64,000 nucleotides of DNA from Acidisphaera sp. L21 (lineage in GTDB: Bacteria > Pseudomonadota > Alphaproteobacteria > Acetobacterales > Acetobacteraceae), in assembly GCF_009765685.1 (NCBI RefSeq), contig NZ_LMUY01000007.1:1-64000 (forward strand), in the 5' to 3' direction. The notes beneath the pieces were generated by a model, which had not been told where the DNA came from, made no database searches, and was given only the letters and a program-made list of their open reading frames with translations. Both the position numbers and the translations under genes were made by a program. Positions 1-64,000 of this stretch are shown here, piece by piece. Numbering within the stretch: position 1 is the first letter of the stretch; every line of letters begins with the position of its first letter.

Positions 1-576
1 CATCATGACGCCGACGCAGCCCCATACGCCGGACATGTAGTCGGCGAGCGAGGTGCTGCCGGGCACGACGGGCGGGCGGCCGGGTTCGCCGGCCAAATAC
101 GACAAACCGCTGAAGCCGTGGGCGATGCGGGCGAAGCCGGGTTTGCCACGTAGCGGCCCGGTTTGGCCGTAGGCGCTGATGCGCAGCATCACCAGGCGCG
201 GATTGATCTCCCGCAGGGATTCCCAGTTGAAGCCCCATTTCTCCATGGTGCCGGGACGGAAGTTTTCGATCAGCACGTCCGCCTCGGCGACCATGCGACG
301 GAAGATCGCAGCACCGTCGGGCGCGCGCAGGTCCAGCGTCATGCACCGCTTGTTCCGCGCCTCGCTGAGCCAGGCGAAGGTATCGCCGCAGTCGGTGGGG
401 GTGCCGAAGCCGCGCAGGGGATCGCCGGCCTTCGGATGCTCGACCTTGATCACGTCGGCGCCGAAATCGCCCATGATGGTGCCGCAGAACGGGCCGGCCA
501 GGAAGGTCGCGATGTCGAGCACGCGCACGCCGGTCAGCGGCTGCACGCCCTGCGGCTTGGAGGCTGGTTCGGTCAT
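1..576 (-). CDS. CaiB/BaiF family (class III) CoA-transferase, C-terminus outside window
   Basis: This frame stays open for 192 codons from an ATG at 576 down to the window edge, so only the N-terminal half is present. The N-terminus [17 protein letters not shown], followed by [12 protein letters not shown] and then [12 protein letters not shown], is the characteristic start of family III CoA-transferases, which move CoA between carboxylic acids through an enzyme-bound aspartyl-CoA thioester. The catalytic Asp expected near residue 170-180 lies at or past the cut and was not assigned. The start codon overlaps the stop of the upstream CoA lyase (ATGA, 573-576), so the two are translationally coupled. 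The pairing suggests activation and cleavage of a dicarboxylic or hydroxy acid; the substrate cannot be read from the sequence. Confidence 0.93.
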
Positions 577-1538
577 GGATTGGTTCCTTGTACGCCCTCG
601 ATCAGGGCGGCGCGGGTCAAGACTTCACGGGCGCGGCGGACGTGGGCGAGGTCCACCAGCACGCCGCCGACACCGACGGCGCCCTGGCCGGACGCGGCGG
701 CGGCGTCCAGGGCGCTTACGACTTCCCGGGCCCAGGTGACCTGGGCGGGCGTGGGGGAGAAGACGGCGTTGGCGGGTTCGACCTGGGTGGGGTGGATCGC
801 CCATTTGCCTTCGAACCCCATGCTGCGGGCGCGTAGGGCACTGGAGTGGAAGCCGTCCGGGTCCTTGTAGTCGGTGTAGGGGCCATCGATCGGACGCAGG
901 TTGTTGGCGCGGCAGGCGTTGACGACGCGGGCGAGGGCGTAGTGCCACTGGTCGTTGTAGTGCAGATGGCGCTGACCGGCAGCGTCCGCGTCGGTGAGCA
1001 CGGTGTAGTCGGGGTTGGGGCGGCCGAACACGGTGTCGGGGGTGCGCAGGTCGGCGCTGTAGTCACCGACGCCGAAGACCATCGCCTCCAGCCGCGGATG
1101 GGCGGCAGCGATTTCGTCGGCGCGGGAGATGCCTTTGGCGGATTCCAGGAGAACTTCGATCCCGATGGGACGCTCGCGGCCGGTTTCACGCTCGACGCTG
1201 GCGAGGAGTTCGGCGACGAATTGGACGTCGAAAGCGCTTTCCGCCTTGGGCAGCAGAATGAGGTCGAGCCGGGGACAGGCGCGGGCGATGTCGACGATGT
1301 CGCGGAGTGCCCAGAGCGTGCCGAGGGCGTTGACGCGGACGGCCATGGTGCGGCGGCCCCAGTCCAGGGTGTTCAGCGCCTCGATTACCATGCCACGGGC
1401 GGTTTCCTTGGCGGAGGCGGCGACGGCGTCCTCCAGATCCAGGAAGATCACGTCCGCCGGGCTGGCGGTGGCCTTGGCCAGGAAGCGCTGCTGGATGCCG
1501 GGAACGGCGAGTTCGGAGCGATGGGCGCGGGCGGTCAT
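573..1538 (-). CDS. HpcH/HpaI aldolase / citrate lyase beta-like CoA lyase (malyl-CoA lyase family)
   Basis: The 321-residue protein has the TIM-barrel signature of the CitE/Mcl group: LDLEDAV at residues 33-39 (Mg-binding acidic residues), LPKAES at 96-101, IEVLLESA at 127-134, [10 protein letters not shown] at 155-164, and KWAIHPTQ near 245. Enzymes of this family cleave or form hydroxyacyl-CoA thioesters such as malyl-CoA, citramalyl-CoA or beta-methylmalyl-CoA. It is the first gene of a two-gene unit with the CoA-transferase, overlapping it by four bases. The LysR gene is divergent only 47 bp away and probably controls the pair. The exact substrate is unknown; a citramalyl- or methylmalyl-CoA route is a reasonable guess because a CoA-transferase is coupled. 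Confidence 0.9.
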
Positions 1539-1585
1539 GCGACCACCCGCTTGCCGATGACGCGCATGGGCAGAATAGTCCCCTT

Positions 1586-2482
1586 GTGAACATCAATTTG
1601 AATTTGCTGCAGACCTTCATCGAGGTCGCGGAGCATGCCAGCTTCCGCCGGGCCGCGGAGACGATCGGGCGCACCCAATCCGCCGTGAGCATGCAGATCC
1701 AGCAATTGGAGGCGCAATTGGGCCTGCAATTGTTCACCCGCACCACCCGCCAGGTGCGGCTGACGCTGGAGGGCGAGCAGTTGCTGAGCCATGTGCGAGC
1801 GGGGATGACCGAACTGATGGCCGGTCTGCGGCAGGCGAACGGGCTGGCGGCGTCGCATCGCGGCCGGGTGGCCATCGCGTGTGCCCCGAGCGTTGCGGGC
1901 AGCCGATTGCCCGGCGTGATGGCGGAGTTCCAGGCTGCCTACCCGGGCGTGAGTGCCAGGCTGCGGGAATTGCCGCTGACGGGGATCGTGGAAAGCGTGC
2001 GGATGCAGGACGTGGATTTCGGCATCGGCCCGACGCCCACAGCCCTGAACGGATTGTCGTTTCGCCCGGTGATGACCGACCCGATCTGCGCGGTGTTTCG
2101 CACCGGCACCATCAAGGCGCGGGATGGGGTGAGCCTCGCCGCGCTGTCCAGCCAGCCGATCATCCTGATGGGCGGGTTGCGCCCGATGATCGAACCGGCC
2201 GCGCAGCAGGCCGGCGTGGTGCTGGCCGTGCGGTATGAGGCGCAGCAGATCCTGACCGTGATGGGGTTGGTGGGCGCCGGGTTGGGCGTGGCCATCGTGC
2301 CCGGCATCGCCGTGCCGAGCCCGCTGGGCCACGGCATCACCACGCTGCCGATCACCAGCCCGATGCTGACGCGGGAGGTGGGGATCATCACCCAGTATGG
2401 GCGCCCACTCTCCCCCATCGCGGCCGAGCTGACGCGGCTGCTGGAGGCGCGTTTGTTGGAACCGATCCTGCATCAGGCCTGA
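1586..2482 (+). CDS. LysR family transcriptional regulator
   Basis: The 298-residue protein begins with a winged helix-turn-helix at about residues 4-62 (LLQTFIEVAEHASFRRAAE, then TQSAVSMQIQQLEAQLG) followed by a periplasmic-binding-protein-like effector domain (RVAIACAPSVAGSRLPGVMA onward). The start is GTG at 1586; no strong Shine-Dalgarno is visible. It is divergent from the CoA lyase/CoA-transferase pair across 47 bp, the classic layout for a LysR regulator of the neighbouring operon. Its 3' end overlaps the 3' end of the MFS gene by 10 bp tail to tail. The inducer is presumably an intermediate of the CoA pathway (inference). Confidence 0.93.
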   Translation: MNINLNLLQTFIEVAEHASFRRAAETIGRTQSAVSMQIQQLEAQLGLQLFTRTTRQVRLTLEGEQLLSHVRAGMTELMAGLRQANGLAASHRGRVAIACAPSVAGSRLPGVMAEFQAAYPGVSARLRELPLTGIVESVRMQDVDFGIGPTPTALNGLSFRPVMTDPICAVFRTGTIKARDGVSLAALSSQPIILMGGLRPMIEPAAQQAGVVLAVRYEAQQILTVMGLVGAGLGVAIVPGIAVPSPLGHGITTLPITSPMLTREVGIITQYGRPLSPIAAELTRLLEARLLEPILHQA

Positions 2483-3852
2483 CGGCCGACGGGGATGCCG
2501 GCGGGGGCGCCGTCGGTGGGGCGCAGTTGCTCCAGCGTGCGGTTGCGGGTCTCGATGCCGAGCACTGCGATCAGTAGCGCCGTCACGAACAGGAAGCCGG
2601 ACAGGGTGAACACCACGCCGGAAACGCCGTAGGCGGTGAACAGCGCCACCACCGCGTAGGGCATGAAGATCGAGACGATGCGGCCGGCGGTGTTGCAGAC
2701 GGCAGCGCCGCGCATGCGGAGTTCGGTCGGGAAAAGCTCCGGCACGTATAGCGCCCAGCCGGCGCCGATCATCACGCCCATGAAGAAGGTGAGCGCGAAG
2801 CCGACCACCACGACCTGGGTCGCCGATTCGGCGAAGGGGTAGATGATGCCCAGGATAGCGGCAGCCAGGGTACAGACGATCAGGCTCGGCTTGCGGCCGA
2901 ACCGCTCGGCCAACCACATCGAGACGGCGTTGCCCAGCGGGCTGCCGAACGACATCGCCGCGGTGAATGCCAGGGAGGAGCCGATGCCGAGGCCCTGCTT
3001 GACGAAGAAGGTCGGCAGCCAGCCCACGAAGCCATACAGCGCGATGCTGACGCCGATGATGAGCATGCTGCCCACGATGGTGCGGCCCAGCAACTGGCCG
3101 GTGAACAGTGCGCCCATGGGCTGGTGCGGGATGACGGGGGTGACGCTGTAGACCGCCTCCGGCAGGGCAGCCTTGCGAGATGCCTCGGTTTCGATGGCGA
3201 CCAGCGCGGCTTCGGCTTCGTCGAAGCGGCCCTTGCTTTCCAGCCACCGGGGGGATTCCGGCAAGCGGCGGCGCAGCAGCCAGATGGCGAGCGAGCCAAT
3301 GCCGACGATGCCGAACATCCAGCGCCAGCCGAAGGCCGGGATGATAAACACCCCCAGCACGTTGGCGACAAACAGGGCGGAGTTGGTGATGATGGCCAGC
3401 CCGCCAGCCCAACGGCCGCGGGTGGTTGGAGGCATGAACTCCCCGATCATGACGTAGCCGCAGACGACTTCGGCGCCGATGCCGATGCCCATCACGAGGC
3501 GGGCGGCGGTAAGCCAGTCGATATCCGGGGCAAACGCGCCGGCGATGGAGGCGACGCCGAAGATCGCAAGGTTCACCTGGTAGGCGGTGCGGCGGCCGAG
3601 GCGGTCGCCCATGATGCCGGCAACGAAGGCGCCGATGGTCATGCCAACGAAGGTAGCGGAGATGAAGTGCGCGTTGTGCGCCAGGTCGGAGAAGCCGGAT
3701 TTGGTCATCGCGCCTAGCACGCCGGCGGCAATGTAGGAGTCCAGCCCATCGAAGAACATGCCGGCGCCGACCAGCGTGAACAGGCGCCAATGGAAGCTGC
3801 CAACCGGGATCCGGTCGAGCCTGCCTGCGGAATTGATGATCCGTGCCGTCAC
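2473..3852 (-). CDS. MFS transporter, metabolite:H+ symporter type
   Basis: The 459-residue membrane protein has about 12 hydrophobic segments and the major facilitator signature MGDRLGRRTAY between TM2 and TM3, plus the C-half repeat WLAERFGRKPS. RRRLPESPRWLESKGRFDEAE before the central loop matches the sugar-porter/SV2-like branch (motif PESPRWL). It imports an organic solute with protons across the inner membrane; the substrate is probably that of the adjacent CoA module (inference from context). The start is GTG at 3852, ten bases downstream of an AGGGA motif that lies inside an 11-bp inverted repeat. It converges on the LysR gene with a 10-bp overlap. Confidence 0.9.
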   Translation of the reverse strand: MTARIINSAGRLDRIPVGSFHWRLFTLVGAGMFFDGLDSYIAAGVLGAMTKSGFSDLAHNAHFISATFVGMTIGAFVAGIMGDRLGRRTAYQVNLAIFGVASIAGAFAPDIDWLTAARLVMGIGIGAEVVCGYVMIGEFMPPTTRGRWAGGLAIITNSALFVANVLGVFIIPAFGWRWMFGIVGIGSLAIWLLRRRLPESPRWLESKGRFDEAEAALVAIETEASRKAALPEAVYSVTPVIPHQPMGALFTGQLLGRTIVGSMLIIGVSIALYGFVGWLPTFFVKQGLGIGSSLAFTAAMSFGSPLGNAVSMWLAERFGRKPSLIVCTLAAAILGIIYPFAESATQVVVVGFALTFFMGVMIGAGWALYVPELFPTELRMRGAAVCNTAGRIVSIFMPYAVVALFTAYGVSGVVFTLSGFLFVTALLIAVLGIETRNRTLEQLRPTDGAPAGIPVGRQA

Positions 3853-3862
3853 TTGGATGGTT

Positions 3863-3911
3863 TCCCTGCCTGCCTTGCGCCCGGGCTTCGCCGTGCGGTT
3901 GCAGGCAGGGA
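3863..3911 (-). promoter_or_regulatory. Inverted repeat in MFS leader that can mask the Shine-Dalgarno
   Basis: TCCCTGCCTGC at 3863-3873 and GCAGGCAGGGA at 3901-3911 form a perfect 11-bp inverted repeat with a 27-nt loop. On the minus-strand transcript the 3' arm ends in AGGGA ten bases before the GTG start of the MFS gene, so the only plausible ribosome site is inside the stem. It could be an mRNA switch or a dyad operator; no known riboswitch family was recognised. Confidence 0.5.
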
Positions 3912-3989
3912 GCCGCGCCGGCCCCAGTTGGTCCAGCGCAAATCGCTGACCGATTGATCAGCCAGGCTGATGAACGCCGTCGGGGGCGG

Positions 3990-4184
3990 CTAGAAACGTG
4001 TCGGCGGGGGCTCGTCCGGCGGTGGGTCACCAGCGGGTGGGATGTCGCTGTCCGGTGGCTGGTCGGGGCCGGGCGGGTCGTAGATCGGCGCGTCTGGCAG
4101 GTCGGGGCCGATCGGGGGCATGCCTGGCGGCGGCATCGGCGGTGGCAGGTCGGGCGAGGTGGGGATTTGGGCGTGGAGCGTCAT
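3990..4184 (-). CDS. Proline-rich 64-residue protein
   Basis: This small open frame encodes a 64-residue protein of which well over a third is proline, with alternating acidic residues (for example PPGMPPIGPDLPDAP). No signal peptide, membrane segment or recognised domain is visible. It lies directly downstream of, and is co-directional with, a secreted proline-rich protein (3-bp gap), so the two are probably co-transcribed. Function unknown; the shared composition suggests a pair acting at the envelope or as disordered linkers, which is inference only. A compositional false positive cannot be excluded. Confidence 0.5.
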   Translation of the reverse strand: MTLHAQIPTSPDLPPPMPPPGMPPIGPDLPDAPIYDPPGPDQPPDSDIPPAGDPPPDEPPPTRF

Positions 4185-4187
4185 TGG

Positions 4188-4508
4188 TTACTTCGCCTGG
4201 ACGTTCGCGGCGTTGCCGCTGGCGCCGGGCGGGTGGATGACCGGCATCGCACCATGCGCTGGAGGTTGCACAACCGGCATCGAGCCGGTGGTGGGCGGCG
4301 GTTGGATGATGCCGTTGCGAGCGCTGCCGCCGGGTGTGTCGGCCTGGCCATTGGGGCGTGGCGCGGGCACGATGGTTTGCGGGCCGCTGCTGTCAGGCGC
4401 CGGCTTCGCGGGCTGGGCGAGCGCCGGGCTGGCGATCGCGAGAGCCGCGACGAGTATCAGGGCGGTGGGTCGAACCGTTCGCCGCTGGACAGCTTGCTGC
4501 GTGGGCAT
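4188..4508 (-). CDS. Secreted proline-rich small protein
   Basis: The 106-residue product has a basic N-region, a hydrophobic core (ALILVAALAIASPALA) and an Ala-X-Ala cleavage site near residue 32, so it should be exported by Sec. The mature part is low-complexity and proline-rich, with the repeated motif MPVVQPP / MPVIHPP. No catalytic domain is visible. It precedes the 64-residue proline-rich gene by 3 bp. Such short exported proline-rich proteins are common in Acetobacteraceae genomes but have no assigned role. Confidence 0.7.
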   Translation of the reverse strand: MPTQQAVQRRTVRPTALILVAALAIASPALAQPAKPAPDSSGPQTIVPAPRPNGQADTPGGSARNGIIQPPPTTGSMPVVQPPAHGAMPVIHPPGASGNAANVQAK

Positions 4509-4594
4509 ACGCCTTCTCCTTGCATGCGAGACGGCATATTAACGCGTGGGTGCGCAGGGCGTTGCCCGGCGGGATGGGTTTCGGGGAATGGGCG

Positions 4595-5353
4595 ATGATC
4601 ATCCGTAGTGACGAAACGGCCGATATCGCCGTGCCGGGTGCCGATGGCACGATGCGGCTGCACCTGTTCCGGCCTGCCGTGCCGGGTCGCTTTCCCGGCG
4701 TGCTGCTGTTTTCGGAGATCTATCAGGTGACGCCGCCGATCCGCCGGTTGGCGGCGATGGTGGCGGGCCAGGGCTATGTGGTGGCGGTGCCGGAGGTTTA
4801 TCACGAGTACGAGGCGCCGGGCACGGTGCTGCTATACGACCAGCCCGGGACGGACCGCGGCAACGCGCTGAAATTCACCAAGCCGGTAGCGGCGTATGAT
4901 GCGGATGCGCGGGCCGGGTTGGCGTTTTTGCAGGGTCATGCGGCGTGTACCGGGACGCTGGCGACGATGGGCGTGTGTTTGGGCGGGTGTCTGGCGTATC
5001 GGGCGGCACTGAACCCAGGCGTGTCGGCAGCTGCGTGTTTCTATGCGACAGACATTCATTCCGGCTCGCTGGGCGAGGGCAAGCATGATGACAGCCTGGC
5101 GCGGATGGGGGAGTTGAAGGCGGAGACGCTGTTCGTGTGGGGACGGCAGGATCCGCACGTCCCCTTCCCCGGCCGCCAGGCGATCCGGGAGCGGTTGGAG
5201 GCGGTGGGCGCGATCTATGAATGGTACGAGGTGAACGCGGCCCACGCCTTCCTGCGCGACGAGGGGCCGCGCTATGACCCGGCATTGTTCCTGCAGTGCA
5301 TGGCCTGGGCGATTGCCCTGTTTCAACGCACGCTTGGCGGAGCACTGGCATGA
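4595..5353 (+). CDS. Dienelactone hydrolase family protein
   Basis: The alpha/beta hydrolase is about 252 residues. The nucleophile elbow reads GVCLGG, so the nucleophile is Cys as in dienelactone hydrolases (G-x-C-x-G-G). The acid is in WGRQDPHVPF and the histidine in NAAHAFLRDEGPRYDP, giving a Cys-Asp-His triad. The family hydrolyses dienelactones in chloroaromatic breakdown, but many members act on other esters and lactones. ATG 4595 was chosen because MIIRSDET is the usual family start and GGGGA lies upstream; the frame is open further upstream and ATG 4574 is the alternative. It reads away from the proline-rich genes. Confidence 0.9.
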   Translation: MIIRSDETADIAVPGADGTMRLHLFRPAVPGRFPGVLLFSEIYQVTPPIRRLAAMVAGQGYVVAVPEVYHEYEAPGTVLLYDQPGTDRGNALKFTKPVAAYDADARAGLAFLQGHAACTGTLATMGVCLGGCLAYRAALNPGVSAAACFYATDIHSGSLGEGKHDDSLARMGELKAETLFVWGRQDPHVPFPGRQAIRERLEAVGAIYEWYEVNAAHAFLRDEGPRYDPALFLQCMAWAIALFQRTLGGALA

Positions 5354-5434
5354 CCTGGTCGGTGGTGGCGCATAACCTGGCAAGCCGGGCCTTCGCGGTG
5401 GCGGTGACGACCTGCAATCTGGCGGTGGGGGGCA

Positions 5435-5719
5435 TTGCCCGTTCATCCACACCGGGGTTGGGTCTATGCCATAGGGACGTTCGGCGGGTTGCTTGGCGGC
5501 CTGGCGCTGCTGCTGTGCGACAGGCGGGCGTCAGTGCTCTTCTGTATCTCGCTTGTCGCGATCATCGTGGTGTTTGGCTACGCCTTTGTGGCAACCGACC
5601 TCATCGCGCATAAAGGACTAGGAAGGGTGCTGCCGTTTCCGCTGTTCATTGTCGCAGTCGGCGGGTTCTCGATCTGGTTCGCGGGGCTCGTTGCCAGGAG
5701 GGACTGGATAACAGGCTGA
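5435..5719 (+). pseudogene. 5'-truncated small membrane protein (C-terminal ~90 residues only)
   Basis: The frame from about 5435 encodes three hydrophobic segments (YAIGTFGGLLGGLALLL, SVLFCISLVAIIVVFGYAF, FPLFIVAVGGFSIWFAGLV) and a C-terminal RRDW. This resembles the C-terminal two thirds of a roughly 150-residue four-TM family often labelled 'sugar transporter' in alphaproteobacteria (from memory). The N-terminal quarter is missing: the same frame has a stop at 5405-5407, only a TTG is available as start, and no Shine-Dalgarno is visible. I read it as a remnant. A short functional variant is less likely. Confidence 0.5.
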
Positions 5720-5722
5720 AAC

Positions 5723-6211
5723 TTACGCCTTCAACTGTGCCAGAACGCCGGCGATGTCGCCCATGCCCCAATGCTCTGCAAGTTTGCCGTCGCGAACGGT
5801 GAAGATGTCGCAGGAGGTGAAGCGGAGTTTGCGGCCGGTGGGCTGGACGCCGAAATACACGCCCTGGTGGGTGCCGGTGTAGACGAAGCTGGCGGCTACC
5901 TGGTCGTTGGTGGCGACCAACGCCTCGATGGTGACGGTGAGGTCGGGGAGGCCGGCCAGGCGGGCGGCGAAGAAATCGACCGAGCCCTGCTTCATGGTTT
6001 TGCCGCCGGGGGGCGGGGGTGGGGCGGCGGCGCTGGCCTGGTGGTTGCGGTAGTCCTCGGCAAAGAGGTCGGCGAAGGCCGCCATATCATGCGCCGACAG
6101 GGTCGCCGCAAACCGCTCCGCCAGGGCGCGGGGATCGGTTGCGGGTTGGGCGCGGGCGGTCGCGGCAATGCCGCCTGCGGCCAGCCCGGCCAGGATGGCT
6201 CTGCGGTGCAT
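5723..6211 (-). CDS. Exported SnoaL-like (NTF2 fold) protein
   Basis: The 162-residue protein has an export signal (MHRRAILAGLAAGGIAATARA, Ala-X-Ala cleavage near residue 21). An NTF2-like/SnoaL domain follows: FAATLSAHDMAAFADLFAEDY with YRNHQ, then the hallmark VEAL..VASFVYTGTHQGVYFGVQPTG and DGKLAEHWGMGD. SnoaL-type proteins are small cone-shaped barrels that act as polyketide cyclases or, in many bacteria, as ester-cyclase-like proteins of unknown substrate. Arg-Arg near the N-terminus may direct it to Tat. It is convergent with the truncated membrane gene and lies 20 bp downstream of the amidohydrolase gene on the same strand, so the two may be co-transcribed. Confidence 0.82.
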   Translation of the reverse strand: MHRRAILAGLAAGGIAATARAQPATDPRALAERFAATLSAHDMAAFADLFAEDYRNHQASAAAPPPPPGGKTMKQGSVDFFAARLAGLPDLTVTIEALVATNDQVAASFVYTGTHQGVYFGVQPTGRKLRFTSCDIFTVRDGKLAEHWGMGDIAGVLAQLKA

Positions 6212-6231
6212 GATGGCGGCCCCCTGCCCTG

Positions 6232-7395
6232 CTAGACGCCTTTGGGCAACACGCGTTCGACCAGGCGGGCATAGAGGCCGGCGCCGAACGGGATGGCCTC
6301 GTCGTTGAAGTTGTATTTCGGGTGGTGAGGGGCCGCGCCCTCGCCATTGCCGACCAGGATGTAGGCGCCGGGGACCTTCTCCATCATGAAGGCGAAGTCT
6401 TCGGAGCCCATGGTCGGGCCCTTGGTGCGATCCACCAGGGATTCACCCACCAGGTCGGCCGCTGCATCGGCGTAGAGCTGGGTTTCGAGCGGCTGGTTGT
6501 CCAGCGGGGCGAAGATCAGGCGGAAATCCAGGGTGGCCGTGGCGCCGAATGCGGCGGCGATGCCCTCGACCAGGGCACGCATCCGCTCCTCGATCTTGGC
6601 CATCACGTCCTTCTTGAAGGCGCGGGCGGTACCGGCCAGCGTGGCGGATTGCGGAACCACGTTGAAGGCGTCGCCGCTATGGATCTTGGTGACGCTGACC
6701 ACCGCGGTTTCCGTCGGGGCGATGTTGCGGGAGACGACGGATTGCAGGGCAGCGCCGATGTGGCAGGCGATCAGCACTGGGTCGATGCTCTGTTCGGGGT
6801 GGGCCCCGTGGGAGCCCTTACCCTCGATATGGATGTCGAAGAAGGCGCCGCCGGCCATCGCCGGGCCGGGGCAGATGGCGAATTCGCCGACCGGCATGCC
6901 GGGGCGGTTGTGCATGCCGAAGACCTGGTCGCAGGGGAAACGCTCGAACAATTTGTCGTCGAGCATGGCCAGCGCGCCGCCGATGCCTTCCTCGCCGGGC
7001 TGGAAGATGAAGTGGACGGTGCCGTTGAAGTCTTTCTTCTCCGCCAGGTAGCGGGCGGCGCCGAGCAGCATGGTGGTGTGGCCGTCATGGCCGCAGGCGT
7101 GCATCACGCCGGGGGTGCCGCTGGCGTAGGGGACGCCAGTGGCCTCGATGATGGGGAGGGCGTCCATGTCGGCGCGCAGGCCGATTCGGGCCTGGCCGTT
7201 GCCAGCGCGTAGGACGCCGACGACACCGGTCTTGCCGACGTTGCGGTGCACCTCGATGCCGTAGGATTCGAGCTTGGCCGCCACGAGGTCCGCCGTCCGA
7301 TGCTCCTCCAGCCCCAATTCGGGGTGGGCATGCAGGTCCTGGCGGAAGGCCGTCAGGTCGTCGTGATAGCGGCGGATCTCATCGATGGCGGACAT
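6232..7395 (-). CDS. M20 family amidohydrolase (hippurate hydrolase-like)
   Basis: The cytosolic metallohydrolase has about 387 residues. It shows the M20D signatures: HPELGLEEHRT near the start, RADMDALP, MHACGHDGHTTMLLGAA (Zn-binding), QPGEEGIGGA (catalytic Glu), and GSHGAHPEQSIDP in the dimerisation lid. Family members cleave N-acyl amino acids such as hippurate or indole acetyl-amino acids. ATG 7395 was preferred over an upstream ATG because GAGGAG sits nine bases before it. A closely similar paralogue occurs at 29397-30569. The SnoaL-like gene follows on the same strand. Confidence 0.92.
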   Translation of the reverse strand: MSAIDEIRRYHDDLTAFRQDLHAHPELGLEEHRTADLVAAKLESYGIEVHRNVGKTGVVGVLRAGNGQARIGLRADMDALPIIEATGVPYASGTPGVMHACGHDGHTTMLLGAARYLAEKKDFNGTVHFIFQPGEEGIGGALAMLDDKLFERFPCDQVFGMHNRPGMPVGEFAICPGPAMAGGAFFDIHIEGKGSHGAHPEQSIDPVLIACHIGAALQSVVSRNIAPTETAVVSVTKIHSGDAFNVVPQSATLAGTARAFKKDVMAKIEERMRALVEGIAAAFGATATLDFRLIFAPLDNQPLETQLYADAAADLVGESLVDRTKGPTMGSEDFAFMMEKVPGAYILVGNGEGAAPHHPKYNFNDEAIPFGAGLYARLVERVLPKGV

Positions 7396-7539
7396 GCGGC
7401 GACTCTCCTCGCGGGGCGTGGCGTGCATGTTACAGCACCCCGGCCGTGACTCCAGCCCCGTTGACCCGGCGGCCCTCGGCGGCTACCCCGCCGCCTTCGC
7501 CGCCGCCGACCTGGCGCGACCGTAACACCGTGAGGGTTC

Positions 7540-7851
7540 ATGTCCGACACTCCGTTCGACACCGCCGACGAGGCCGCTTCCAGCCGCAAGCGCCAAGAGG
7601 ACGATCCCAACCCCGAGGTGGGCGGGATCGCGGCCGACCGGCTACGCAGCCTGATCGACCGGATCGAACGGCTGGAGGAGGAGAAGAAGGCGCTCTCCAA
7701 CGATATCAAGGACATCTACTCCGAAGCCAAGAGCGCCGGGTTCGAGGTCAAGGTGATCCGGCAGATCATCAGCATCCGCAAGCAGGAGCCGGCGGATGTT
7801 GAGGAGCAGGAGACGCTGCTGGACCTGTATCGCCGCGCGCTGGGGATGTAG
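7540..7851 (+). CDS. gapR: GapR family (DUF2312) DNA-binding nucleoid protein
   Basis: The 103-residue protein has a disordered acidic N-terminus and a coiled-coil core (LRSLIDRIERLEEEKKALSN, then DIYSEAKSAGFEVKVIRQII), which is the conserved alphaproteobacterial DUF2312 block. In Caulobacter, GapR forms a clamp on overtwisted DNA ahead of replication and transcription forks and stimulates topoisomerases. The gene stands alone: its TAG at 7849-7851 directly abuts the stop of the convergent small secreted gene with no intervening base. The symbol is assigned by family; residue-level function is inferred. Confidence 0.92.
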   Translation: MSDTPFDTADEAASSRKRQEDDPNPEVGGIAADRLRSLIDRIERLEEEKKALSNDIKDIYSEAKSAGFEVKVIRQIISIRKQEPADVEEQETLLDLYRRALGM

Positions 7852-8124
7852 TTAGCGGCCGTAGGGGACTGGCTGCTGCTGCGGATAGGGCCGCTGGTCG
7901 TAGCCACCGCCACCACCGCGCGGGTTACGGTCACGGTCGGCCACTTCCTGGTCCTGGCGGCCGCGCTGATAGCCGCGCTCGAACGCGTCGCGGACGGCCT
8001 GGTCCTGGCCTTGGTTGCCGGATAGCAGCCCCTTCAGCATCTGGGATGGGTTCGGGGCTTGGGCCATGGCGGGGCTGGCGAGGGCCAACCCGGCGGCGGC
8101 CAACACGATGAATTTAGCCGGCAT
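7852..8124 (-). CDS. Small secreted Gln/Gly/Pro-rich protein
   Basis: A 90-residue product with a clear signal peptide (KFIVLAAAGLALASPAMA, cleavage near residue 21), a short helical part (MLKGLLSGNQGQDQAVRDAF) and a basic, Gly/Gln/Pro-rich tail ending in QQPVPYGR. ATG 8124 is chosen because GGAGG precedes it by nine bases and it begins the signal peptide; the frame extends further upstream without coding character. It is divergent from sdaA and abuts gapR tail to tail. No domain is recognised. Confidence 0.75.
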   Translation of the reverse strand: MPAKFIVLAAAGLALASPAMAQAPNPSQMLKGLLSGNQGQDQAVRDAFERGYQRGRQDQEVADRDRNPRGGGGGYDQRPYPQQQPVPYGR

Positions 8125-8228
8125 GTCACGTCGCCTCCAGTGATTGTAACAGGGCGTTACGCAGCCGCCGCCGGAATGTTCCGATTCTCGCCTTGTGTAG
8201 CCCTGTCCCAATCGGGTGAGGTGGCGCC

Positions 8229-9605
8229 ATGCCACAAGACACGCTGCCATGGACCGGCCTGTTCGATCTGTTCCGCGTCGGGATCGGGCCGTCCAGTTCG
8301 CACACGGTCGGGCCGATGCTGGCCGCCGCCCGGTTCGTGGGCGAGATTCCGGTGGGGATGGTGGTGCAGGACTTGGTCGTCGATCTGTTCGGCTCCCTGG
8401 CGCTGACGGGCAAGGGACACGCCACCGATACCGCCATCGTGCTGGGACTGCTGGGATTGCGGCCGGCCACGGTAGATCCGGACCAGGTGGCAGCGCTGGT
8501 GGCGGAGGTCGCGGCCAGCAAGATGCTATGCTTGCCCGGCGGGCGGAGCGTCGCGTTCGATCCGGCCAGCGGCATCGTGTTCCGCAAGCGGGAGATGCTG
8601 CCCCGACATCCGAACGCCTTGCGCTGCACTGTCACTGGGGCAGAGGGCGTGTTCAGCCGGACGTATTACTCGGTCGGTGGCGGCTTCATCGTGACGGATG
8701 GGGAGGAGGATGCTGGCGCGGATGATGCGCGGCCGGTGCCGCACCCGTTTACGACTTCGGCCGAATTGCTGGCGATGGCGGAGCGGGCGGGGCTGAGTCT
8801 TGCGGAACTGCAGCGGGAGAACGAACGCGCCACCCGCTCCGACGCGGCAATTTCGGCGGGGATAACGCATATCTGGACGGTGATGCAGGCCTGCGTGGAG
8901 CGGGGGCTGCGGCAGACTGGGGAGTTGCCGGGTGGCCTGCATGTGCGGCGCCGGGCACCGGGGCTGCACGCGCGGCTGCGGGAGCGGCAGGGCATGAACG
9001 AGCAGGATGTGTTCATGGGCATGGATTGGGTGAACCTCTATGCCCTGGCGGTGAACGAGGAGAATGCGGCGGGTGGCCGGGTGGTGACGGCGCCGACCAA
9101 TGGGGCGGTGGGCATTATTCCGGCGGTGCTGCATTATTACGATCTGTTCGTGCCGGGTGCCTCGGATGCGGGGATCGAGACATTCTTTCTGGCGGCCGCG
9201 GCGGTTGGGTCGCTGATCAAGCGCAATGCGTCGATCTCCGGTGCGGAAGTCGGGTGCCAGGGGGAAGTCGGGTCGGCTTCGGCGATGGCGGCGGCTGGGC
9301 TGGCCTCGGCGCTTGGCGCCAGCAACGCCCAGGTGGAGAACGCGGCGGAGATCGCGCTGGAGCATAATCTGGGGCTGACCTGCGACCCGATCGGCGGGCT
9401 GGTGCAGATCCCGTGCATCGAGCGTAATGCGTTGGCCTCGGTCAAGGCGATCAATGCGGCGCGGTTGGCGATGCACGGGGATGGGGCGCATTTCGTGAGT
9501 TTGGATCAGGTGATCCGGACGATGCGGGATACCGGGCGGGATATGCTGTCGAAGTACAAGGAGACATCCGAGGGCGGGCTGGCGGTGAACGCGATCGAGT
9601 GTTGA
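8229..9605 (+). CDS. sdaA: L-serine ammonia-lyase, iron-sulfur dependent, single chain
   Basis: The 458-residue enzyme has the N-terminal beta domain ([16 protein letters not shown], residues about 17-32) fused to the catalytic alpha domain, as in E. coli SdaA. Cysteines for the [4Fe-4S] cluster are in [33 protein letters not shown] and the C-terminal EC. It converts L-serine to pyruvate and ammonia in the cytosol. The start is ATG 8229 with GAGG seven bases upstream. The last codons (AVNAIEC) match the family C-terminus, where the terminal Cys sits in the active site. It is monocistronic and divergent from the small secreted gene. Confidence 0.96.
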
Positions 9606-9620
9606 CCGCTTATGGGCCGC

Positions 9621-10379
9621 CTAAGTACGCCTCGATAATTTCGTCATCTGCTTGAGCATGAAGCTTGGCGCGACCCGGCTCATGATCTTCAGCACATTGG
9701 CGACACCGGGCCGGATTTCGAGCTTGCCTGCCTCGATGCCGGAAATGGCGCGTTGCGCGAGTAGCTTCGGGTCCATCGCCTTTTCGTTCTTCATCTCCCG
9801 CTCGAATTCGGCCCGGAACAACGGTGTTTCCGTGCCCGGCGGCGCCAACTCGACCACGGTCACGCCGGAGCCTTCCAGTTGCACGCGAAGCGACTGCGTG
9901 AAGGAGTGAATGGCCGCCTTGGTGGCGCAATAGATCGGGGCCGAGGGAAACGGCAGAAAGGCCAGGCCGGACGACACGTTGACGATCAACGCGCCAGGCC
10001 GCGTCAGGAGGTGCGGCAGGAAGCGCTGGACCATCTGCACCGGACCGCTGAAGTTGATCGTGATCTCGCGCGTCACATCCAGAAGGCCGCTGTTGCCGAG
10101 CGTCAGGTTGCGCATGATCCCGGCATTGTTGATGAGCGTGTCGAGCCCGGGGAAGCGCGCGAGCACGTCCTTGTGCAATGCCTCGATGGCGCTTGGGTCC
10201 GCCGCGTCGCTCTGGATCGTATGGATGCCCGGCAATTCCCGACCGACCTCGTCCAGTCGCCCTTGGTCGCGGCCGGTGACGATGACGACGTTGCCGCGCT
10301 TCAGCATCTCGCGTGCCAGTTCGCGGCCGATGCCGCTTGTGCCACCGGTGATCAAGATCGTTCTGTGTTCCAGCTTCAT
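9621..10379 (-). CDS. Short-chain dehydrogenase/reductase, DltE-like
   Basis: The 252-residue protein has a classical SDR fold: nucleotide-binding TGGTSGIG (residues about 11-18), NNAGIM, catalytic Ser in VNVSSG, and YCATK carrying Tyr and Lys. The C-terminal half (ELAPPGTETPLF) matches the uncharacterised DltE-like oxidoreductases (COG3967). It should be an NAD(P)-dependent cytosolic reductase of unknown substrate. AAGGAG lies five bases before the ATG. It is divergent from an HxlR regulator, which probably controls it. It converges on sdaA with a 15-bp gap. Confidence 0.92.
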   Translation of the reverse strand: MKLEHRTILITGGTSGIGRELAREMLKRGNVVIVTGRDQGRLDEVGRELPGIHTIQSDAADPSAIEALHKDVLARFPGLDTLINNAGIMRNLTLGNSGLLDVTREITINFSGPVQMVQRFLPHLLTRPGALIVNVSSGLAFLPFPSAPIYCATKAAIHSFTQSLRVQLEGSGVTVVELAPPGTETPLFRAEFEREMKNEKAMDPKLLAQRAISGIEAGKLEIRPGVANVLKIMSRVAPSFMLKQMTKLSRRT

Positions 10380-10429
10380 GGCGGCTCCTTGCGCAGGGGA
10401 ATTGCGCTAGCCTCCCAATAATGTTGTCG

Positions 10430-10487
10430 ACACTCTCGAAATGGAAGTAGGCACGAAAATGTTCTATACTTACCAAAAGGAGAGTGT
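10430..10487. promoter_or_regulatory. Candidate HxlR operator: two inverted ACACTCTC half-sites
   Basis: ACACTCTC at 10430-10437 and GAGAGTGT at 10480-10487 form a perfect 8-bp inverted repeat 42 bp apart in the 111-bp gap between the SDR and HxlR genes. The right copy overlaps the Shine-Dalgarno of hxlR (AGGAG) and a -10-like TATACT at 10465-10470 lies between the copies. HxlR proteins bind dyads of this kind, so this may be an autoregulatory operator; there is no direct evidence. Confidence 0.4.
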
Positions 10488-10490
10488 TGG

Positions 10491-10916
10491 ATGAACGGCC
10501 TTGCGCACTTCACGGCGGAAGAGATCAAGAAAGCGCGGCGTTATGCGATCGCCACGCCCCCGCCCGATCTCGATCCCCGGATCGGTGCGCTGGTGCACGA
10601 GTTGATCGGGCGAGTTGCCGACAAGTGGACGATGCTGGTCCTGGAAGTCCTGACCGAACACGGCGAGTTGCGGTTTACGCGGCTGAGCGAGATGGTGAGC
10701 GGCGTTAGCCAGAAGATGCTGACGCAGACCCTGCGCCACATGGAACGGGACGGGTTACTGGTGCGCACAGTGCATCCCGTCGTGCCGCCGAAGGTCGAAT
10801 ACCGGCTGACGGGGCTGGGCTTGACCCTTGGGGCGGCATTCTGCGGTGTGTGGGTTTGGGCGTCGGAAAACCTGGATGAGGTGGAGCAGGCCCGGAGAAC
10901 CTTCGACGCCCGGTAA
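10491..10916 (+). CDS. HxlR family winged-helix transcriptional regulator
   Basis: The 141-residue protein carries the HxlR/DUF24 domain: KWTMLVLEVLTEHGELRFTR, then LSEMVSGVSQKMLTQTLRHM and the wing ERDGLLVRTVHPVVPPKVEY. These regulators respond to aldehydes, redox or oxidative stress and normally control a divergent oxidoreductase. Start ATG 10491 has AGGAG eight bases upstream. It sits head to head with the SDR gene over 111 bp that contains an inverted repeat. No cysteine is seen in the HTH core, so a redox-sensing role is not supported directly. Confidence 0.93.
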   Translation: MNGLAHFTAEEIKKARRYAIATPPPDLDPRIGALVHELIGRVADKWTMLVLEVLTEHGELRFTRLSEMVSGVSQKMLTQTLRHMERDGLLVRTVHPVVPPKVEYRLTGLGLTLGAAFCGVWVWASENLDEVEQARRTFDAR

Positions 10917-10936
10917 CCCGCCCCGATATCGGGATC

Positions 10937-13645
10937 CTAGTTTGGCAACGGCGGCCCCTGCACCACCTCGGCCAGCGCGTCCGGGCGGATCCAGGCAGCG
11001 AAGACCTGGCGGATGTCGTCGGCAGTGATGTCGCGGTAGTGCTGGGCGGCAATGGCGTCGGTGTTCAGCTCCAGCCCCAAATCGACCCGGCGTAGATACA
11101 GCGCCGCGATGGAGCCGACGCTGGCGCGCTGCATCGGCAGTTCGCGGAGGATCTGCGCCTTCGCGCGGTTCAACTCGGCGTCCGTCACATCGGTGGTCTG
11201 CATGTCCGTCAGGTCGCGCAGCACCAGCACCCTCGCCTTCTCCACGTTGGCGGCGTCGGCGCCGAAGCTGATGGTGTAGAAGGATCGGGTGCGGTCCCAA
11301 TGCAGGGCGGAACTGGCGCTGTAGACGTAGCCGGTCTTGACCCGCAGATCCTGCAGCAGGCGGGACGAGAAGCCGCTGCCTAAGATCAGGTTGCCCAGTT
11401 CCAGCTTGTAGCGATCCAGGTTGAACACCGGCAGCAACAGGGTTTGGGAGAGCGCCACCCGGTCCTGCAGGCTGCTTGGGTCTGCGACCCGGCTGCTCGA
11501 CAGCTTGTTCGGCGCCACGGGCGGCAAATCGACGACAGGGGTTTTGCCGGCCGATTTCCAGTCGCCGAAATTCGCCGTGACGACGCGCAGCGCGTCCTCC
11601 GGCGTTACGTCGCCGATGACGACGATGGTGGTGAGGTCTGGGCGGATGGTGGCGTCGTAGTAGGCCCGTAGCTCGGCCGGGCTGAGCGCGGCCACGCCGT
11701 CGGGGGTGGGCTGGCGGAGCGAGGGGTCGCCGTCGGGCACGAGGGATTTGCGGATGGCGCGCTGATACAGATAGCTCGGCGAGCCCAGCAGGCCCGTCAG
11801 GTTCTGTGCCAATTGGCGGCGGCTGATGGCGAAGGCGTCCGCGGGGAAGGCCGGGTGCAGTTGGTTTTCGGCCAACAGCTTCATGCCGGGTTCGAATTGC
11901 GGCGTGAGGACCTTGAGGGAGAAGCTGGCACCGGCGCTTTCCACCGCGCCGATATCGTCGATTGCCTTACGGAAGGCGAGGCGGTCGTGGGTTTCGGTGC
12001 CGTCGTTGAACAGGCGGCCGAGCAATTGGGCGATGCCGTCCTGCCCGGCGGGTTGCTGCAGCGACTCTTCGCCGCGGACCTGGCCGTAGACGGAAATGGT
12101 GTGGCTGACGTGCTCTGGCTGCACGATGAGGCGCAGGCCGTTGGGCAAGATGGTCACCACCGGGGAGGCGACGGGATACGGGTCCGGCAACTTGGCCATC
12201 GCGGCCGCGGCCCAGGCAGGGAGTGTGACCGGGTGGTCGGGCGGGTTGGCGAAGGACTCAGCGCCGCCGAAGCCGCCGGAGGTGGGGGGACGGCCCTTGG
12301 TATCCGGCGTCAGGATCCCCGTGATCATCTGGCTCGGGTCGAGCAGCGCCTTCGCCAGCCGGTTCACGTCGGCCAATGTGACGGCGGCGTAGGCTTTCGC
12401 AATGTCTTCGGGTGAGTTGGCGCCCTGAGAGGTGAGCGCGCGGGACCAAATGCGAGCCAGGCCGCTGATGCTGTCGTTCTCGAAGGCGAGTTGGGCGAGT
12501 TCCTGGCGCTTGGAGGCCTCCACCAGTTCGGGGGAGACGCCGTTTTCGGCAGCGTCGGCGAGCACGCGGTGCAGGTCGGCGAGCAGCGGCGCCGGGTCAC
12601 CGCCAGTGGGGAAGGCTGCGACGGCGAGGCCGAGGCCGACATCGGGCTTGGCCTGGAAGCTGAACTGGGCCAGCAGGGCCTTGCCGTCCGGGACCAGGCC
12701 GTACAGCGCGGCGCGCTGGCTGCCGAGCACGTCACCGAGGATGTCGGCGGCGGCGAAGTCCTGTGCGCGGAGGCCGGGCATGCGGAAGGCGAGCGTCACC
12801 AGGCCGAATGGGAAGTTGGTCGGCAGTTCCAGCGTTTGCGGCTGCACCGGGTTGAGGGTGAAGCCGGGATGAGCCGGAATATCGCGGCGGGGAATGTCGC
12901 CGAAAATGGCAGTTGCCTCAGCCAAGGCCTTGGGCGGGTCGACGTCGCCGGCGATGACCAGGATGGCGTTGTTGGGGGCGTACCAGCGCTCATAGAAGGT
13001 CCGCAGCATGGCCGTGTCGGTCTTGTCGAAGGTCGGGCGGCTGCCGAGCGCGTCGTTCTCGTAGGGGGTGCCGGCGAACAGGATGGCGCGGGCCTGGGCG
13101 GCGTAGTTGTAGAACGGGCTGGACAGATCGCGCGAGACCTCCTGCTCGATCGCGCCGCGCTCGCGGTCCCAATCGTCCTTGGCCAGGGTGAGGCCGCGCA
13201 TGCGGAGGGCCTCGCTGCGCAGGGCGACGCCGAGGTCGCGGGCGGTGACGGTGTAGGTGTACTGGGTCACCGTCTCGCTGGTGTTGGCGTTGTAGGCGCC
13301 GCCGAGGAGGGCGCCGAGTTCGGCCAGTTGGTCGCGGTCCAGGCCGTCGGCGCCGCGGAACATCATGTGCTCCAGCGCGTGGGCGGTGCCGGGGAAGCCG
13401 GGTGGGGCGTCGTTGGAGCCGGCCATGTAGTTGAGCGCCGTGGAGACGACGGGGGCCAAGTGGTCGGGCACCACCACGATCTGCATGCCATTGGGCAGGG
13501 TGGCGCGGACCACGCCTTCGGGCACGCTGCCGGAGAGGCCGGCCTGGCCGGTGGGGGCTGCGCCAGTTGGGGCTTGCGCGTGGGTGGGGAAGCTCAGGGC
13601 CGAGAGGACGATCGCGATCGGTAGGGCCAGCACATGTCGCATCAT
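10937..13645 (-). CDS. M16 family zinc metallopeptidase, exported, two-domain (PqqL/pitrilysin-like)
   Basis: The protein has about 902 residues. A signal peptide (VLALPIAIVLSALSFPTHAQA) targets it to the periplasm. The N-terminal M16 domain carries the inverted zinc motif HALEH at residues 89-93, with downstream Glu residues in RERGAIEQEVSRD that supply the third ligand. The C-terminal half repeats the fold (TILPNGLRLIVQPE... and ILGSGFSSRLLQDLRVKTGYVYSA, the usual R/Y substrate-binding site) but lacks HxxEH, as is normal for the inactive half. ATG 13645 was chosen because AGGAG lies six bases upstream. It degrades peptides in the envelope; the substrate is unknown. Confidence 0.93.
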   Translation of the reverse strand: MMRHVLALPIAIVLSALSFPTHAQAPTGAAPTGQAGLSGSVPEGVVRATLPNGMQIVVVPDHLAPVVSTALNYMAGSNDAPPGFPGTAHALEHMMFRGADGLDRDQLAELGALLGGAYNANTSETVTQYTYTVTARDLGVALRSEALRMRGLTLAKDDWDRERGAIEQEVSRDLSSPFYNYAAQARAILFAGTPYENDALGSRPTFDKTDTAMLRTFYERWYAPNNAILVIAGDVDPPKALAEATAIFGDIPRRDIPAHPGFTLNPVQPQTLELPTNFPFGLVTLAFRMPGLRAQDFAAADILGDVLGSQRAALYGLVPDGKALLAQFSFQAKPDVGLGLAVAAFPTGGDPAPLLADLHRVLADAAENGVSPELVEASKRQELAQLAFENDSISGLARIWSRALTSQGANSPEDIAKAYAAVTLADVNRLAKALLDPSQMITGILTPDTKGRPPTSGGFGGAESFANPPDHPVTLPAWAAAAMAKLPDPYPVASPVVTILPNGLRLIVQPEHVSHTISVYGQVRGEESLQQPAGQDGIAQLLGRLFNDGTETHDRLAFRKAIDDIGAVESAGASFSLKVLTPQFEPGMKLLAENQLHPAFPADAFAISRRQLAQNLTGLLGSPSYLYQRAIRKSLVPDGDPSLRQPTPDGVAALSPAELRAYYDATIRPDLTTIVVIGDVTPEDALRVVTANFGDWKSAGKTPVVDLPPVAPNKLSSSRVADPSSLQDRVALSQTLLLPVFNLDRYKLELGNLILGSGFSSRLLQDLRVKTGYVYSASSALHWDRTRSFYTISFGADAANVEKARVLVLRDLTDMQTTDVTDAELNRAKAQILRELPMQRASVGSIAALYLRRVDLGLELNTDAIAAQHYRDITADDIRQVFAAWIRPDALAEVVQGPPLPN

Positions 13646-13738
13646 CGTCCGCTCCTGTCGCACATTTAACCTCATCGTCCGGGCCCGCCCACTGGATCGT
13701 GGCTTGAACCCGGCGCGGATGCGCTCCAGGTTTGGATC

Positions 13739-14023
13739 ATGGCATATGACCCTCGCCTACAGATCGACATGACGCCGGATGGCCGCTTCGCCACGCCTGC
13801 CCGCGCGCCGATCGCGCCCCGTATCATCGCCGGCGCCATCCTCATCGCGGTTGCGGCGGGGGCGCTGGCCTTTGCGGCCTTCGCGTTGTGGATCGCCCTG
13901 GCGCTGATTCCGGTCGTGATCGTGGCGGTGTTGGTCGCCGTGCTGACGATCCGGTTCAAGATCTGGCAGGCGCGGCGCCGCGCCTCATTCGGCGGCGAGC
14001 GATACGTCGCACGCCGGCCGTAG
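13739..14023 (+). CDS. Small two-TM membrane protein, unknown function
   Basis: A 94-residue protein with two closely spaced hydrophobic segments (IIAGAILIAVAAGALAFAAF and IALALIPVVIVAVLVAVLTI) and a basic C-terminal tail (RFKIWQARRR). The N-terminal AYDPRLQIDMTPDGRF is soluble. It looks like a small inner-membrane protein with both termini probably cytoplasmic. Its last 39 bp overlap the 3' end of the LLM oxidoreductase in antisense orientation. No family assignment was possible. Confidence 0.7.
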   Translation: MAYDPRLQIDMTPDGRFATPARAPIAPRIIAGAILIAVAAGALAFAAFALWIALALIPVVIVAVLVAVLTIRFKIWQARRRASFGGERYVARRP

Positions 14024-15019
14024 TCGCGCCGCCTCCGCCAGCAGGGTGTAGGAGCGGCGGCGGGCTTCCTTGTCGGCGATGGTGGTGATGACCGCCATTT
14101 CGGCCGCGCCGTATTCCTTTGCCATCGCCTCGATCTGCGCCAACACGACGGGGGCGGTACCGACCATCGCCTGGGCGCGGATCTGCGCGATGCGGGCGGC
14201 CTCGCGGTCGGTGTATTGGTAGGCGGCGGCGTCTTCCACCGTTGGCAGGGCGGCGTAGACGCCGCGGTCGCGGCCGAGCCGCCATAGGGCGCGGGAGGCG
14301 AAGAGGCGCTCGGCCTGCTCCTGCGTGTCGGCAGCCACGGCCCAAACGGCGAGGGCTGCGTGCGGCTCGGGGTGGCGGGCGCTGGGGCGGTAGGTGTCGT
14401 GATACAGGTGCATCGCCTCGGCGGCGCCTTGCCCGTCGCCGAAGAAATAAGCGAAGCAGTAGGGCAGCCCGAAATGGGCTGCGACCTGGGCGCCGTAATC
14501 GGATGAGCCAAGGATCCACATTTCTGGCGTGGTCGGACCCTGCGGCTGGGCGGGGATGTCGCGGAAGGGGTGTCCCTCCAGCAGTTTCTCACCGGCCAGC
14601 CAGGCGAGCAGGTCGCGGACCTGGGCGGGAAATTTGTCGGCGGCCTGGGCGGCGTTGGGGTTGAGCGCGTAGGCGGTGCGGCCATCACTGCCGGGGGCAC
14701 GGCCAAGGCCGATGTCGATACGGCCGGGGGCAATGGCTTCGAGGACGCGAAACTGCTCCGCCACTTTGAGGGTGGCGTAGTGGGGCAGCATGATGCCGGC
14801 GCTGCCGACGCGGATGCGGCTAGTGGTGGCGGCGATGGCGGCCATGAGGATTTCGGGCGCGGTGCCGGCTTGGCTGGCGGAGGCATGGTGTTCGGCGCAC
14901 CAATACCGGTCATAGCCCAGCGCCTCGCAATGCCGGGCCAGGGCGATGCTTTCCTGGATGGCGTCGGCCGGGGTTTGGCCGGAAACGATGGTGGACTGGT
15001 CCAAAACGGAAAGCCGCAT
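13985..15019 (-). CDS. LLM class flavin-dependent oxidoreductase (luciferase-like monooxygenase)
   Basis: The 344-residue TIM-barrel protein matches the bacterial luciferase-like family: LSVLDQSTIVSGQTPADAI, YDRYWCAEHHA, IRVGSAGIMLPHYATLKVAE, and APGRIDIGLGRAPGSD, which is the group-1 LLM (MsnO8-like) signature. These enzymes use reduced FMN from a partner reductase to oxygenate small molecules; the substrate is not predictable. It is monocistronic and overlaps the small membrane protein gene tail to tail by 39 bp. Confidence 0.92.
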   Translation of the reverse strand: MRLSVLDQSTIVSGQTPADAIQESIALARHCEALGYDRYWCAEHHASASQAGTAPEILMAAIAATTSRIRVGSAGIMLPHYATLKVAEQFRVLEAIAPGRIDIGLGRAPGSDGRTAYALNPNAAQAADKFPAQVRDLLAWLAGEKLLEGHPFRDIPAQPQGPTTPEMWILGSSDYGAQVAAHFGLPYCFAYFFGDGQGAAEAMHLYHDTYRPSARHPEPHAALAVWAVAADTQEQAERLFASRALWRLGRDRGVYAALPTVEDAAAYQYTDREAARIAQIRAQAMVGTAPVVLAQIEAMAKEYGAAEMAVITTIADKEARRRSYTLLAEAARLRPACDVSLAAE

Positions 15020-15055
15020 GCGTGCACTCCTCGCCAGGCATAATGTAGTCGCCGG

Positions 15056-16327
15056 TTAGAAACTGACCACCCCGAAGACGGCCTTCAGCACCGCATACAG
15101 CGCGCCGCCGACCAGGAAGCCGACGACGGTGCCGTTGACGCGGACGAATTGCAGGTCCTTGCCGACCCGAAGCTCGATCCGGTCGACCAGGGTGGCGGTG
15201 TCCCAATTGCCCACCGCGTCGGCGATGAAGCCGGACAGCGAGGCCTGGGCGGAGGGGAGCACGCTCATCACGATCACCTCGGCGGCGCTTTGGAGGCGGG
15301 TGCGCACGCCGCGGTCGGACTCCAGCAGGGTGCCGAGATTGGCCAGGGCGCTTTCGATGAAGGCGACGGTGTGGCCGCCGGGTTTGGCCGCGTCTGCCTC
15401 CAGCGCGAGGCGCATGCGGGCCCAAATGTCCCAGATCCAGGCCTGCACCGTCTCGTGCGCCACGACCTGGCGGATGGCGCGGCCGACCTCCGCCGCGCGC
15501 TCCGGATCGGATTCCATGCGAGCGATTTCGGCCCGCATCCAGGTGTCGAAGGCGTCGCGGAGGTCGGAGCCGTCGGGGCCGATCTTGTCCAGTTCGCCGT
15601 TGAGGGTGGTGAGGACGCGGCGGGCGACCTGCGCGCCCAGCGCCCAGCCAACGATGCGGCCACCCTGCTCGCGCACCCGCTCGGCGATGACGGTGCGGAG
15701 TTGCTCCTCCTTCGCGGTGAGCAGCAGGCGGAACTGGGCGAGGATGAAGGTGAGCACGTCCTGGTGGCGGCCGCCGTCCAGCAGGCCGTGCAGGGCGCGG
15801 GCCACGACGGCGCTGGCGCCGCGGCCACCGAGGATGCGGGGCACCAGGCGGGCGATGAGGCGGCGGGCGCGGCCGTCCTCCACCGTGGCGAGCAGGCGGG
15901 GCAGCATGCCGGCGAGCGCCTCGGCGGCCGGGCGGGAGGCCTTCGGGTCGGCGAAGAAGCGGTGAAGGATGCCGGGGATGTCGATGCGGCCGAGGGTGCG
16001 GCGCAGCTCCGCCTCGGTGAAGACGTGGGTGGAGACGAAGCGGCCGAGGGCGCGGCCCAGGCGCTCCTTCTGGGCGGGGATGATGGCGGTGTGGGGGATC
16101 GGCAGGCCCAGCGGGTGGCGGAACAGGGCGGTGATGGCGAACCAGTCGGCAATGCCGCCCACCAGGCCGGCCTTGGCGGCGGCCTGGAGGAGGTCGGTGC
16201 CCCAACCCGGCGGCATCGCGTAGCTGCCGAGGGTGAGTGCGGCCATGAGGACAAGCAGCCCGGTGGCGAAGGCACGGTGCCGGGCGAGGGAGCGCCGGGC
16301 AAGCCGGTCGGGGTCGACGACAGTCAT
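15056..16327 (-). CDS. DUF445 family membrane protein (YjiN-like)
   Basis: The 423-residue protein has one N-terminal TM segment (FATGLLVLMAALTLGSYAM), then the DUF445 hallmark GLVGGIADWFAITALFRHPLGLPIPHTAIIP and a long helical region. It ends with a hydrophobic hairpin (GTVVGFLVGGALYAVLKAVFGVVSF). This is the YjiN/YheB type inner-membrane protein of unknown function. ATG 16327 was chosen over an upstream in-frame start because the preceding codons look non-coding. It is divergent from ppc with 69 bp between the starts. Confidence 0.9.
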   Translation of the reverse strand: MTVVDPDRLARRSLARHRAFATGLLVLMAALTLGSYAMPPGWGTDLLQAAAKAGLVGGIADWFAITALFRHPLGLPIPHTAIIPAQKERLGRALGRFVSTHVFTEAELRRTLGRIDIPGILHRFFADPKASRPAAEALAGMLPRLLATVEDGRARRLIARLVPRILGGRGASAVVARALHGLLDGGRHQDVLTFILAQFRLLLTAKEEQLRTVIAERVREQGGRIVGWALGAQVARRVLTTLNGELDKIGPDGSDLRDAFDTWMRAEIARMESDPERAAEVGRAIRQVVAHETVQAWIWDIWARMRLALEADAAKPGGHTVAFIESALANLGTLLESDRGVRTRLQSAAEVIVMSVLPSAQASLSGFIADAVGNWDTATLVDRIELRVGKDLQFVRVNGTVVGFLVGGALYAVLKAVFGVVSF

Positions 16328-16396
16328 GCATGAGTGGTTAGCACATCGAGGCGCGGCGTGCTTGCAGGCCCGGGCGCTGCACCGCACACTCATTGC

Positions 16397-19171
16397 ATGA
16401 CCGACCCCAACGCCAGCAGCGAGCTAAGCCCGGACCCGGTCGTGCGTGACCTGCTTGCGCTGGTGCAGGAGGCGCGGCATCGCAGCGCCACCGACCCGTT
16501 TGGCAGCCCGGTGCTGTCGGTGGCGCAGGCGATCATCCGGCAGATGGATTCCGGGGCGTTGTCGCTGGACATGCTGGACGCCGTGGTGCGCCAGTTACGG
16601 GACGAGGCGTTCGACGCACGGGCGATCCGGATCCGCGGGTATCTGGGCGGGTTGGAGGGGTCGCAGGCGGCGATGGAGGCGGTTGCCGCCCGGCTGGTGC
16701 GGCCGGACCCGGCGGATAGCCCGGTGCCGTTTCGCACCTTCCGTGCCGCGGTGGAGCGGACGCGGTTTGCGGCGGTGTTCACGGCGCACCCGACGTTCTC
16801 CCTGCCGCGTCCGCAATGGGCGGCGCTGGCCGCTGCCGCCAGTGGTGGGGAGGCGGCGCGGTTCGAGTCGCATCGGCCGTCCAAGCCGACGTTGGTGGAG
16901 GAGTTCGACCAGGCGCTGGTCGCCATCGTGCACGGACGCGATGCGATCGACGGGCTGAGCCGGGCGATCCTGGGGGCGGCGCAGGCGGCATGGCCGGATC
17001 GCTGGCGGGCGGTGGTGCCGAGGCCGGTGATCCTGGCGACGTGGGTTGGCTACGACACGGATGGGCGCACCGATATCGGCTGGTGGGACACGCTGCGGCT
17101 GCGGCTGGTGATGAAGCGGCACCAATTGGCGCGCGTGCGGGAGCAAGTCGGCGGCGGCGCGGCGGGCACGAGGCTGGACGAGGCTCTGGTAGCGGTAGAC
17201 GCGCAGATCGCGGCCTGCCCGGCGGCGCAGGAGCCGGATGCTGTCGCCGCCTTCGCCGCGGCGCTGGTGCGTGGCCGGGACGCGGCATTGGTGACGGCGG
17301 CGCCTGTGCTGCAGTTGCTGGACGAGGCGATTGCAGCGGCCCCGGACCCGATGGCGCTGATGGTGGCGCGCGCCGGGTTGGCGAGCCATGGGCTGTCGCT
17401 GGCACACACGCATGTGCGGCTGAACGCGGCGCAATTGCACAATGCGGCGCGAGTGCGGCTGGGGCTGGCGGAACCGCCGGCAGATGCGAGCCGGCGCCGG
17501 GTGCTGCTGGCTGCGATGGGCGAGGCGTTGGACAAAGTGCAGCCGGAGCCGGTGGATTTCGGGGCGTTGATGGCCGAACAATCATCCGCCGCGCGGCTGA
17601 TGATGACGGTGACGCAGATCGCCAAGCACGTGGACGGCACCGCGCCGGTGCGGTTCCTGATCGCGGAGACGGAGAGCGGCTACACGCTGCTGACGGCGCT
17701 GTGGCTGGCGCGGCTGTTCGGGGTGGAGAAGCATGTCGAGATAAGCCCGCTTTTCGAAACGGCGGAGGCGCTGGAAGACGGGGCGCGGGTGATCGCGGAG
17801 GCGCTACGCTCGCCGCATTGGTGCGATTATCTGCGGGCGACTGGGCGGATGTGCCTGCAGTTCGGGTATTCGGATAGCGGCCGGTATGTGGGGCAGCTGG
17901 CGGCGTCGTACCTGATCGAGCGGTTGCGGCTGAAGGCGGCCGAGTTGCTGGTGAAGCACGGGCTGACCGATGTGGAAGTGGTGTTGTTCGACACCCATGG
18001 GGAGAGCATCGGGCGCGGGGCGCATCCCGGCTCGTTGGCAGACCGGCTGAAGTATATTTCGCCGACACGCAGCCGGATGACGTTTGCGGCGGCCGGGATT
18101 GCGACGCGGGAGGAAAGTGCGTTCCAGGGCGGCGACGGGTATCTGCTGTTCGGCACCCCTGCCCTGGCGAGTGCCACGATCGCGCGGTGTGCGGAGCATG
18201 TTTACGCCACCATGATCGGCGGGCAGGACCCGATCTATACCGAGCCGGATTTTGCGGCCGATTTCTTCGCCACCATCGGCAGCGGGATGCGGGAGCTGGT
18301 GGAGGACCCGGGATACGCGGCGCTGCTGGGCACGTTCGGGCCGGCGTTGCTGGATGCCACCGGGTCGCGGCCAAGTGCCCGGCAATCCGATAGCGGCGGC
18401 CCGGCGATGATTCGGCATCCGCGGGAACTGCGAGCGATCCCAAACAACGCGATTTTGCAGCAATTGGGGTGGTGCGCGAATACGCTGCAGGGCTTGGGCG
18501 CGGCGGCGGCACGGCATCGGGAGGATTTCGCGCCGCTGATGGAGGGAAGTCCGCGGTTCCGCCGGGCCTTGGATTTCGCGGCGCATGCGCTGGCGCATTC
18601 GGATTTGGATGTGCTGCGCGCGGTGGTGGGGCTGGTGGACCCGGGGGCGTGGCTGGACCGGGTGCCGCATGCCGGGGCGCCGGGCCAGGCGGCGGCGTTG
18701 ATGAGCGTGGCGCGGGCGCTGGATAGGCTGGGCCTATGGCAACCGGTGACGGCGATGAGCCGGCGGATTCAGTTGGACTACCTGGCGCTGCTGGACACCT
18801 GGCCGGATGCGCCGCGGATGGGCACGCAATCGGTGCTGCTGCACGCGCTGCGCATCGCGGCGATCCAGCGGATCTGGCTGCTTGGGACGGAGATCCCGGA
18901 GTTTTCGCCGCGGCATGGGGTGACGCGACAGGGGATGGAGGATCGGCTGATCCGGCTGGATATCCCGGCCTGTTTGGCGCTGTTGGCGGAGATCTTTCCC
19001 ACCACGCCGCACCCGGCCGCTGCGCGCGACTATGCCGAGCCGGTGGGACGACGGACGGCGCAGTCGTATGAGCGGGAGCATGCGGCGATTTTCGAGCCGA
19101 TACGGCGGTTGTTTGGCACGGTGCGAGAGATTGGGGCGGCGATTACGCATGATGTGGGGGCGTTCGGGTAG
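16397..19171 (+). CDS. ppc: Phosphoenolpyruvate carboxylase-like protein, divergent active-site motifs
   Basis: The protein has about 924 residues, near the usual 880-970. Recognisable PEPC blocks are FTAHPTF (129-134, with the catalytic-type His131), WVGYDTDGRTDIGWWDT, FGYSDSGRYVGQ (~489-500), ESIGRGAHPGS (~536-546), GSRPSAR (~655) and LRAIPNNA. PEPC adds bicarbonate to PEP to form oxaloacetate, replenishing the TCA cycle. Several canonical residues differ: TAHPTE reads TAHPTF, and the FHGRGGSIGRGGAP loop reads with Asp, Thr and His in place of His, Gly and Arg before Gly. It may be a divergent clade that is active, or a paralogue with altered activity. ATG 16397 is the likely start. Confidence 0.82.
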   Translation: MTDPNASSELSPDPVVRDLLALVQEARHRSATDPFGSPVLSVAQAIIRQMDSGALSLDMLDAVVRQLRDEAFDARAIRIRGYLGGLEGSQAAMEAVAARLVRPDPADSPVPFRTFRAAVERTRFAAVFTAHPTFSLPRPQWAALAAAASGGEAARFESHRPSKPTLVEEFDQALVAIVHGRDAIDGLSRAILGAAQAAWPDRWRAVVPRPVILATWVGYDTDGRTDIGWWDTLRLRLVMKRHQLARVREQVGGGAAGTRLDEALVAVDAQIAACPAAQEPDAVAAFAAALVRGRDAALVTAAPVLQLLDEAIAAAPDPMALMVARAGLASHGLSLAHTHVRLNAAQLHNAARVRLGLAEPPADASRRRVLLAAMGEALDKVQPEPVDFGALMAEQSSAARLMMTVTQIAKHVDGTAPVRFLIAETESGYTLLTALWLARLFGVEKHVEISPLFETAEALEDGARVIAEALRSPHWCDYLRATGRMCLQFGYSDSGRYVGQLAASYLIERLRLKAAELLVKHGLTDVEVVLFDTHGESIGRGAHPGSLADRLKYISPTRSRMTFAAAGIATREESAFQGGDGYLLFGTPALASATIARCAEHVYATMIGGQDPIYTEPDFAADFFATIGSGMRELVEDPGYAALLGTFGPALLDATGSRPSARQSDSGGPAMIRHPRELRAIPNNAILQQLGWCANTLQGLGAAAARHREDFAPLMEGSPRFRRALDFAAHALAHSDLDVLRAVVGLVDPGAWLDRVPHAGAPGQAAALMSVARALDRLGLWQPVTAMSRRIQLDYLALLDTWPDAPRMGTQSVLLHALRIAAIQRIWLLGTEIPEFSPRHGVTRQGMEDRLIRLDIPACLALLAEIFPTTPHPAAARDYAEPVGRRTAQSYEREHAAIFEPIRRLFGTVREIGAAITHDVGAFG

Positions 19172-19190
19172 CGTCAGCTGTATGACGCAA

Positions 19191-19793
19191 TCAACCCGCA
19201 TTGAGCGACGTTGGGCCGCTGACGAAGGGGTTGCCGGGACTATAAAACCGCAATGGGCGATCCGCATCGCGCGATAAGCCGATCCGGATGCTTTCAGCGA
19301 TTTCGCCTGGTCCAGTACTATCCTGTGCGAGCCACAGCGGACCCTCGCGGCAAAGATCGAGGCCGTCGAGCCCACGATCGATCCGCAACGCTGCGGCGAG
19401 GCGACCCGGTCCGCGGGCCAGGTCGCGCAAGCGCTCGATCCCACGGTTGCGCCGCATGATCGGGATGCCGTCGAGCGGCTCGAGCGCGCGGATCAGGATT
19501 CCGGCTCCGACGCCTGGCAGCTCGCTCGACACGTTCAGCATGGATGAGATGCCATAGGCGAGATAAACATAGGCGTGCCCAGGCTCGAGAAAGAGCGAAC
19601 GGGTCCGTGGCGTGATGCCTCGATAGGCGTGCCCGGCGGCGTCGCCGATGATGTAGGCTTCCGTCTCGACAATCCGGCCGCTGACGAGGCCTTCGGGCAG
19701 CGCCCGCATCACGATCTTGCCCATGAGGAAGCGGGCGAGAGCGGCGGTATCGATCGGCAGTTCCGCGCGGGATAGCGGACGGTCCGATCTCAC
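19191..19793 (-). CDS. DNA-3-methyladenine glycosylase (AAG/MPG family)
   Basis: The 200-residue protein has the full AAG core: VETEAYIIGDAAGHAYRG, TPRTRSLFLEPGHAYVYLAYG, NVSSELPGVGAGILIRALEP, and ARGPGRLAAALRID. The Glu in ETEAY activates water and the Tyr in YVYLAYG intercalates. It excises alkylated purines in base-excision repair. GTG 19793 is preferred because it overlaps the stop of the upstream NTF2-like gene in a GTGA arrangement; ATG 19811 in the same frame is an alternative that adds six residues. Confidence 0.92.
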   Translation of the reverse strand: MRSDRPLSRAELPIDTAALARFLMGKIVMRALPEGLVSGRIVETEAYIIGDAAGHAYRGITPRTRSLFLEPGHAYVYLAYGISSMLNVSSELPGVGAGILIRALEPLDGIPIMRRNRGIERLRDLARGPGRLAAALRIDRGLDGLDLCREGPLWLAQDSTGPGEIAESIRIGLSRDADRPLRFYSPGNPFVSGPTSLNAG

Positions 19794-20170
19794 GCCATTC
19801 GCTCGACCCATTCGGCGCGGGACGAGCCAGGACTGAACGGGTCGCCGAAATATTGGGTTTCGCGCGCTACCTTGTCGCCCGCGAACTCCATGATGCTGAC
19901 CGTGTAAGATGGCCGCCCGTCATAGGTCAGGACGTATTCGGTGATCCACAGGCTGCCGGCGCCGGTGATCCGTCGCACGTCGAAGCGTTTGCGGTTGGGC
20001 TGTGCGGTGCGCGACATCTGGATGTTTCGCCGCCCGCGGATGCGCTCGCCCGACTGGGGATATTCCAGCACGGCATCCTCCAGGTATATCTCGTGCTCCC
20101 CCTCGAAATCATCCGCATCGGAGGCGGCCCAGTGGCGATTGAGAAGCCCGCGGATCTCTTCCTCATTCAT
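19790..20170 (-). CDS. Nuclear transport factor 2-like (SnoaL-like) protein
   Basis: The 126-residue protein has an NTF2-like fold: EEEIRGLLNRHWAASDADDF, EYPQSGERIRGRRNIQ, and the C-terminal FAGDKVARETQYFGDPF. No signal peptide is present, so it is cytosolic. The motif VARETQYFGDPF is common in uncharacterised SnoaL-like proteins of proteobacteria. The DNA glycosylase start overlaps its stop, indicating co-translation, but the link to DNA repair may be fortuitous. Confidence 0.85.
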   Translation of the reverse strand: MNEEEIRGLLNRHWAASDADDFEGEHEIYLEDAVLEYPQSGERIRGRRNIQMSRTAQPNRKRFDVRRITGAGSLWITEYVLTYDGRPSYTVSIMEFAGDKVARETQYFGDPFSPGSSRAEWVERMA

Positions 20171-20213
20171 AGCCCGTGTCCCCCTTCGTCATCGTCACAG
20201 CGGTGCGACATTA

Positions 20214-23200
20214 TTAGAGGGTTTGGGCGTGGACTGGCAGCGTCTTGGCGATTTCGAGCAGATGCGGGTGGTGGGTGAGGACGATCACCTGGACGTGCTG
20301 GCTGAGCCCGACCAGGGCCTGCATGGCGGCGTGGGCGCGGGTGTCGTCGAAGGTTTGCAGGATGTCGTCGGCGATGAAGGGCAAAGGCGGAGCAGCGGCG
20401 ACGTGTGATTCGATGGCGACCAGGCGCAGCGCCAGATAGAGTTGGTCGCGCGTGCCCTCGGAAAGCTGATCGATCTGTTTTGGCAACTCGTTGGCGGCTC
20501 GCTCCACGGCCTGCAACGTGGTTTCGCCGCGGGCGTTCTCGCTGGCGCGGATGGTCCAGGTGCCGCCGGTGATGGCCTCGAACGCGGCGGCGATGCGCTG
20601 CACGCCGGTAGGGCCGGCACTCTCCTCCACGCGGTCCAGGGCGCGGCCGAGCATGCCGGAGGCGACGCGCAGCAGAAGGTATTCGTCAAGCAGGCGACCG
20701 GCCTCGGCGGCGATGGCGGCCTCGCTCTCGGCGGCCTCGCTGGCGCCAGTGGCGGCGGCGTCGGCGTCGTATTGGCGTTCCAGGGTAGAGAGGGCGATCG
20801 CGGCCTCCTGCTCCTGCGTGCGGGCGCGGGTGAGCGCGGCCTCGGCGACCCGGCGCTCGGCATCGAACTGGTCGGTCGGGAGTGCGGCCAATTCCGCGGC
20901 CAACTGGTCGAGTGAGGCGCCGCCGCCGATCGCAGCGAGCCGGCTGGTGGCGGCGGTGCGGATCGCGTCCTGGCGGCTGCGCTCGCGGGCGGCTTCGATG
21001 CGGTGCTCCGCGGTGGCGACGTCGGGCGCGCCGCAGCCGGCGAGCACGGCGGCCAGGATTGCGGCGGTGTCGCGGTCCTTCTGGGTGGCAGCTTCCAGCA
21101 GAGTCGCGGCATCGGTCTGGGCGCGTTCGGCTTCCTTGGCGGCGCTGGCGAGGCTGCGGGCGGTGTCACGCCGGGTGATGAGGAGTTCGGCCGTGGCGAA
21201 CGGGTCGCTGCCGGGTGGGATCGCGAGGTCGGCGGCCAGGGCGGCCACCATGTTGGCGAAGGCGGCGATGTCGGCGCGCATGTCGTCGATGCGCAATTGG
21301 AGCCCGGCGCCGGCACGATGCTGCTGATCCATCTCGCCGAGGCGGGCCAGCACGCGCCCCGTGACTTCCGGCGTTTCGACGGGAGGGCGGCCGAGTTGCA
21401 AGAGGGTTGCGTCCCAGCCTTGCTGCCAGGCGGCCAAGCGGTCCTGCGCGGAGGCAAGTTCGATGGTGGCGGCACGACGCTCCGCCTCGGACTGGGTGCG
21501 CCTGGCGTCGCGGGCGAGTTCGGCCTTTTGCGCGAGGCGGGCGGCTTGCACCTTGGCGTCGGCCAGGGGAAGCAGGGCGGCGAGGCTGCCGGGCGTGCCG
21601 CATAGATGGGACAGGCGATCGGCCCAGGCCGCGTGTTGGGCGATGACCGCATCCCGCGCGCCGGTGGCGAGTTCGCTCACGCGCCGGGCCTCGATCGATT
21701 CGGCGCGGGCGGCAAGCAGGGCGAAGACTTCGCGCAATGTCGCGTCGGCGGCCAGGCGCAGGGGCGCGCAGAGTTCGGTCCATCGTTGCGCGGCTGCGGC
21801 GTGCTGCTGGGTGGCGCTGCCGATTGCGGTGTTGGCCAGGGCCCATGCGGGCTCGGATGCGGTGATGTCGGCGGTCAGGCGGGCGGCCTGCTCCACCCGG
21901 GCCAATTCGTCGATGCGGGCGTCGGCGATGGCGTCGGCGGCGCGCAGGTGGCGCTCGAACATCAGGGGAAGCGCCTGGTCGCCGGCGTAGAGGCGCTCGG
22001 CGGCTTCGTCGGGGCGACCGGCGAAGGCACGGGCGTAGATGAGGGACCAGCCACGGTCCCGCTCGGCGCGGGCGGTGGCGAGGGCGGCGGCGTCCGGGAG
22101 GGGCTGCTGGCGCAGGCTTGCAAGCGAGGCCTCCCACTGAGTGCGCTGGGCTTGCAGGCGGTCGCGGTCGGCGGTGGCTTTGTTCAGTTGGTCCTGCGTG
22201 CCAGCCAGCGCGGTGGCAAGGCGTTCGTAGGCGGGCTCGGTCGCGGGGGTCATGGCGGCGAGCCCGGCAGGATCGCCGCCCCAGAAGGGGAGTTTGGCGA
22301 CGCAGGCGCGTTCGGACGCCGCGGCCTCGCGCGCGGCCTGGGCGAGTTCGGCGGCGTGGGCGAGCGGGTCGCGGTCGCGGCGAATTTCGGCGAGTAGCGC
22401 GTCCAGTTCGTCCTGGGCGAGGACGGGGGCGGCTTCGCCTTCGGCGGCCAGCAACGCCAGGGCGGCGTCGGCCTTTTCCAGGCGGGCTTGGGCCAGCTTC
22501 AACGTCGTTGCGGCGGCGGTGTGGTGGTTGATCTGCTCGCGCGCAGCCGACATGGCTGGCAGCGTGGGGATGACAGACCCGGCCTGGTCCGGCGGGATCG
22601 TGCTGCCGATGTCGCGGAGGGCCGCGGCGACGTCCACCAAGGCTTCGGCCCGTTTGGTGACCAGCGCGGCACTGTCGCGGCGCTTGGTGTCGGCGTCGCC
22701 TAAGGCGCCGGATAGTTTGGACAGGGCGGGGTCGGCTGCATCGGCCGCCGGGTCACGGGGGGATTGGGCGGCACGAGCCTCGGCGGCGCGGCGTTGCTCG
22801 CGCGCGGCGTCCAGGCGGGTGGCGGCGAGACTGGCCTCGTGGCGAGCCCGGGCGAGTTGGTCGGCGAAGCCATCCGGGAGGGTTGGGGCGTTGGGGTGGG
22901 CGGTGAGCCAGGCGGTCGCGGCCAGCAATTCGGCGACGGGGCCTCGGGTCAGTTCGATGCGGTTCAGGCGGCTGAGTTGGGCCTGGGCGGCTTCTAGTTC
23001 TGCCCCGGCGGCGGATTTGCGGGTTTGGGTTTCGTGGATTTCGGCTTGCAGGGTGCCCAGCATCTTCGGGGTGCGCAGCGCGTCGCGTTGTTGCTTGCCT
23101 ACGCCCGCCAGTCGCGCGAGGGCGGCGTTTAGCGGGCGGGAGCTTTTGCTGCGCTCCCAAATGGCGGCGCGGCGGGTGTCCAGGGCGCGGCGCAGCGTGC

Positions 23201-23675
23201 GGGCGGAGGCGAGTTCGCCGGTGCCAGACAGCAGGGCGCTGCCGAGGGTGCCGTCGCCGGTGGCAAGCTCCTTCCCGCCGGCGCGCAGGCGGTCGGTGTC
23301 CAGGGCGAACAGCATTTCGACCTGGCGCGGGGTGACGGCGGCGGTGAGTTCGGCCAGCCAGCGGGAGGCCGCCGGATCGGTGCCGGCGTTGGGGAAGATG
23401 CGGCCGGCCTTGCGTTGCCAGCCGAAGGTGAACTCCGCCCCGTCCTGCGACACGGCGTCGGCGCAGAGATGCATGCCCGGATAGTCGAACCGGAACTTCA
23501 TGTCGGATTGCAGGGGGATGCCGAAGAGCAGGTCGTGGAAGGCCTGGCGCAGGACGGATTTGCCGGCGCCGTTTGGGGCCAGCAGCAGGTTGATGCGGCC
23601 TGGCGCCGGGTCGAACGAAAGCTCGGCGCGTTCCAGGTTGCCGTATTTCTCGATCAGCAGGCGGTGGAGGCGCAT
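20214..23675 (-). CDS. SMC/Rad50-like AAA ATPase (YhaN-type)
   Basis: The 1153-residue protein has a Walker A motif APNGAGKS at residues 33-40 after IEKYGNLERAELSF, a long Ala/Gln/Arg-rich coiled-coil centre (roughly 170-1000), and a C-terminal ABC-like signature LSEGTRDQLYLALRL followed by Walker B PFIADDILQTFDD and the His switch VLTHHPHLLE. This is the architecture of SbcC/Rad50 relatives in COG4717. It should bind the metallophosphoesterase encoded 2 bp upstream and process DNA ends. No CxxC zinc hook was found in the central region, unlike canonical Rad50/SbcC. Confidence 0.9.
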   Translation of the reverse strand: MRLHRLLIEKYGNLERAELSFDPAPGRINLLLAPNGAGKSVLRQAFHDLLFGIPLQSDMKFRFDYPGMHLCADAVSQDGAEFTFGWQRKAGRIFPNAGTDPAASRWLAELTAAVTPRQVEMLFALDTDRLRAGGKELATGDGTLGSALLSGTGELASARTLRRALDTRRAAIWERSKSSRPLNAALARLAGVGKQQRDALRTPKMLGTLQAEIHETQTRKSAAGAELEAAQAQLSRLNRIELTRGPVAELLAATAWLTAHPNAPTLPDGFADQLARARHEASLAATRLDAAREQRRAAEARAAQSPRDPAADAADPALSKLSGALGDADTKRRDSAALVTKRAEALVDVAAALRDIGSTIPPDQAGSVIPTLPAMSAAREQINHHTAAATTLKLAQARLEKADAALALLAAEGEAAPVLAQDELDALLAEIRRDRDPLAHAAELAQAAREAAASERACVAKLPFWGGDPAGLAAMTPATEPAYERLATALAGTQDQLNKATADRDRLQAQRTQWEASLASLRQQPLPDAAALATARAERDRGWSLIYARAFAGRPDEAAERLYAGDQALPLMFERHLRAADAIADARIDELARVEQAARLTADITASEPAWALANTAIGSATQQHAAAAQRWTELCAPLRLAADATLREVFALLAARAESIEARRVSELATGARDAVIAQHAAWADRLSHLCGTPGSLAALLPLADAKVQAARLAQKAELARDARRTQSEAERRAATIELASAQDRLAAWQQGWDATLLQLGRPPVETPEVTGRVLARLGEMDQQHRAGAGLQLRIDDMRADIAAFANMVAALAADLAIPPGSDPFATAELLITRRDTARSLASAAKEAERAQTDAATLLEAATQKDRDTAAILAAVLAGCGAPDVATAEHRIEAARERSRQDAIRTAATSRLAAIGGGASLDQLAAELAALPTDQFDAERRVAEAALTRARTQEQEAAIALSTLERQYDADAAATGASEAAESEAAIAAEAGRLLDEYLLLRVASGMLGRALDRVEESAGPTGVQRIAAAFEAITGGTWTIRASENARGETTLQAVERAANELPKQIDQLSEGTRDQLYLALRLVAIESHVAAAPPLPFIADDILQTFDDTRAHAAMQALVGLSQHVQVIVLTHHPHLLEIAKTLPVHAQTL

Positions 23676-23677
23676 GG

Positions 23678-24913
23678 TTAGCCTCGCAACAATTCGGCCC
23701 GCAGCAGCGCCTGGGCGCGGGCGGTGAGCGCATCCGGCATGTTGCCTGCGGCCAGGGCGCGGATGGGATGGTCCTTATCCAACAGGGTCAGGTCCATCCG
23801 CTTGGCCAGGTCGGCGATGAACGCGGCGAGGTCCGGATCGAGGGTGGGGGTTTCGGCCAGGGCGTCGACCAGGGTGCCGACCACGCCGGATTGCGGGCGC
23901 AACGTGGCCTGGTCCTGCGGCGGGGTGGAGCGAACGCGGACGTCCTCGATCCACAGGGCGTCCGGGGCCGCGACGTCGGTGGCGGCGGCGCGGATCGTTG
24001 CCAGGGTTCGCTGCGGGTTGCTGGCCAATTCGGCGTGGGCGTTGCTGGCACCCGCCAGCGTCATGCGGACGACCAGCAGCCGGCCCTCCGCCTCCATCAC
24101 GGCGGCGTCCAGCAGCAGGGCGGCGCGGCCGAGCACCGCCTGCAGGTCGGCGGCGCCGGTGATGTCCACCTGCAGTTGGCGCCATCGCAGGACGTCCAGG
24201 CCGTGATGGGTGACGGATTGTACCCGGTTGTCGGCCACGCGGACCAGGCTGGCGCCCTTGCTGCCCTCCTCGCGGATGTGGCGGCCCTGTAAATTGCCAG
24301 GGAAGACGATCCAGGGGTCACGCGATAGCTCGGCGCGCTGGTGCACGTGGCCGAGCGCCCAGTAATCGTAGCCTTTCTCGCGCAGTTCGGCCTCGGTGCA
24401 GGGGGCGTAGTCGTCATGCTCGGTCGAGCCGCAGGCGGTGTGCAGCAGGCCGATGTTGAAATGGTCCGCCAGGGGGCGCGGATAGGCGAGCGCCAGGCGG
24501 TCCCGCACGGCGCGGGTGGCGAAGCTTTGGCCGTGCACGGCGACGCCGGGGATCGGGATGGTGGTGCCGGGCCTCTGGGCGGGCAGCATGGTGCCGGGGA
24601 ATGGCAGCTTCTGCGTGAGCACCGCCTCGGCGTCGTGATTACCGCTGATGGCGATGACGGGGATTCCAGCGCGCTTCAACTCGGCCAGTCGGGAGACGAG
24701 GAAGTGGCCGGTGCGCCAGTCCTTCCAATCGCCGTCATACAGGTCACCGGCGAGAAGGACGAAGCTCACCTGCTCCGCCTTGGCCAGTTCGACGAGGTTG
24801 ATCAGCGCCTTACGGGTGGCGCCGCGGATTCTGTCGGTCGGCGCCTCCGGATCCAGCCCGCGCAGGGGGGAGTCGAGGTGGAGGTCTGCGGCGTGGAGGA
24901 AGCTGAAGGTCAT
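23678..24913 (-). CDS. Mre11/SbcD-like metallophosphoesterase (YhaO-type DNA exonuclease)
   Basis: The 411-residue protein has all calcineurin-type phosphoesterase motifs: AADLHLDSP (residues 8-16), LLAGDLYDGDW, ISGNHDAEA and GHVHQRAE, which carry the two-metal ligands. The C-terminal capping and partner-binding region is Ala-rich. It is the nuclease subunit expected to pair with the Rad50-like ATPase encoded 2 bp downstream. ATG 24913 is used; a TTG codon immediately before it is not needed, and GAGG lies just upstream. The order nuclease then ATPase matches yhaO-yhaN of Bacillus. Confidence 0.9.
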   Translation of the reverse strand: MTFSFLHAADLHLDSPLRGLDPEAPTDRIRGATRKALINLVELAKAEQVSFVLLAGDLYDGDWKDWRTGHFLVSRLAELKRAGIPVIAISGNHDAEAVLTQKLPFPGTMLPAQRPGTTIPIPGVAVHGQSFATRAVRDRLALAYPRPLADHFNIGLLHTACGSTEHDDYAPCTEAELREKGYDYWALGHVHQRAELSRDPWIVFPGNLQGRHIREEGSKGASLVRVADNRVQSVTHHGLDVLRWRQLQVDITGAADLQAVLGRAALLLDAAVMEAEGRLLVVRMTLAGASNAHAELASNPQRTLATIRAAATDVAAPDALWIEDVRVRSTPPQDQATLRPQSGVVGTLVDALAETPTLDPDLAAFIADLAKRMDLTLLDKDHPIRALAAGNMPDALTARAQALLRAELLRG

Positions 24914-25014
24914 CAAGCCTCGTGCGGTCGTAGGGGCCTCGTTTAGATCCTATTTACCCGGCGTCAACGAGGCTGGGATAGGACGGGACGGCCGTCGGGA
25001 CATCGTGTGAAGCA

Positions 25015-26952
25015 ATGATGACAGATCTTTCCGCCCATCTTGCCACGGTCGATACCTCGTTCTTGGCAGCCGTGGCGCTGCATCGCATGGGGCGGATTGA
25101 AGAGGCGGAATTGGCCTATGACGGCCTGCTGGCGCGCGAGCCGTCGCATGGGCCGACGCTGCACATGGCGGGGATGCTGGCGTTTCAGCAGGGCCGGGTC
25201 GAACTCGCGGCGCAGCGGGTCGGGCGGGCGTTGGCGCGCGGGCACCGCAGCGGCGTGGTGCTGGAGCATCACGGGCTGATCCAGCAACACCGCGGCGACC
25301 TGGCCGGGGCCGCGGCGAGTTTTCGCGAGGGCCTGGCGCTGGACCCGGTGTCGGGCAGCCTGTGGTTCAATCTGGGCGTGGTGGAACGCGAGGCCGGGCG
25401 GCTCGGCGAGGCGGTGGCGGCGTTCTCCACGGCTGCGCCGCTGTTGCAGCAGGGCTTTGCCGAACGGGCATTGGGCCAGGTGCTGCAGGACACCGGGCGC
25501 GGGGCGGAGGCGGCGGTGGCCTATGCGCGCGCGCTGGCGATGGACCCGTCGGATGCGGCCTCGGCGTTGAATGCAGGGGTCATCGCGCAGCAGGCGGGGG
25601 ATTTGGCGGCGGCGGCGGCGTTGTATCGCCAGGCGCTGGCAGCCGGCCCGGCGTTGATGAACGCGCGCATCAACCTGGCCTGCGTGCTGCAGGAGAGCGG
25701 GGACGTGGCGGCCGCGACGATGGAATACCAGGCGATCCTTCGCGAGGCCCCGCAGGCGACGCAGGCGATGAACAATCTTGGCACTGCCCTGCGCAGCCTT
25801 GGCCGGGACGACGAGGCGGAGGCGTGGTTCCGCCGTGTCTTGGAGACCGAGCCCTGCCATCCGGAGGGGAGCGACAACCTGACCAAGTTGCTGCTGGATC
25901 TGGGTCGGGTGGACGAGGCCGTGGCGGTGCGACGGCAGCTTTGTGCGACACATCCGGCGGATGGCGGCTGCTGGCTGGAGTTGGCGCGCGTGCTTGGCGT
26001 CGCCGGACAGCAGCGGCAGGCGGAGGACGCGTTGCGCCAGGCGCTGGTGCGGGATCCCGGGCTGGGCGAGGCGCATTGCGCGTTGGGCGATGCGGCGCAT
26101 CGGCGGCGGGATTGGGCCGGGGCCGCGGTGTCGTATCGCGCGGCGGCGGTGCTGGCGCGGGACCGGACGGAGCCGCAGCTTGGGCTAGCGCTGGTGGCGC
26201 TGAAATCGGGTGACCCGGCAGCGGCGTTGGCGGCTTGCGACGCTGTGCTGCGGCACGACCGGTTCGATCAGGGTGCGATCGCGTATCGCACCCTGGCGCT
26301 GCAAATGGCGGGGTTGGCGGAAGAGGCGCAGCGGCTGAGCGATCCGGATGAGCTTGTAACGGTGATCGACCTCGACATCGATGCGGGGGCGCTGGGGGTT
26401 TTGGCCGCGGACCTGATCGGGTTGCGCCACCGGGAGTATGCGCCGCGCGGCCAGAGCGTCCGGGGTGGAACGCAAACGAGCAACGAACTGTTCGCCGAGC
26501 CGGTGGACAGCATACGGCAATTGCGCGGCGCGCTAGATGCGGCGATCGGTCGCTATTTGGCGAAGCGGCCGGTGGATGATGCGCATCCATTTTTCGCCGC
26601 CATGCCGGCGCAGTTGCATTATCACAGCTGGTCGATCGTGCTGCGGGCCTCCGGCTACCACGTGCCGCATATTCACCCGGGTGGCTGCTTGAGCGGGGTG
26701 TTCTACGTGGCGGTGCCGCCGTTCGCGGGGGCGGAGGATGCCGGGTGTTTGGAAATCGGGCGGCCTGGGTTTGAGGTGCCGTTACGTGCGGCGCCGAAGC
26801 GGCGGCTGGTGCGCGCGGTGCCGGGGCGGCTGGTGCTGTTCCCGAGTTATCTTTGGCATGGCACTCGGCCGTTCGAAGGGCCGGGGGAGAGAGTGACGGT
26901 CGCATTCGATATTCGGTTCGGGGGGAAGAGGCTGCCGGTGGGGCGGTGGTGA
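25015..26952 (+). CDS. TPR protein with C-terminal putative 2OG-Fe(II) oxygenase domain
   Basis: The 645-residue protein has about a dozen tetratricopeptide repeats over residues 10-440 (for example GSLWFNLGVVEREAGRLGEA and QAMNNLGTALRSLGRDDEAE). A C-terminal domain of about 200 residues contains YHVPHIHPGGCLSGVFYVAV, GRLVLFPSYLWHGTRPF and VTVAFDIRFG. The C-terminal motifs fit the putative 2OG-Fe(II) oxygenase family PF13759, with candidate metal ligands His in HIHPG and LWHG; the acidic ligand is not clear. It may hydroxylate a protein or glycan bound by the TPR arm (inference). The gene stands alone and is divergent from the nuclease gene. Confidence 0.82.
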   Translation: MMTDLSAHLATVDTSFLAAVALHRMGRIEEAELAYDGLLAREPSHGPTLHMAGMLAFQQGRVELAAQRVGRALARGHRSGVVLEHHGLIQQHRGDLAGAAASFREGLALDPVSGSLWFNLGVVEREAGRLGEAVAAFSTAAPLLQQGFAERALGQVLQDTGRGAEAAVAYARALAMDPSDAASALNAGVIAQQAGDLAAAAALYRQALAAGPALMNARINLACVLQESGDVAAATMEYQAILREAPQATQAMNNLGTALRSLGRDDEAEAWFRRVLETEPCHPEGSDNLTKLLLDLGRVDEAVAVRRQLCATHPADGGCWLELARVLGVAGQQRQAEDALRQALVRDPGLGEAHCALGDAAHRRRDWAGAAVSYRAAAVLARDRTEPQLGLALVALKSGDPAAALAACDAVLRHDRFDQGAIAYRTLALQMAGLAEEAQRLSDPDELVTVIDLDIDAGALGVLAADLIGLRHREYAPRGQSVRGGTQTSNELFAEPVDSIRQLRGALDAAIGRYLAKRPVDDAHPFFAAMPAQLHYHSWSIVLRASGYHVPHIHPGGCLSGVFYVAVPPFAGAEDAGCLEIGRPGFEVPLRAAPKRRLVRAVPGRLVLFPSYLWHGTRPFEGPGERVTVAFDIRFGGKRLPVGRW

Positions 26953-27082
26953 AGGCGGGATTACCCGATCGGGCATGACGGCGAATGGCTCTTTTCCGAC
27001 TCCGTAATATCCTGCGGCGGCTTAGAACGATATGCGCTTTGTGCGATGTCGCGGGCGTCGGAGGAATTTACACTAGCGAAAC

Positions 27083-27098
27083 GTCGAAATTTATCGAC
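27083..27098. promoter_or_regulatory. Palindrome, candidate enhancer site 1
   Basis: GTCGA-N6-TCGAC, a perfect 5-bp dyad with an AT-only centre, lies about 120-135 bp upstream of the sigma-54 -24 element. Position and symmetry fit a binding site for a sigma-54 activator; specificity is unknown. Confidence 0.35.
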
Positions 27099-27116
27099 CC
27101 TGCCTCACATCGCCGA

Positions 27117-27129
27117 AGATAGATTATCT
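27117..27129. promoter_or_regulatory. Palindrome, candidate enhancer site 2
   Basis: AGATA-GAT-TATCT, a 5-bp dyad with a 3-bp centre, lies about 90-100 bp upstream of the sigma-54 promoter. It is unlike site 1 in sequence, so they need not bind the same protein. Confidence 0.3.
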
Positions 27130-27217
27130 GTCTTTTTCCGGGCTAAATTCGCGAAGTATTATCCGATTTCGGCACACTGGGCTGATGATGCCAAAAAACT
27201 ATTCTCCCGATGAAATT

Positions 27218-27233
27218 TGGCACGCTAATTGCA
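27218..27233 (+). promoter_or_regulatory. Sigma-54 (RpoN) promoter, -24/-12 elements
   Basis: TGGCACG-CTAA-TTGCA matches the RpoN consensus TGGCACG-N4-TTGCW exactly, with GG at 27219-27220 and GC at 27231-27232, giving the required 10-bp spacing. Transcription should start about 12 bp after the GC, near 27244, and the PEP-CTERM gene begins at 27266. Such a promoter needs an AAA+ activator such as PrsR; no gene for one is in the window. Confidence 0.85.
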
Positions 27234-27265
27234 CTGGTGTGTCCAGTTGAACACAGGAAGTGACC

Positions 27266-27889
27266 ATGCACGGATTTAAAACGCTTGTAGCCGCGGGATT
27301 GATGAGCGGCCTGGTCGGGGTTGGCCCCGCGCTTGCAACCACACTGAACACGACCTTCACTGGAACCGCGGCAGAAAGCTTGCCTTTTCCGGTTCCAACA
27401 CAAGTTATTACAATTAACGGTGCATTTTCAACCTATTCTGCGTCTTCTGATTTGCCCCAGTTGGCTGGGGGAGATCTTGCAAACTACAGCTTTACTTTGT
27501 CGGGCACGAATCCGACCTATAGTGCTGCAACGAATAGTGCGACATACGGATCGACCACTGGCACAATCAATGGCTACGGGGCTGTTGTTCAGGATGTATC
27601 CGTCACAAATCTGACAGTTGATTTCACGACTGGCGCCATTACGGGGATGCTGTATTCCGATGGGGCGATGCATCCATCTGGGTTTCCGGCTGGTGACATC
27701 GTTGATTTCACACCGGCTGACGGCGCGTCGATACTGGGCGAGTATGTTCCAGGTGGCCCAGCGGGCGGCGGACTCGGCGGCACGGTTTCGGGATCCATCA
27801 CCTTCGTTCCCGAGCCCGTTTCGCTTGCAATTCTTGGCTCTGGCCTGTTTGGACTGGTAGCCGTCCAGCGCCGCAAGAAAATTGGCTAA
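27266..27889 (+). CDS. PEP-CTERM sorting domain-containing exported protein
   Basis: The 207-residue protein has a signal peptide (TLVAAGLMSGLVGVGPALA-like, cleavage about residue 20), a Thr/Ser/Gly/Asn-rich beta-type body without Cys, and a C-terminal tripartite sorting tail: PEPVS, a hydrophobic stretch (LAILGSGLFGLVAV) and QRRKK. PEP-CTERM tails are recognised by exosortase, cleaved and anchored or released in exopolysaccharide-producing bacteria. AGGAAG lies five bases before ATG 27266. Codon use and GC are clearly lower than in neighbours. The gene is alone behind a sigma-54 promoter; no exosortase gene is in the window. Confidence 0.93.
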   Translation: MHGFKTLVAAGLMSGLVGVGPALATTLNTTFTGTAAESLPFPVPTQVITINGAFSTYSASSDLPQLAGGDLANYSFTLSGTNPTYSAATNSATYGSTTGTINGYGAVVQDVSVTNLTVDFTTGAITGMLYSDGAMHPSGFPAGDIVDFTPADGASILGEYVPGGPAGGGLGGTVSGSITFVPEPVSLAILGSGLFGLVAVQRRKKIG

Positions 27890-27996
27890 CTGTTAGCTGA
27901 GAGATCTATAAAAGTTTGGCTTTTGAATAGACTCGTGGGGCGACCATAGGATTCGGACGTATTGTTTGGATCTCTATGGTTGCTCACGGTTTGGCG

Positions 27997-29400
27997 TCAT
28001 ACCATTGCGCGCGCGTCCACCACCCGGTCGAAGGTTTCTGCGTCGATAGCGCCGGATGCCAAGGCTGCCTCGCGCAGGGTGGTGCCGTGGACGTGGGCCT
28101 CGTGCGCGATGTGGGCGGCTTTGTCGTAGCCGACCGTGGGGGCCAGGGCGGTGACCAGCATGAGCGAGCGGTCTAGCAGTTCGGCGATGCGGGCGCGGTT
28201 CAGCGCCGTGCCCTCGATCGTGTAGCGGCGGAAGGTGCCGGCGCCGTCGGCCAGGATGCGCGCGCTGTGCAGGAAGTTGTTGATTACGATCGGGCGCATG
28301 ACGTTGAGCTGGAGCTGGCCCTGGGCGCCGGCGAAGGCGACGGCCGCGTCCTCCCCAATCACCTGGGTGCAGATCATGACCATGGCCTCGCATTGGGTAG
28401 GATTCACCTTGCCGGGCATGATGGAGGAGCCGGGTTCGTTTTCCGGCAGCACCAGTTCGCCAAGGCCGCAGCGCGGGCCCGACCCGAGCCAGCGAACGTC
28501 GTTGGCGACCTTGAGCAACACCACGGCGACACCGCGCAGGGCGGCCATCGCGGCGACCATGGCGTCCAGGCCGCCGAGGGACATGAACTTGTTGGCGGCG
28601 GTGATGAAGGGGTGGCCGGTGAGCCTCGCGATCTCGGCAGCGATGCCCTCGGCGAAGCCCGGCGGGGCATTGAGCCCGGTGCCGACGGCCGTGCCGCCGG
28701 CGGCGAGTTCGTAGAGGGCATTCCGGGAATGTTCGACGCCCTTGATGGCGAATTCGAGTTGCGCGGCCCAGCCGCCCCATTCCTGGCCGACCGTCAGCGG
28801 GACGGCGTCCTGCAAATGGGTGCGGCCGATTTTGACCACGTCGGCCCATTCGGCGGATTTGGCGGCGATGGCGGCGTGCAGGGCGCGGAGCGAGGGGAGG
28901 AGTTTGCCCTCGAGTTCGAGGATGGCGGCGACGTGCATGGCGGTCGGGAAGGTGTCGTTGGAGGACTGGCCCATGTTCAGGTCGTCGTTCGGGTGAACCC
29001 GGCCCTTGCCGCCGATCTCGATGCCGAGGAGTTGGGTGGCGCGGTTGGCCATCACCTCGTTGGCGTTCATGTTGGACTGGGTTCCGCTGCCGGTTTGCCA
29101 GACGAAGAGCGGGAATTCGGCATCCAGCTTGCCTTCGGTCACCTCGTCCGCCGCAGCGCAGATGGCTTGGGCTTTTTCGGCTGGCATGCGGCCGGCGGCA
29201 AGGTTGACTAGGGCGGCAGCTTTTTTCACGTAGCCGTAGGCGTGGGGAATCCCGATCGGCATGATGTCATTGCCGATCGAGAAATGCTGCAGGCTGCGCT
29301 GGGTCTGGGCGCCCCAATAATGCTCGGCTGGGACTTCGATAGCGCCCATGGAGTCGCGTTCGGTGCGCTTCCCGGTTTGGCCGGTGCCGATGGGGATCAT
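27997..29400 (-). CDS. fumC: Fumarate hydratase class II
   Basis: The 467-residue enzyme has the class II fumarase/aspartase signature GSSIMPGKVNPTQCEA, the active-site blocks TGSGTQSNMNANEV and NMGQSSNDTFPTAMH, and GRTHLQDAVPLTVGQE. It interconverts fumarate and L-malate without an iron-sulfur cluster. ATG 29400 is used because it overlaps the stop of the upstream amidohydrolase (ATGA, 29397-29400) and MIPIGTGQTGKRTERDSMG fits the family N-terminus. It converges on the PEP-CTERM gene across about 107 bp. Confidence 0.96.
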   Translation of the reverse strand: MIPIGTGQTGKRTERDSMGAIEVPAEHYWGAQTQRSLQHFSIGNDIMPIGIPHAYGYVKKAAALVNLAAGRMPAEKAQAICAAADEVTEGKLDAEFPLFVWQTGSGTQSNMNANEVMANRATQLLGIEIGGKGRVHPNDDLNMGQSSNDTFPTAMHVAAILELEGKLLPSLRALHAAIAAKSAEWADVVKIGRTHLQDAVPLTVGQEWGGWAAQLEFAIKGVEHSRNALYELAAGGTAVGTGLNAPPGFAEGIAAEIARLTGHPFITAANKFMSLGGLDAMVAAMAALRGVAVVLLKVANDVRWLGSGPRCGLGELVLPENEPGSSIMPGKVNPTQCEAMVMICTQVIGEDAAVAFAGAQGQLQLNVMRPIVINNFLHSARILADGAGTFRRYTIEGTALNRARIAELLDRSLMLVTALAPTVGYDKAAHIAHEAHVHGTTLREAALASGAIDAETFDRVVDARAMV

Positions 29401-30569
29401 GCGCGGGCCAATTCCTGTTCCACCAGCGTTGCCCACAGGGAGGCGCCGATGGGGAGGATGTCGTCGTTGAAGTCGTAATGCACGGTATGGACCGGCTTGG
29501 TGCCCTTCTCGCCGTCGGCCTGGCCGATGCGGACGAAACAGCCGGGGACTTTCTCGGCCATGTAGGCGAAGTCCTCGCCACCCATGCCGGGCAGGCGCTC
29601 GTGGATGACCTTGTCCGCGCCCAGGAGCTTGGCGCCGGCCTTGGCGGCACGTTCGACCGCCGCCGGGTCGTTGATGACGGAGGGGTAGCCGCGTTCGAAG
29701 GTGAACTCGGCCTCGGCGCCGTTGGCGGCGGCGGTGCCGATGACGAGTTCGCGCATCAGCCGCTCCATCTCGTTGCGGGTTTCGGCCTTCAGGGTGCGCA
29801 GGGTGCCGCTGAGCGTGGCTTCGTCGGGGATGACGTTGGTGGCGGTGCCGGCGTGGAATTGGCACGTCGACAGCACGGCGCTGTCCAGCGGGTCGACCTT
29901 GCCAGCGACTAGGGTTTGCAGGCCGAGCACGATTTGCGCGCCGATCACCACCGGGTCGATGGCGCGGTGAGGGCGGGCTGCGTGGCCGCCCCTGCCCTTC
30001 ACGCGGATGTAGAAATCGTCGGTGTTGGCGCAGACTGCGCCGGGCACGGCGGTCATCTGGCCGAGCGGGATGGAAGTGTCGTTATGGGCGCCGAACACCA
30101 TGTCGCAGGGGAAGCGGTCGAACAGGCCTTCCTTGACCATAACCTCGCCACCGCCGCCGTTTTCCTCGGCAGGCTGGAAGATGAAGTGGACGGTGCCGTC
30201 GAAGTTCTTGGTTTCGGCCAAATAGCGTGCCGCGCCCAGCAGCATGGTGGTGTGGCCGTCATGGCCGCAGGCGTGCATGACGTTCGGGTTTTGGGAGCGG
30301 TATTCGAACTCGTTCGCTTCCGGCATGGGCAGCGCGTCCATATCGGCACGGATGCCGATGGCGCGGGGGGAGCTACCGTTGCGCAGGGTGCCGACCAATC
30401 CGGTGCCGGCGATGCCGCGCGTGACCTCGATCCCCCAGGACGCCAGCCGCTCCGCCACCAGGTCGCTGGTGCGGTGTTCGCCGAAGGCCAATTCGGGGTG
30501 GGTATGGATGTCGCGCCGCCACGCCGTCATGTCCGCGGCGAAATCGGCAATGCGATTGTGGACGGGCAC
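29397..30569 (-). CDS. M20 family amidohydrolase (hippurate hydrolase-like), second copy
   Basis: The 390-residue protein has the M20D motifs HPELAFGEHRT, IRADMDALPMPE, MHACGHDGHTTMLLGAA (Zn ligands), QPAEENGGGGEVM (catalytic Glu) and GRGGHAARPHRAIDP. It is a cytosolic N-acyl-amino-acid amidohydrolase. Start GTG 30569 has AGGAG six bases upstream. It is translationally coupled to fumC by a 4-bp overlap, which is unusual, and is a paralogue of the amidohydrolase at 6232-7395. Confidence 0.92.
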   Translation of the reverse strand: MPVHNRIADFAADMTAWRRDIHTHPELAFGEHRTSDLVAERLASWGIEVTRGIAGTGLVGTLRNGSSPRAIGIRADMDALPMPEANEFEYRSQNPNVMHACGHDGHTTMLLGAARYLAETKNFDGTVHFIFQPAEENGGGGEVMVKEGLFDRFPCDMVFGAHNDTSIPLGQMTAVPGAVCANTDDFYIRVKGRGGHAARPHRAIDPVVIGAQIVLGLQTLVAGKVDPLDSAVLSTCQFHAGTATNVIPDEATLSGTLRTLKAETRNEMERLMRELVIGTAAANGAEAEFTFERGYPSVINDPAAVERAAKAGAKLLGADKVIHERLPGMGGEDFAYMAEKVPGCFVRIGQADGEKGTKPVHTVHYDFNDDILPIGASLWATLVEQELARA

Positions 30570-30652
30570 GGAGATCTCCTTAATATATGGGAACGAGTGC
30601 CAGCGTACAGCGCTTGGGCACTCACCGACAAATCTGAGGGACGAGCGTTACG

Positions 30653-31258
30653 ATGGTGCAGCGTACGATCAACCACTTCTACCCCACCTACGCCGAGGCG
30701 GTAGAGGTGGTTGCGGACCTCACGGCCGCAGGAATTTCGTCCGGTAATATCGCGCTGATCGAGAGCGAGACGGATGCGCGCCTGCCGCAGGGCGTGGCGA
30801 CCGACACGGCGCAGAGCCCGGCGTTGACCGGTGGGACGCTGGGCGCCGCAATCGGCGCCGGCATCGGGGCGCTGGATGGGGTCGGCTCGATCACGATTCC
30901 GTTTACCGAACCGTTGGTGGCCACGGGGTGGGTGCTGCCCTGCCTGGTGTTCGCGGTGATCGGCGCCCTGATCGGGGCGGTCGTCGGGATGGTGACGAAG
31001 CTGGGCGTCAGCAACTCAAGCAGCCACGCGATCGCGTCCCGCCTGCAGCGGGGCGAGCATCTGGTGATGGTGTGGGTGGACGAGGCGGATGCTGCGGCAG
31101 CGCAGGTCGTGCTGGACCATCCGCGCGTCACGCCGGGCGTGAAGAAGGGGCCGGACCCGGTTTATGACATGGAGCCGACTGGCGACAGCCGGACCGTCGA
31201 GGAGGAAGCTGCAGCGATCCACCAAGCGGAGCGTAGGATCCAGTATCAGTCGGAATAG
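30653..31258 (+). CDS. Membrane protein with glycine-rich hairpin, general-stress YflT-like N-terminus
   Basis: A 201-residue protein. Residues about 5-45 (INHFYPTYAEAVEVVADLTA followed by AGISSGNIALIE) resemble the heat-induced stress protein YflT/DUF1269-like fold. Two hydrophobic stretches then form a Gly-rich hairpin (LTGGTLGAAIGAGIGAL and WVLPCLVFAVIGALIGAVVG), and a second soluble ferredoxin-like half (RLQRGEHLVMVWVDEADAAA) follows. The design of soluble half, glycine hairpin and soluble half is typical of small stress-linked membrane proteins. It ends next to the convergent tadA gene. Confidence 0.75.
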   Translation: MVQRTINHFYPTYAEAVEVVADLTAAGISSGNIALIESETDARLPQGVATDTAQSPALTGGTLGAAIGAGIGALDGVGSITIPFTEPLVATGWVLPCLVFAVIGALIGAVVGMVTKLGVSNSSSHAIASRLQRGEHLVMVWVDEADAAAAQVVLDHPRVTPGVKKGPDPVYDMEPTGDSRTVEEEAAAIHQAERRIQYQSE

Positions 31259-31261
31259 AAA

Positions 31262-31720
31262 CTATCGGAGGCCGGCGAAGAAGCTTCGTAGCAACGCGGC
31301 GGCCTCGGTTTCGTGTACGCCACCGATGATGGCGGGGCGGTGAAGGCAGCCGGGCTGGTCGAAGATGCGGGGGCCGTGCTCGACCCCGCCGCCCTTTGGG
31401 TCGTAGGCGCCAAAGATGACGCGGGCGACGCGGAAATGGACCGCAGCGGCGGCGCACATCGGGCATGGCTCCAGCGTGACCGCCAGGGTGCAGCCGAGCA
31501 GGCGGGGGGAACCGAGGTATCGGGCGGCGGCTCGCATGACCAGCAGTTCGGCGTGGGCGCTGGCGTCGTGCGTTGCCTCCACCTGGTTGCCGGCGCGGGC
31601 AATGAGAGTGCCGTCTGGCGCCACCAGAGCGGCGCCAACGGGCACTTCGCCGCGGGCGGCGGCCGAATGGGCCTCTTGCAGTGCGATCGCCATGGCATCC
31701 ATCGGGTTCGTCTTGCCCAC
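31262..31720 (-). CDS. tadA: tRNA-specific adenosine deaminase TadA-like
   Basis: The zinc deaminase has 152 residues from GTG 31720. Motifs are HAE at residues 56-58 and PCPMC at 85-89, the CDA-type zinc site with Glu58 as proton shuttle, and GEVPVGAALV and FGAYDPKGGGVEHG typical of TadA. It converts adenosine 34 of tRNA-Arg(ACG) to inosine. An ATG six codons downstream (31702) gives a start closer to other TadA proteins. Its start is near the divergent glutamine-amidotransferase gene (27 bp). Guanine deaminase relatives are possible but the motif set favours TadA. Confidence 0.88.
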   Translation of the reverse strand: MGKTNPMDAMAIALQEAHSAAARGEVPVGAALVAPDGTLIARAGNQVEATHDASAHAELLVMRAAARYLGSPRLLGCTLAVTLEPCPMCAAAAVHFRVARVIFGAYDPKGGGVEHGPRIFDQPGCLHRPAIIGGVHETEAAALLRSFFAGLR

Positions 31721-31747
31721 ATGGGGCCGCCGGGTCTAGGGACGGGC

Positions 31748-32458
31748 ATGAATCGACCTCTCATTGGCGTGACATTGGATGCGGAGCAGCCCGGCGGCTG
31801 GTCGCGCTTTCCGTGGTATGCGCTGCGCGCGAACTACACCGACGCCATCGCCGCCGCTGGCGGCCTGCCAGTGGCCCTGCCGCATGACCCGGCGTTGGCA
31901 GCCGCGATGCTGGACCGGCTGGATGGGCTGGTGGTGACGGGGGGTGCGTTCGACGTGTCGCCGGCGCTGTATGGGGCAACGGACGTGCACCCCACCGTGA
32001 CGTTGAAGGACCGTCGCACCGCTGCCGAGTTGGCGCTGGTGCAGGGCGCGTTGGCGCGGGATATGCCGGTGCTGGGCATTTGCGGCGGCCAGCAGCTTCT
32101 GGCGGTGGCACTGGGTGGCACGCTGATCCAGCACATCCCGGACAGCATCACCGACGCGCTGGCGCACGAGCAGCCAAACCCGCGCAACGAGCCGGGGCAC
32201 GCCGTGGCGGTCACGCCGGGCACGCTGCTGCACCGCATCGTCGGGAGCGACACGATGCAGGTGAACTCCGCCCACCACCAGGCTGTTGCCACCCCCGGGC
32301 CGCATGCCGTGGTGAATGCGGTGGCGCCGGATGGCGTGGTGGAGGGCGTGGAGGATGCACGCTACCGTTTCTGCCTGGGGCTACAGTGGCATCCGGAATT
32401 CCTGATCGACCCGGGCGATAGTCGGATCTTCACCGCCTTCATCGCCGCCGCGTCGTGA
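31748..32458 (+). CDS. Class I glutamine amidotransferase-like gamma-glutamyl hydrolase (PuuD-like)
   Basis: The 236-residue protein has a class I glutamine amidotransferase fold with nucleophile Cys112 in GICGGQQ, plus LQWHPEF carrying His and Glu. The N-terminus IGVTLD and the VTGGAFDVSPALYG stretch match the peptidase C26 / gamma-glutamyl-GABA hydrolase group. It cleaves gamma-glutamyl amides, for example in putrescine breakdown. Its TGA overlaps the GTG start of rluB (GTGA, 32455-32458), so the two are co-translated despite unrelated roles. No other put/puu genes are present, so the substrate is not fixed. Confidence 0.88.
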   Translation: MNRPLIGVTLDAEQPGGWSRFPWYALRANYTDAIAAAGGLPVALPHDPALAAAMLDRLDGLVVTGGAFDVSPALYGATDVHPTVTLKDRRTAAELALVQGALARDMPVLGICGGQQLLAVALGGTLIQHIPDSITDALAHEQPNPRNEPGHAVAVTPGTLLHRIVGSDTMQVNSAHHQAVATPGPHAVVNAVAPDGVVEGVEDARYRFCLGLQWHPEFLIDPGDSRIFTAFIAAAS

Positions 32459-33255
32459 GCGACGAGCCGGACGACGCCGCCGGGTCCGATGCAACGGCCC
32501 CGGAAACCCCGGAGCGGGGGGAGCGGATCGCGAAATGGCTGGCCCGCGCTGGCGTCGCGAGCCGCCGCGATGCGGAGAAGCTGCTGACCGAGGGCCGGGT
32601 GAGGCTGAACGGCGCCCCGGTCACCCACCCGGCGACCTTCATCAGCCCCGGCGACATCGTGCAGGTGAACAGCCGGGTGGTGGACGCGCCCGATCGCGTG
32701 CGGCTGTGGCGCTACCACAAGCCCGAGGGGCTGATGACCACGCACCGGGACCCGGAAGGCCGCCCGACCGTGTTCGAGCGTCTGCCCGAGCACCTGCCCC
32801 GCGTGGTGAGCATCGGCCGGCTGGATCTGAACAGCGAGGGGCTGCTGTTGCTGACCAATGATGGCGGGTTGGCCCGGCAGTTGGAGCTACCGTCCAATGG
32901 CTGGACTCGGCGCTACCGGGTGCGGGTGCATGGGGTCGTGCCGGAACGCTCGCTGGCCGGGCTGGTCAACGGGTTGACGGTGGAGGGCGTGAAGTATGGC
33001 CCGATCGAAGCGGCGGTGGATTCCCGGGCGCTCAGTAACACGTGGCTGAGCGTGAGCCTGAACGAGGGGCGCAATCGGGAGGTGCGCCGGGTGATGATGC
33101 ATCTGGGGCTGCAGGTGACGCGGCTGATCCGGGTGGCTTACGGGCCGTTCCAACTTGGGAATCTGGCGCGGGGCGAGGTGGATGAGGTGACGGGCAAGGT
33201 GCTGCGGGAGCAGGTGCCGGACGTCGCGAAGGCGAAACCGCGGGATCGGGGCTGA
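32455..33255 (+). CDS. rluB: 23S rRNA pseudouridine synthase, RsuA/RluB family
   Basis: The 266-residue protein has an N-terminal S4 RNA-binding domain (about 22-80: RIAKWLARAGVASRRDAEKL, RVRLNG) and an RsuA-type catalytic domain with SIGRLDLNSEGLLLLTNDG (catalytic Asp124). RNREVRRVMMHLG near the C-terminus is the family motif. It isomerises U2605 of 23S rRNA if it is RluB; RluE or RluF cannot be excluded, though the S4 domain and length favour RluB. The stop at 33253-33255 is immediately followed by the ribosome site of rsmD, so the two form an rRNA-modification unit. Confidence 0.9.
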   Translation: MSDEPDDAAGSDATAPETPERGERIAKWLARAGVASRRDAEKLLTEGRVRLNGAPVTHPATFISPGDIVQVNSRVVDAPDRVRLWRYHKPEGLMTTHRDPEGRPTVFERLPEHLPRVVSIGRLDLNSEGLLLLTNDGGLARQLELPSNGWTRRYRVRVHGVVPERSLAGLVNGLTVEGVKYGPIEAAVDSRALSNTWLSVSLNEGRNREVRRVMMHLGLQVTRLIRVAYGPFQLGNLARGEVDEVTGKVLREQVPDVAKAKPRDRG

Positions 33256-33267
33256 GGGGGGACGCGT

Positions 33268-33822
33268 CTGAGAATTATCGCCGGCACGTGGCGCGGCCGG
33301 ATTTTGCAGGCGCCGGCTGGCCAGGGCACTCGCCCCACGGCGGAGCGACTGCGGCAGGCATTGTTCGACATGCTGCTGCATGCGCCCTGGGGTGGGCGGC
33401 TGGACGGGATGGTGGTGCTGGACGCCTTTGCCGGCACGGGTGCGCTGGGGCTGGAGGCATTGTCCCGTGGCGCTGCCTCCGCCGTGTTCATGGAGCGGGA
33501 CCGGGCGTCGCTGGAGGCGTTGCGCGCCAATATCGCCTTGTGCCGGGGGGCGATGGCGCGGGTGCTAGCGACCGATGTGCTGACACCGCCGGCCGGGCAA
33601 CCCTGCGACCTGGTGTTTCTGGACCCGCCCTATGGTGGGGATTTGCTGCCGCGCGCGGTGGCGGCGCTGGCGAAGGCTGGCTGGATCGCGCCGGGCGCGC
33701 TGATTGTCGCGGAAAGCGCGCGGGATGAGGCTGTGGTCCTGGGCGAATTGCTGGCCGAACGGGCGCACGGCGCCGGGCGGGTGACGGTTTGGCGCGGTGC
33801 CGGCAGCTTCACGTCTGGTTAA
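33268..33822 (+). CDS. rsmD: 16S rRNA (guanine(966)-N(2))-methyltransferase RsmD, apparent CTG start
   Basis: The 184-residue methyltransferase begins RIIAGTWRGRILQAPAG, the diagnostic RsmD N-terminus, followed by RPTAERLRQALFDML, SAM-binding LDAFAGTGALGLEALSRG and catalytic FLDPPYGG. It methylates G966 of 16S rRNA in the 30S subunit. The frame is open only from 33256 and the codon at the expected start is CTG 33268, preceded by GAGGGGG seven bases upstream. The nearest ordinary start, TTG 33304, would remove the conserved N-terminal motif. It follows rluB by 12 bp. Confidence 0.88.
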   Translation: MRIIAGTWRGRILQAPAGQGTRPTAERLRQALFDMLLHAPWGGRLDGMVVLDAFAGTGALGLEALSRGAASAVFMERDRASLEALRANIALCRGAMARVLATDVLTPPAGQPCDLVFLDPPYGGDLLPRAVAALAKAGWIAPGALIVAESARDEAVVLGELLAERAHGAGRVTVWRGAGSFTSG

Positions 33823-33845
33823 CAGGGCGGGCGCAGACTGCCGGC

Positions 33846-35474
33846 ATGCCGGACCCTATCGAAGCATTGCTGCTGGCCATCACTCATAGTCGCGCCGGGC
33901 GCTATGTCGAGGCGGAAACCATCCTTTGCGACGTGCTCGCGGCCGAGCCCGACCAGCCGAACGCGCTGTTTCTGCTGGGCCAATGCATGCTGGCCGATGG
34001 GCGCGCGGCAGAGGCCACCAGTTTCCTGGCGCGCGGGCTGGCGCTGCGCCCGACGCATCGCGATGGGCGGGTTGCGTTGGCCCGGGCGCAGATGGCGGCC
34101 GGCGAGCCGTTCGATGCGCTAGACACTCTGGCGCCGTTGGTTGGGGATCACGGCTTGGCCGCCGTGCACACGCTGCGCGGCACCGCGCTGAACGCGCTGG
34201 GCCGGCCGGCGGAGGCGGTGGATGCCTTCACCATCGCCCTGCGGGGCAGCCCGCTGGATGCCGAAACCCACCTGAACCTGGGCAACGCCCACTCCGATCT
34301 GGGCAAGCGCGACCTGGCCGAACGCCATATCCGCAATGCGATCGCGATCAAGCCGGATTTGGCGGAGGCGCATGCGAGCCTGGGCCACCTGCTGGCCGAA
34401 ACCCACCGTTTGGCCGAGGCGGTTGCCTGCGCCCAAGCCGCCATCGATCTGCAGCCGGATTTCGCTGCGGCCCATTGGAACCAGGGCGTCGCCCTGCTGC
34501 TATCCGGCGACATGGCAGCCGGGTGGGAGAAATACGAGTGGCGTAAGCGGCGCTTCCCCGACAGCTTCACCAACCCGCCGGGTCTGCAATGGGATGGTGG
34601 TCCGCTGGATGGCCGGACGATCCTGGTGCTGGCTGAACAGGGCCTGGGCGACACGATACAATTCGCGCGTTACTTCCCGATGCTGGCCGCACGTGGCGCC
34701 ACGGTGATGGTCGAATGCGCCGGCTCGCTGGTGCTGCTGCTGCAGGCGATGCCGGGCGTGGCCATTGCCTGCACCCGGGGCGAGCGGCCGGACCACGATC
34801 TGTGGGTCGACCAGATGAGCCTGCCGCGCCTGTTCCGCACCACGCTGGCCGATGTGCCCGCCCCGACCGCCTATCTGCAGGCCGACCCGGCGCGCGCTGC
34901 GCATTGGAACAGGCTACTGCCCGTCGGCCTGCGCGTCGGGCTGGTTTGGGCTGGCAACCCGCTGCACTCGAATGACGCCAACCGGTCGATGCCGATTGCG
35001 GCGCTCGGCCCCATTCTGGATGCGGCGCAAGGATCGCTCATCAGCCTGCAGGTCGGCGCGTCCGCGTCCGAGGTGGCGTCCCTGCCCGGCGTGGCCGATG
35101 TGACCGAGCACCTGACCGATTGGAAGGAGACCGCTTCCGCCATTGCCTCGATGGATCTGATCGTCACCGTCGACACCGCGGTGGCGCATATGGCGGGCGC
35201 GCTGGGCATCCCGGTGTGGGTGATGCTGCCCTATGCGCCGGACTGGCGGTGGATGCTCGATCGCACCGACTCGCCCTGGTACGCTGGCATGCGGCTGTTC
35301 CGCCAGGCCCGCCCCGGCGACTGGACCGGGGTGGTGGACCAGGTCGCCGCCGCCCTGGCGGAGGTGGTTCGCCCCGCGCCGTCCGCCTTCGTCGCGCCCT
35401 ACACCATCGCCATGCCGCCATTGACGTGGAGCGTGGCGCCGGTGACCCAGCCTGCCTCCTCCGACGCCAAATAG
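33846..35474 (+). CDS. TPR protein with GT9/heptosyltransferase-like C-terminal domain
   Basis: The 542-residue protein has about six N-terminal TPRs (residues 5-210, e.g. ETHLNLGNAHSDLGKRDLAE) and a C-terminal ~300-residue domain beginning WEKYEWR. That domain carries LAEQGLGDTIQFARYFPML (glycine-rich loop), LRVGLVWAGNPLHSNDANRS, and VTVDTAVAHMAGALGIPVWV, the sugar-nucleotide site typical of ADP-heptose transferase-like TPR proteins. It probably acts in surface glycan or glycoprotein synthesis (inference). ATG 33846 is used. Its last 25 or so codons run antisense into fabG and look non-native. A paralogue is at 52055-53362. Confidence 0.82.
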   Translation: MPDPIEALLLAITHSRAGRYVEAETILCDVLAAEPDQPNALFLLGQCMLADGRAAEATSFLARGLALRPTHRDGRVALARAQMAAGEPFDALDTLAPLVGDHGLAAVHTLRGTALNALGRPAEAVDAFTIALRGSPLDAETHLNLGNAHSDLGKRDLAERHIRNAIAIKPDLAEAHASLGHLLAETHRLAEAVACAQAAIDLQPDFAAAHWNQGVALLLSGDMAAGWEKYEWRKRRFPDSFTNPPGLQWDGGPLDGRTILVLAEQGLGDTIQFARYFPMLAARGATVMVECAGSLVLLLQAMPGVAIACTRGERPDHDLWVDQMSLPRLFRTTLADVPAPTAYLQADPARAAHWNRLLPVGLRVGLVWAGNPLHSNDANRSMPIAALGPILDAAQGSLISLQVGASASEVASLPGVADVTEHLTDWKETASAIASMDLIVTVDTAVAHMAGALGIPVWVMLPYAPDWRWMLDRTDSPWYAGMRLFRQARPGDWTGVVDQVAAALAEVVRPAPSAFVAPYTIAMPPLTWSVAPVTQPASSDAK

Positions 35475-36136
35475 GCGACGGCCGCCGCCACATCCATCGG
35501 CTGGCCCATGCGGCCCAGCGGGATCGAGTCGGTCAGCCGCTTCTTCTGGTCGTCGTTCAGCTTGTCGGTCATCGCGGTCTGGATGAAGCCGGGGGATACG
35601 ACGTTGACAGTGATCCCGCGGGACCCGACTTCCTGCGCCAGCGATTTCGACATGCCCAGTAGCCCGGCCTTCGCGGCGGCGTAGTTCGCCTGGCCGGGAT
35701 TGCCCGTGGTGCCGACGATGCTGGCGATGGCGATGATCCGGCCGGCGCGGCGGCGGACCATGCCCTTCAGCGCGGCCCGGGTCAGCCGGAACGGCGCCGT
35801 CAGGTCCACGTCCAGCACGGCCTGCCAATCATCGTCCTTCATGCGAAGGGCCAGCATATCGCGGGTGAAGCCGGCGTTGTTCACCAGAATGTCCAACGGG
35901 CCGGCCGCCTGCTCGGCCGCGGCGACCAGCGCATCGGGGGCCGCTGGGTCGCGCAGATCGGCGGGGCAGACATGGGCGTTGTCACCCAACTCGGCCGCCA
36001 GGGCCTCCAGCGCATCGGCGCGCGTGCCGGACAGGGCGACGCGGGCGCCCTGGGCGTGCAGGCTGCGGGCGATGGCAGCGCCGATGCCACCGGATGCGCC
36101 GGTGATCAGCGCGGTCTTTCCGTCCAAGCGGAACAT
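35399..36136 (-). CDS. fabG: 3-oxoacyl-[acyl-carrier-protein] reductase
   Basis: The 245-residue SDR has TGASGGIG near residue 13, NNAGFTRDMLALRM, catalytic Ser in IASIVGTTGNPGQ and YAAAK, and C-terminal GMAMV. The block GFTRD..LRM and VSPGFIQTAMTDKL are diagnostic of FabG rather than of generic SDRs. It reduces 3-oxoacyl-ACP with NADPH in fatty acid elongation. GGAGG lies seven bases before the ATG. It stands alone here instead of next to fabD/acpP/fabF, so a second fabG may exist elsewhere. Its 3' end overlaps the TPR gene by 76 bp in antisense. Confidence 0.93.
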   Translation of the reverse strand: MFRLDGKTALITGASGGIGAAIARSLHAQGARVALSGTRADALEALAAELGDNAHVCPADLRDPAAPDALVAAAEQAAGPLDILVNNAGFTRDMLALRMKDDDWQAVLDVDLTAPFRLTRAALKGMVRRRAGRIIAIASIVGTTGNPGQANYAAAKAGLLGMSKSLAQEVGSRGITVNVVSPGFIQTAMTDKLNDDQKKRLTDSIPLGRMGQPMDVAAAVAYLASEEAGWVTGATLHVNGGMAMV

Positions 36137-36276
36137 TGGGGTCCCTCCAGCAATGGACGGAAGCGCCTACTCGCGCTGGCGCCGGGTGTCCAGGGCGACG
36201 CGAAGGTTAACGGTGGCCGACCAGCGATTCACCGTTCAACGGTCTCTTCATATTTCGCCGGCAAACTGTATCCGGG

Positions 36277-38217
36277 ATGACACTCCGGGGTATCATGCGC
36301 GCTTCCGTATTTTCTCGCCTTTCCGTCCGGCTCTACGCGCTGACCGCGCTATTCGGGGTTGGCCTGCTCGTGCTGGTGGGCTTCGGATTGCAGTCGCAAT
36401 GGCAGGCGATGCGCAGCCAGCGGATCAACGAGTTGACGGATTCCAGCGAGGCGCTGGCCCGGCTGATCGACACCGATCGCGCGCTCGTCGCCTCCGGCGC
36501 GATGACGGAGGAGGCTGCGAAGACCCGCGCCGCAGCGCAGGTCGTCGCGATGATCCACGGCAAGGGCGACTATTTCTTCCTGCTGGATTCCAAGGGCCTG
36601 ATCGTTGGCCATCCGAACGCGAAGCTGGTGGGCGCCGATTTCTCCAAGGTCGTCGATTCCAACGGGTTCGCCTGGATCCCGGACGTGCTGCCACGCGCCA
36701 TCCGCGACGGCGTCGGAATGGTGGAGTATCAGTTTCCGAAATCTGGCGAGACGAAGCCGCAACTGAAGCTGGGCGTCTACCGGTTCTACCAGCCGTGGAA
36801 TTGGGTGATCGGCACCGGCATGTACATGGATGATTTGGCCGCCGAATTTCGCCAATCCGCCATCGTGTTGGGCGGCGTGGCGCTGGGCCTGCTGGTGTTG
36901 CTGGTGGGGGTCGCGACCATCGCCATCCGGTCCATCACGCGCCCAACCCGGGCACTATCGACGGCCATGCGCGAACTGGCGGCTGGCAACATGGAGTGCG
37001 CCGTGCCGACCGGCGGCTCGCTGGCCGAAACGCGCGCCATGGCCGGCACCGTCCAGGTGTTCAAGGACGCCGCGATCCAGAAGACCCAGATCGAGGCCGA
37101 AGCCGCCAGCCACCGCCACGCAGCCGAGGCCCAGCGCGTCCAGCACGAAGCGGAGCGCGAGACCGCCGCCGCGTCGCAAAAGTCCGTCGTGGACGCCATC
37201 GCCAGCGGCCTGTCCCAGTTGTCGGAGGGTGACCTGACGGTGCGCCTGCCGGACGCATTCGCCGCGGAATACGAGCAATTGCGCGCCGACTTCAACGCCG
37301 CGACGACGCAATTGCAGTCGGCCATGGGCGTCATCGTCGAGAACACCACCACCATCCGCTCCGGCACCAGCGAGATCACCCAGGCTGCCGACGACCTATC
37401 CCGCCGGACGGAGCAACAGGCCGCCAGCCTGGAAGAGACCGCCGCCGCACTGGACGAGATTACCGCCACGGTGCGCAAGACCGCCGAGGGGGCGGAGAAG
37501 GCGCGCAGCGTCGTGTCCACGGCCAAGGCCGATGCCGAGCATTCCGGCAAGGTCGTGCGGGACGCGGTGACCGCGATGAGCGCGATCGAAACCTCCGCCA
37601 AGCAGATCAGCCAGATCATCGGCGTGATCGACGAAATCGCGTTCCAGACCAATCTGCTGGCGCTGAACGCCGGCGTGGAAGCGGCCCGGGCGGGCGATGC
37701 CGGGCGTGGCTTTGCGGTGGTTGCCAGCGAGGTGCGCGCGCTGGCGCAGCGCAGTGCGGAGTCGGCGAAGGAGATCAAGGCGCTGATCTCGACGTCGTCG
37801 CAGCAGGTGGATCGTGGCGTGGAACTGGTGGGCGAAACCGGCCGCTCCCTGTCGCGGATCGTGAGCCAGGTGGGCGAGATCGACGGTGTCGTGACGGAGA
37901 TCGCTGCCAGTGCGCATGAACAGGCAAGCGGCCTGGCGCAGGTGAACACCGCCATCAACCAGATGGACCAGGTGACTCAGCAGAACGCCGCCATGGTGGA
38001 AGAAAGCACCGCCGCCAGCCACTCGTTGGCGCAGGAGACAGAGGGGTTGGTGCAACTGACCCGACGCTTCCACCTTGGCACTGCCGAGCCGCTCGCCAAT
38101 GTCGCGCCGATGCAGCGCCCGGCTCGCCCGGCCAAGGCAGTGGTGATGAAGACGACTGGCCGAAGCGCCGCTAAGCGTGCCCCAGCGGCGGATGCGGATG
38201 GGTGGGAGGAGTTCTAG
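36277..38217 (+). CDS. Methyl-accepting chemotaxis protein with single Cache sensor
   Basis: The 646-residue receptor has TM1 at about 15-38, a periplasmic sCache-type domain (about 45-185, with [20 protein letters not shown] and the [13 protein letters not shown] end), TM2 near 190-212, HAMP regions, and a long methylation/signalling helix bundle. The tip is [21 protein letters not shown]. It ends DGWEEF, a WxxF-type pentapeptide that tethers CheR/CheB. It senses a small organic ligand and controls CheA. ATG 36277 is used; ATG 36295 is the alternative. It stands alone, away from a che operon, and is divergent from fabG. Confidence 0.94.
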
Positions 38218-38834
38218 CGTAGCGGCGACCCGCTCTGCGGCAGCGCGATCGTGGATGTCGCCTCGAGGATGTTTTCGGGGCCATCCTTTGGCGGCCAGAC
38301 GCCGGCAGAATAGGCGGCAGAGCGCAGTGATGCGCGCTGCGCCAGGCTGTCGAAGCCCCAGATGTGGGTGATCCGCGGCGGTCCGTCGAGCGCATACATG
38401 TTGATGACCAAATGCGCCGTGTAGTCGCCCGCCGGCGCGATGGCAGCGTCCCAGCCGGCGAGCGTCGGCGCCAGGCCGCCTGGCTTCAGCTTGTAGGTGC
38501 GGACTTCGTAGACGGGTCCACGCGCGCCGGGCTGCGCCGGCGGCAGAAAGGGAAAGCGCACGTAGCTATCCATCTCCAGCGCCGTGACCAATTGCCCGGC
38601 GTTGAACGGATTGGCGCTCAACAGCGCTCGCCTGCGCTCCTGCTGCAGGGCATCGGCATCATCGAAGCCGCGTAGGATGAGAATGCGGCCGAGCGGGCCG
38701 ATCTCCGTACGCCAGCATCCCAACAGGGTGCCAACGGCCCGGGGCGCCGAGACCCAGTCCTGCGCGGCTTTCGCCCCCTCCGCCACGGAGAGAAGCGGGA
38801 GGGCAAGCGTCGCGAGTTCGTAGAATTCACTCAT
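38214..38834 (-). CDS. NIPSNAP family protein
   Basis: The 206-residue protein carries two ferredoxin-like (dimeric alpha-beta barrel) repeats. The second starts [24 protein letters not shown], the classic NIPSNAP motif, and the first has [11 protein letters not shown]. Bacterial NIPSNAP proteins are small cytosolic barrels of unclear function, often next to oxidoreductases. It is preceded by the YCII gene on the same strand with a 3-bp gap, indicating an operon. Its stop overlaps the stop of the chemoreceptor gene in antisense. Confidence 0.86.
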
Positions 38835-38837
38835 CTC

Positions 38838-39167
38838 TCAGGCTCCGGACGAGGCTACGAGTCCGGGCAGGTTGCCGGACGACTCCGCCGCGAAGGCACC
38901 AAAGAGCGGGTCCCACTCGGTGATGGTCAATGTCTCGATAAGTCCTTCGGTCGCGAACGGGTCCGCTGCGACCAGCGCCTCTACCGTGGCGCGATCGGGT
39001 ACGGTGAAAATTAGAAAGCCAGAGCGAAGCGGGGTGCCGACGAGGCGCCCGGATGCCCGCAAGCTGCCCGCTGCGACCAGTTGCTTCAGATAGTCCACGT
39101 GGGCGGTTAGGTGCCGGTTCCACCCCTCCCCGTCCGGGTGGGACATCGTCACGGTGAAAAAGCGCAT
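38838..39167 (-). CDS. YciI family protein
   Basis: The 109-residue protein is of the YCII dimeric alpha-beta barrel type: RFFTVTMSHPDG at the start, HVDYLKQLVAAGSLRASGRL and TLTITEWDPLF. The usual His-Asp pair that may be catalytic in YciI (here His in HVDYL) is partly visible. It heads the YCII-NIPSNAP operon; GGGAG lies six bases before the ATG. The divergent LysR gene 101 bp away likely regulates it. The role is unknown; such barrels act in breakdown of aromatic or lactone compounds. Confidence 0.86.
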   Translation of the reverse strand: MRFFTVTMSHPDGEGWNRHLTAHVDYLKQLVAAGSLRASGRLVGTPLRSGFLIFTVPDRATVEALVAADPFATEGLIETLTITEWDPLFGAFAAESSGNLPGLVASSGA

Positions 39168-39268
39168 TCTGGTCTCCCTCTGGCCTATGCCAGGGATCGA
39201 ACGATAATTGGATGCGGCCCGATGATTAAGGGATGTGATATTGGATCATCTGAAACCCTTGGTTTGGA

Positions 39269-40186
39269 ATGATGGATCGCCTCAGCAGTATGGCCGTCTT
39301 CGTGAAGGCGGCTGATCTCGGCTCCTTCACGGCCACGGCGACCGCACTCGGCTTGTCGTCCCAAATGGTCGGCAAGCACGTGAGCTTTCTTGAAGAGCGC
39401 GTCGGCGCACAGCTCCTTCAACGTTCGACCCGGCGCCAGAGCCTGACCGCCATCGGGCAGATGTTTTACGAGCGCTGCCGGGTCGTGCTGGCGGAGGCGG
39501 ACGCGGCGGAGGCCACGGCCCGCGAACTGAGCACCACACCGCGAGGCCGTTTGCGGATCAGTGCGCCCGTGACCTTCGGCAGCATCGCCCTGGCGCCTCT
39601 CGTGGCTTGCTACCTGCAGGCCTATCCGCAGGTGGAGGTCGCGCTCGATCTGACCGATCGCTATGTCGATGTCGTCGGCGAGGGTTATGATGCCGTGATC
39701 CGCCTTGGGGCGTTGAAGGATTCACAACTCATCGCCCGCGCGCTGACGCCTTACCGGCTGATCGCCTGCGCCACGCCGGGCTATCTTGCTGCCCGCGGGA
39801 CACCGTTGGTTCCTGCCGACCTGCTCGCACATGACTGCCTGGGCTTTGTCTTCGCCTCAGGCCAATCGCTCTCCGATTGGCGATTCGTCAAGGACGGAGA
39901 GGTTCACGAGGTTCAGGTGCGCAGCCGGTTTCAGGTGAACGACGCGCGTGTGCTGCAGGCAGCGGCGCTCGCAGGACAAGGCATCGTGCTACAGGCTAAA
40001 ATCATCCTCGCCGATGATCTTGCGGCCGGGCGATTGGTTCAGGTTTTGCCCGATTATGAGACGCCTACGCGCCCGCTGCACATCCTGTTTGCCGCGACGC
40101 GTCCGCCTACGCAGATTTTGCGCAGCTTCATCGATCACGCCGTCAGCCGTTTTGGGAAAGCGGCTCAACCGGACGAGGCGGCCTGA
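39269..40186 (+). CDS. LysR family transcriptional regulator
   Basis: The 305-residue protein opens with a LysR winged helix (residues about 3-60: LSSMAVFVKAADLGSFTATA, SSQMVGKHVSFLEERVGAQL) and a ligand-binding domain (RLRISAPVTFGSIALAPLVA). It resembles the DmlR/AaeR-like group. Two adjacent ATGs (39269, 39272) can start it. It is divergent from the YCII-NIPSNAP operon and its end overlaps by 22 bp the pseudogene for DyP peroxidase, which is antisense to it. The target is probably the adjacent operon; the ligand is unknown. Confidence 0.92.
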   Translation: MMDRLSSMAVFVKAADLGSFTATATALGLSSQMVGKHVSFLEERVGAQLLQRSTRRQSLTAIGQMFYERCRVVLAEADAAEATARELSTTPRGRLRISAPVTFGSIALAPLVACYLQAYPQVEVALDLTDRYVDVVGEGYDAVIRLGALKDSQLIARALTPYRLIACATPGYLAARGTPLVPADLLAHDCLGFVFASGQSLSDWRFVKDGEVHEVQVRSRFQVNDARVLQAAALAGQGIVLQAKIILADDLAAGRLVQVLPDYETPTRPLHILFAATRPPTQILRSFIDHAVSRFGKAAQPDEAA

Positions 40187-40911
40187 ACCAGGCTTTGTAG
40201 CGCTGGTCGGGCGGGGGCGAAGAATGTCGTGCCGGTTTGCGGTTTCGAGAAATCGAGCAGTCGATCATATGATGCTGCCGGCTCGCCGATATACATGCGT
40301 TGCAGCATCTTCTCGATAACCCAGAGATAGCGCGAATAGCCGATGAAATAGGTGCCGAACTCCCGATGCCCCGGCCGGCCGAACGGCATGTCGTCGCGCA
40401 GGATGTCGTACTCGTTGCCGTCGGGATCGACGATGGTGGCCAATGATTTGTGCGACTTTCGTGGGGCAGCATCGTCATTGATTTCGACATTGTCGATCTT
40501 CGTGCGGCCGATGATTTCTTCTTGCACGGGGGTCGAAACACGGCCCCATGCGTCGAGATCGTGCAGGTAACTCGAAGCAGAGATCGGGGCGTTCGGACCG
40601 GATGTGAAAGACGACGTCGCCCGGGGTCGACGGCGCCGTGTGCACCGCCCCGCTGATCGTCGCGAAGGAATGGACTTCCCTCGGCCGGCTGCCGGGTTGC
40701 AGACGATCCTAGAGATTACGGCCGATTCCAGCGATGCAAGACAGCCGACCGTCTTGACGAGGTCGTCCAGCCCACCCAGCACGGTACAGACCTGCGCCAG
40801 GGTGGATGGGTCGTTGGCGACGGTGATGACGAGAAACACAGCGGCTTGTGACAGTGGCGCGTCGATGCTCTGTGCATCGATTGGCACTCTGTCCCAATTT
40901 TTACCTGACAC
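40165..40911 (-). pseudogene. Decayed DyP-type peroxidase (YfeX-like)
   Basis: Both ends look like a YfeX/DyP peroxidase: the N-terminal part has AVFLVITVANDPSTLAQV and the C-terminal part TKIDNVEINDDAAPRKSHKS, RDDMPFGRPGHREFGTYFIG and the heme-binding region. In the middle (about 40580-40670) the single frame turns into Arg-rich nonsense. The expected sequence reappears in the +1 frame as VHTAPSTPGDVVFHIRSERP and then stops at LCFE. About 70 residues, including the catalytic distal DGTENP block, are missing before YLHDLDAW. So there is a frameshift plus an internal deletion, and the heme peroxidase cannot be active. Confidence 0.75.
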
Positions 40912-40971
40912 CGCACATTCTCCTGGTCGCGAATTCGGGTTGAATGATGTCGAGTGCGGCGCGGTTTGTCC

Positions 40972-41544
40972 TTAGGTTTTGGCGAATTCGATATCATCAG
41001 CCACCGCAACCTTCGCGATGCGTGGAAAGATCAGCTTGATTGCGACGCCATGCAGCTCCGCCGTCGTCGTGGCGCAGGCATCCTCCACCACCACCACGCT
41101 GTACCCCAGCTCCCACGCATTACGCACCGTGGACTCGACGCCGAAATTGGTGGCGATGCCACCGATCACGATCGTGCGGATGCCGCGGCGGCGTAGATGC
41201 AGGTCCAGATCGGTGCCGTAGAACGCGCCCCAATTGCGCTTCTGCACCAGAATGTCGCCGGGTTGGGCCAGGCCTTCGACCAGGGCGCTCCATTCTGCGG
41301 GCAGGCCGCCTTCGGGCCGTGGGTTCGCCTGGTCCACCTCACCCTTCGGCGCGTCGGCGAAATCGGACGCCCAGGCGACGTTGACCAGCACCACGGGCGC
41401 ACAGGCCTTGCGGAACCGCTCGGCCAGGCCCTGACCGGCTGCGAGCACATCCGGGCCGGAGCGGGGTGCCAGGGGCATCCCCACGATGCCATTCTGCAGA
41501 TCGATCAGCACCAGCGCCGTGGTCTTAGGGTCGAACGCAGCCAT
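40972..41544 (-). CDS. Isochorismatase-family hydrolase lacking the nucleophilic Cys
   Basis: The 190-residue protein has a Rossmann-like isochorismatase fold: TALVLIDLQNGIVGMPLAP (catalytic Asp in LIDLQ), KRNWGAFYGTDLDLHLRRRG, and GGIATNFGVESTVRNAWELGY. Thiol members have Cys at the position that is Gly here (ATNFG versus ATxxC), so an isochorismatase-like or other non-thiol mechanism is expected. ATG 41544 is used with GGAAGG eight bases upstream. It is cytosolic and stands alone near the decayed peroxidase and the divergent decarboxylase. No siderophore or phenazine gene is nearby. Confidence 0.86.
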   Translation of the reverse strand: MAAFDPKTTALVLIDLQNGIVGMPLAPRSGPDVLAAGQGLAERFRKACAPVVLVNVAWASDFADAPKGEVDQANPRPEGGLPAEWSALVEGLAQPGDILVQKRNWGAFYGTDLDLHLRRRGIRTIVIGGIATNFGVESTVRNAWELGYSVVVVEDACATTTAELHGVAIKLIFPRIAKVAVADDIEFAKT

Positions 41545-41668
41545 ATCGGGCACCTTCCATCATCGCGACATACTCGGCGGCCCTTATGCGCCGTCGCCGT
41601 GCAAAACGGCAGGGGGTCAACCTTTCGCTGCTGCCCTGCCCCAGCCATACTGCGGCCAAACGGGATGG

Positions 41669-42547
41669 ATGAGCGTCATGTCAGCGAATACGGCCCACCG
41701 GATGCGCCTGCGGTTTCGCGACATTCTAGCCGGGGATGTCTGCATCCACCCGGGGTCGGTACACGACGCGATTTCTGCCCGCATCGCTGGGTCGCTGGGG
41801 TTCGAGTTGGCGATGTTCGCCGGGTCCGTCGCGTCGCTGGCGGTGCTGGGGGCGCCGGATATCGTGGTGCTGACGCTGACCGAGTTCGCGGAGCAAGCAC
41901 GCCGGATCTGCCGCGCCGCGCCGCTGCCCGTGCTGGTGGATGCGGACCACGGCTACGGCAACGCGCTGAACGTGATGCGCACGGTGCAGGAGTTGGAGAC
42001 TGCCGGCATTGCGGCGCTGACGATCGAGGATACCGACCTTCCCACCCCATTTGCCACTCCGAAGCCGACCCTGTTGTCGATCGAGGAGGGCGCCGGCAAA
42101 ATCGCCGCGGCGCTGGCGGCACGGGATGACCCGGCGTTGGCGATCGTGGCACGCACCAGCGCCGTCGCCATCAGCGGGATGGACGACGCCATCGCGCGGG
42201 CCAGGGCCTACGCCGCGCTGGGGCCGGATGCGCTGTTCTTCACCGGGATTACAGAGACCAGCCAATTGCAGGCGCTGGCAGCCGCCACCACGCTACCGAT
42301 CATCCTGGGCAGCGCCCCGCCCGCGTTGGGCGACAAGGCCAAGCTCGCCGCGTCCCGGGTGCGGATCAGCCTGCAGGGGCACCAGCCGTTCGCCGCCTCG
42401 GTCCAGGCCATCCATGCCACGCTGAAGGCGCTGCGGGACGGCACGGCGCCGAGTGCGATCGGCGGCGTGGCCCCGGCGGCGCTGATGCGGGAGGTGACGG
42501 GAGGGGCGGATTACGAGGCATGGACGCGCCGCTTTTTGGGCGGCTGA
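41669..42547 (+). CDS. Oxaloacetate decarboxylase, isocitrate lyase/PEP mutase superfamily
   Basis: The protein has about 292 residues. DADHGYGNALNVMRT (metal-binding, near residue 90) with IEDTDLPTP and AFAS-like loops match the PA4872-type oxaloacetate decarboxylases rather than isocitrate lyase (no KKCGH motif). It converts oxaloacetate to pyruvate and CO2 with Mg2+. ATG 41669 is used, ATG 41678 is possible. No neighbouring gene has a clear metabolic link, though PEP carboxylase and fumarase in the window share the substrate pool. Methylisocitrate lyase-like activity is the alternative. Confidence 0.87.
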   Translation: MSVMSANTAHRMRLRFRDILAGDVCIHPGSVHDAISARIAGSLGFELAMFAGSVASLAVLGAPDIVVLTLTEFAEQARRICRAAPLPVLVDADHGYGNALNVMRTVQELETAGIAALTIEDTDLPTPFATPKPTLLSIEEGAGKIAAALAARDDPALAIVARTSAVAISGMDDAIARARAYAALGPDALFFTGITETSQLQALAAATTLPIILGSAPPALGDKAKLAASRVRISLQGHQPFAASVQAIHATLKALRDGTAPSAIGGVAPAALMREVTGGADYEAWTRRFLGG

Positions 42548-42590
42548 GGCGTTTACGGGCGCTTAACCATCCCGGCGCAGAGTTGCGGGC

Positions 42591-42905
42591 ATGACCCGCG
42601 TGGTAGCCATCGTTGCCGCACTTTGCCTGACCGCCTTCGCCGCGGCCACGCAACCCATGCTGCCCCGCTGCAACGAGGCGCTGGACGGCCAGGTGAGTGA
42701 AGGTGGCTGCGCCTGCGGGTATGACCGCGGTGGGCAACTGACCGGGCACTCCGCCGGGTGGCGCTGGAAATGCGACCTGCTACGCGGCCCCGGCGTGATT
42801 GCGCCGGTCGAGCCGGCGGGCGAACCGGCGCAGCGGCTGCCGCCAGGCTTCGTCTACGCACCGCAGAACTCGCAGAGCAGCTCCGGCGGGTCGATGCGTT
42901 ACTAG
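42591..42905 (+). CDS. Small exported Cys-containing protein, unknown
   Basis: A 104-residue protein with a signal peptide (VVAIVAALCLTAFAAATQP) and a short mature region with Cys in RCNEAL, GGCACGYD and KCDLLRG. A Gln/Ser/Pro tail follows. Four cysteines suggest disulfides in the periplasm. It is upstream of the ABC transporter operon (75 bp) and may belong to the previous or next unit. No family was recognised. Confidence 0.7.
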   Translation: MTRVVAIVAALCLTAFAAATQPMLPRCNEALDGQVSEGGCACGYDRGGQLTGHSAGWRWKCDLLRGPGVIAPVEPAGEPAQRLPPGFVYAPQNSQSSSGGSMRY

Positions 42906-42980
42906 CTCGTCCCCTCTGGACGGGGCTGGCATGGATGCTGCTTAGTCCGACCGCTTTCGAAAGAATGCGGGAGGCGCGGT

Positions 42981-43751
42981 ATGGCATTGCTGGAAGTTCG
43001 CGACGTCACCCGCCAATTCTACGGCGTGCATGCGCTGAATGGTGTGACGCTGGACGTGACGCCCGGCGCCATTACCGGGCTGATCGGGCCAAATGGTGCG
43101 GGCAAAACCACCCTGTTCAACTGCCTGTCCGGCGTGGTGCCGCCGAATACCGGGCGCATCGTGTTCGACGGGCAGGACATCACCGGGTGGCGTGCCGACC
43201 GCATCACCCGCGCCGGGCTTGTCCGAACATTCCAGATCGCCCGCGGCTGTCCGCGGCTGACGGTGCGGGAGAACCTGCTGCTGTATGGCGCGGCGCAACC
43301 CGGCGAGGGCGTGTTTACGGCCCTGCTACGCACCAGGCGGATGTTGGCACGCGAATCCGAGTTGATGGCGCGTGCAGAGGCAATCGCGACCCGCCTGCGG
43401 CTGGGCGCAGTGATCGACAATCCGGCGGCGGCGTTGTCCGGCGGCCAAAAGAAGCTGCTGGAGATCGGCCGCGCGCTGATGACCGAGCCAAAGCTGATCC
43501 TGCTGGACGAACCGCTCGCTGGCGTAAACCCGACGCTGTGCCGCGAAATTGGCGAACGGCTGCAGGAGATCGTGGCCGACGGCATCACCCTGCTGCTGAT
43601 CGAGCATCAGATGGACATGATCGCCCGGCTCTGCGACCACGTCATCGTCATGGCGGAGGGCCGCCGGCTGACCGAGGGCACGTTTGACGAGGTCGCGGCC
43701 GATGTGACGGTGCAGGATGCGTATATGGGCGGTGCGCGTTGGGCCTCCTGA
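42981..43751 (+). CDS. HAAT-type ABC transporter ATP-binding protein 1 (LivG-like)
   Basis: The 256-residue ATPase has Walker A GPNGAGKT (36-43), signature LSGGQKKLLEIGRAL, Walker B LILLDEPLAGVNP and the His switch LIEHQMDM. The long C-terminal VQDAYMGG is typical of LivG. It energises import of amino acids or amides. ATG 42981 has GGGAGG six bases upstream. First gene of a five-gene transporter operon in the order ATPase-ATPase-binding protein-permease-permease. The downstream ATPase overlaps by 13 bp. Confidence 0.93.
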   Translation: MALLEVRDVTRQFYGVHALNGVTLDVTPGAITGLIGPNGAGKTTLFNCLSGVVPPNTGRIVFDGQDITGWRADRITRAGLVRTFQIARGCPRLTVRENLLLYGAAQPGEGVFTALLRTRRMLARESELMARAEAIATRLRLGAVIDNPAAALSGGQKKLLEIGRALMTEPKLILLDEPLAGVNPTLCREIGERLQEIVADGITLLLIEHQMDMIARLCDHVIVMAEGRRLTEGTFDEVAADVTVQDAYMGGARWAS

Positions 43752-44446
43752 CCGTGTCGGGCATCGTCGCCGGGTATTCCGCTGCGGACCAGATCCTGAA
43801 GGGCTTGGATTTTGCGGTGCAGCCGGGGGAGATCGTTTGCATCATCGGGCCGAATGGTGCGGGTAAATCCACGCTGCTGAAATCCATCGCCGGGCTGCTG
43901 ACGCCGTCCGCCGGGTCGATCATGTTGCAGGACCGGGTGGTGACGGGGATGGCTCCACCGGATCTGGCACGGCTTGGCATCGCCTATGTGCCGCAGGAGC
44001 ACAATGTGTTTCCCACCATGACGGTGCGGGAGAATTTGGAGATGGGCGGCTATGTCGACCCGAAGCAAATCCCGCGCCGGATGGAAGACGCGATGCAGCG
44101 CTTCCCCGTGCTGGGGCGCAAGCGGCGGCAGGCGGCGCGCACCCTGTCGGGTGGGGAGCGGCAGTTGCTGGCGATGGGCATGGCGCTGATGGTGGCGCCG
44201 GTGCTGCTGTTGCTGGACGAACCGTCCGCCGGGTTGTCGCCCAAGGCGGCGCAGGAATTGTTCGACCAGATCCAGGCGATCAACAAGGGCGGATTGTCGA
44301 TCGCCCTGGTGGAGCAGAATGCGAACGAGGCACTGGCGATTTCCGATCGCGCCTACGTGCTGGTGGACGGGCGAACCGGCGCCACCGGGATCGCCAGCGA
44401 ATTGGCCGCCGACCCGGATATCAAGCGGATCTTCCTTGGTGGATAG
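43739..44446 (+). CDS. HAAT-type ABC transporter ATP-binding protein 2 (LivF-like)
   Basis: The 235-residue ATPase has GPNGAGKST (37-45), LSGGERQLLAMGMAL, LLLLDEPSAGLSP and ALVEQNANEALAIS, the LivF signature. Start TTG 43739 lies within the livG-like end; GTG 43754 is possible. Both ATPases together couple ATP hydrolysis to import. It is followed by the binding protein after 25 bp. Confidence 0.92.
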   Translation: MGLLTVSGIVAGYSAADQILKGLDFAVQPGEIVCIIGPNGAGKSTLLKSIAGLLTPSAGSIMLQDRVVTGMAPPDLARLGIAYVPQEHNVFPTMTVRENLEMGGYVDPKQIPRRMEDAMQRFPVLGRKRRQAARTLSGGERQLLAMGMALMVAPVLLLLDEPSAGLSPKAAQELFDQIQAINKGGLSIALVEQNANEALAISDRAYVLVDGRTGATGIASELAADPDIKRIFLGG

Positions 44447-44471
44447 TTCGCGCAACAGGGGACCGAACGAG

Positions 44472-45674
44472 ATGAGCACAGCCCAATTTCGCCTGACCCG
44501 GCGTAGCGTTCTGGCGGGGAGCGCCGCCGCCTTAGCCGCGCCCTATATTGCCCGCGCGCAGGGCGTGCCTTTGACGCTGGGGATTCTGACGCCGCTGACG
44601 GGCGCTGGCGGTTATGACGGGCCACGCATGATGAAGGCGATCCAGGCGGTTGCGGCGCAGGTGAACGATGCGGGCGGCTTGCTGGGCCGCAAGATCACCT
44701 TCGTGATCGAGGACGACCAGACCAACCCGGAAGCCGCGGTGCGGGCGGCGCGCAAGCTGGTGGACGTGGACAAGGTGCCGGTGATCATGGGCACCTGGGC
44801 CTCCGCCGTGACGTCCGCAGTGGCGCCGGTGTGCTGGGAGAGCAAGACGTTCCTGACCACGACGTCAGGTGCGGACACGATCACCAAGCTACCGCACCAG
44901 GGCTATCTGATCCGGACGCAGCCGAACAACTATCTGCAAGGCGCCAAGCACGCCGAGTTCATCGCCAGCACGGGGGCGAAGAAGGTCGGGCTGTTGTCGA
45001 TCCAGGCGCCCTTCGCGCAGCCGACGCAGGAACGGGTGAAGGACGTGTTGGCGAAGAATGGCTCGTCGTTGACCGGCGGGCTGATCTACGAGCCGAACAA
45101 GACCAGCTACCGTTCGGAGGTGGATCAGATCCTGCGTGGCTCGCCGGACATGGTCTATCTGAACGGCTATACCCCGGATGTAAGCGTGCTGCTGCGCGAT
45201 TTGTATCGCGCAGGGTATGATGGCCCGCGCTTCACGCAATCCTACGCGCTGACGAGCAAGGCGGTGGAATCGCTGCCGAAGGAAGTGACGGAGGGAACGT
45301 ATACCGTGCAACCGTCGGCGGACATCGATTCGCCGGCCTATGCCAACGCGGCCAAACTGCTGGGGATCAAGGACCCGGATTCGTATGAGACGCAGGCGGT
45401 GGATTGGATGAGCCTGGTGGCGCTGTCGATCGCCAAGGCGAAGGCCGCAACGGGCACGGCGATCCGGGATACGGTGCGCTCCGTTTCCCAGGGTGCTGGC
45501 ACGAAAGTGTATAGCGCGGTGGATGGGTTGACGATTTTGGCGAAGGGTGGCGAGGTGAATTACGAGGGCGCCAGCGGGCCCTGCGACTTCACCGATATCG
45601 GCGACATCCAGGACTGCAAGTTCCGCTACTTGGTGGTGAAGAACGGCGCGCTGACTTTCCTGAAGGTCGTCTGA
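44472..45674 (+). CDS. HAAT-type ABC transporter substrate-binding protein
   Basis: The 400-residue protein has a Tat-like signal (TRRSVLAGSAAALAAPYIARA) and a periplasmic type I binding fold: GILTPLTGAGGYDGPRMMKA, VNDAGGLLGRKITFVIEDDQ, VIMGTWASAVTSAVAP, and DMVYLNGYTPDVSVLLRDLY. It binds a branched-chain amino acid, amide or aromatic acid; the ligand is not determined. ATG 44472 is used. Placement between the ATPase and permease genes is the less common order and helps identify the operon as one unit. Confidence 0.92.
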   Translation: MSTAQFRLTRRSVLAGSAAALAAPYIARAQGVPLTLGILTPLTGAGGYDGPRMMKAIQAVAAQVNDAGGLLGRKITFVIEDDQTNPEAAVRAARKLVDVDKVPVIMGTWASAVTSAVAPVCWESKTFLTTTSGADTITKLPHQGYLIRTQPNNYLQGAKHAEFIASTGAKKVGLLSIQAPFAQPTQERVKDVLAKNGSSLTGGLIYEPNKTSYRSEVDQILRGSPDMVYLNGYTPDVSVLLRDLYRAGYDGPRFTQSYALTSKAVESLPKEVTEGTYTVQPSADIDSPAYANAAKLLGIKDPDSYETQAVDWMSLVALSIAKAKAATGTAIRDTVRSVSQGAGTKVYSAVDGLTILAKGGEVNYEGASGPCDFTDIGDIQDCKFRYLVVKNGALTFLKVV

Positions 45675-46541
45675 TTGCTGAAAGATGTCGCCCAGTTGGT
45701 GATCAATGGGCTGATGGCGGGCACCATCCTGGCAGTCCCGGCCATCGGCCTGACGGCGATCTACGCGGTGTTGCGGTTCCCGAACTTCGCGCTCGCATCC
45801 CATGCGACGGTGGGCGCGTTCGCCGGCTGGATCGCCAATGTGGTCTTAGGCTGGTCCATCATACCGTCGCTGGGGCTGGCGTTTCTGGCGGCGGGGTTGG
45901 TGGGCGTGGCGACGGACGAGTTTGTGCTGCGACCGTTCCGCGCCGCCGGGTTCGCGACCACGGCCATCGGGTCGATCGCGCTGACCATTGCGCTGGAAAA
46001 CCTGCTGCGCATGATTTTTGGCAATGATCTGCGTGGGTACGATCTGCCGATCACACGGGATTGGCGCTTCGCCGGGCTGCATCTCGGCCCGCAGCAGGTG
46101 GAGAACATGGCGATCTCGCTGGTGGTGATGGCCGCGGTGTTCGCCTTCCTGGCCTTCACCCGCGCTGGCAAGGCGATGCGCGCGGTGGCCGACAACCCGG
46201 CACTGGCGCGCATCAAGGGTGTCGATGCGGTGCGGGTGGCACGCATCGTCTCCTTCGTCGGGATGGGCCTGGCCGGTGTTGGCGGCATGCTGATCGGGCT
46301 GGACACCACGATCGACCCGCTGACAGGGTTTCGCGTGATGCTGTCGGTCTTCGCCGCCGCCGTGGTGGGTGGGCTGGGCAGCATACCCGGCGCGGTGCTG
46401 GGGGCGCTGACGATCGGCGTGGGGGAAGAATTGTGCCTGCTGGTGCTGACGCCGAATTACCGCAGCGTCGTCGGGTTTCTGGCAATCCTGCTGGTGCTGA
46501 TCCTGCGGCCGTCCGGCCTGCTGGGCCAGCGGGCGTACTAG
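45675..46541 (+). CDS. HAAT-type ABC transporter permease 1 (LivH-like)
   Basis: The 288-residue inner-membrane protein has about eight hydrophobic segments with LivH motifs: INGLMAGTILAVPAIGLTAIYA at the start and GLGSIPGAVLGALTIGVGEEL near the end (with AAAVVGGLGS before). It begins with TTG 45675 directly after the binding-protein stop and ends one base before the next permease's ATG context. It forms half of the transmembrane channel. Confidence 0.92.
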   Translation: MLKDVAQLVINGLMAGTILAVPAIGLTAIYAVLRFPNFALASHATVGAFAGWIANVVLGWSIIPSLGLAFLAAGLVGVATDEFVLRPFRAAGFATTAIGSIALTIALENLLRMIFGNDLRGYDLPITRDWRFAGLHLGPQQVENMAISLVVMAAVFAFLAFTRAGKAMRAVADNPALARIKGVDAVRVARIVSFVGMGLAGVGGMLIGLDTTIDPLTGFRVMLSVFAAAVVGGLGSIPGAVLGALTIGVGEELCLLVLTPNYRSVVGFLAILLVLILRPSGLLGQRAY

Positions 46542-46542
46542 G

Positions 46543-47451
46543 ATGGAAAATTACCTCGTCGCCCTGGGTGTGACCGCCGGGCTGTACGCGCTGATGGCGA
46601 TCGGGCTGAACGTGATCTGGGGCATGGCCGGGTTGGTCAATTTGGGCCTGGTCGGGTTCTTCGCGGTGGGTGCGTATACCTCGGCGTTGCTGACCACGAA
46701 ATTAGGCGTGGCCATCGGCGTCGGGATGGTGGCGGGGGCCGTTGCCGGTGGGGTGGCGGGCGCGCTGGTGGCGCTGATCACGGCGCGGTTGCGTGGCGAC
46801 TACCTGGCCATCGTGACGCTGGGTTTTGCCGAATCGTTGCGCACCACCGCCAGCAACGAAACCTGGTTGACGAACGGGACGGACGGGATTTCCGGCATTC
46901 CCGGCCCGTGGCGCAGCGTACTGACCCCGTCGGAGTTCAACCTGGCCTATTTGGCGCTGGTGGTGGTGATCGTGCTGATCGCCTACCTGCTCGCGCAACG
47001 GCTCAGCTACTCGCCATTCGGCCGGGTGCTGCGGGCCATTCGCGATGACGAGCAGGTGGCGGCGGTGGCGGGCAAGCCGGTGCTGGCGTTCAAGGTGCTG
47101 GCCTTCGCGATCGGCTGCACGGCGCTGGGGCTGGCCGGGGCGTTGTACGCGCATTACACCTCGTTCGTGGTGCCGGACATCTTCGTTCCGTTGCTGACGC
47201 TGTATATCAAGATGGCGCTGCTGTCGGGCGGCGTTGGCAATAATCGGGGGGCCGTGCTGGGCGGGCTGGTGGTGGTGATCTTCCTCGAGGGCACACGCTT
47301 CATCACGCCCTACATTCCCTGGCTGGGCGCGGTGCAGGCCGCCGCCCTGCAGCAATTCCTGGTCACTGCCGCCCTGCTGGTGGTGCTGCGCTTCCGCACG
47401 CGGGGGCTGGTGCCCGAACCACCGGACCATCCCATTCTACGCCGAACCTGA
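46543..47451 (+). CDS. HAAT-type ABC transporter permease 2 (LivM-like)
   Basis: The 302-residue permease has LivM motifs: LIAVNVIWG-like GLNVIWGMAGLVNLGLVGFF, GRVLRAIRDDEQVAAVAGK (the EAA-type loop) and GGVGNNRGAVLGGLVVVIFLEG. About eight TM segments are seen. It starts 2 bp after the LivH-like stop. It is followed after 13 bp by the GAF protein in the same direction. Confidence 0.92.
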   Translation: MENYLVALGVTAGLYALMAIGLNVIWGMAGLVNLGLVGFFAVGAYTSALLTTKLGVAIGVGMVAGAVAGGVAGALVALITARLRGDYLAIVTLGFAESLRTTASNETWLTNGTDGISGIPGPWRSVLTPSEFNLAYLALVVVIVLIAYLLAQRLSYSPFGRVLRAIRDDEQVAAVAGKPVLAFKVLAFAIGCTALGLAGALYAHYTSFVVPDIFVPLLTLYIKMALLSGGVGNNRGAVLGGLVVVIFLEGTRFITPYIPWLGAVQAAALQQFLVTAALLVVLRFRTRGLVPEPPDHPILRRT

Positions 47452-47464
47452 AGGAGCCTACGCC

Positions 47465-47950
47465 ATGGCCGAGATCACCCGCGACGACATCATCCACGTG
47501 ATGACCCTGACCGCCGCCCCTGACCGCACCGCCGCCTGGGCCGCGATCGATGCGCTGGTCGACCGGTTGTACGACCGCAAGCTATTCACCGCGTTGAACC
47601 ATCTGGCCGCAACGTCCGAGGTGGAGCGGCTTTATTCCAGCAATACCACCGCCTACCCGGTCGGTGGGCGAAAGCAGAAGAAGGACACGCATTGGGGCAA
47701 GAAGACGTTGGATGAGGGCGAATTGTATATCTGCCACACCGCCGCCGACATCGAACGCACCTTCTTCGACCACGAACTGATCAAGAGCCTGGGCGTCGGT
47801 GGCATGGTGAACGTGCCGGTAATGGTCAGCGGCAAATGCATCGCCAGCCTCAGCATCTCCGCCGGCACCGATCGGTTCAGCGAGGCGGATGCGCCGGAAC
47901 TGGCGCTGATCGCGGCGTTGACGCTGCCGCTGTTCCTGTCCGCGAGCTAG
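47465..47950 (+). CDS. GAF-domain protein, last gene of the HAAT operon
   Basis: The 161-residue protein is a single GAF-like domain: DRLYDRKLFTALNHLAATSE, EVERLYSSNTTAYPVGGRKQ, ELYICHTAADIERTFFDHEL, MVNVPVMVSGKCIASLSIS, the last being the standard GAF core strand. No HTH or catalytic domain is fused. It may bind the transported compound in the cytosol. AAGGAG precedes ATG 47465 and it lies 13 bp after the LivM-like gene, so it is part of the operon. It overlaps the end of the EfeB gene antisense by 4 bp. Confidence 0.82.
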   Translation: MAEITRDDIIHVMTLTAAPDRTAAWAAIDALVDRLYDRKLFTALNHLAATSEVERLYSSNTTAYPVGGRKQKKDTHWGKKTLDEGELYICHTAADIERTFFDHELIKSLGVGGMVNVPVMVSGKCIASLSISAGTDRFSEADAPELALIAALTLPLFLSAS

Positions 47951-49260
47951 AACAGCCCCTGCCCGATGAATCCGCCCGGTTCGGCGCCGGGTGGGATGGC
48001 GAACAGGCCGCTGCCGGTGTGGGTGGTGTACTGGTTCAGCATGTCCAGCTTGGACATCGTTTCGAACATCTTGATGAAGCTGGCGCGTGGGTCGCGCTGG
48101 TAGCAGATGAACAGCAGCCCGGCGTCGTATTCCAGCCCCTGGCGCCAGGGCGGCCACCGCTCCGCCGTGATGTTGGTGCCGTCATTGTAGGAGAACGCCC
48201 GGCGGAGTAATTGCGCGCCGTCATTGCTGGCGGCGGCAGCCAGGCGCACATGCGCGGTTTGCGCGATCAGCGGGTTGCCGTCCGCATCCATGGCATCGAG
48301 GTCGATCGGGTCGAACTCGCTCTTGCCGCCGATCGGCGCCCCGGATGCCTTGTGCCGGCCGATGGTTTCTTCCTGGAACGACACGTCGGTATCGTCCCAA
48401 TGCTCCAACGCCATGCGGATGCGGCGGACGACCATGTAGCTGCCGTTGCGCATCCAAGCCGGGCCTTCGTCCCCGACCCAGACGACATCTTCCAGGCTGG
48501 CCGGGTTCGTGGTCGTGGTGCCCCCAGCCGTTTCGGTCGGGCGCCGGGCAACGGGGTTTTGGGTGCCGTCACGAAAGCCCATCAGGTTGCGGGGCGTGTC
48601 CTCGGCCGCGGCGTTGGGGGTGAAGCCGGTCTGGGTCCAGCGCAGAACGGCGACGCCCTTGGCCAGCCGCGCCATCTGGCGCACGGCGTGGAATGCCACC
48701 TGGGGATCGTCGGCGCAGGCCTGGACCGACAGATCACCGCCGGTGCGGGCATCTTCCAATTGGTCGCCGTTGAATTTTGGCAGGTCGACCAGCGCCTCCG
48801 GCCGCTTCGCCTTCAGGCCGTAGCGATCTTTCCCCTCATGCTCGAACATGCCGGGGCCAAAGCCGAAGGTGATGGTCAGCCGCGCCGCATCCAGCCCGGC
48901 GGTTTCACCCGTGTCGGTGCCGGGCGCGTCCTGGGTCGCGGCTGGCGCCGCTGCGTCCTCGCCACGGGACAGGCGGGCTGCCACCGCCGTCCAATTCCGC
49001 AACAGGGTCACGAGGTCACTGGGCTTGTCCGTCACCAAGTCGAAGGTGGCGAAATAGGTGTGGTTCTGCCGGGCGGTGACGATGCCACCCTGGTGCGGGG
49101 CGAAAAATGGCTCCTGCAGACGCCGCCCGACCGCCTGGCCGGCGGGGTTGACGCCGTTGGCCGGCGCCGTGTCCGCTGCGCGCGCGGTGCCAAGTGCGGC
49201 CACAAACCCGGTGGCCGCCCCCAGAAACCCGCGACGTGATGCGAACGGACAGCCAGCCAT
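47947..49260 (-). CDS. efeB: Deferrochelatase/peroxidase EfeB (DyP-type), Tat-exported
   Basis: The 437-residue protein has a twin-Arg signal (SRRGFLGAATGFVAALGTARA) and the class I DyP core: GGIVTARQNHTYFATFDLVT, LTITFGFGPGMFEHEG, NLMGFRDGTQNP (GFxDGT distal Asp) and GGSYMVV-like NGSYMVVRRIRMALEHWDD; IDLDAMDADGNPL and RRAFSYNDG follow. EfeB removes iron from heme or oxidises Fe2+ in the periplasm as part of the EfeUOB system. It is the last gene of an operon with a beta-propeller protein and OprB; efeU and efeO are not here. The C-terminus overlaps the GAF gene by 4 bp. Confidence 0.92.
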   Translation of the reverse strand: MAGCPFASRRGFLGAATGFVAALGTARAADTAPANGVNPAGQAVGRRLQEPFFAPHQGGIVTARQNHTYFATFDLVTDKPSDLVTLLRNWTAVAARLSRGEDAAAPAATQDAPGTDTGETAGLDAARLTITFGFGPGMFEHEGKDRYGLKAKRPEALVDLPKFNGDQLEDARTGGDLSVQACADDPQVAFHAVRQMARLAKGVAVLRWTQTGFTPNAAAEDTPRNLMGFRDGTQNPVARRPTETAGGTTTTNPASLEDVVWVGDEGPAWMRNGSYMVVRRIRMALEHWDDTDVSFQEETIGRHKASGAPIGGKSEFDPIDLDAMDADGNPLIAQTAHVRLAAAASNDGAQLLRRAFSYNDGTNITAERWPPWRQGLEYDAGLLFICYQRDPRASFIKMFETMSKLDMLNQYTTHTGSGLFAIPPGAEPGGFIGQGLF

Positions 49261-49270
49261 CTACTTGCCC

Positions 49271-50374
49271 CTAATGCGCCAGAACCAGCGAGTTGATCTC
49301 GTCCTCGACGTAATAGAAGCCCGTGCCATCACTGGTCATGGCGATGCCGAATAGGTCACCCGCACCGGGTGGGGATTGCGCCTTGTTGGGGTCGATCCAT
49401 TGGGCATACAGCTGGTGGCCGTCCGCCGGATCGATCTCGACCACCTGGCCGTTCAACCCGTTTACCGCCAACAGATGTCCGTTGGGTGCGGTCGCCAAGG
49501 CCAGGGGGCGCTTCAGGAAGCCCGCGCTCGTCACCTCCCGCCCGGTGCCCACGCTGTTGGTGCGGGTCGTGGCATTGTCGATGGCGATGATGCGGTTGCC
49601 GATGGCGTCCGAGGCATACAGCGTGCCGTTGGCGCCGAGCGCCAGGCCGGTTGGTCCGACGACGAACACGTCCTTGTCGGCGCGCTGGCCAAGGCCGTCG
49701 GCGATCACGGTCTGCCCGGTCATGCGCGGGGGTTGCCCGGCCGGAATGGCCAGCTCGATCCGCAACACCGTCGCCTTGTTGACCACGGGTTGTCCGGGCG
49801 CTTCTACGCCGAACCCGGTGTTGCTGACGAACAATGTCGCCGTGCTGCCATGGTCGACCACGGCCATGTTGCCCCAGGGGCCGTTGATGGAGGGGCCAGC
49901 CAAGCTGCCAGCCACGTTGCCCTGGGCATCCAGGATCAGCAGGCAGCCGTTGCCCTTGGTCGCCGTGGTGCCGTCCTGGCTGGGCAGGCTGCCGACGATC
50001 ACCCAGCCGGATTGCAGCATGGTCATCGCCGTGGTCAGCCCGATGCCGCCCGGACAGGCCGGCAGGTGGCGCGGGATGCTGGCGAACAGGCTCAGCCGCT
50101 TCGTGGCCGGGTTGTAGTCGACGATCGTCGTGCCGAGGCCCTGCAGATTGCCGCTGTTGTTGAAGTTGGTGACCAGCACGTCGTCCTTCTGGACCTTGCC
50201 GGCCGAGACCGGGGCCACGACGACGGCGTAGGGGTTCTGGTCGCCGTTCTCCGGCACGGTCTGGGTCAGCAAAGTGTGGCGCTTCACCGTCTCCAGAAAC
50301 CCGGGCTCGGCCGCGGTGGCGGAGAAGGCCAGCAACGACAAACCGACGGCCAGGCTACGCATTGCGTGGCGCAT
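49271..50374 (-). CDS. Exported NHL/SMP-30-like beta-propeller protein
   Basis: The 367-residue protein has a signal peptide (SLAVGLSLLAFSATAAEP) and repeated beta-propeller blades of the NHL/strictosidine-synthase type, e.g. VVGPTGLALGANGTLYASDA, NRIIAIDN, PLALATAPNGHLLAVNG and GDLFGIAMTSDGTGFYYVED. Such propellers bind or open lactones or act as scaffolds; no clear catalytic Glu/Asp set was verified. It lies 11 bp before efeB and 21 bp after the OprB porin gene, all on one strand, so they are co-transcribed. ATG 50374 is used with GGAG upstream. Confidence 0.83.
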   Translation of the reverse strand: MRHAMRSLAVGLSLLAFSATAAEPGFLETVKRHTLLTQTVPENGDQNPYAVVVAPVSAGKVQKDDVLVTNFNNSGNLQGLGTTIVDYNPATKRLSLFASIPRHLPACPGGIGLTTAMTMLQSGWVIVGSLPSQDGTTATKGNGCLLILDAQGNVAGSLAGPSINGPWGNMAVVDHGSTATLFVSNTGFGVEAPGQPVVNKATVLRIELAIPAGQPPRMTGQTVIADGLGQRADKDVFVVGPTGLALGANGTLYASDAIGNRIIAIDNATTRTNSVGTGREVTSAGFLKRPLALATAPNGHLLAVNGLNGQVVEIDPADGHQLYAQWIDPNKAQSPPGAGDLFGIAMTSDGTGFYYVEDEINSLVLAH

Positions 50375-50394
50375 GAGGCGGCGCTCCGATCCGG

Positions 50395-51909
50395 TCAAAA
50401 TACGATGTTGGTGCGCACGCCGAAGATCGCTTCGTTGCCGACGCGCTTGGCGGGATTGTTCGGGTTCTGGATGCCGCCGCCGGGCGTCCAGACGTATTGA
50501 AAGTCCGGCTGAACCGACAGCCATGGGGCGAGCTGGGCCTGGTACGTCAGCTCGATAAAGCTTTCGCTGCTGCGGATCGGGTACAGGCCGCCGTTGAAGT
50601 TGGCGGTGTCGTTATCCAGGCCGATGGCGCGGCTGCTGACCTTCGCCAGGCCGTAGCCGAGGCCAAGGCTGTCATCGTCGCGGCCGGGGAGCGGCGCCTT
50701 CAGCACCACGCCGGTGTTGATGCTGAATTCGGCGATGTTGCGGTCACCCGGCGCGCCCATCAGACGCGCGAACACGCCAATCGCCTGGGCCTCGTCCGGA
50801 TCGGGCCGCCAGACCATCTGGTCGAACACGCCGTAGATGCTCCAATTGTTCTTGCGCATCCGGGTGACGCCGTTGCTGTTCGGATCGGCCAGCGACAGGC
50901 CGTCGGTGCCGAAACGCTGGTCGGGGAAGCGGCCGCTATCGTACCAGGCGCCCAGCTTGTAGACGCCGGGCAAACCACCGCCGCCAGTGCCGTAATCCAT
51001 TTGGCCAACTGCCGGCTGGTTGATGGCGTACTGCACCTCCGCGATCGCGAGCGCACCGGTGCCAGTGTGGAAGGCGGTGCCGGACTGCGCGCCGCCCCGC
51101 ACCTGCGAATCATCATTGAACGGTCCGCCCGGCGGGTTGTCGTCGAACACGCCGGCCAGGACGGTGAGGTTGGAGAGCGGCTGGGCGCGAAACCGCACCC
51201 CCAGCGAGGCCAGCGGATAGGCCGGCCCACCGGCATACAGGTCCACGGACGGGATGAGCGGCCAGCCCATCATCGTGTTGATGAACAGGCCGGAATAGGA
51301 GCTGCCAATGAACTCCTGGTCCAGGCTCTGCTGGCCGATCTTCACGTCGACTTTGCCGCCGAGGAACGATTGCTGGTACCACATCTCCCACAACCGCGTG
51401 GCCCGCTGCGCCTCGATCCCGCTGTTGGTTTGCAGGCTGTAGAGATTGTCCGTCGCCAGGTTGCGGCCGTGGATCTGGAACGCGCTGACATTGAAGATTC
51501 CGCCTTCCCAGCCGAACGCCTTTCCGGTGTCCAGCCCCAGGCTCATGAACGTCAGCCCGTCATAATCGGCACCGCGATGCACGCCGCCAGTGGCGTTACC
51601 GAACAACTCGCTGGTTTCCGATAGGCCAAGGGAGATGCCGATATTGCCGAGCTTGGTTCGGATGCCCCACATATCGCCGAGCAGGTTGCTACGGGACGAT
51701 GCGAAAAGTTGGGTCGTGAATCCCGGCTCCCCCGGGGACGTCTGTTCCGCCGTGCTTGCGGCATGGCCCGGCGTGGGGTTCTGCTGCGTCGAGGCGCCAG
51801 GAATGGTCTGCGGTGCGGGCCCGGCCTGCGCGAATGCGATCGCCGGAAGGCAGGCTGCAAAGCACCCGACCACTGCCGCTATCGAGCTACGCCGCAAGGG
51901 CTGAGCCAT
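50395..51909 (-). CDS. OprB family carbohydrate-selective porin
   Basis: The 504-residue outer-membrane protein has a signal peptide (SIAAVVGCFAACLPAIAFAQA) and the OprB hallmarks: LLGDMWGIRTKLGNIGISLGL, YDGLTFMSLGLDTGKAFGWEG, WYQQSFLGGKVDVKIGQQSLDQEF, YKLGAWYDSGRFPDQRF and a C-terminal Phe. It forms a 16-stranded barrel for sugars or similar solutes. ATG 51909 is preferred because GGAG lies six bases upstream; the frame is open further. First gene of the operon OprB-propeller-EfeB. A longer start at 51927 is possible. Confidence 0.92.
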   Translation of the reverse strand: MAQPLRRSSIAAVVGCFAACLPAIAFAQAGPAPQTIPGASTQQNPTPGHAASTAEQTSPGEPGFTTQLFASSRSNLLGDMWGIRTKLGNIGISLGLSETSELFGNATGGVHRGADYDGLTFMSLGLDTGKAFGWEGGIFNVSAFQIHGRNLATDNLYSLQTNSGIEAQRATRLWEMWYQQSFLGGKVDVKIGQQSLDQEFIGSSYSGLFINTMMGWPLIPSVDLYAGGPAYPLASLGVRFRAQPLSNLTVLAGVFDDNPPGGPFNDDSQVRGGAQSGTAFHTGTGALAIAEVQYAINQPAVGQMDYGTGGGGLPGVYKLGAWYDSGRFPDQRFGTDGLSLADPNSNGVTRMRKNNWSIYGVFDQMVWRPDPDEAQAIGVFARLMGAPGDRNIAEFSINTGVVLKAPLPGRDDDSLGLGYGLAKVSSRAIGLDNDTANFNGGLYPIRSSESFIELTYQAQLAPWLSVQPDFQYVWTPGGGIQNPNNPAKRVGNEAIFGVRTNIVF

Positions 51910-52054
51910 GTCTCGCTCCAAGTTCATCGTCCAATGCGGCGTATAGCGGTTACTGCGACGCATTCTCACGTAATAGAGGGTCGCGGCGGCGTCAATTGGC
52001 TCTCTGTGCCTCAAAGGTCACAGTGACACTTCGGCACATCACAGTCGAAACGGC

Positions 52055-53362
52055 TTATGCCCGGTGCCGAAGCGCCCGCATGACGGGGACTGCCAGCTGA
52101 TAAAGATCGTAGGTGACCGCATCCAAGACGTCGTCCCAAACGCCGGCGCGGGATTGGCGGTAGATGCGCAGGGTGGGATACCATGGGCTGTCCCGGCGGC
52201 CCGCCAGCCATCGCCAGCAACTGTCCAGCCGGTCCAACAGCCATATTGGTTTGCCCAGGGACGCGGCTAAATGCGCGACGGCGGAGTCGACGGCGATCAC
52301 CAGATCCAGATTGGCGACCAGCGCCGCGGTGTCGGCAAAATCGCCCACCAGGTGCATCCAGTCGATCACGTTCATCTCCGCCGGGGCGGACGCGCCGCCC
52401 TTTTGCAGGCTGATGAACTGCACGTCTTCGATATCCGCCAACCGCGCCAGCAGGGCCGGGGCGACGGACCGGCGGCGATCGGCGGCCAGGCGGGCATTGC
52501 CGGACCAAGCCACGCCAACGCGCAGCTTCGGGCCGGCGATCGAGTGCAGCCGCGCCGCCCAGGTCGCGGCCACGCCGTCATCCGCCCATAGATACGGCAC
52601 CGGGCTGGGGATCGTGTCGAGCGTCAGACCAAGGGCAAGCGGCAGGCTCATCATCGGGCAGATCAGGTCGAAATGCGGCAGGGGGTCTTCGGGGCCTGCG
52701 ACGGTCACCCCCTCTAGCCCCTGCAGCAGTCGCACCAGCGGTTGCGGGACCACCAGGGATACCGCCAGCCCACGCGCCGCCGCCGCCGTGCCGAGCCGAC
52801 AGAATTGCAGCGTGTCGCCCAGCCCCTGTTCGGCATGGATCAGTAGCCGCCGGCCCGGCATGTCTTCGCCCCGCCAACGCGGGCGGCCGAACCGCAGCCC
52901 CGGGTCGCCGACGGCGGGGATGCGCCAGCGCCACTCATACTCGGCCCATCCGGCCGGGTAATCGCCCTCCGCAAGCATGGCCATGCCGAGGTTGCCATGG
53001 GCCTGGGCGTAGTCCGGCCGGATCTCCACCGCGGTTTCGAAGCAGCGTCGCGCCTCGTCCGGCAGGCCGGAATCACGGAGCGCGGTGCCCAGGTTGTTGT
53101 GCGCCTCGGCAAAGTCCGGATGCAGATGGATGGCGCGGCAGAAGGCGGCGGTGGCGTCGTCCAGCCGGTCCAACCCCCACAGGGCGACGCCGAGGTTATT
53201 CGCGATTTCCGCGTTGCCGGGTGCCATGGATAAGGCGCGGCTGTAGCTGGCGGCCGCCGCATCCAGTTGCCCGGTGGCGTTTTGCTGGGCGGCAATGGCC
53301 AGCAGGTCTTGCAGCGCCGGGTTCAACCCGAGTGTCACGACCGGCTTTACCCCCTTTGCCAC
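52055..53362 (-). CDS. TPR protein with GT9-like C-terminal domain
   Basis: The 435-residue protein has about four TPRs at residues 15-150 (EIANNLGVALWGLDRLDDAT, AEAHNNLGTALRDSGLPDEA) and a C-terminal domain starting WAEYEWRWR. That domain contains IHAEQGLGDTLQFCRLGT, LRVGVAWSGNARLAADRRRS, and IAVDSAVAHLAASLGKPIWL, homologous to the paralogue at 33846-35474. It probably transfers a sugar in cell-surface assembly (inference). Start GTG 53362. It is downstream of the fatty acid hydroxylase on the same strand (60 bp apart) and not obviously part of a glycan cluster. Confidence 0.85.
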   Translation of the reverse strand: MAKGVKPVVTLGLNPALQDLLAIAAQQNATGQLDAAAASYSRALSMAPGNAEIANNLGVALWGLDRLDDATAAFCRAIHLHPDFAEAHNNLGTALRDSGLPDEARRCFETAVEIRPDYAQAHGNLGMAMLAEGDYPAGWAEYEWRWRIPAVGDPGLRFGRPRWRGEDMPGRRLLIHAEQGLGDTLQFCRLGTAAAARGLAVSLVVPQPLVRLLQGLEGVTVAGPEDPLPHFDLICPMMSLPLALGLTLDTIPSPVPYLWADDGVAATWAARLHSIAGPKLRVGVAWSGNARLAADRRRSVAPALLARLADIEDVQFISLQKGGASAPAEMNVIDWMHLVGDFADTAALVANLDLVIAVDSAVAHLAASLGKPIWLLDRLDSCWRWLAGRRDSPWYPTLRIYRQSRAGVWDDVLDAVTYDLYQLAVPVMRALRHRA

Positions 53363-53421
53363 GACCCGGCGGTGTTGCAGCCGGCCGCGCCTCGCTTAGC
53401 AGAGCGGCAGTGGGGGCGCTA

Positions 53422-54372
53422 TCAGTCCCCGGTGTCGTGGGCCGGGATGGCGGCGGGGGACGAGGCCTGCGCGCGAAACGGGTGCATCAACTGGCCGCCG
53501 AAATCGTAGGGCACATCCCGCTCGGTGACGCCGTAGTCGCTCGGCAATTCACCCTTGGGCATGTAGTACGTGCCGAAGATCACGTCGATGATGGGGAAGG
53601 TGCTGGCGAAATTACGCTCGCCGCCACGATCGACGCCGGTGTGGTGCCAACGGTGAAACACCGGGCTTGCCAGCACGGTGCGGAACGGGCCGAAATCCCA
53701 GTTGAGGTTGGCGTGCGTGAGGGTGGACATACCGATGGAGAACGGCACCAGCCACACCAGCACGCCCGGTGAAATGCCCAGCAGCAGCAGCAGGCTGTCC
53801 CCCATCAGGAAATGGAGCATGAAATCCACGGGGTGAACGCGGAACGAGCCAAGCCACTCCAGATGCTCGGACGAATGGTGCACGGCGTGAAACCGCCAAA
53901 GCCGTAAATCGTGCAGCCAGCGATGCGTGGCGTAGAGCCAGATTTCGGAGGCGACGAGATAGATCGCCACCTGCGCCGCGAACGGCAAGGCGGAAAGCGG
54001 GCCGCAGCCGTGCTCCAACAAGGCCCAGGCCGCATCCTGACTGGTGACGCCGTATAGAACCAGCATTCCGACCATGAGCAGCGCGATGCGGGCGTAGTAC
54101 ATCAGCCCAGGCATCACCACGAGGTAGCCGATGTCGGTCGCCAGATCCGGCTTGCGCCACCACGGGCGACCGGCGTTGCAGCTGGGTAGGACACTGAGGA
54201 CGGTGAATATGATAGCCACGACCGCCACGACCGGCAGCGAGGCCGCGAGACCGACGACGAACACGGCTGGAACTGATTGTATCGCAGCGAAGATTGCCAT
54301 GCGCCGGAGTGTGGGGCGGGGCGGTAAAGATCCGGTAACCGGCTGGTCGACAACGGTGCGGACCGACGCCAC
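53422..54372 (-). CDS. Sterol desaturase / fatty acid hydroxylase family protein
   Basis: The 316-residue membrane protein has several TM segments and the di-iron histidine boxes HRWLH, HAVHHS, HRWHH and a preceding ATHRWLHD context, as in the ERG3/FA-hydroxylase superfamily. It hydroxylates or desaturates a lipid in the inner membrane with O2. Start GTG 54372 is used; ATG 54300 gives a shorter version starting MAIFAAIQ. Bacterial members act on carotenoids, ornithine lipids or sphingolipids; the substrate is not predictable. Confidence 0.88.
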   Translation of the reverse strand: MASVRTVVDQPVTGSLPPRPTLRRMAIFAAIQSVPAVFVVGLAASLPVVAVVAIIFTVLSVLPSCNAGRPWWRKPDLATDIGYLVVMPGLMYYARIALLMVGMLVLYGVTSQDAAWALLEHGCGPLSALPFAAQVAIYLVASEIWLYATHRWLHDLRLWRFHAVHHSSEHLEWLGSFRVHPVDFMLHFLMGDSLLLLLGISPGVLVWLVPFSIGMSTLTHANLNWDFGPFRTVLASPVFHRWHHTGVDRGGERNFASTFPIIDVIFGTYYMPKGELPSDYGVTERDVPYDFGGQLMHPFRAQASSPAAIPAHDTGD

Positions 54373-54396
54373 CAGCCCCGCTATGTGGGCCGTCGA

Positions 54397-54885
54397 TTAT
54401 GACGTTGCGTACTGTAAGTCCGCCTCGCTGGCCTCGCTGCAGCTATATCGCGGGTTCTCGAAGCGCCCCTTCACGCAGGACATGGTGAATTCGTACAGCA
54501 TTTCCTCGACGGCCGAGACGCTCAGCCGGTCCAAGTCCAGCAACGGGAAATTGTAGCCTTCCGGCTCACAAACTGCATGATTGCTGGCCGAAGTCTGCAG
54601 GTGGAAAAAGTAGAGCACTTCACCAGGGGCACCGGACTTGTCGAGAACACACATGTCGACGTCGACCCACGCCGATAGTGCGGAGTATTCGCTGCGCCGC
54701 AGACTCAGCGTGAGGTTGGAGCTACGAAGCGTTTTATTGGCTTCGGTGATCAGGTCGGCCAAGACGTTGAAGCAGGTTTTCCAGAGTACCTCGACGCGAC
54801 GTTTGACCAGGACTGTTCGCCGAGCCTCAGTTTCCCGGATCTGCGAAATTCCAAGTTGAAGACGTGCCGTCCATTCATCGTTCAT
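54397..54885 (-). CDS. Hypothetical protein, low-GC codon use
   Basis: The 162-residue soluble protein has Cys at several positions (KTCFNVLADLI, DMCVLDKSG, MSCVKGRF) and shows no known domain. Sequence character is protein-like (mixed helices, e.g. SAVEEMLYEF), so I accept it as real. Its GC content and codon use differ from flanking genes, and it starts the low-GC patch ending at tRNA-Leu. No promoter or strong Shine-Dalgarno was seen upstream of its ATG at 54885. It precedes the fatty acid hydroxylase by 24 bp on the same strand. Confidence 0.6.
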   Translation of the reverse strand: MNDEWTARLQLGISQIRETEARRTVLVKRRVEVLWKTCFNVLADLITEANKTLRSSNLTLSLRRSEYSALSAWVDVDMCVLDKSGAPGEVLYFFHLQTSASNHAVCEPEGYNFPLLDLDRLSVSAVEEMLYEFTMSCVKGRFENPRYSCSEASEADLQYATS

Positions 54886-54963
54886 GACGTTAGCAATCCT
54901 GGTCCGTTCGGATTAGGCGAGCTGCGCGGCGATTAGTACGCAAAACTATAACGACTTCGTTAA

Positions 54964-55084
54964 GCGCCCTGGTTCGGTAAGTCCCCTGGTTCGTCAAGTC
55001 CCCTGGCGGCACAGCGCTGACGCGGTCGGGGCTGGACCCAGCCTAGGGATGTACCCAGCCAGGAGATGGACCCAGCCGGGGCGG
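54964..55084. repeat. Two opposed arrays of imperfect 17-bp tandem repeats
   Basis: Array A (54964-55014) holds three 17-bp units built on CCCTGGTTCGGTAAGTC-like sequence, the third diverging after CCCTGG. Array B (55034-55084) holds three 17-bp units such as GTACCCAGCCAGGAGAT and GGACCCAGCCTAGGGAT. The reverse complement of a B unit matches an A unit at about 12 of 17 positions, so the two arrays are inverted copies separated by about 19 bp. Together they could form a large imperfect hairpin or cruciform. No gene is in the interval, and the 54886-55212 stretch otherwise shows nothing I can identify. Confidence 0.6.
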
Positions 55085-55212
55085 CGAACGCGTTCAGGTC
55101 GTAGACGCCCGATTCCGCGATCGACACGAACTACGCCATGCCAAGGCGCCGGCGGGCACTTACCTCCAGTTTGCAATAGCCTATCGGCGTTCCGCAAGCC
55201 TGCGACGCAACC

Positions 55213-55563
55213 CTACCGCCACGATTCATTCGCCCGGGCGTATGGGTGAACCGCGGTGCTGAGTGCGAAAGCTCCGGCGGGATACGGATGGGGGCGCCTT
55301 CCGCTGCTGACGCCACGGACCGGAAAATTCGGGAGTGGCGGCATGTCGACCGGCGCGGCGGTGCTGGTTTGAACGGTGCGATTGGCAGCTTCGACGTTCG
55401 TCAACGCGGCCATCGTCAGCATCGAGCCAAGGCCCAAACCCAGTCCCGCCGTTGCCAATGCAACGCTCACCACGGTTCGCAGTCGCACTCCGCGGCGATT
55501 TCGGATTGCACCGGACGGAAGAGTATTTGACAGGATCTCGGCGTGAAGCTGCTGGTATGGCAT
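55213..55563 (-). CDS. Putative small membrane-anchored protein
   Basis: A 116-residue open frame with a basic N-terminus (NRRGVRLR), one hydrophobic segment (TVVSVALATAGLGLGLGSML) and a Pro/Ser/Ala-rich remainder (APVDMPPLPNFPVRG). The design resembles a signal-anchor protein with an extracytoplasmic tail. No Shine-Dalgarno is visible before the ATG and no homologue is recognised. Moderately biased codon use makes it possible but uncertain; it may be a chance frame. Confidence 0.4.
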   Translation of the reverse strand: MPYQQLHAEILSNTLPSGAIRNRRGVRLRTVVSVALATAGLGLGLGSMLTMAALTNVEAANRTVQTSTAAPVDMPPLPNFPVRGVSSGRRPHPYPAGAFALSTAVHPYARANESWR

Positions 55564-56069
55564 TGGACCGATCCCATGACCGAGGGCGTGGTCGGATGTT
55601 TACGTTACGTTAATTATTTTGATTCGACCGGCAATGTCTCGTTAAAAATGCAGTTGTGGGCAAAAAATCTCGTTGACCACTTTCGGGGCGCGTATTGGCA
55701 GCCATCCTGCCGGCTTCCAGCACGCAGCACGTCACTTATATACCGGTGCAAAATCCAGAATTCCGCCGAAAATAGACGACCACCGGCAGGTTATATTTTC
55801 TGCTTCCAAGTATAGATTGCGTATTTTTCAATATGCAGCTTTGCAGGGCGGAGATTTGCCGCCGCGAATTTGACCTCTGTTCTTATTCTCGTGTCGATTG
55901 TCGTTTCGTGTTTGAACTGAATAGCGCTCGCCGCAAGACTCAGATCATTCCGAAATCGTAGTGTATACTGGGATGGAGAACCTATCCGGCGGGCAAGGGT
56001 ATGGTGCCATCACCGTGGGATGTGACCGAGGCAGCGACCCGAGGGACGTTGAGTGGCGGTGACTGTGGC
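55564..56069. other. AT-richer non-coding interval
   Basis: About 500 bp with many short A/T runs (for example around 55600-55690 and 55795-55840) and no convincing gene. Open frames here have no coding bias. No tRNA, terminator or known riboswitch was recognised. It may carry promoters for the flanking small genes or be remnant DNA. Confidence 0.5.
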
Positions 56070-56279
56070 TTAGTTTGGCAGCGATCCGTCGCCGATCGCC
56101 ATCCGGATGTCCATGAGCCCTTCGCCGACCTCGACCACGCTTTGCACCAGCATCTCATATTTTCGCCGCCACCTGGCGGCGTCCGCCAATGCCTCGGACA
56201 GTTCAGCCCGCAAGGTGTCCTGATCGTTGGCGGCGTCTGGGTCGGCCGTCGCGGCAGCCGGGATGAAGGTTATGGCCAT
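56070..56279 (-). CDS. Small acidic helical protein, unknown
   Basis: A 69-residue product, alpha-helical in character (TLRAELSEALADAARWRRKY, EMLVQSVVEVGEGLM) with no signal peptide and no Cys. Codon usage is GC-rich and protein-like. No clear Shine-Dalgarno precedes ATG 56279. It lies in the gap between the low-GC patch and tRNA-Leu. It could be a small regulatory or phage-type protein; no function can be assigned. Confidence 0.45.
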   Translation of the reverse strand: MAITFIPAAATADPDAANDQDTLRAELSEALADAARWRRKYEMLVQSVVEVGEGLMDIRMAIGDGSLPN

Positions 56280-56395
56280 TCGGAGGCGGCGCTAGCGAAT
56301 CTCATGCGTAAATTGTAGCGGAGTAGCAACCGACCCGTCGACCCCAGGGTTCTCCGACGTAGGCCTGTCTTCGTTGAAGTCTACAGCGTTCTCGA

Positions 56396-56481
56396 TGGTG
56401 CCCGCCGCCGGACTCGAACCGGCACGCCTTTTACAGCCGCGGATTTTAAGTCCGCCGCGTCTACCATTCCGCCAGGCGGGC
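56396..56481 (-). tRNA. tRNA-Leu (anticodon UAA)
   Basis: The gene runs from 56481 to 56396 on the minus strand. Acceptor stem GCCCGCC pairs with GGCGGGC, the anticodon stem GCGGA/TCCGC encloses loop CTTAAAA (anticodon TAA), a long variable arm is present as in class II leucine tRNAs, and the T arm reads GGTTCGAGTCC. The 3' CCA is encoded. It reads UUA codons and by wobble UUG. Confidence 0.95.
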
Positions 56482-56494
56482 GCCCGCGCGGGTT

Positions 56495-57406
56495 TTAGCC
56501 CGCAGCGATCCGTTTGGCGATATCCAGCGAACGGCGGATCAACGTGTCGCTCGCCTCTGGGGTGCGGAAGGCGCTGTGGGCGGTCAGCGTCACATTCGCC
56601 AGTTCGGTGAAGGGGTGCTTGGCGGGCAGCGGTTCCTCGTCGAACACGTCCAGCGCGGCGTGGGCCAAGTGGCCGGCGCGCAGGGCGTCGATCAGCGCCG
56701 TCTCGTCCACGATGGCGCCGCGGGCGGTGTTGACCAGGATGGTGGAGGGTCGCAGCTGCGCCAGGCGGTCGGCGCCGAGGAAGCCGCGGGTCTCGTCGGC
56801 CAGCAGCAGGTGGATCGACAGCACGTCGCTTTCGGCCAGCAATTGGTCCAGGCCGACGAACTCCACGCCGGGCGCCTCCTTCTTGCTGCGGTTCCAGGCG
56901 ATGACGCGCATGCCGGCGCCGCCCATGATTCGGGCGACCTCCCCGGCGATGCCGCCGAAGCCCAGCAGGCCCAGCGTCTTCTTGTGCAGTTGCACGCCCT
57001 CGGTGCGCAGCCAGTTGCCTTGCCGCATCTCCCGGTCCATCGCGGCAACGCCGCGGGCGGCGGCCCAGATCAGCGCCACGGTGTGCTCGGCGACCGCGAC
57101 GTCACCGTAGCCTTTGATGATGTGGACGGTGATCCCCAACTCGGCCAGTTCGTCGGGGTTCATGTAGGACCGCGCGCCGGTGCCGAGGAAGATCACGTGC
57201 TTGATCGTCGGGCACTGCCGCATTGCCTCGGTCGGCAGGAAGGTGTGGTCGTCGATCAGGAAATCGTAGCCGTCCAGCAGGCTCGGCAAGGCCTCCGCCG
57301 GGACGATGTCGTGTTGGTTGACGGTGACCGGCGGATCTTCCGGCTGCACCATCCGGTCGAAGACGTCCGCCAGCTCGTCGCTTGCGTCCAGGAATAGGCC
57401 CTTCAT
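56495..57406 (-). CDS. D-2-hydroxyacid dehydrogenase family protein
   Basis: The 303-residue protein has the NAD-binding core LGLLGFGGIAGEVARIMGGAG (GxGxxG with a Phe-Gly variant), the catalytic region NTARGAIVDETALIDAL with Arg, DVFDEEPLP with Glu, and His in LTAHSAF. It is of the glyoxylate/hydroxypyruvate or phosphoglycerate dehydrogenase superfamily, reducing 2-oxoacids with NAD(P)H. Start ATG 57406 has GAGGAG six bases before it. Its stop is 13 bp upstream of the tRNA-Leu gene. Substrate not assigned. Confidence 0.9.
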   Translation of the reverse strand: MKGLFLDASDELADVFDRMVQPEDPPVTVNQHDIVPAEALPSLLDGYDFLIDDHTFLPTEAMRQCPTIKHVIFLGTGARSYMNPDELAELGITVHIIKGYGDVAVAEHTVALIWAAARGVAAMDREMRQGNWLRTEGVQLHKKTLGLLGFGGIAGEVARIMGGAGMRVIAWNRSKKEAPGVEFVGLDQLLAESDVLSIHLLLADETRGFLGADRLAQLRPSTILVNTARGAIVDETALIDALRAGHLAHAALDVFDEEPLPAKHPFTELANVTLTAHSAFRTPEASDTLIRRSLDIAKRIAAG

Positions 57407-57505
57407 GCAACACTCCTCGTGTGTCGTGCGATCCTGCGGGCTGGCATGGGGCCAAGGCAAGGGTCCGTCGTTGACGACGGGCCGGCGCACCCCCATCGTC
57501 TGGGC

Positions 57506-58306
57506 GTGCGTGACCAGGTGGATGTCTGTGCCCGGCTGGGCCTGTTGCTCGGGGTGCTGGCGCTGGCGCCCGCCGCCAAGCAGCCGCCGCTTGCCGCCGG
57601 CGCCCCGGTTTCCGCCGTTCCGAAGGGCAAGCCGCCGCCGTTGCAACCCGGTGAAGCGGTCATCCCGCCGCATCCCGACTCGACCGGCACCAGCTTCGTG
57701 GCGGCCGAGGGGCGGCTGCTGACGAATCGGCACGTGGTGGATGGCTGCCGCCGCATGGTGGCGCGTAATGCCAGGGGGACGGAGGAGACCGCCCGCGTGC
57801 TGGCCAGCGACCCGCAGCGGGACCTGGCGCTGCTGAGCGTAACGCCCGCCTTCGGACCGCCGCTGACCTTTCGCACCATGCCGGAAGTGAAGTTGGGCGA
57901 GACGGTCATTACCTTCGGCTTCCCGCTGGCGGGGCTGTTGTCGGCCGGGCCGACGCTGACGACGGGGGCGATCAGTGCGCTGAGCGGGCTGCGGGATAAC
58001 CAGACCAACTTCCAGATCAGCGCGCCGGTGCAGCCGGGGAATTCGGGCGGGCCGCTATTCGACGCGCAGGGCAACGTCATCGGTATCGTGGTGGCCAAGC
58101 TGAATGCCGCGCGGGTTGCCGAGATGACCGATGGGGACATCCCGCAGAACGTGAATTTCGCGGTGAAGGGTGGCCCGTTGATGGACTTCCTGTGGGAACA
58201 AGGGGTGACGCCGCGCACCGCAACCTCCGCCGGGCCGGATCGCGGCGCCCCGGCGGTCGGCGATATCGCCAACCCTTCGACTGCGTTTCTGCAATGCTTC
58301 CACTAG
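57506..58306 (+). CDS. Trypsin-like (HtrA/S1C-type) serine protease without PDZ domain
   Basis: The protein has about 266 residues. The catalytic triad reads TNRHVVDGC (His), SDPQRDLALLSV (Asp) and QPGNSGGPLFD (Ser), as in HtrA/DegP S1C proteases. A hydrophobic start (LGLLLGVLALAPAA) suggests export or membrane anchoring. No PDZ domain follows, so it is shorter than DegP; regulation must differ. The start is uncertain: GTG 57506 fits the signal, but the frame is open to 57419. It is divergent from the dehydrogenase by about 100 bp. Confidence 0.85.
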   Translation: MRDQVDVCARLGLLLGVLALAPAAKQPPLAAGAPVSAVPKGKPPPLQPGEAVIPPHPDSTGTSFVAAEGRLLTNRHVVDGCRRMVARNARGTEETARVLASDPQRDLALLSVTPAFGPPLTFRTMPEVKLGETVITFGFPLAGLLSAGPTLTTGAISALSGLRDNQTNFQISAPVQPGNSGGPLFDAQGNVIGIVVAKLNAARVAEMTDGDIPQNVNFAVKGGPLMDFLWEQGVTPRTATSAGPDRGAPAVGDIANPSTAFLQCFH

Positions 58307-58343
58307 CCATGCCGCGTTTCGCCGCACAGCACGGCTAGACGGG

Positions 58344-60152
58344 ATGGCGCGCGCCTCCCTGGCTGCCGAATCGACGCGGCAGCGGCCAGTTGCGCCTGTG
58401 AAACGCCGGCGGCGGCTGCGCTGGCGGATCGCGCGCTGGCTGCTGATCCTGGGGATCTGGGCGGTGCTGGTGCTGGGCGTGGTGCTGGTCTGGTTCGCCC
58501 GCGACCTGCCCCGGCCCGATTCGGCATTGGACTCCGCCCGCCGCCCCGGGCTGACGCTGGAGGATCGCAGCGGCCACCCGTTCGCCACCTTCGGCGACGT
58601 GGTGGGCGATCCGCTGCGCCTGTCGGACCTGCCGCCCTGGTTGCCGCAGGCCGCCGTGGCGATCGAGGACCGGCGGTTCTGGAGCCACCCCGGCGTGGAT
58701 GTGCTGGGGGTTGCGCGGGCGGTGGTGGTGAACATCACCAGCGGGCATCTGCGCCAGGGCGGATCGACCCTGACGCAGCAAGTGGCCAAGAACCTGTTCC
58801 TGACCAACGCCCGCACCCTGCGGCGCAAGGTGCAGGAGCTGATGTTGACGGTTTGGCTGGAACACAGCTTCAGCAAGCGCGAGATCCTGGAAATCTGGCT
58901 GAATCGCGTCTATCTGGGCAGCGGCACGTGGGGCGTGGACGCGGCGGCGCGGATGTATTTCGGCGTGTCGGCGCGCAAGCTGAACCTGTGGCAGAGCGCG
59001 GTGCTGGCCGGCATTCCACGCGCGCCCTCCCGCCTGAACCCCCGGGCGGACCCGGCGGCGGCGGCGGCGCGTGGGCGGGAGGTGTTGGCCGCGATGGCGG
59101 AGACCGGCGCGATTACCGCGGCGCAGGCGCAGGCCGCGTCGGCACAGATCGTGTTCCCGCCGATCAACGGCACCGCGGCGCCCTGGTTCGCGGACTGGGC
59201 GTCGGACCAGGCGCAGGATCTGCTGCCGGAAAACGAGGACGCCACGGTTCGCACGACGCTGGAACCTCGCATCCAGGCTGCGGCGGAAACCCGGCTGACG
59301 GCGATGCTGAACGGCCCCGGGGTCGCTGCCAATGCCGGGCAAGGTGCCGTGGTGGTGCTGGACGCCGGCACCGGAGAGGTGCGCGCCATGGTGGGCGGCC
59401 GCGACTTCCGCACCAGCCCGTTCAACCGTGCCGTGTTGGCCCGGCGGCAACCTGGCTCGTCCTTCAAGATTTTCGTCTGGCTGGCCGCGCTGGAAAAGGG
59501 GCTGACGCCGGAAGACACGGTTTCGGACGCGCCGCTGCGCATCGGCAGCTACAGTCCCTCCAACTTCGAGCCTGGGTATCGTGGGGACGTGACGCTGGAG
59601 GAGGCGCTGGCCCAGTCGCTGAACACCGTGTCGGTCCGGCTATTGCTGCAGGCGGGTGGGCCGCGCGTGGTGGCGGCGGTGGCGGAGCGGCTGGGGATCA
59701 CGGACAAACTGCCGGACAATGCGACGCTGGCGCTCGGCTCGGGCGAGGTGGGCGTGCTGGAGATGGCGGCAGCCTACGCCACGCTGTTCAACGGAGGCTA
59801 CGCCGTTACGCCGACGGCGCTGCAATCGGCCATTTCGGCCGGGCGGCCCTACGCGCTGCCGCACCCGGCGCAAACGCGGGTGGTGGGGTTGGAGCAGGCG
59901 GGGATGATGGTGCGCATGCTGGCCGCGGTGGTGAACCGGGGCAGCGGCCGGGCAGCGGCGATCCCGGGGCGGGTGATCGCCGGCAAGACCGGCACGACGC
60001 AGGATTACCGGGACGCTTGGTTCATCGGCGCGTCCGGGCCGAACGTGATCGCGGTCTGGCTGGGCAATGACGATAATCGGCCGATGAAGGGCGTCACCGG
60101 CGGCAGTCTGCCGGCCAAATTATTTCACGACATCGCCATGGATATTCGGTGA
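58344..60152 (+). CDS. Class A penicillin-binding protein (PBP1A-type transglycosylase/transpeptidase)
   Basis: The 602-residue bifunctional enzyme has an N-terminal TM segment (WLLILGIWAVLVLGVVLVWF), glycosyltransferase motifs EDRRFWSHPG (108-117, catalytic Glu), GGSTLTQQVAKNLF (139 onward) and KREILEIWLN, then the transpeptidase domain with PGSSFK (~371-376, nucleophile Ser), SLNT and KTGTTQDYRDAW (~548). It polymerises and cross-links peptidoglycan in the periplasm. It is short for PBP1A (about 750-850). Its end overlaps the zinc-ribbon gene antisense by 33 bp. Confidence 0.93.
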   Translation: MARASLAAESTRQRPVAPVKRRRRLRWRIARWLLILGIWAVLVLGVVLVWFARDLPRPDSALDSARRPGLTLEDRSGHPFATFGDVVGDPLRLSDLPPWLPQAAVAIEDRRFWSHPGVDVLGVARAVVVNITSGHLRQGGSTLTQQVAKNLFLTNARTLRRKVQELMLTVWLEHSFSKREILEIWLNRVYLGSGTWGVDAAARMYFGVSARKLNLWQSAVLAGIPRAPSRLNPRADPAAAAARGREVLAAMAETGAITAAQAQAASAQIVFPPINGTAAPWFADWASDQAQDLLPENEDATVRTTLEPRIQAAAETRLTAMLNGPGVAANAGQGAVVVLDAGTGEVRAMVGGRDFRTSPFNRAVLARRQPGSSFKIFVWLAALEKGLTPEDTVSDAPLRIGSYSPSNFEPGYRGDVTLEEALAQSLNTVSVRLLLQAGGPRVVAAVAERLGITDKLPDNATLALGSGEVGVLEMAAAYATLFNGGYAVTPTALQSAISAGRPYALPHPAQTRVVGLEQAGMMVRMLAAVVNRGSGRAAAIPGRVIAGKTGTTQDYRDAWFIGASGPNVIAVWLGNDDNRPMKGVTGGSLPAKLFHDIAMDIR

Positions 60153-60542
60153 AGAAGGGGGCGGTGAAGCGGGAGAATCTGGTGCCAGATGCAACGCGGC
60201 GTAGACCCGCTCGCTCGGCGGCCATTTTTGCATGATCGGGCCGCGCAGCAATACGGCGCCTACCAATGCCACGGCGACCACCAGGAAGCTGCCTGCCCAG
60301 GCCGCGGGTAGCGCCCATTGCCGCTTTGGCGTCTCCATCGGCGGTGGCGCCATTGGAACGAAGGCGGCCATCGGCTCCGGCTGCGGCTCGGGTTCCGGTT
60401 CCGAGGGCGGCGGTTCTTCCGGTGGCGCATCTTCGACGGGGGCCCATTTGGTCCCGCACTTCGCGCATTTCACCTTGCGACCGGCGGCGATCTCACCGGG
60501 GACGTTATATTCGGCGGCACAGGTGGGGCAGGTGATTCGCAC
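60120..60542 (-). CDS. MJ0042-type zinc-ribbon protein with TM segment
   Basis: The 140-residue protein starts MRITCPTCAAEYNVPGEI, then KVKCAKCGTKWAPV, giving the MJ0042 zinc-ribbon CxxC...CxxC. A Pro/Glu-rich linker, one TM segment (WAGSFLVVAVALVGAVLLR) and a short tail follow. Such proteins sit next to ftsE in many Alphaproteobacteria and are thought to be envelope/division-associated with no known biochemistry. Start GTG 60542. It is divergent from ftsE (about 128 bp). Confidence 0.88.
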   Translation of the reverse strand: MRITCPTCAAEYNVPGEIAAGRKVKCAKCGTKWAPVEDAPPEEPPPSEPEPEPQPEPMAAFVPMAPPPMETPKRQWALPAAWAGSFLVVAVALVGAVLLRGPIMQKWPPSERVYAALHLAPDSPASPPPSSPNIHGDVVK

Positions 60543-60670
60543 GGGACGATCCTGCGGAACGGCGCCCGGCTTGGCAACACGCCGTTGTTAATCTGTGCCC
60601 TCACGCTAGCATTCGTTCGGCTCCAGCGGGTTTTATTTTCGGCGCAGGCCGTTGAGTGGCACAACGCGCC

Positions 60671-61354
60671 ATGACGCAACGCGACTCGGAGTCGATGATC
60701 CGGTTGGAAGGCGTCGGCCTGCGGTATGGCAGCGCCGAGCCGGTGTTGCGCGACATCAGCTTTTCCATTCCCAGCGGCGGGTTTCGCTGGCTGCTGGGGC
60801 CGTCCGGCGCGGGGAAATCCAGCCTGTTGCGGCTGCTGTATCTCGCGAACCGCCCCAGCGTCGGGCATTTGTCGATCTTGGGCCAGGACATCAATGCCGC
60901 GACCCGGCGCGACCTGCCGCCCCTGCGCCGGCAGATCGGCGTCGTGTTCCAGGATTTCCGGCTGATGCCGCATCTGTCCGCCTTCGACAACGTCGCGCTG
61001 CCGCTGCGCCTGGCTGGCCGGCCGGAGGGGCAAATCCATGCCGACGTGGAGGAGATGGTGCGATGGGTGGGGCTACAACGCCGCGCCAGCGCCCGCCCGG
61101 CCGAACTATCCGGCGGGGAACAGCAGCGCGTCGCCATCGCCCGCGCCGTGATCGGGCGTCCGAGCCTGCTGCTGGCAGACGAACCCACCGGTAACCTGGA
61201 CGACCGCCAGGCCACGCGGCTGATGCAATTGATCAGTGAGATGAACCGGCTGGGCACCACCGTCATCGTCGCCACCCATAATGAAAGCCTGGTGCAGCGC
61301 TATCCAGGCCGGTCGTTGCGCCTGGCGGAAGGGCAGTTGATCAACGATGTCTAA
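60671..61354 (+). CDS. ftsE: Cell division ATP-binding protein FtsE
   Basis: The 227-residue ABC ATPase has Walker A GPSGAGKS (43-50), signature LSGGEQQRVAIARAV, Walker B LLLADEPTGNLDD and switch His in VATHNESL. The FtsE-specific start IRLEGVGLRYGS and LRRQIGVVFQDFRLMPHLSA are present. FtsE drives FtsX, which controls peptidoglycan hydrolases at the septum. The gene ends within ftsX (8-bp overlap). ATG 60671 is used; ATG 60695 is the other option. Confidence 0.94.
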   Translation: MTQRDSESMIRLEGVGLRYGSAEPVLRDISFSIPSGGFRWLLGPSGAGKSSLLRLLYLANRPSVGHLSILGQDINAATRRDLPPLRRQIGVVFQDFRLMPHLSAFDNVALPLRLAGRPEGQIHADVEEMVRWVGLQRRASARPAELSGGEQQRVAIARAVIGRPSLLLADEPTGNLDDRQATRLMQLISEMNRLGTTVIVATHNESLVQRYPGRSLRLAEGQLINDV

Positions 61355-62258
61355 GCGCTCCCTCCTGCGGCCGGCGCGGTTCGACGATCTGGGCCTGCGC
61401 CGCGCTTTGTCGGACCGGCTGCTGCCGGCCTTGGTCGCCGCCATGACATTCCTGGCCGCGCTGACGCTGGCGGGGGTGATGGTCGCGTCCTCCGTCGCGC
61501 ATCATTGGCAGACGGGCGCGGCCGCCATCCTGACGGTCCAGGTGCCGCAACCCGGCACCGATACCGCCGGCGGCACGCGGCTCGACCGGGTGACCACCCT
61601 GCTGCGCGGCTCGCCCGGCATAGCGTCTGTCCGCGTGCTGTCCAGCACCGAGCTGGCGGAGCTGCTGCGGCCGTGGCTGGGCAATGCGACGCAGGCGAGC
61701 GCCCTGCCCCTGCCCGCCGTGCTGGACGTGCGGCTGTCGCCCGGCACGACGGAGCCGGATCCGACACTGCAGGGGCGGCTGAGCGAGGTCGCGCCGGGCA
61801 CGTTCATGGAAAGCCATGGTCTATGGCTGCAGCGGCTGACCACGCTGGCGCGCAGCCTGCAGGCCTGCGCCGCTGCTGCGCTGCTGCTGGTGGCCGGGGT
61901 GGGTGCCGCGGTGGTGGCGGTTGCGGTGCGCGCCGGGTTGGCGGCCCGGCGGGATGCGATCGACATCGTGCACGGCTTGGGCGCCACCGATTCGTTCATC
62001 GCCGGGCAGTTTGCCAATCGGGCGACCTTGCTGGCGGCGGCTGGCGGTTGCCTGGGCGCCGTGGCGGCACTGCCGGTGCTGCTGGCGCTGGCGTCGCTGG
62101 CGTCCCCATTCCTGGATACACTGCCCTCGGACGCGCTGCTGCCTACCCTGCCGATGCCGCTATGGATTTCGCTGCCGATCCTGCCACTGGCAGCCGCCGC
62201 GATCGGCTGGCTGACCGCGCGGGTGACGGTGCATCGCTGGCTGCGGCGGTTGCCGTGA
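61347..62258 (+). CDS. ftsX: Cell division permease FtsX
   Basis: The 303-residue protein has four TM segments with an N-terminal helix (LVAAMTFLAALTLAGVMVAS), a periplasmic loop (about residues 55-160) and a C-terminal FtsX domain (AAALLLVAGVGAAVVAVAVR and LGATDSFIAGQFANRATLLA). It is the membrane partner of FtsE, transmitting its ATPase cycle to periplasmic amidase activators. Start ATG 61347 lies inside ftsE. Confidence 0.93.
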   Translation: MSKRSLLRPARFDDLGLRRALSDRLLPALVAAMTFLAALTLAGVMVASSVAHHWQTGAAAILTVQVPQPGTDTAGGTRLDRVTTLLRGSPGIASVRVLSSTELAELLRPWLGNATQASALPLPAVLDVRLSPGTTEPDPTLQGRLSEVAPGTFMESHGLWLQRLTTLARSLQACAAAALLLVAGVGAAVVAVAVRAGLAARRDAIDIVHGLGATDSFIAGQFANRATLLAAAGGCLGAVAALPVLLALASLASPFLDTLPSDALLPTLPMPLWISLPILPLAAAAIGWLTARVTVHRWLRRLP

Positions 62259-62878
62259 TGATGCGCCGGCTCGCCACCGGACTGGCGGCCCTGCTGGCGG
62301 TGTTCGTGGTGGCGCTCGGCGTCGGGTTCGCCGCCTTCATTGCGATTTCGCACGAGCGTTTCGCCGCGCCGCCCATCGCCGACGGCATCGTGGCGCTGAC
62401 CGGCGGGGCGGACCGGGTGGAAACCGCCCTGCATCTGCTGGAAGACGGGCGTGCGAAGCGGCTGTTGGTGTCGGGCGTGGCCCCCGGCTCCGGCCTGCAC
62501 GACATCGCGCGCCGGGTGGATCTGGATCCGTCCCTGCTGGCCCCCGTGGTGACGCTGGGCAAGGTGGCCACCACCACGCTGGGCAATGCGGAGGAGACGG
62601 CGGAGTGGGCCAAGGCGCACGACTTCCACTCCCTCATTATCGTCACCGCTGGCTACCACATGCCGCGCGCGATGCTGGAAATGCGGCGGGCCATGCCAGG
62701 CGTGACGCTGTATCCGCTGGCGGTGCAGCCCCAGGTGGTGCAGCGGTCCAGCAAGGTACGGCTGCTGGCTGGCGAGTATGTGAAGCTGATCGCCGCCTGG
62801 TTGGGTGTTTCCCACATCATGCGGCATCCGGTGGCGATCGTGCGGGCAAACCCTGTGGATAAGTCTGTGAACGGTTGA
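62258..62878 (+). CDS. ydcF: YdcF family (DUF218) membrane protein
   Basis: The 206-residue protein has a TM segment (LATGLAALLAVFVVALGVGF) and the DUF218 domain: ADGIVALTGGADRVETALHL, RLLVSGVAPGSG, GNAEETAEWAKAHDF and IIVTAGYHMPRAMLEMR. YdcF-type proteins bind nucleotide-like ligands and relate to envelope synthesis (ElyC/SanA group). ATG 62258 overlaps the ftsX stop by one base (TGATG), so the three are one operon. Confidence 0.9.
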   Translation: MMRRLATGLAALLAVFVVALGVGFAAFIAISHERFAAPPIADGIVALTGGADRVETALHLLEDGRAKRLLVSGVAPGSGLHDIARRVDLDPSLLAPVVTLGKVATTTLGNAEETAEWAKAHDFHSLIIVTAGYHMPRAMLEMRRAMPGVTLYPLAVQPQVVQRSSKVRLLAGEYVKLIAAWLGVSHIMRHPVAIVRANPVDKSVNG

Positions 62879-62892
62879 CGGACGCGACTTCG

Positions 62893-62940
62893 AACCCGTG
62901 CGAGGATGACGCTGCAACTCCCTCAAACGACGGGTTTTTT
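62893..62940 (+). terminator. Candidate rho-independent terminator after ydcF
   Basis: AACCCGT at 62893-62899 and ACGGGTT at 62930-62936 form a 7-bp stem with a 30-nt loop, followed by TTTT. The large loop makes it weaker than a classical terminator, but position just after the operon end supports it. Confidence 0.4.
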
Positions 62941-63160
62941 GTTGAGGCCCTTTAACACTGATGTCATGAATTCATAAATCGGCAATAAGATTTTCTACCT
63001 TAACTTACTGAAATGGCTTGATTTATGATTTTCTTCGGTGGGTGGCGCGGCCTGATGGGCTCAACCGATCGAGTCGGCAAGCCGCTGGAGGGCGGCGGCC
63101 TGCGGGTGCTGTGGATGAGCCGTGATTTTGGGGTCATCCCCACCCCGCCTATAAGGCCGC
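62941..63160. other. AT-richer intergenic region before the DUF2125 gene
   Basis: About 220 bp between the putative terminator and ATG 63161. Positions 62950-63030 are strikingly AT-rich and include TATAA-like and TTTAT runs that may hold a promoter, but no -35/-10 pair was clear. An open frame starting at 63025 has no coding character. Confidence 0.5.
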
Positions 63161-64000
63161 ATGAGCCGTCCCCTCCGTCTGTGCCTCATCGCCGTCGCGG
63201 TCATCGTCATGTTGGCAATCGCCGATACCGCCGGGTGGTGGTGGTTGACCGCTCGGCTGGCGAGCGAGGCGACGGCCTGGCAACAGGACCGGATTGCCGC
63301 CGGCTATCGCGTGACCGCCGGTGAACCGGCGCGGGCTGGATGGCCGTTCCATGCCGAGTTGCGCATCCCCAACGTCGCGGTGGCGACAGGCACGCCGGGC
63401 GCAGCCAATGCCGTCGCCTGGCAAGGTGGGCAAGCCCGGCTGATCTACGTGCCCTGGCGCCCGAGTGAGGTCGCAATCGACCTCGATGGCCCACAATCCG
63501 TCCAATTGGGCAACGCGCCGCCGGTGACGCTGGCGCTGGACACGCTGGATCTGGCCGTGCCGCTGAACCAATCGGGCCAGGCGGGCGGTTTCGTGGCCAC
63601 GATGCGCCGGCTGCAATTCGCGGTACCGGCCGGCACGATTGCAGTCGACTCCGTTTGGCTGAAGGTGGGGCCGCAGGATCTGCGGGTGGCGCTGTCGGCG
63701 CTGACGCTGCCGGGTCGCGCGATGCCGCTGGGGCTGACCATCGGGTCGCTGGATTTGCATGCGAGCAGCACCGTTCCCCTACCGGATGCGCGCGAGCCGG
63801 CGGCTGCCGCGACAGCCTGGCGGAACGCTGGCGGGCAAATCGTGGTGAACCAGTTCGCGTTGGGATGGGGTCCGCTGGATCTGCACGGGACGGCGATGTT
63901 CACGCTGGACCAGGGATTGCAACCCAGCGGTAATGGCACATTACGCATGACCGGGTTTACCGAGGCGGTGGATGCGCTGGCGCGCACCGGGGCGATCACC
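63161..64000 (+). CDS. DUF2125 domain-containing protein, C-terminus outside window
   Basis: The frame from ATG 63161 is open to the end of the window (280 codons). It has a signal-anchor (LCLIAVAVIVMLAIADTAG) followed by WWWLTARLASEATAW and GYRVTAGEPARAGWPFHAEL, the alphaproteobacterial DUF2125 start, then repeated beta strands (LALDTLDLAVPLNQ, LGLTIGSLDLHASS). DUF2125 proteins are periplasmic or membrane-anchored and uncharacterised. It follows the ydcF operon on the same strand. Coverage of the full domain is incomplete here. Confidence 0.88.
   Translation, partial: MSRPLRLCLIAVAVIVMLAIADTAGWWWLTARLASEATAWQQDRIAAGYRVTAGEPARAGWPFHAELRIPNVAVATGTPGAANAVAWQGGQARLIYVPWRPSEVAIDLDGPQSVQLGNAPPVTLALDTLDLAVPLNQSGQAGGFVATMRRLQFAVPAGTIAVDSVWLKVGPQDLRVALSALTLPGRAMPLGLTIGSLDLHASSTVPLPDAREPAAAATAWRNAGGQIVVNQFALGWGPLDLHGTAMFTLDQGLQPSGNGTLRMTGFTEAVDALARTGAIT

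Follow-up and report, generated by a model that had tools for sequence, protein, structure and literature searches.

The PEP-CTERM gene and its surroundings

The window, that is, the whole stretch of 64 kb that was analysed, carries on its forward strand a gene for a PEP-CTERM protein of 207 amino acids (27266–27889). By eye, the product begins with a signal peptide and ends in VPEP, a membrane helix and RRKK. This C-terminus, VPEPVSLAILGSGLFGLVAVQRRKKIG, passed the model TIGR02595 (cut-off 16) with 17.2 bits in one search and 21.2 bits in another, the latter score belonging to the sorting-type signal at 27806–27877 (forward strand), and it straddled the PF07589 cut-off of 20.7 with 19.6 bits in one search and 23.6 bits in the genome search. 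The match therefore lies near threshold; the PEP motif, helix and basic end together nevertheless exceed the TIGR02595 cut-off, and the PEP-CTERM gene that the preliminary description had read from 27266 was upheld. An in-frame GTG was noted at 27260, ahead of the ATG at 27266.

The top NCBIfam match of the protein was the PepA model NF033554, aligned over residues 169–205 only, and identity with the PepA flocculation protein was rejected, since the score of 36.4 bits falls short of the cut-off of 80. No relative of the protein was seen in a scan of the genome contigs, and a search of the family sample returned nothing above 32.4 bits except the protein itself. Its structure, predicted without an alignment, had a mean pLDDT of 38.7. 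The best matches of the neighbouring fumarase, at about 70% identity, came from acetic acid bacteria and Acidobacteria alike, by which the host would probably belong to the Acetobacteraceae. Upstream of the gene lies a protein (25015–26952) that combines TPR repeats with a 2OG-Fe(II) oxygenase domain at its C-terminus; it was considered as PrsT and rejected because of its sub-cut-off score on TIGR02917 (127 bits against 312) and the oxygenase domain that it carries.

The GC content of the gene (54.8%) and of its upstream region (50.2%) is well below that of the window (67.3%), which had been taken as a hint of separate origin. A comparison was made with 47 loci of relatives, selected by a filter separate from the one behind the motif-pair set of 47 described below. 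GC of the PEP-CTERM reading frame was lower than that of the flanks in 39 of the 47, with a mean difference of −3 points and a lowest one of −10.8; for the 250 nt upstream it was lower in 45, with a mean of −10 points. At two further PEP-CTERM genes of the same genome, GC fell short of the surrounding 20 kb by 1 and 7 points. The window gene, 12 points below the window mean, lies further down than any of the 47 relatives' genes does against its own flanks; it is the most extreme case and may yet be of acquired origin, but since low GC is partly general to PEP-CTERM genes, the argument from it to such an origin is overall weak.

Sigma-54 promoter and upstream activator site

Directly ahead of the gene, a −24/−12 promoter for sigma-54 (motif 2) was read at 27218–27233 on the forward strand and confirmed by an exact pattern match. 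It consists of TGGCACG (27218–27224), CTAA (27225–27228) and TTGCA (27229–27233), it agrees with TGGCAC-N5-TTGC in having 10 bp from the GG (27219–27220) to the GC (27231–27232), and it ends 32 nt ahead of the reading frame at 27266. From standard sigma-54 geometry, with the start 12 nt past the −12 element, transcription is predicted to begin at about 27244, and an AGGAAG is found between this position and the ATG.

The bare match to the sigma-54 sequence was not significant, since control patterns and shuffled sequence gave similar counts. The exact pattern occurred six times in the whole 6.38-Mb genome, about its chance frequency, against three occurrences of the reversed control, and with up to one mismatch two sites were obtained in the window against 0.92 expected, two or more being seen in 26 of 100 shuffles. 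The search for other such sites that had been proposed earlier thus yielded five further exact matches, on a background in which the reversed control already gives three. Unlike the sequence match itself, the position of the promoter is significant: by a hand estimate from the genome count, an exact match falls within 100 nt before a given gene with a chance of about 5e-5. The gene for RpoN was found on contig C9 with all three sigma-54 domains, as had been expected.

Two of the other exact sites lie ahead of genes of a different kind. One (L004, 1501–1516) stands 36 nt ahead of the cyanase gene cynS, measured by hand, and the other (L005, 1501–1516) about 40 nt ahead of the likely start of urtA of a urea transporter, also by hand. 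Nitrogen genes of the cyanase and urea-transporter type are often under NtrC/RpoN control, and these two sites perhaps belong to an NtrC nitrogen regulon.

A second element was recognised further upstream. Motif discovery in the 200 nt before the sigma-54 sites of 20 relatives, this genome being excluded, gave the motif GTGTCGGAAAACTTTACAC; the set of 20 includes one locus with a PAP tail (L050), as the sigma-54 screen admitted a few PAP (non-PEP) tails. The resulting matrix identified a putative activator (enhancer) site, GCGTCGGAGGAATTTACACT, at 27055–27074 on the forward strand, which fits motif 1 of Haft 2006 and ends in TTTACA upstream of motif 2. In the available text of that paper (PMC1569441), motif 1 is a 17-nt element with a TTTACA end, proposed as the PrsR site, and it was by this description rather than by the logo that our motif was likened to it. 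The site scored 20.5, the highest value of the whole 64-kb window on both strands (runner-up 11.9), and in 300 shuffles the upstream region never reached this score. It is separated from the −24 element by 143 nt, beyond the spacer of 32–92 nt (mean 62.8, S.D. 10.6) that the same text gives between motifs 1 and 2; most relatives have 58–61 nt, and one has 134 nt. Bacterial enhancers act at a distance.

The same arrangement was observed at other PEP-CTERM genes of this genome, in which TIGR02595 detected four tails, on contigs C158 (the window), C101, C25 and C18, and PF07589 one or two depending on the search. The C101 gene (L206, 8935–9777), whose product has a nidogen-like domain, is preceded by TGGCACG-TATG-TTGC with motif 1 (18.8 bits) 39 nt away. 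The C25 gene, whose tail scored 18.8 bits on TIGR02595 in the genome search and 14.2 as a separate protein (cut-off 16), is preceded by TGGCCC-AAATC-TTGC with motif 1 (18.5 bits) 50 nt away. Both spacers fall within the range in the available text of Haft 2006. The C18 gene is truncated by the contig end. When the pair was defined by a motif 1 score of 12 bits or more and a sigma-54 site, no more than one core mismatch allowed, 25–200 nt further on, it was present at all three genes with an assembled 5′ end (core mismatches 0, 0 and 1) and only there in 131 kb of this genome (window, L019, L020, L206 and L207). Each of the three motif 1 scores (20.5, 18.8 and 18.5) was reached in 0 of 300 shuffles; all were inside the leave-one-out range of the relatives (15.5–29.7) and below its mean of 22.5.

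We therefore regard the promoter at 27218 as real, because the best motif 1 of the window lies upstream of it and the same pair stands at two other PEP-CTERM genes of the genome. A chance sigma-54 look-alike ahead of an AT-rich acquired gene would fit the six exact genome matches against three for the reversed control, and the GC of 55% in a window of 67%. Such an accident is nonetheless very improbable, given two independent elements at three genes out of three, the shuffles for each activator site and the absence of the pair from the rest of the 131 kb. Sequence, 10-bp spacing and the adjoining activator site together bear out the promoter claimed in the preliminary description, and the locus is very probably a single-gene, sigma-54-type PEP-CTERM unit that carries both control elements of the PEP-CTERM/exosortase regulon, a type already known from the prediction of Haft 2006. 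This probability applies to the cis unit; the possible causes considered below have to do with the trans half and do not conflict with it.

The pair was not universal among relatives. Of 59 of their PEP-CTERM loci (29 + 30, taken as best matches and not as a random sample), 47 offered both a usable gene and a usable 5′ end, and the pair was missing at 26 of these; among 52 genes whose 5′ end could be used, 23, the three of this genome included, had a sigma-54 site that departs from the core at one position or none. The pair occurred at 19 of 34 genes whose genome is PrsR-positive and at 2 of 13 whose genome is PrsR-negative (Fisher p 0.02); the latter two come from G288, which is 75% complete, and G044. 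A motif 1 that was learnt from one bacterial family can serve to pick out PEP-CTERM promoters, for which a −24/−12 match alone is uninformative.

Exosortase, PrsK and PrsR in the genome and its family

The preliminary description had presented the unit as an exosortase substrate and a trans-acting target of PrsK/PrsR, with both an exosortase and RpoN expected in the genome. The assembly is a 162-contig draft of 6.38 Mb with a completeness of 98.79%, and it gave no exosortase match with PF09721 and none over the cut-off with TIGR04178. One TIGR04178 match on C67 (E = 3) was discarded, as its translation reads by eye like an ABC sugar permease. PrsK (TIGR02916) gave 40 matches in the assembly, none over the cut-off (best 89.6 against 300 bits).

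For PrsR, PF00158 returned nine matches over its cut-off, of which five are full-length sigma-54 activators and four are weak and partial (22–28 bits). The five scored 318–379 bits on TIGR02915 against a cut-off of 502.6, and they are at most 44% identical to the PrsR proteins of 30 relatives, which average 68% among themselves. The recognition helix of those proteins reads SRPTLY in 28 of 30 and SRTTLY in two, and neither form was present in any of the five. Two of the five pass their own family models as NtrC and NtrX; FlbD is the clear top family of a third, at 675.6 bits below its cut-off of 750; and the remaining two, on C95 and C135, were assigned to no family. On contig C95 (L019, 10619–13488), a membrane histidine kinase is followed by a sigma-54 activator with PrsR as its best family (378 bits, below cut-off).

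Exosortase, PrsK and PrsR were thus not found in a 98.8% complete assembly, and the claim of an exosortase substrate under PrsK/PrsR is for that reason not available for this organism. The cis features that would make the gene a member of a PrsK/PrsR/RpoN-type unit, activator site included, did hold up; the two regulators did not, and as to the two genome-wide expectations, RpoN is present and the exosortase is missing from the 162-contig draft. The unit is cis-intact and trans-missing from the assembly, and the three causes considered next are inseparable here.

It is a serious possibility, if short of probable, that the organism does have the exosortase and its regulators, encoded in a part that the 162 contigs do not cover, and that the system is ordinary and complete. 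In G051, G152 and G175, PrsR and exosortase lie about 13–15 kb apart, and one gap would therefore remove both; in other relatives, such as G124, they are on separate contigs, and one gap need not take both. The activator sites, scoring inside the relatives' range, and the C18 gene cut at a contig end are in keeping with such a gap. Against it stand the completeness of 98.79% and the finding of no exosortase fragments by a search that detects a 44-residue fragment in G288.

The family sample, 299 genomes with this one included, gave a further view. PF07589 tails were found in 133 genomes, exosortase in 111 and PrsR over cut-off in at least 80; the best 27 tail candidates per genome were scored, so that a figure of 27 means at least 27, and for PrsR the best five candidates per genome (E ≤ 1e-120). 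PEP-CTERM tracks exosortase in this sample, with an exosortase in 110 of 133 PEP-positive genomes compared with 1 of 166 PEP-negative ones. The 23 PEP-positive genomes with no exosortase match include this one, for which the negative rests on two models, and for the other 22 on one search; 17 of the 23, this genome among them, also had no PrsR among the candidates scored. At least 95% completeness was recorded for 13 of the 23, again including this genome, which also speaks against a mere gap in the assembly.

Among them, G044 (loci L208–L214 and L075) is a single contig of 3.4 Mb in which 16 PEP-CTERM tails, but neither exosortase nor PrsR, were detected. Seven 20-kb stretches of it (140 kb) contained five motif 1 sites of 20.9–30.4 bits, three of them paired with a sigma-54 site that has one core mismatch or none; an exosortase was not among their genes. 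The state of cis sites without trans parts may accordingly not be unique to the genome studied here.

Tentatively, exosortase, PrsK and PrsR may instead have been truly lost, and recently, so that what persists is a small orphan regulon, by now silent or in decay. G044, with PEP-CTERM genes and strong sites but no exosortase or PrsR match, is in line with this, and the available text of Haft 2006 (PMC1569441) describes a comparable remnant in Chlorobium tepidum, with two PEP-CTERM proteins and no EpsH. PEP-CTERM genes are few here (four by TIGR02595, one or two by PF07589, against a PF07589 median of 10 in exosortase-positive relatives), and none of the three activator sites attains the relatives' mean score. 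On the other side, promoters and full-length reading frames are undamaged at all three genes, as would be expected only if the loss was recent, and exosortase-negative relatives are not clearly poorer in PEP-CTERM genes (median 8 against 10).

That the kinase/activator pair of C95 or C135 has taken over the PrsR sites seems rather unlikely. NtrC, NtrX and FlbD, assigned by best family, account for three of the five full-length activators and would leave these two as candidates, of which C95 comes nearest to PrsR, with no more than 44% identity and with TIGR02915 as its top family (378 bits, under the cut-off of 502.6). Their predicted recognition helices, GISRVGLIKK and GIHRQLLYDK, differ from the SRPTLY/SRTTLY of the relatives, and the C95 kinase resembles PrsK in its catalytic core only. 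It is doubtful, too, that a functional sigma-54 PEP-CTERM regulon persists in this lineage in the absence of exosortase, PrsK and PrsR, in which another activator would read the PrsR sites and the tail would serve as a plain membrane anchor or be cut by another protease.

Known systems and possible working of the unit

The closest counterpart is the PEP-CTERM/EpsH system with PrsK–PrsR and sigma-54, as far as the available text of PMC1569441 describes it. The unit shares with it a single gene, a long AT-rich upstream region, a motif 1 ending in TTTACA, motif 2 and a PEP-CTERM product, and differs in the lack of a detected exosortase, PrsK and PrsR and in a spacer of 143 instead of 32–92 nt. 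The start of pepA in Aquincola tertiaricarbonis RN12 has been mapped and its RpoN1 dependence shown, according to the accessible part of Xia 2023 (PMC9850573), and control of the Zoogloea PEP-CTERM gene pepA by PrsK/PrsR/RpoN is stated in the background section of PMC9012009. As the available portions of these sources present it, pepA resembles the window gene in having an RpoN-type promoter directly ahead, and the PepA model is the gene's top match; the window gene differs in scoring below the PepA cut-off, matching only over residues 169–205 and not lying beside prsT.

Chlorobium tepidum, again in the available text of Haft 2006 (PMC1569441), is similar in having few PEP-CTERM genes and no exosortase detected, and dissimilar in that the genome studied here retains sigma-54 and activator sites, the motifs in that text coming from Proteobacteria only. 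For Ferrovum, the part of PMC4886054 at hand deals with the system in its entirety, either present or possibly lost, and not with orphan promoters. A literature search worded as PEP-CTERM with no, without or lacking exosortase returned nothing under that wording.

By analogy, a phosphorylated PrsR-type activator would bind at 27055–27074 and loop to the RpoN polymerase, and transcription would start near 27244. The signal peptide would export the product, and the C-terminal helix would hold it in the inner membrane. Where an exosortase is present, it is thought to process PEP-CTERM proteins towards the exopolysaccharide layer. At all three assessable genes the cis half is in place, its trans half being unassembled, recently lost or replaced. 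The locus thus offers a case of an intact cis half with the trans half missing from a nearly complete assembly, at which one could test whether PEP-CTERM proteins are used independently of exosortase, or in what order the parts of such a system disappear.

The spacers between activator site and promoter showed one further regularity. Those outside 54–63 nt (39, 48, 50, 71, 72, 82, 134 and, in the window, 143) tend to differ from 59 nt by whole helical turns (Rayleigh p about 0.003 for the eight values, in a post hoc test, with four spacers from one genus, three from this genome and one from a third). We take this as a lead only towards a helical phasing of activator distances, as looping would favour.
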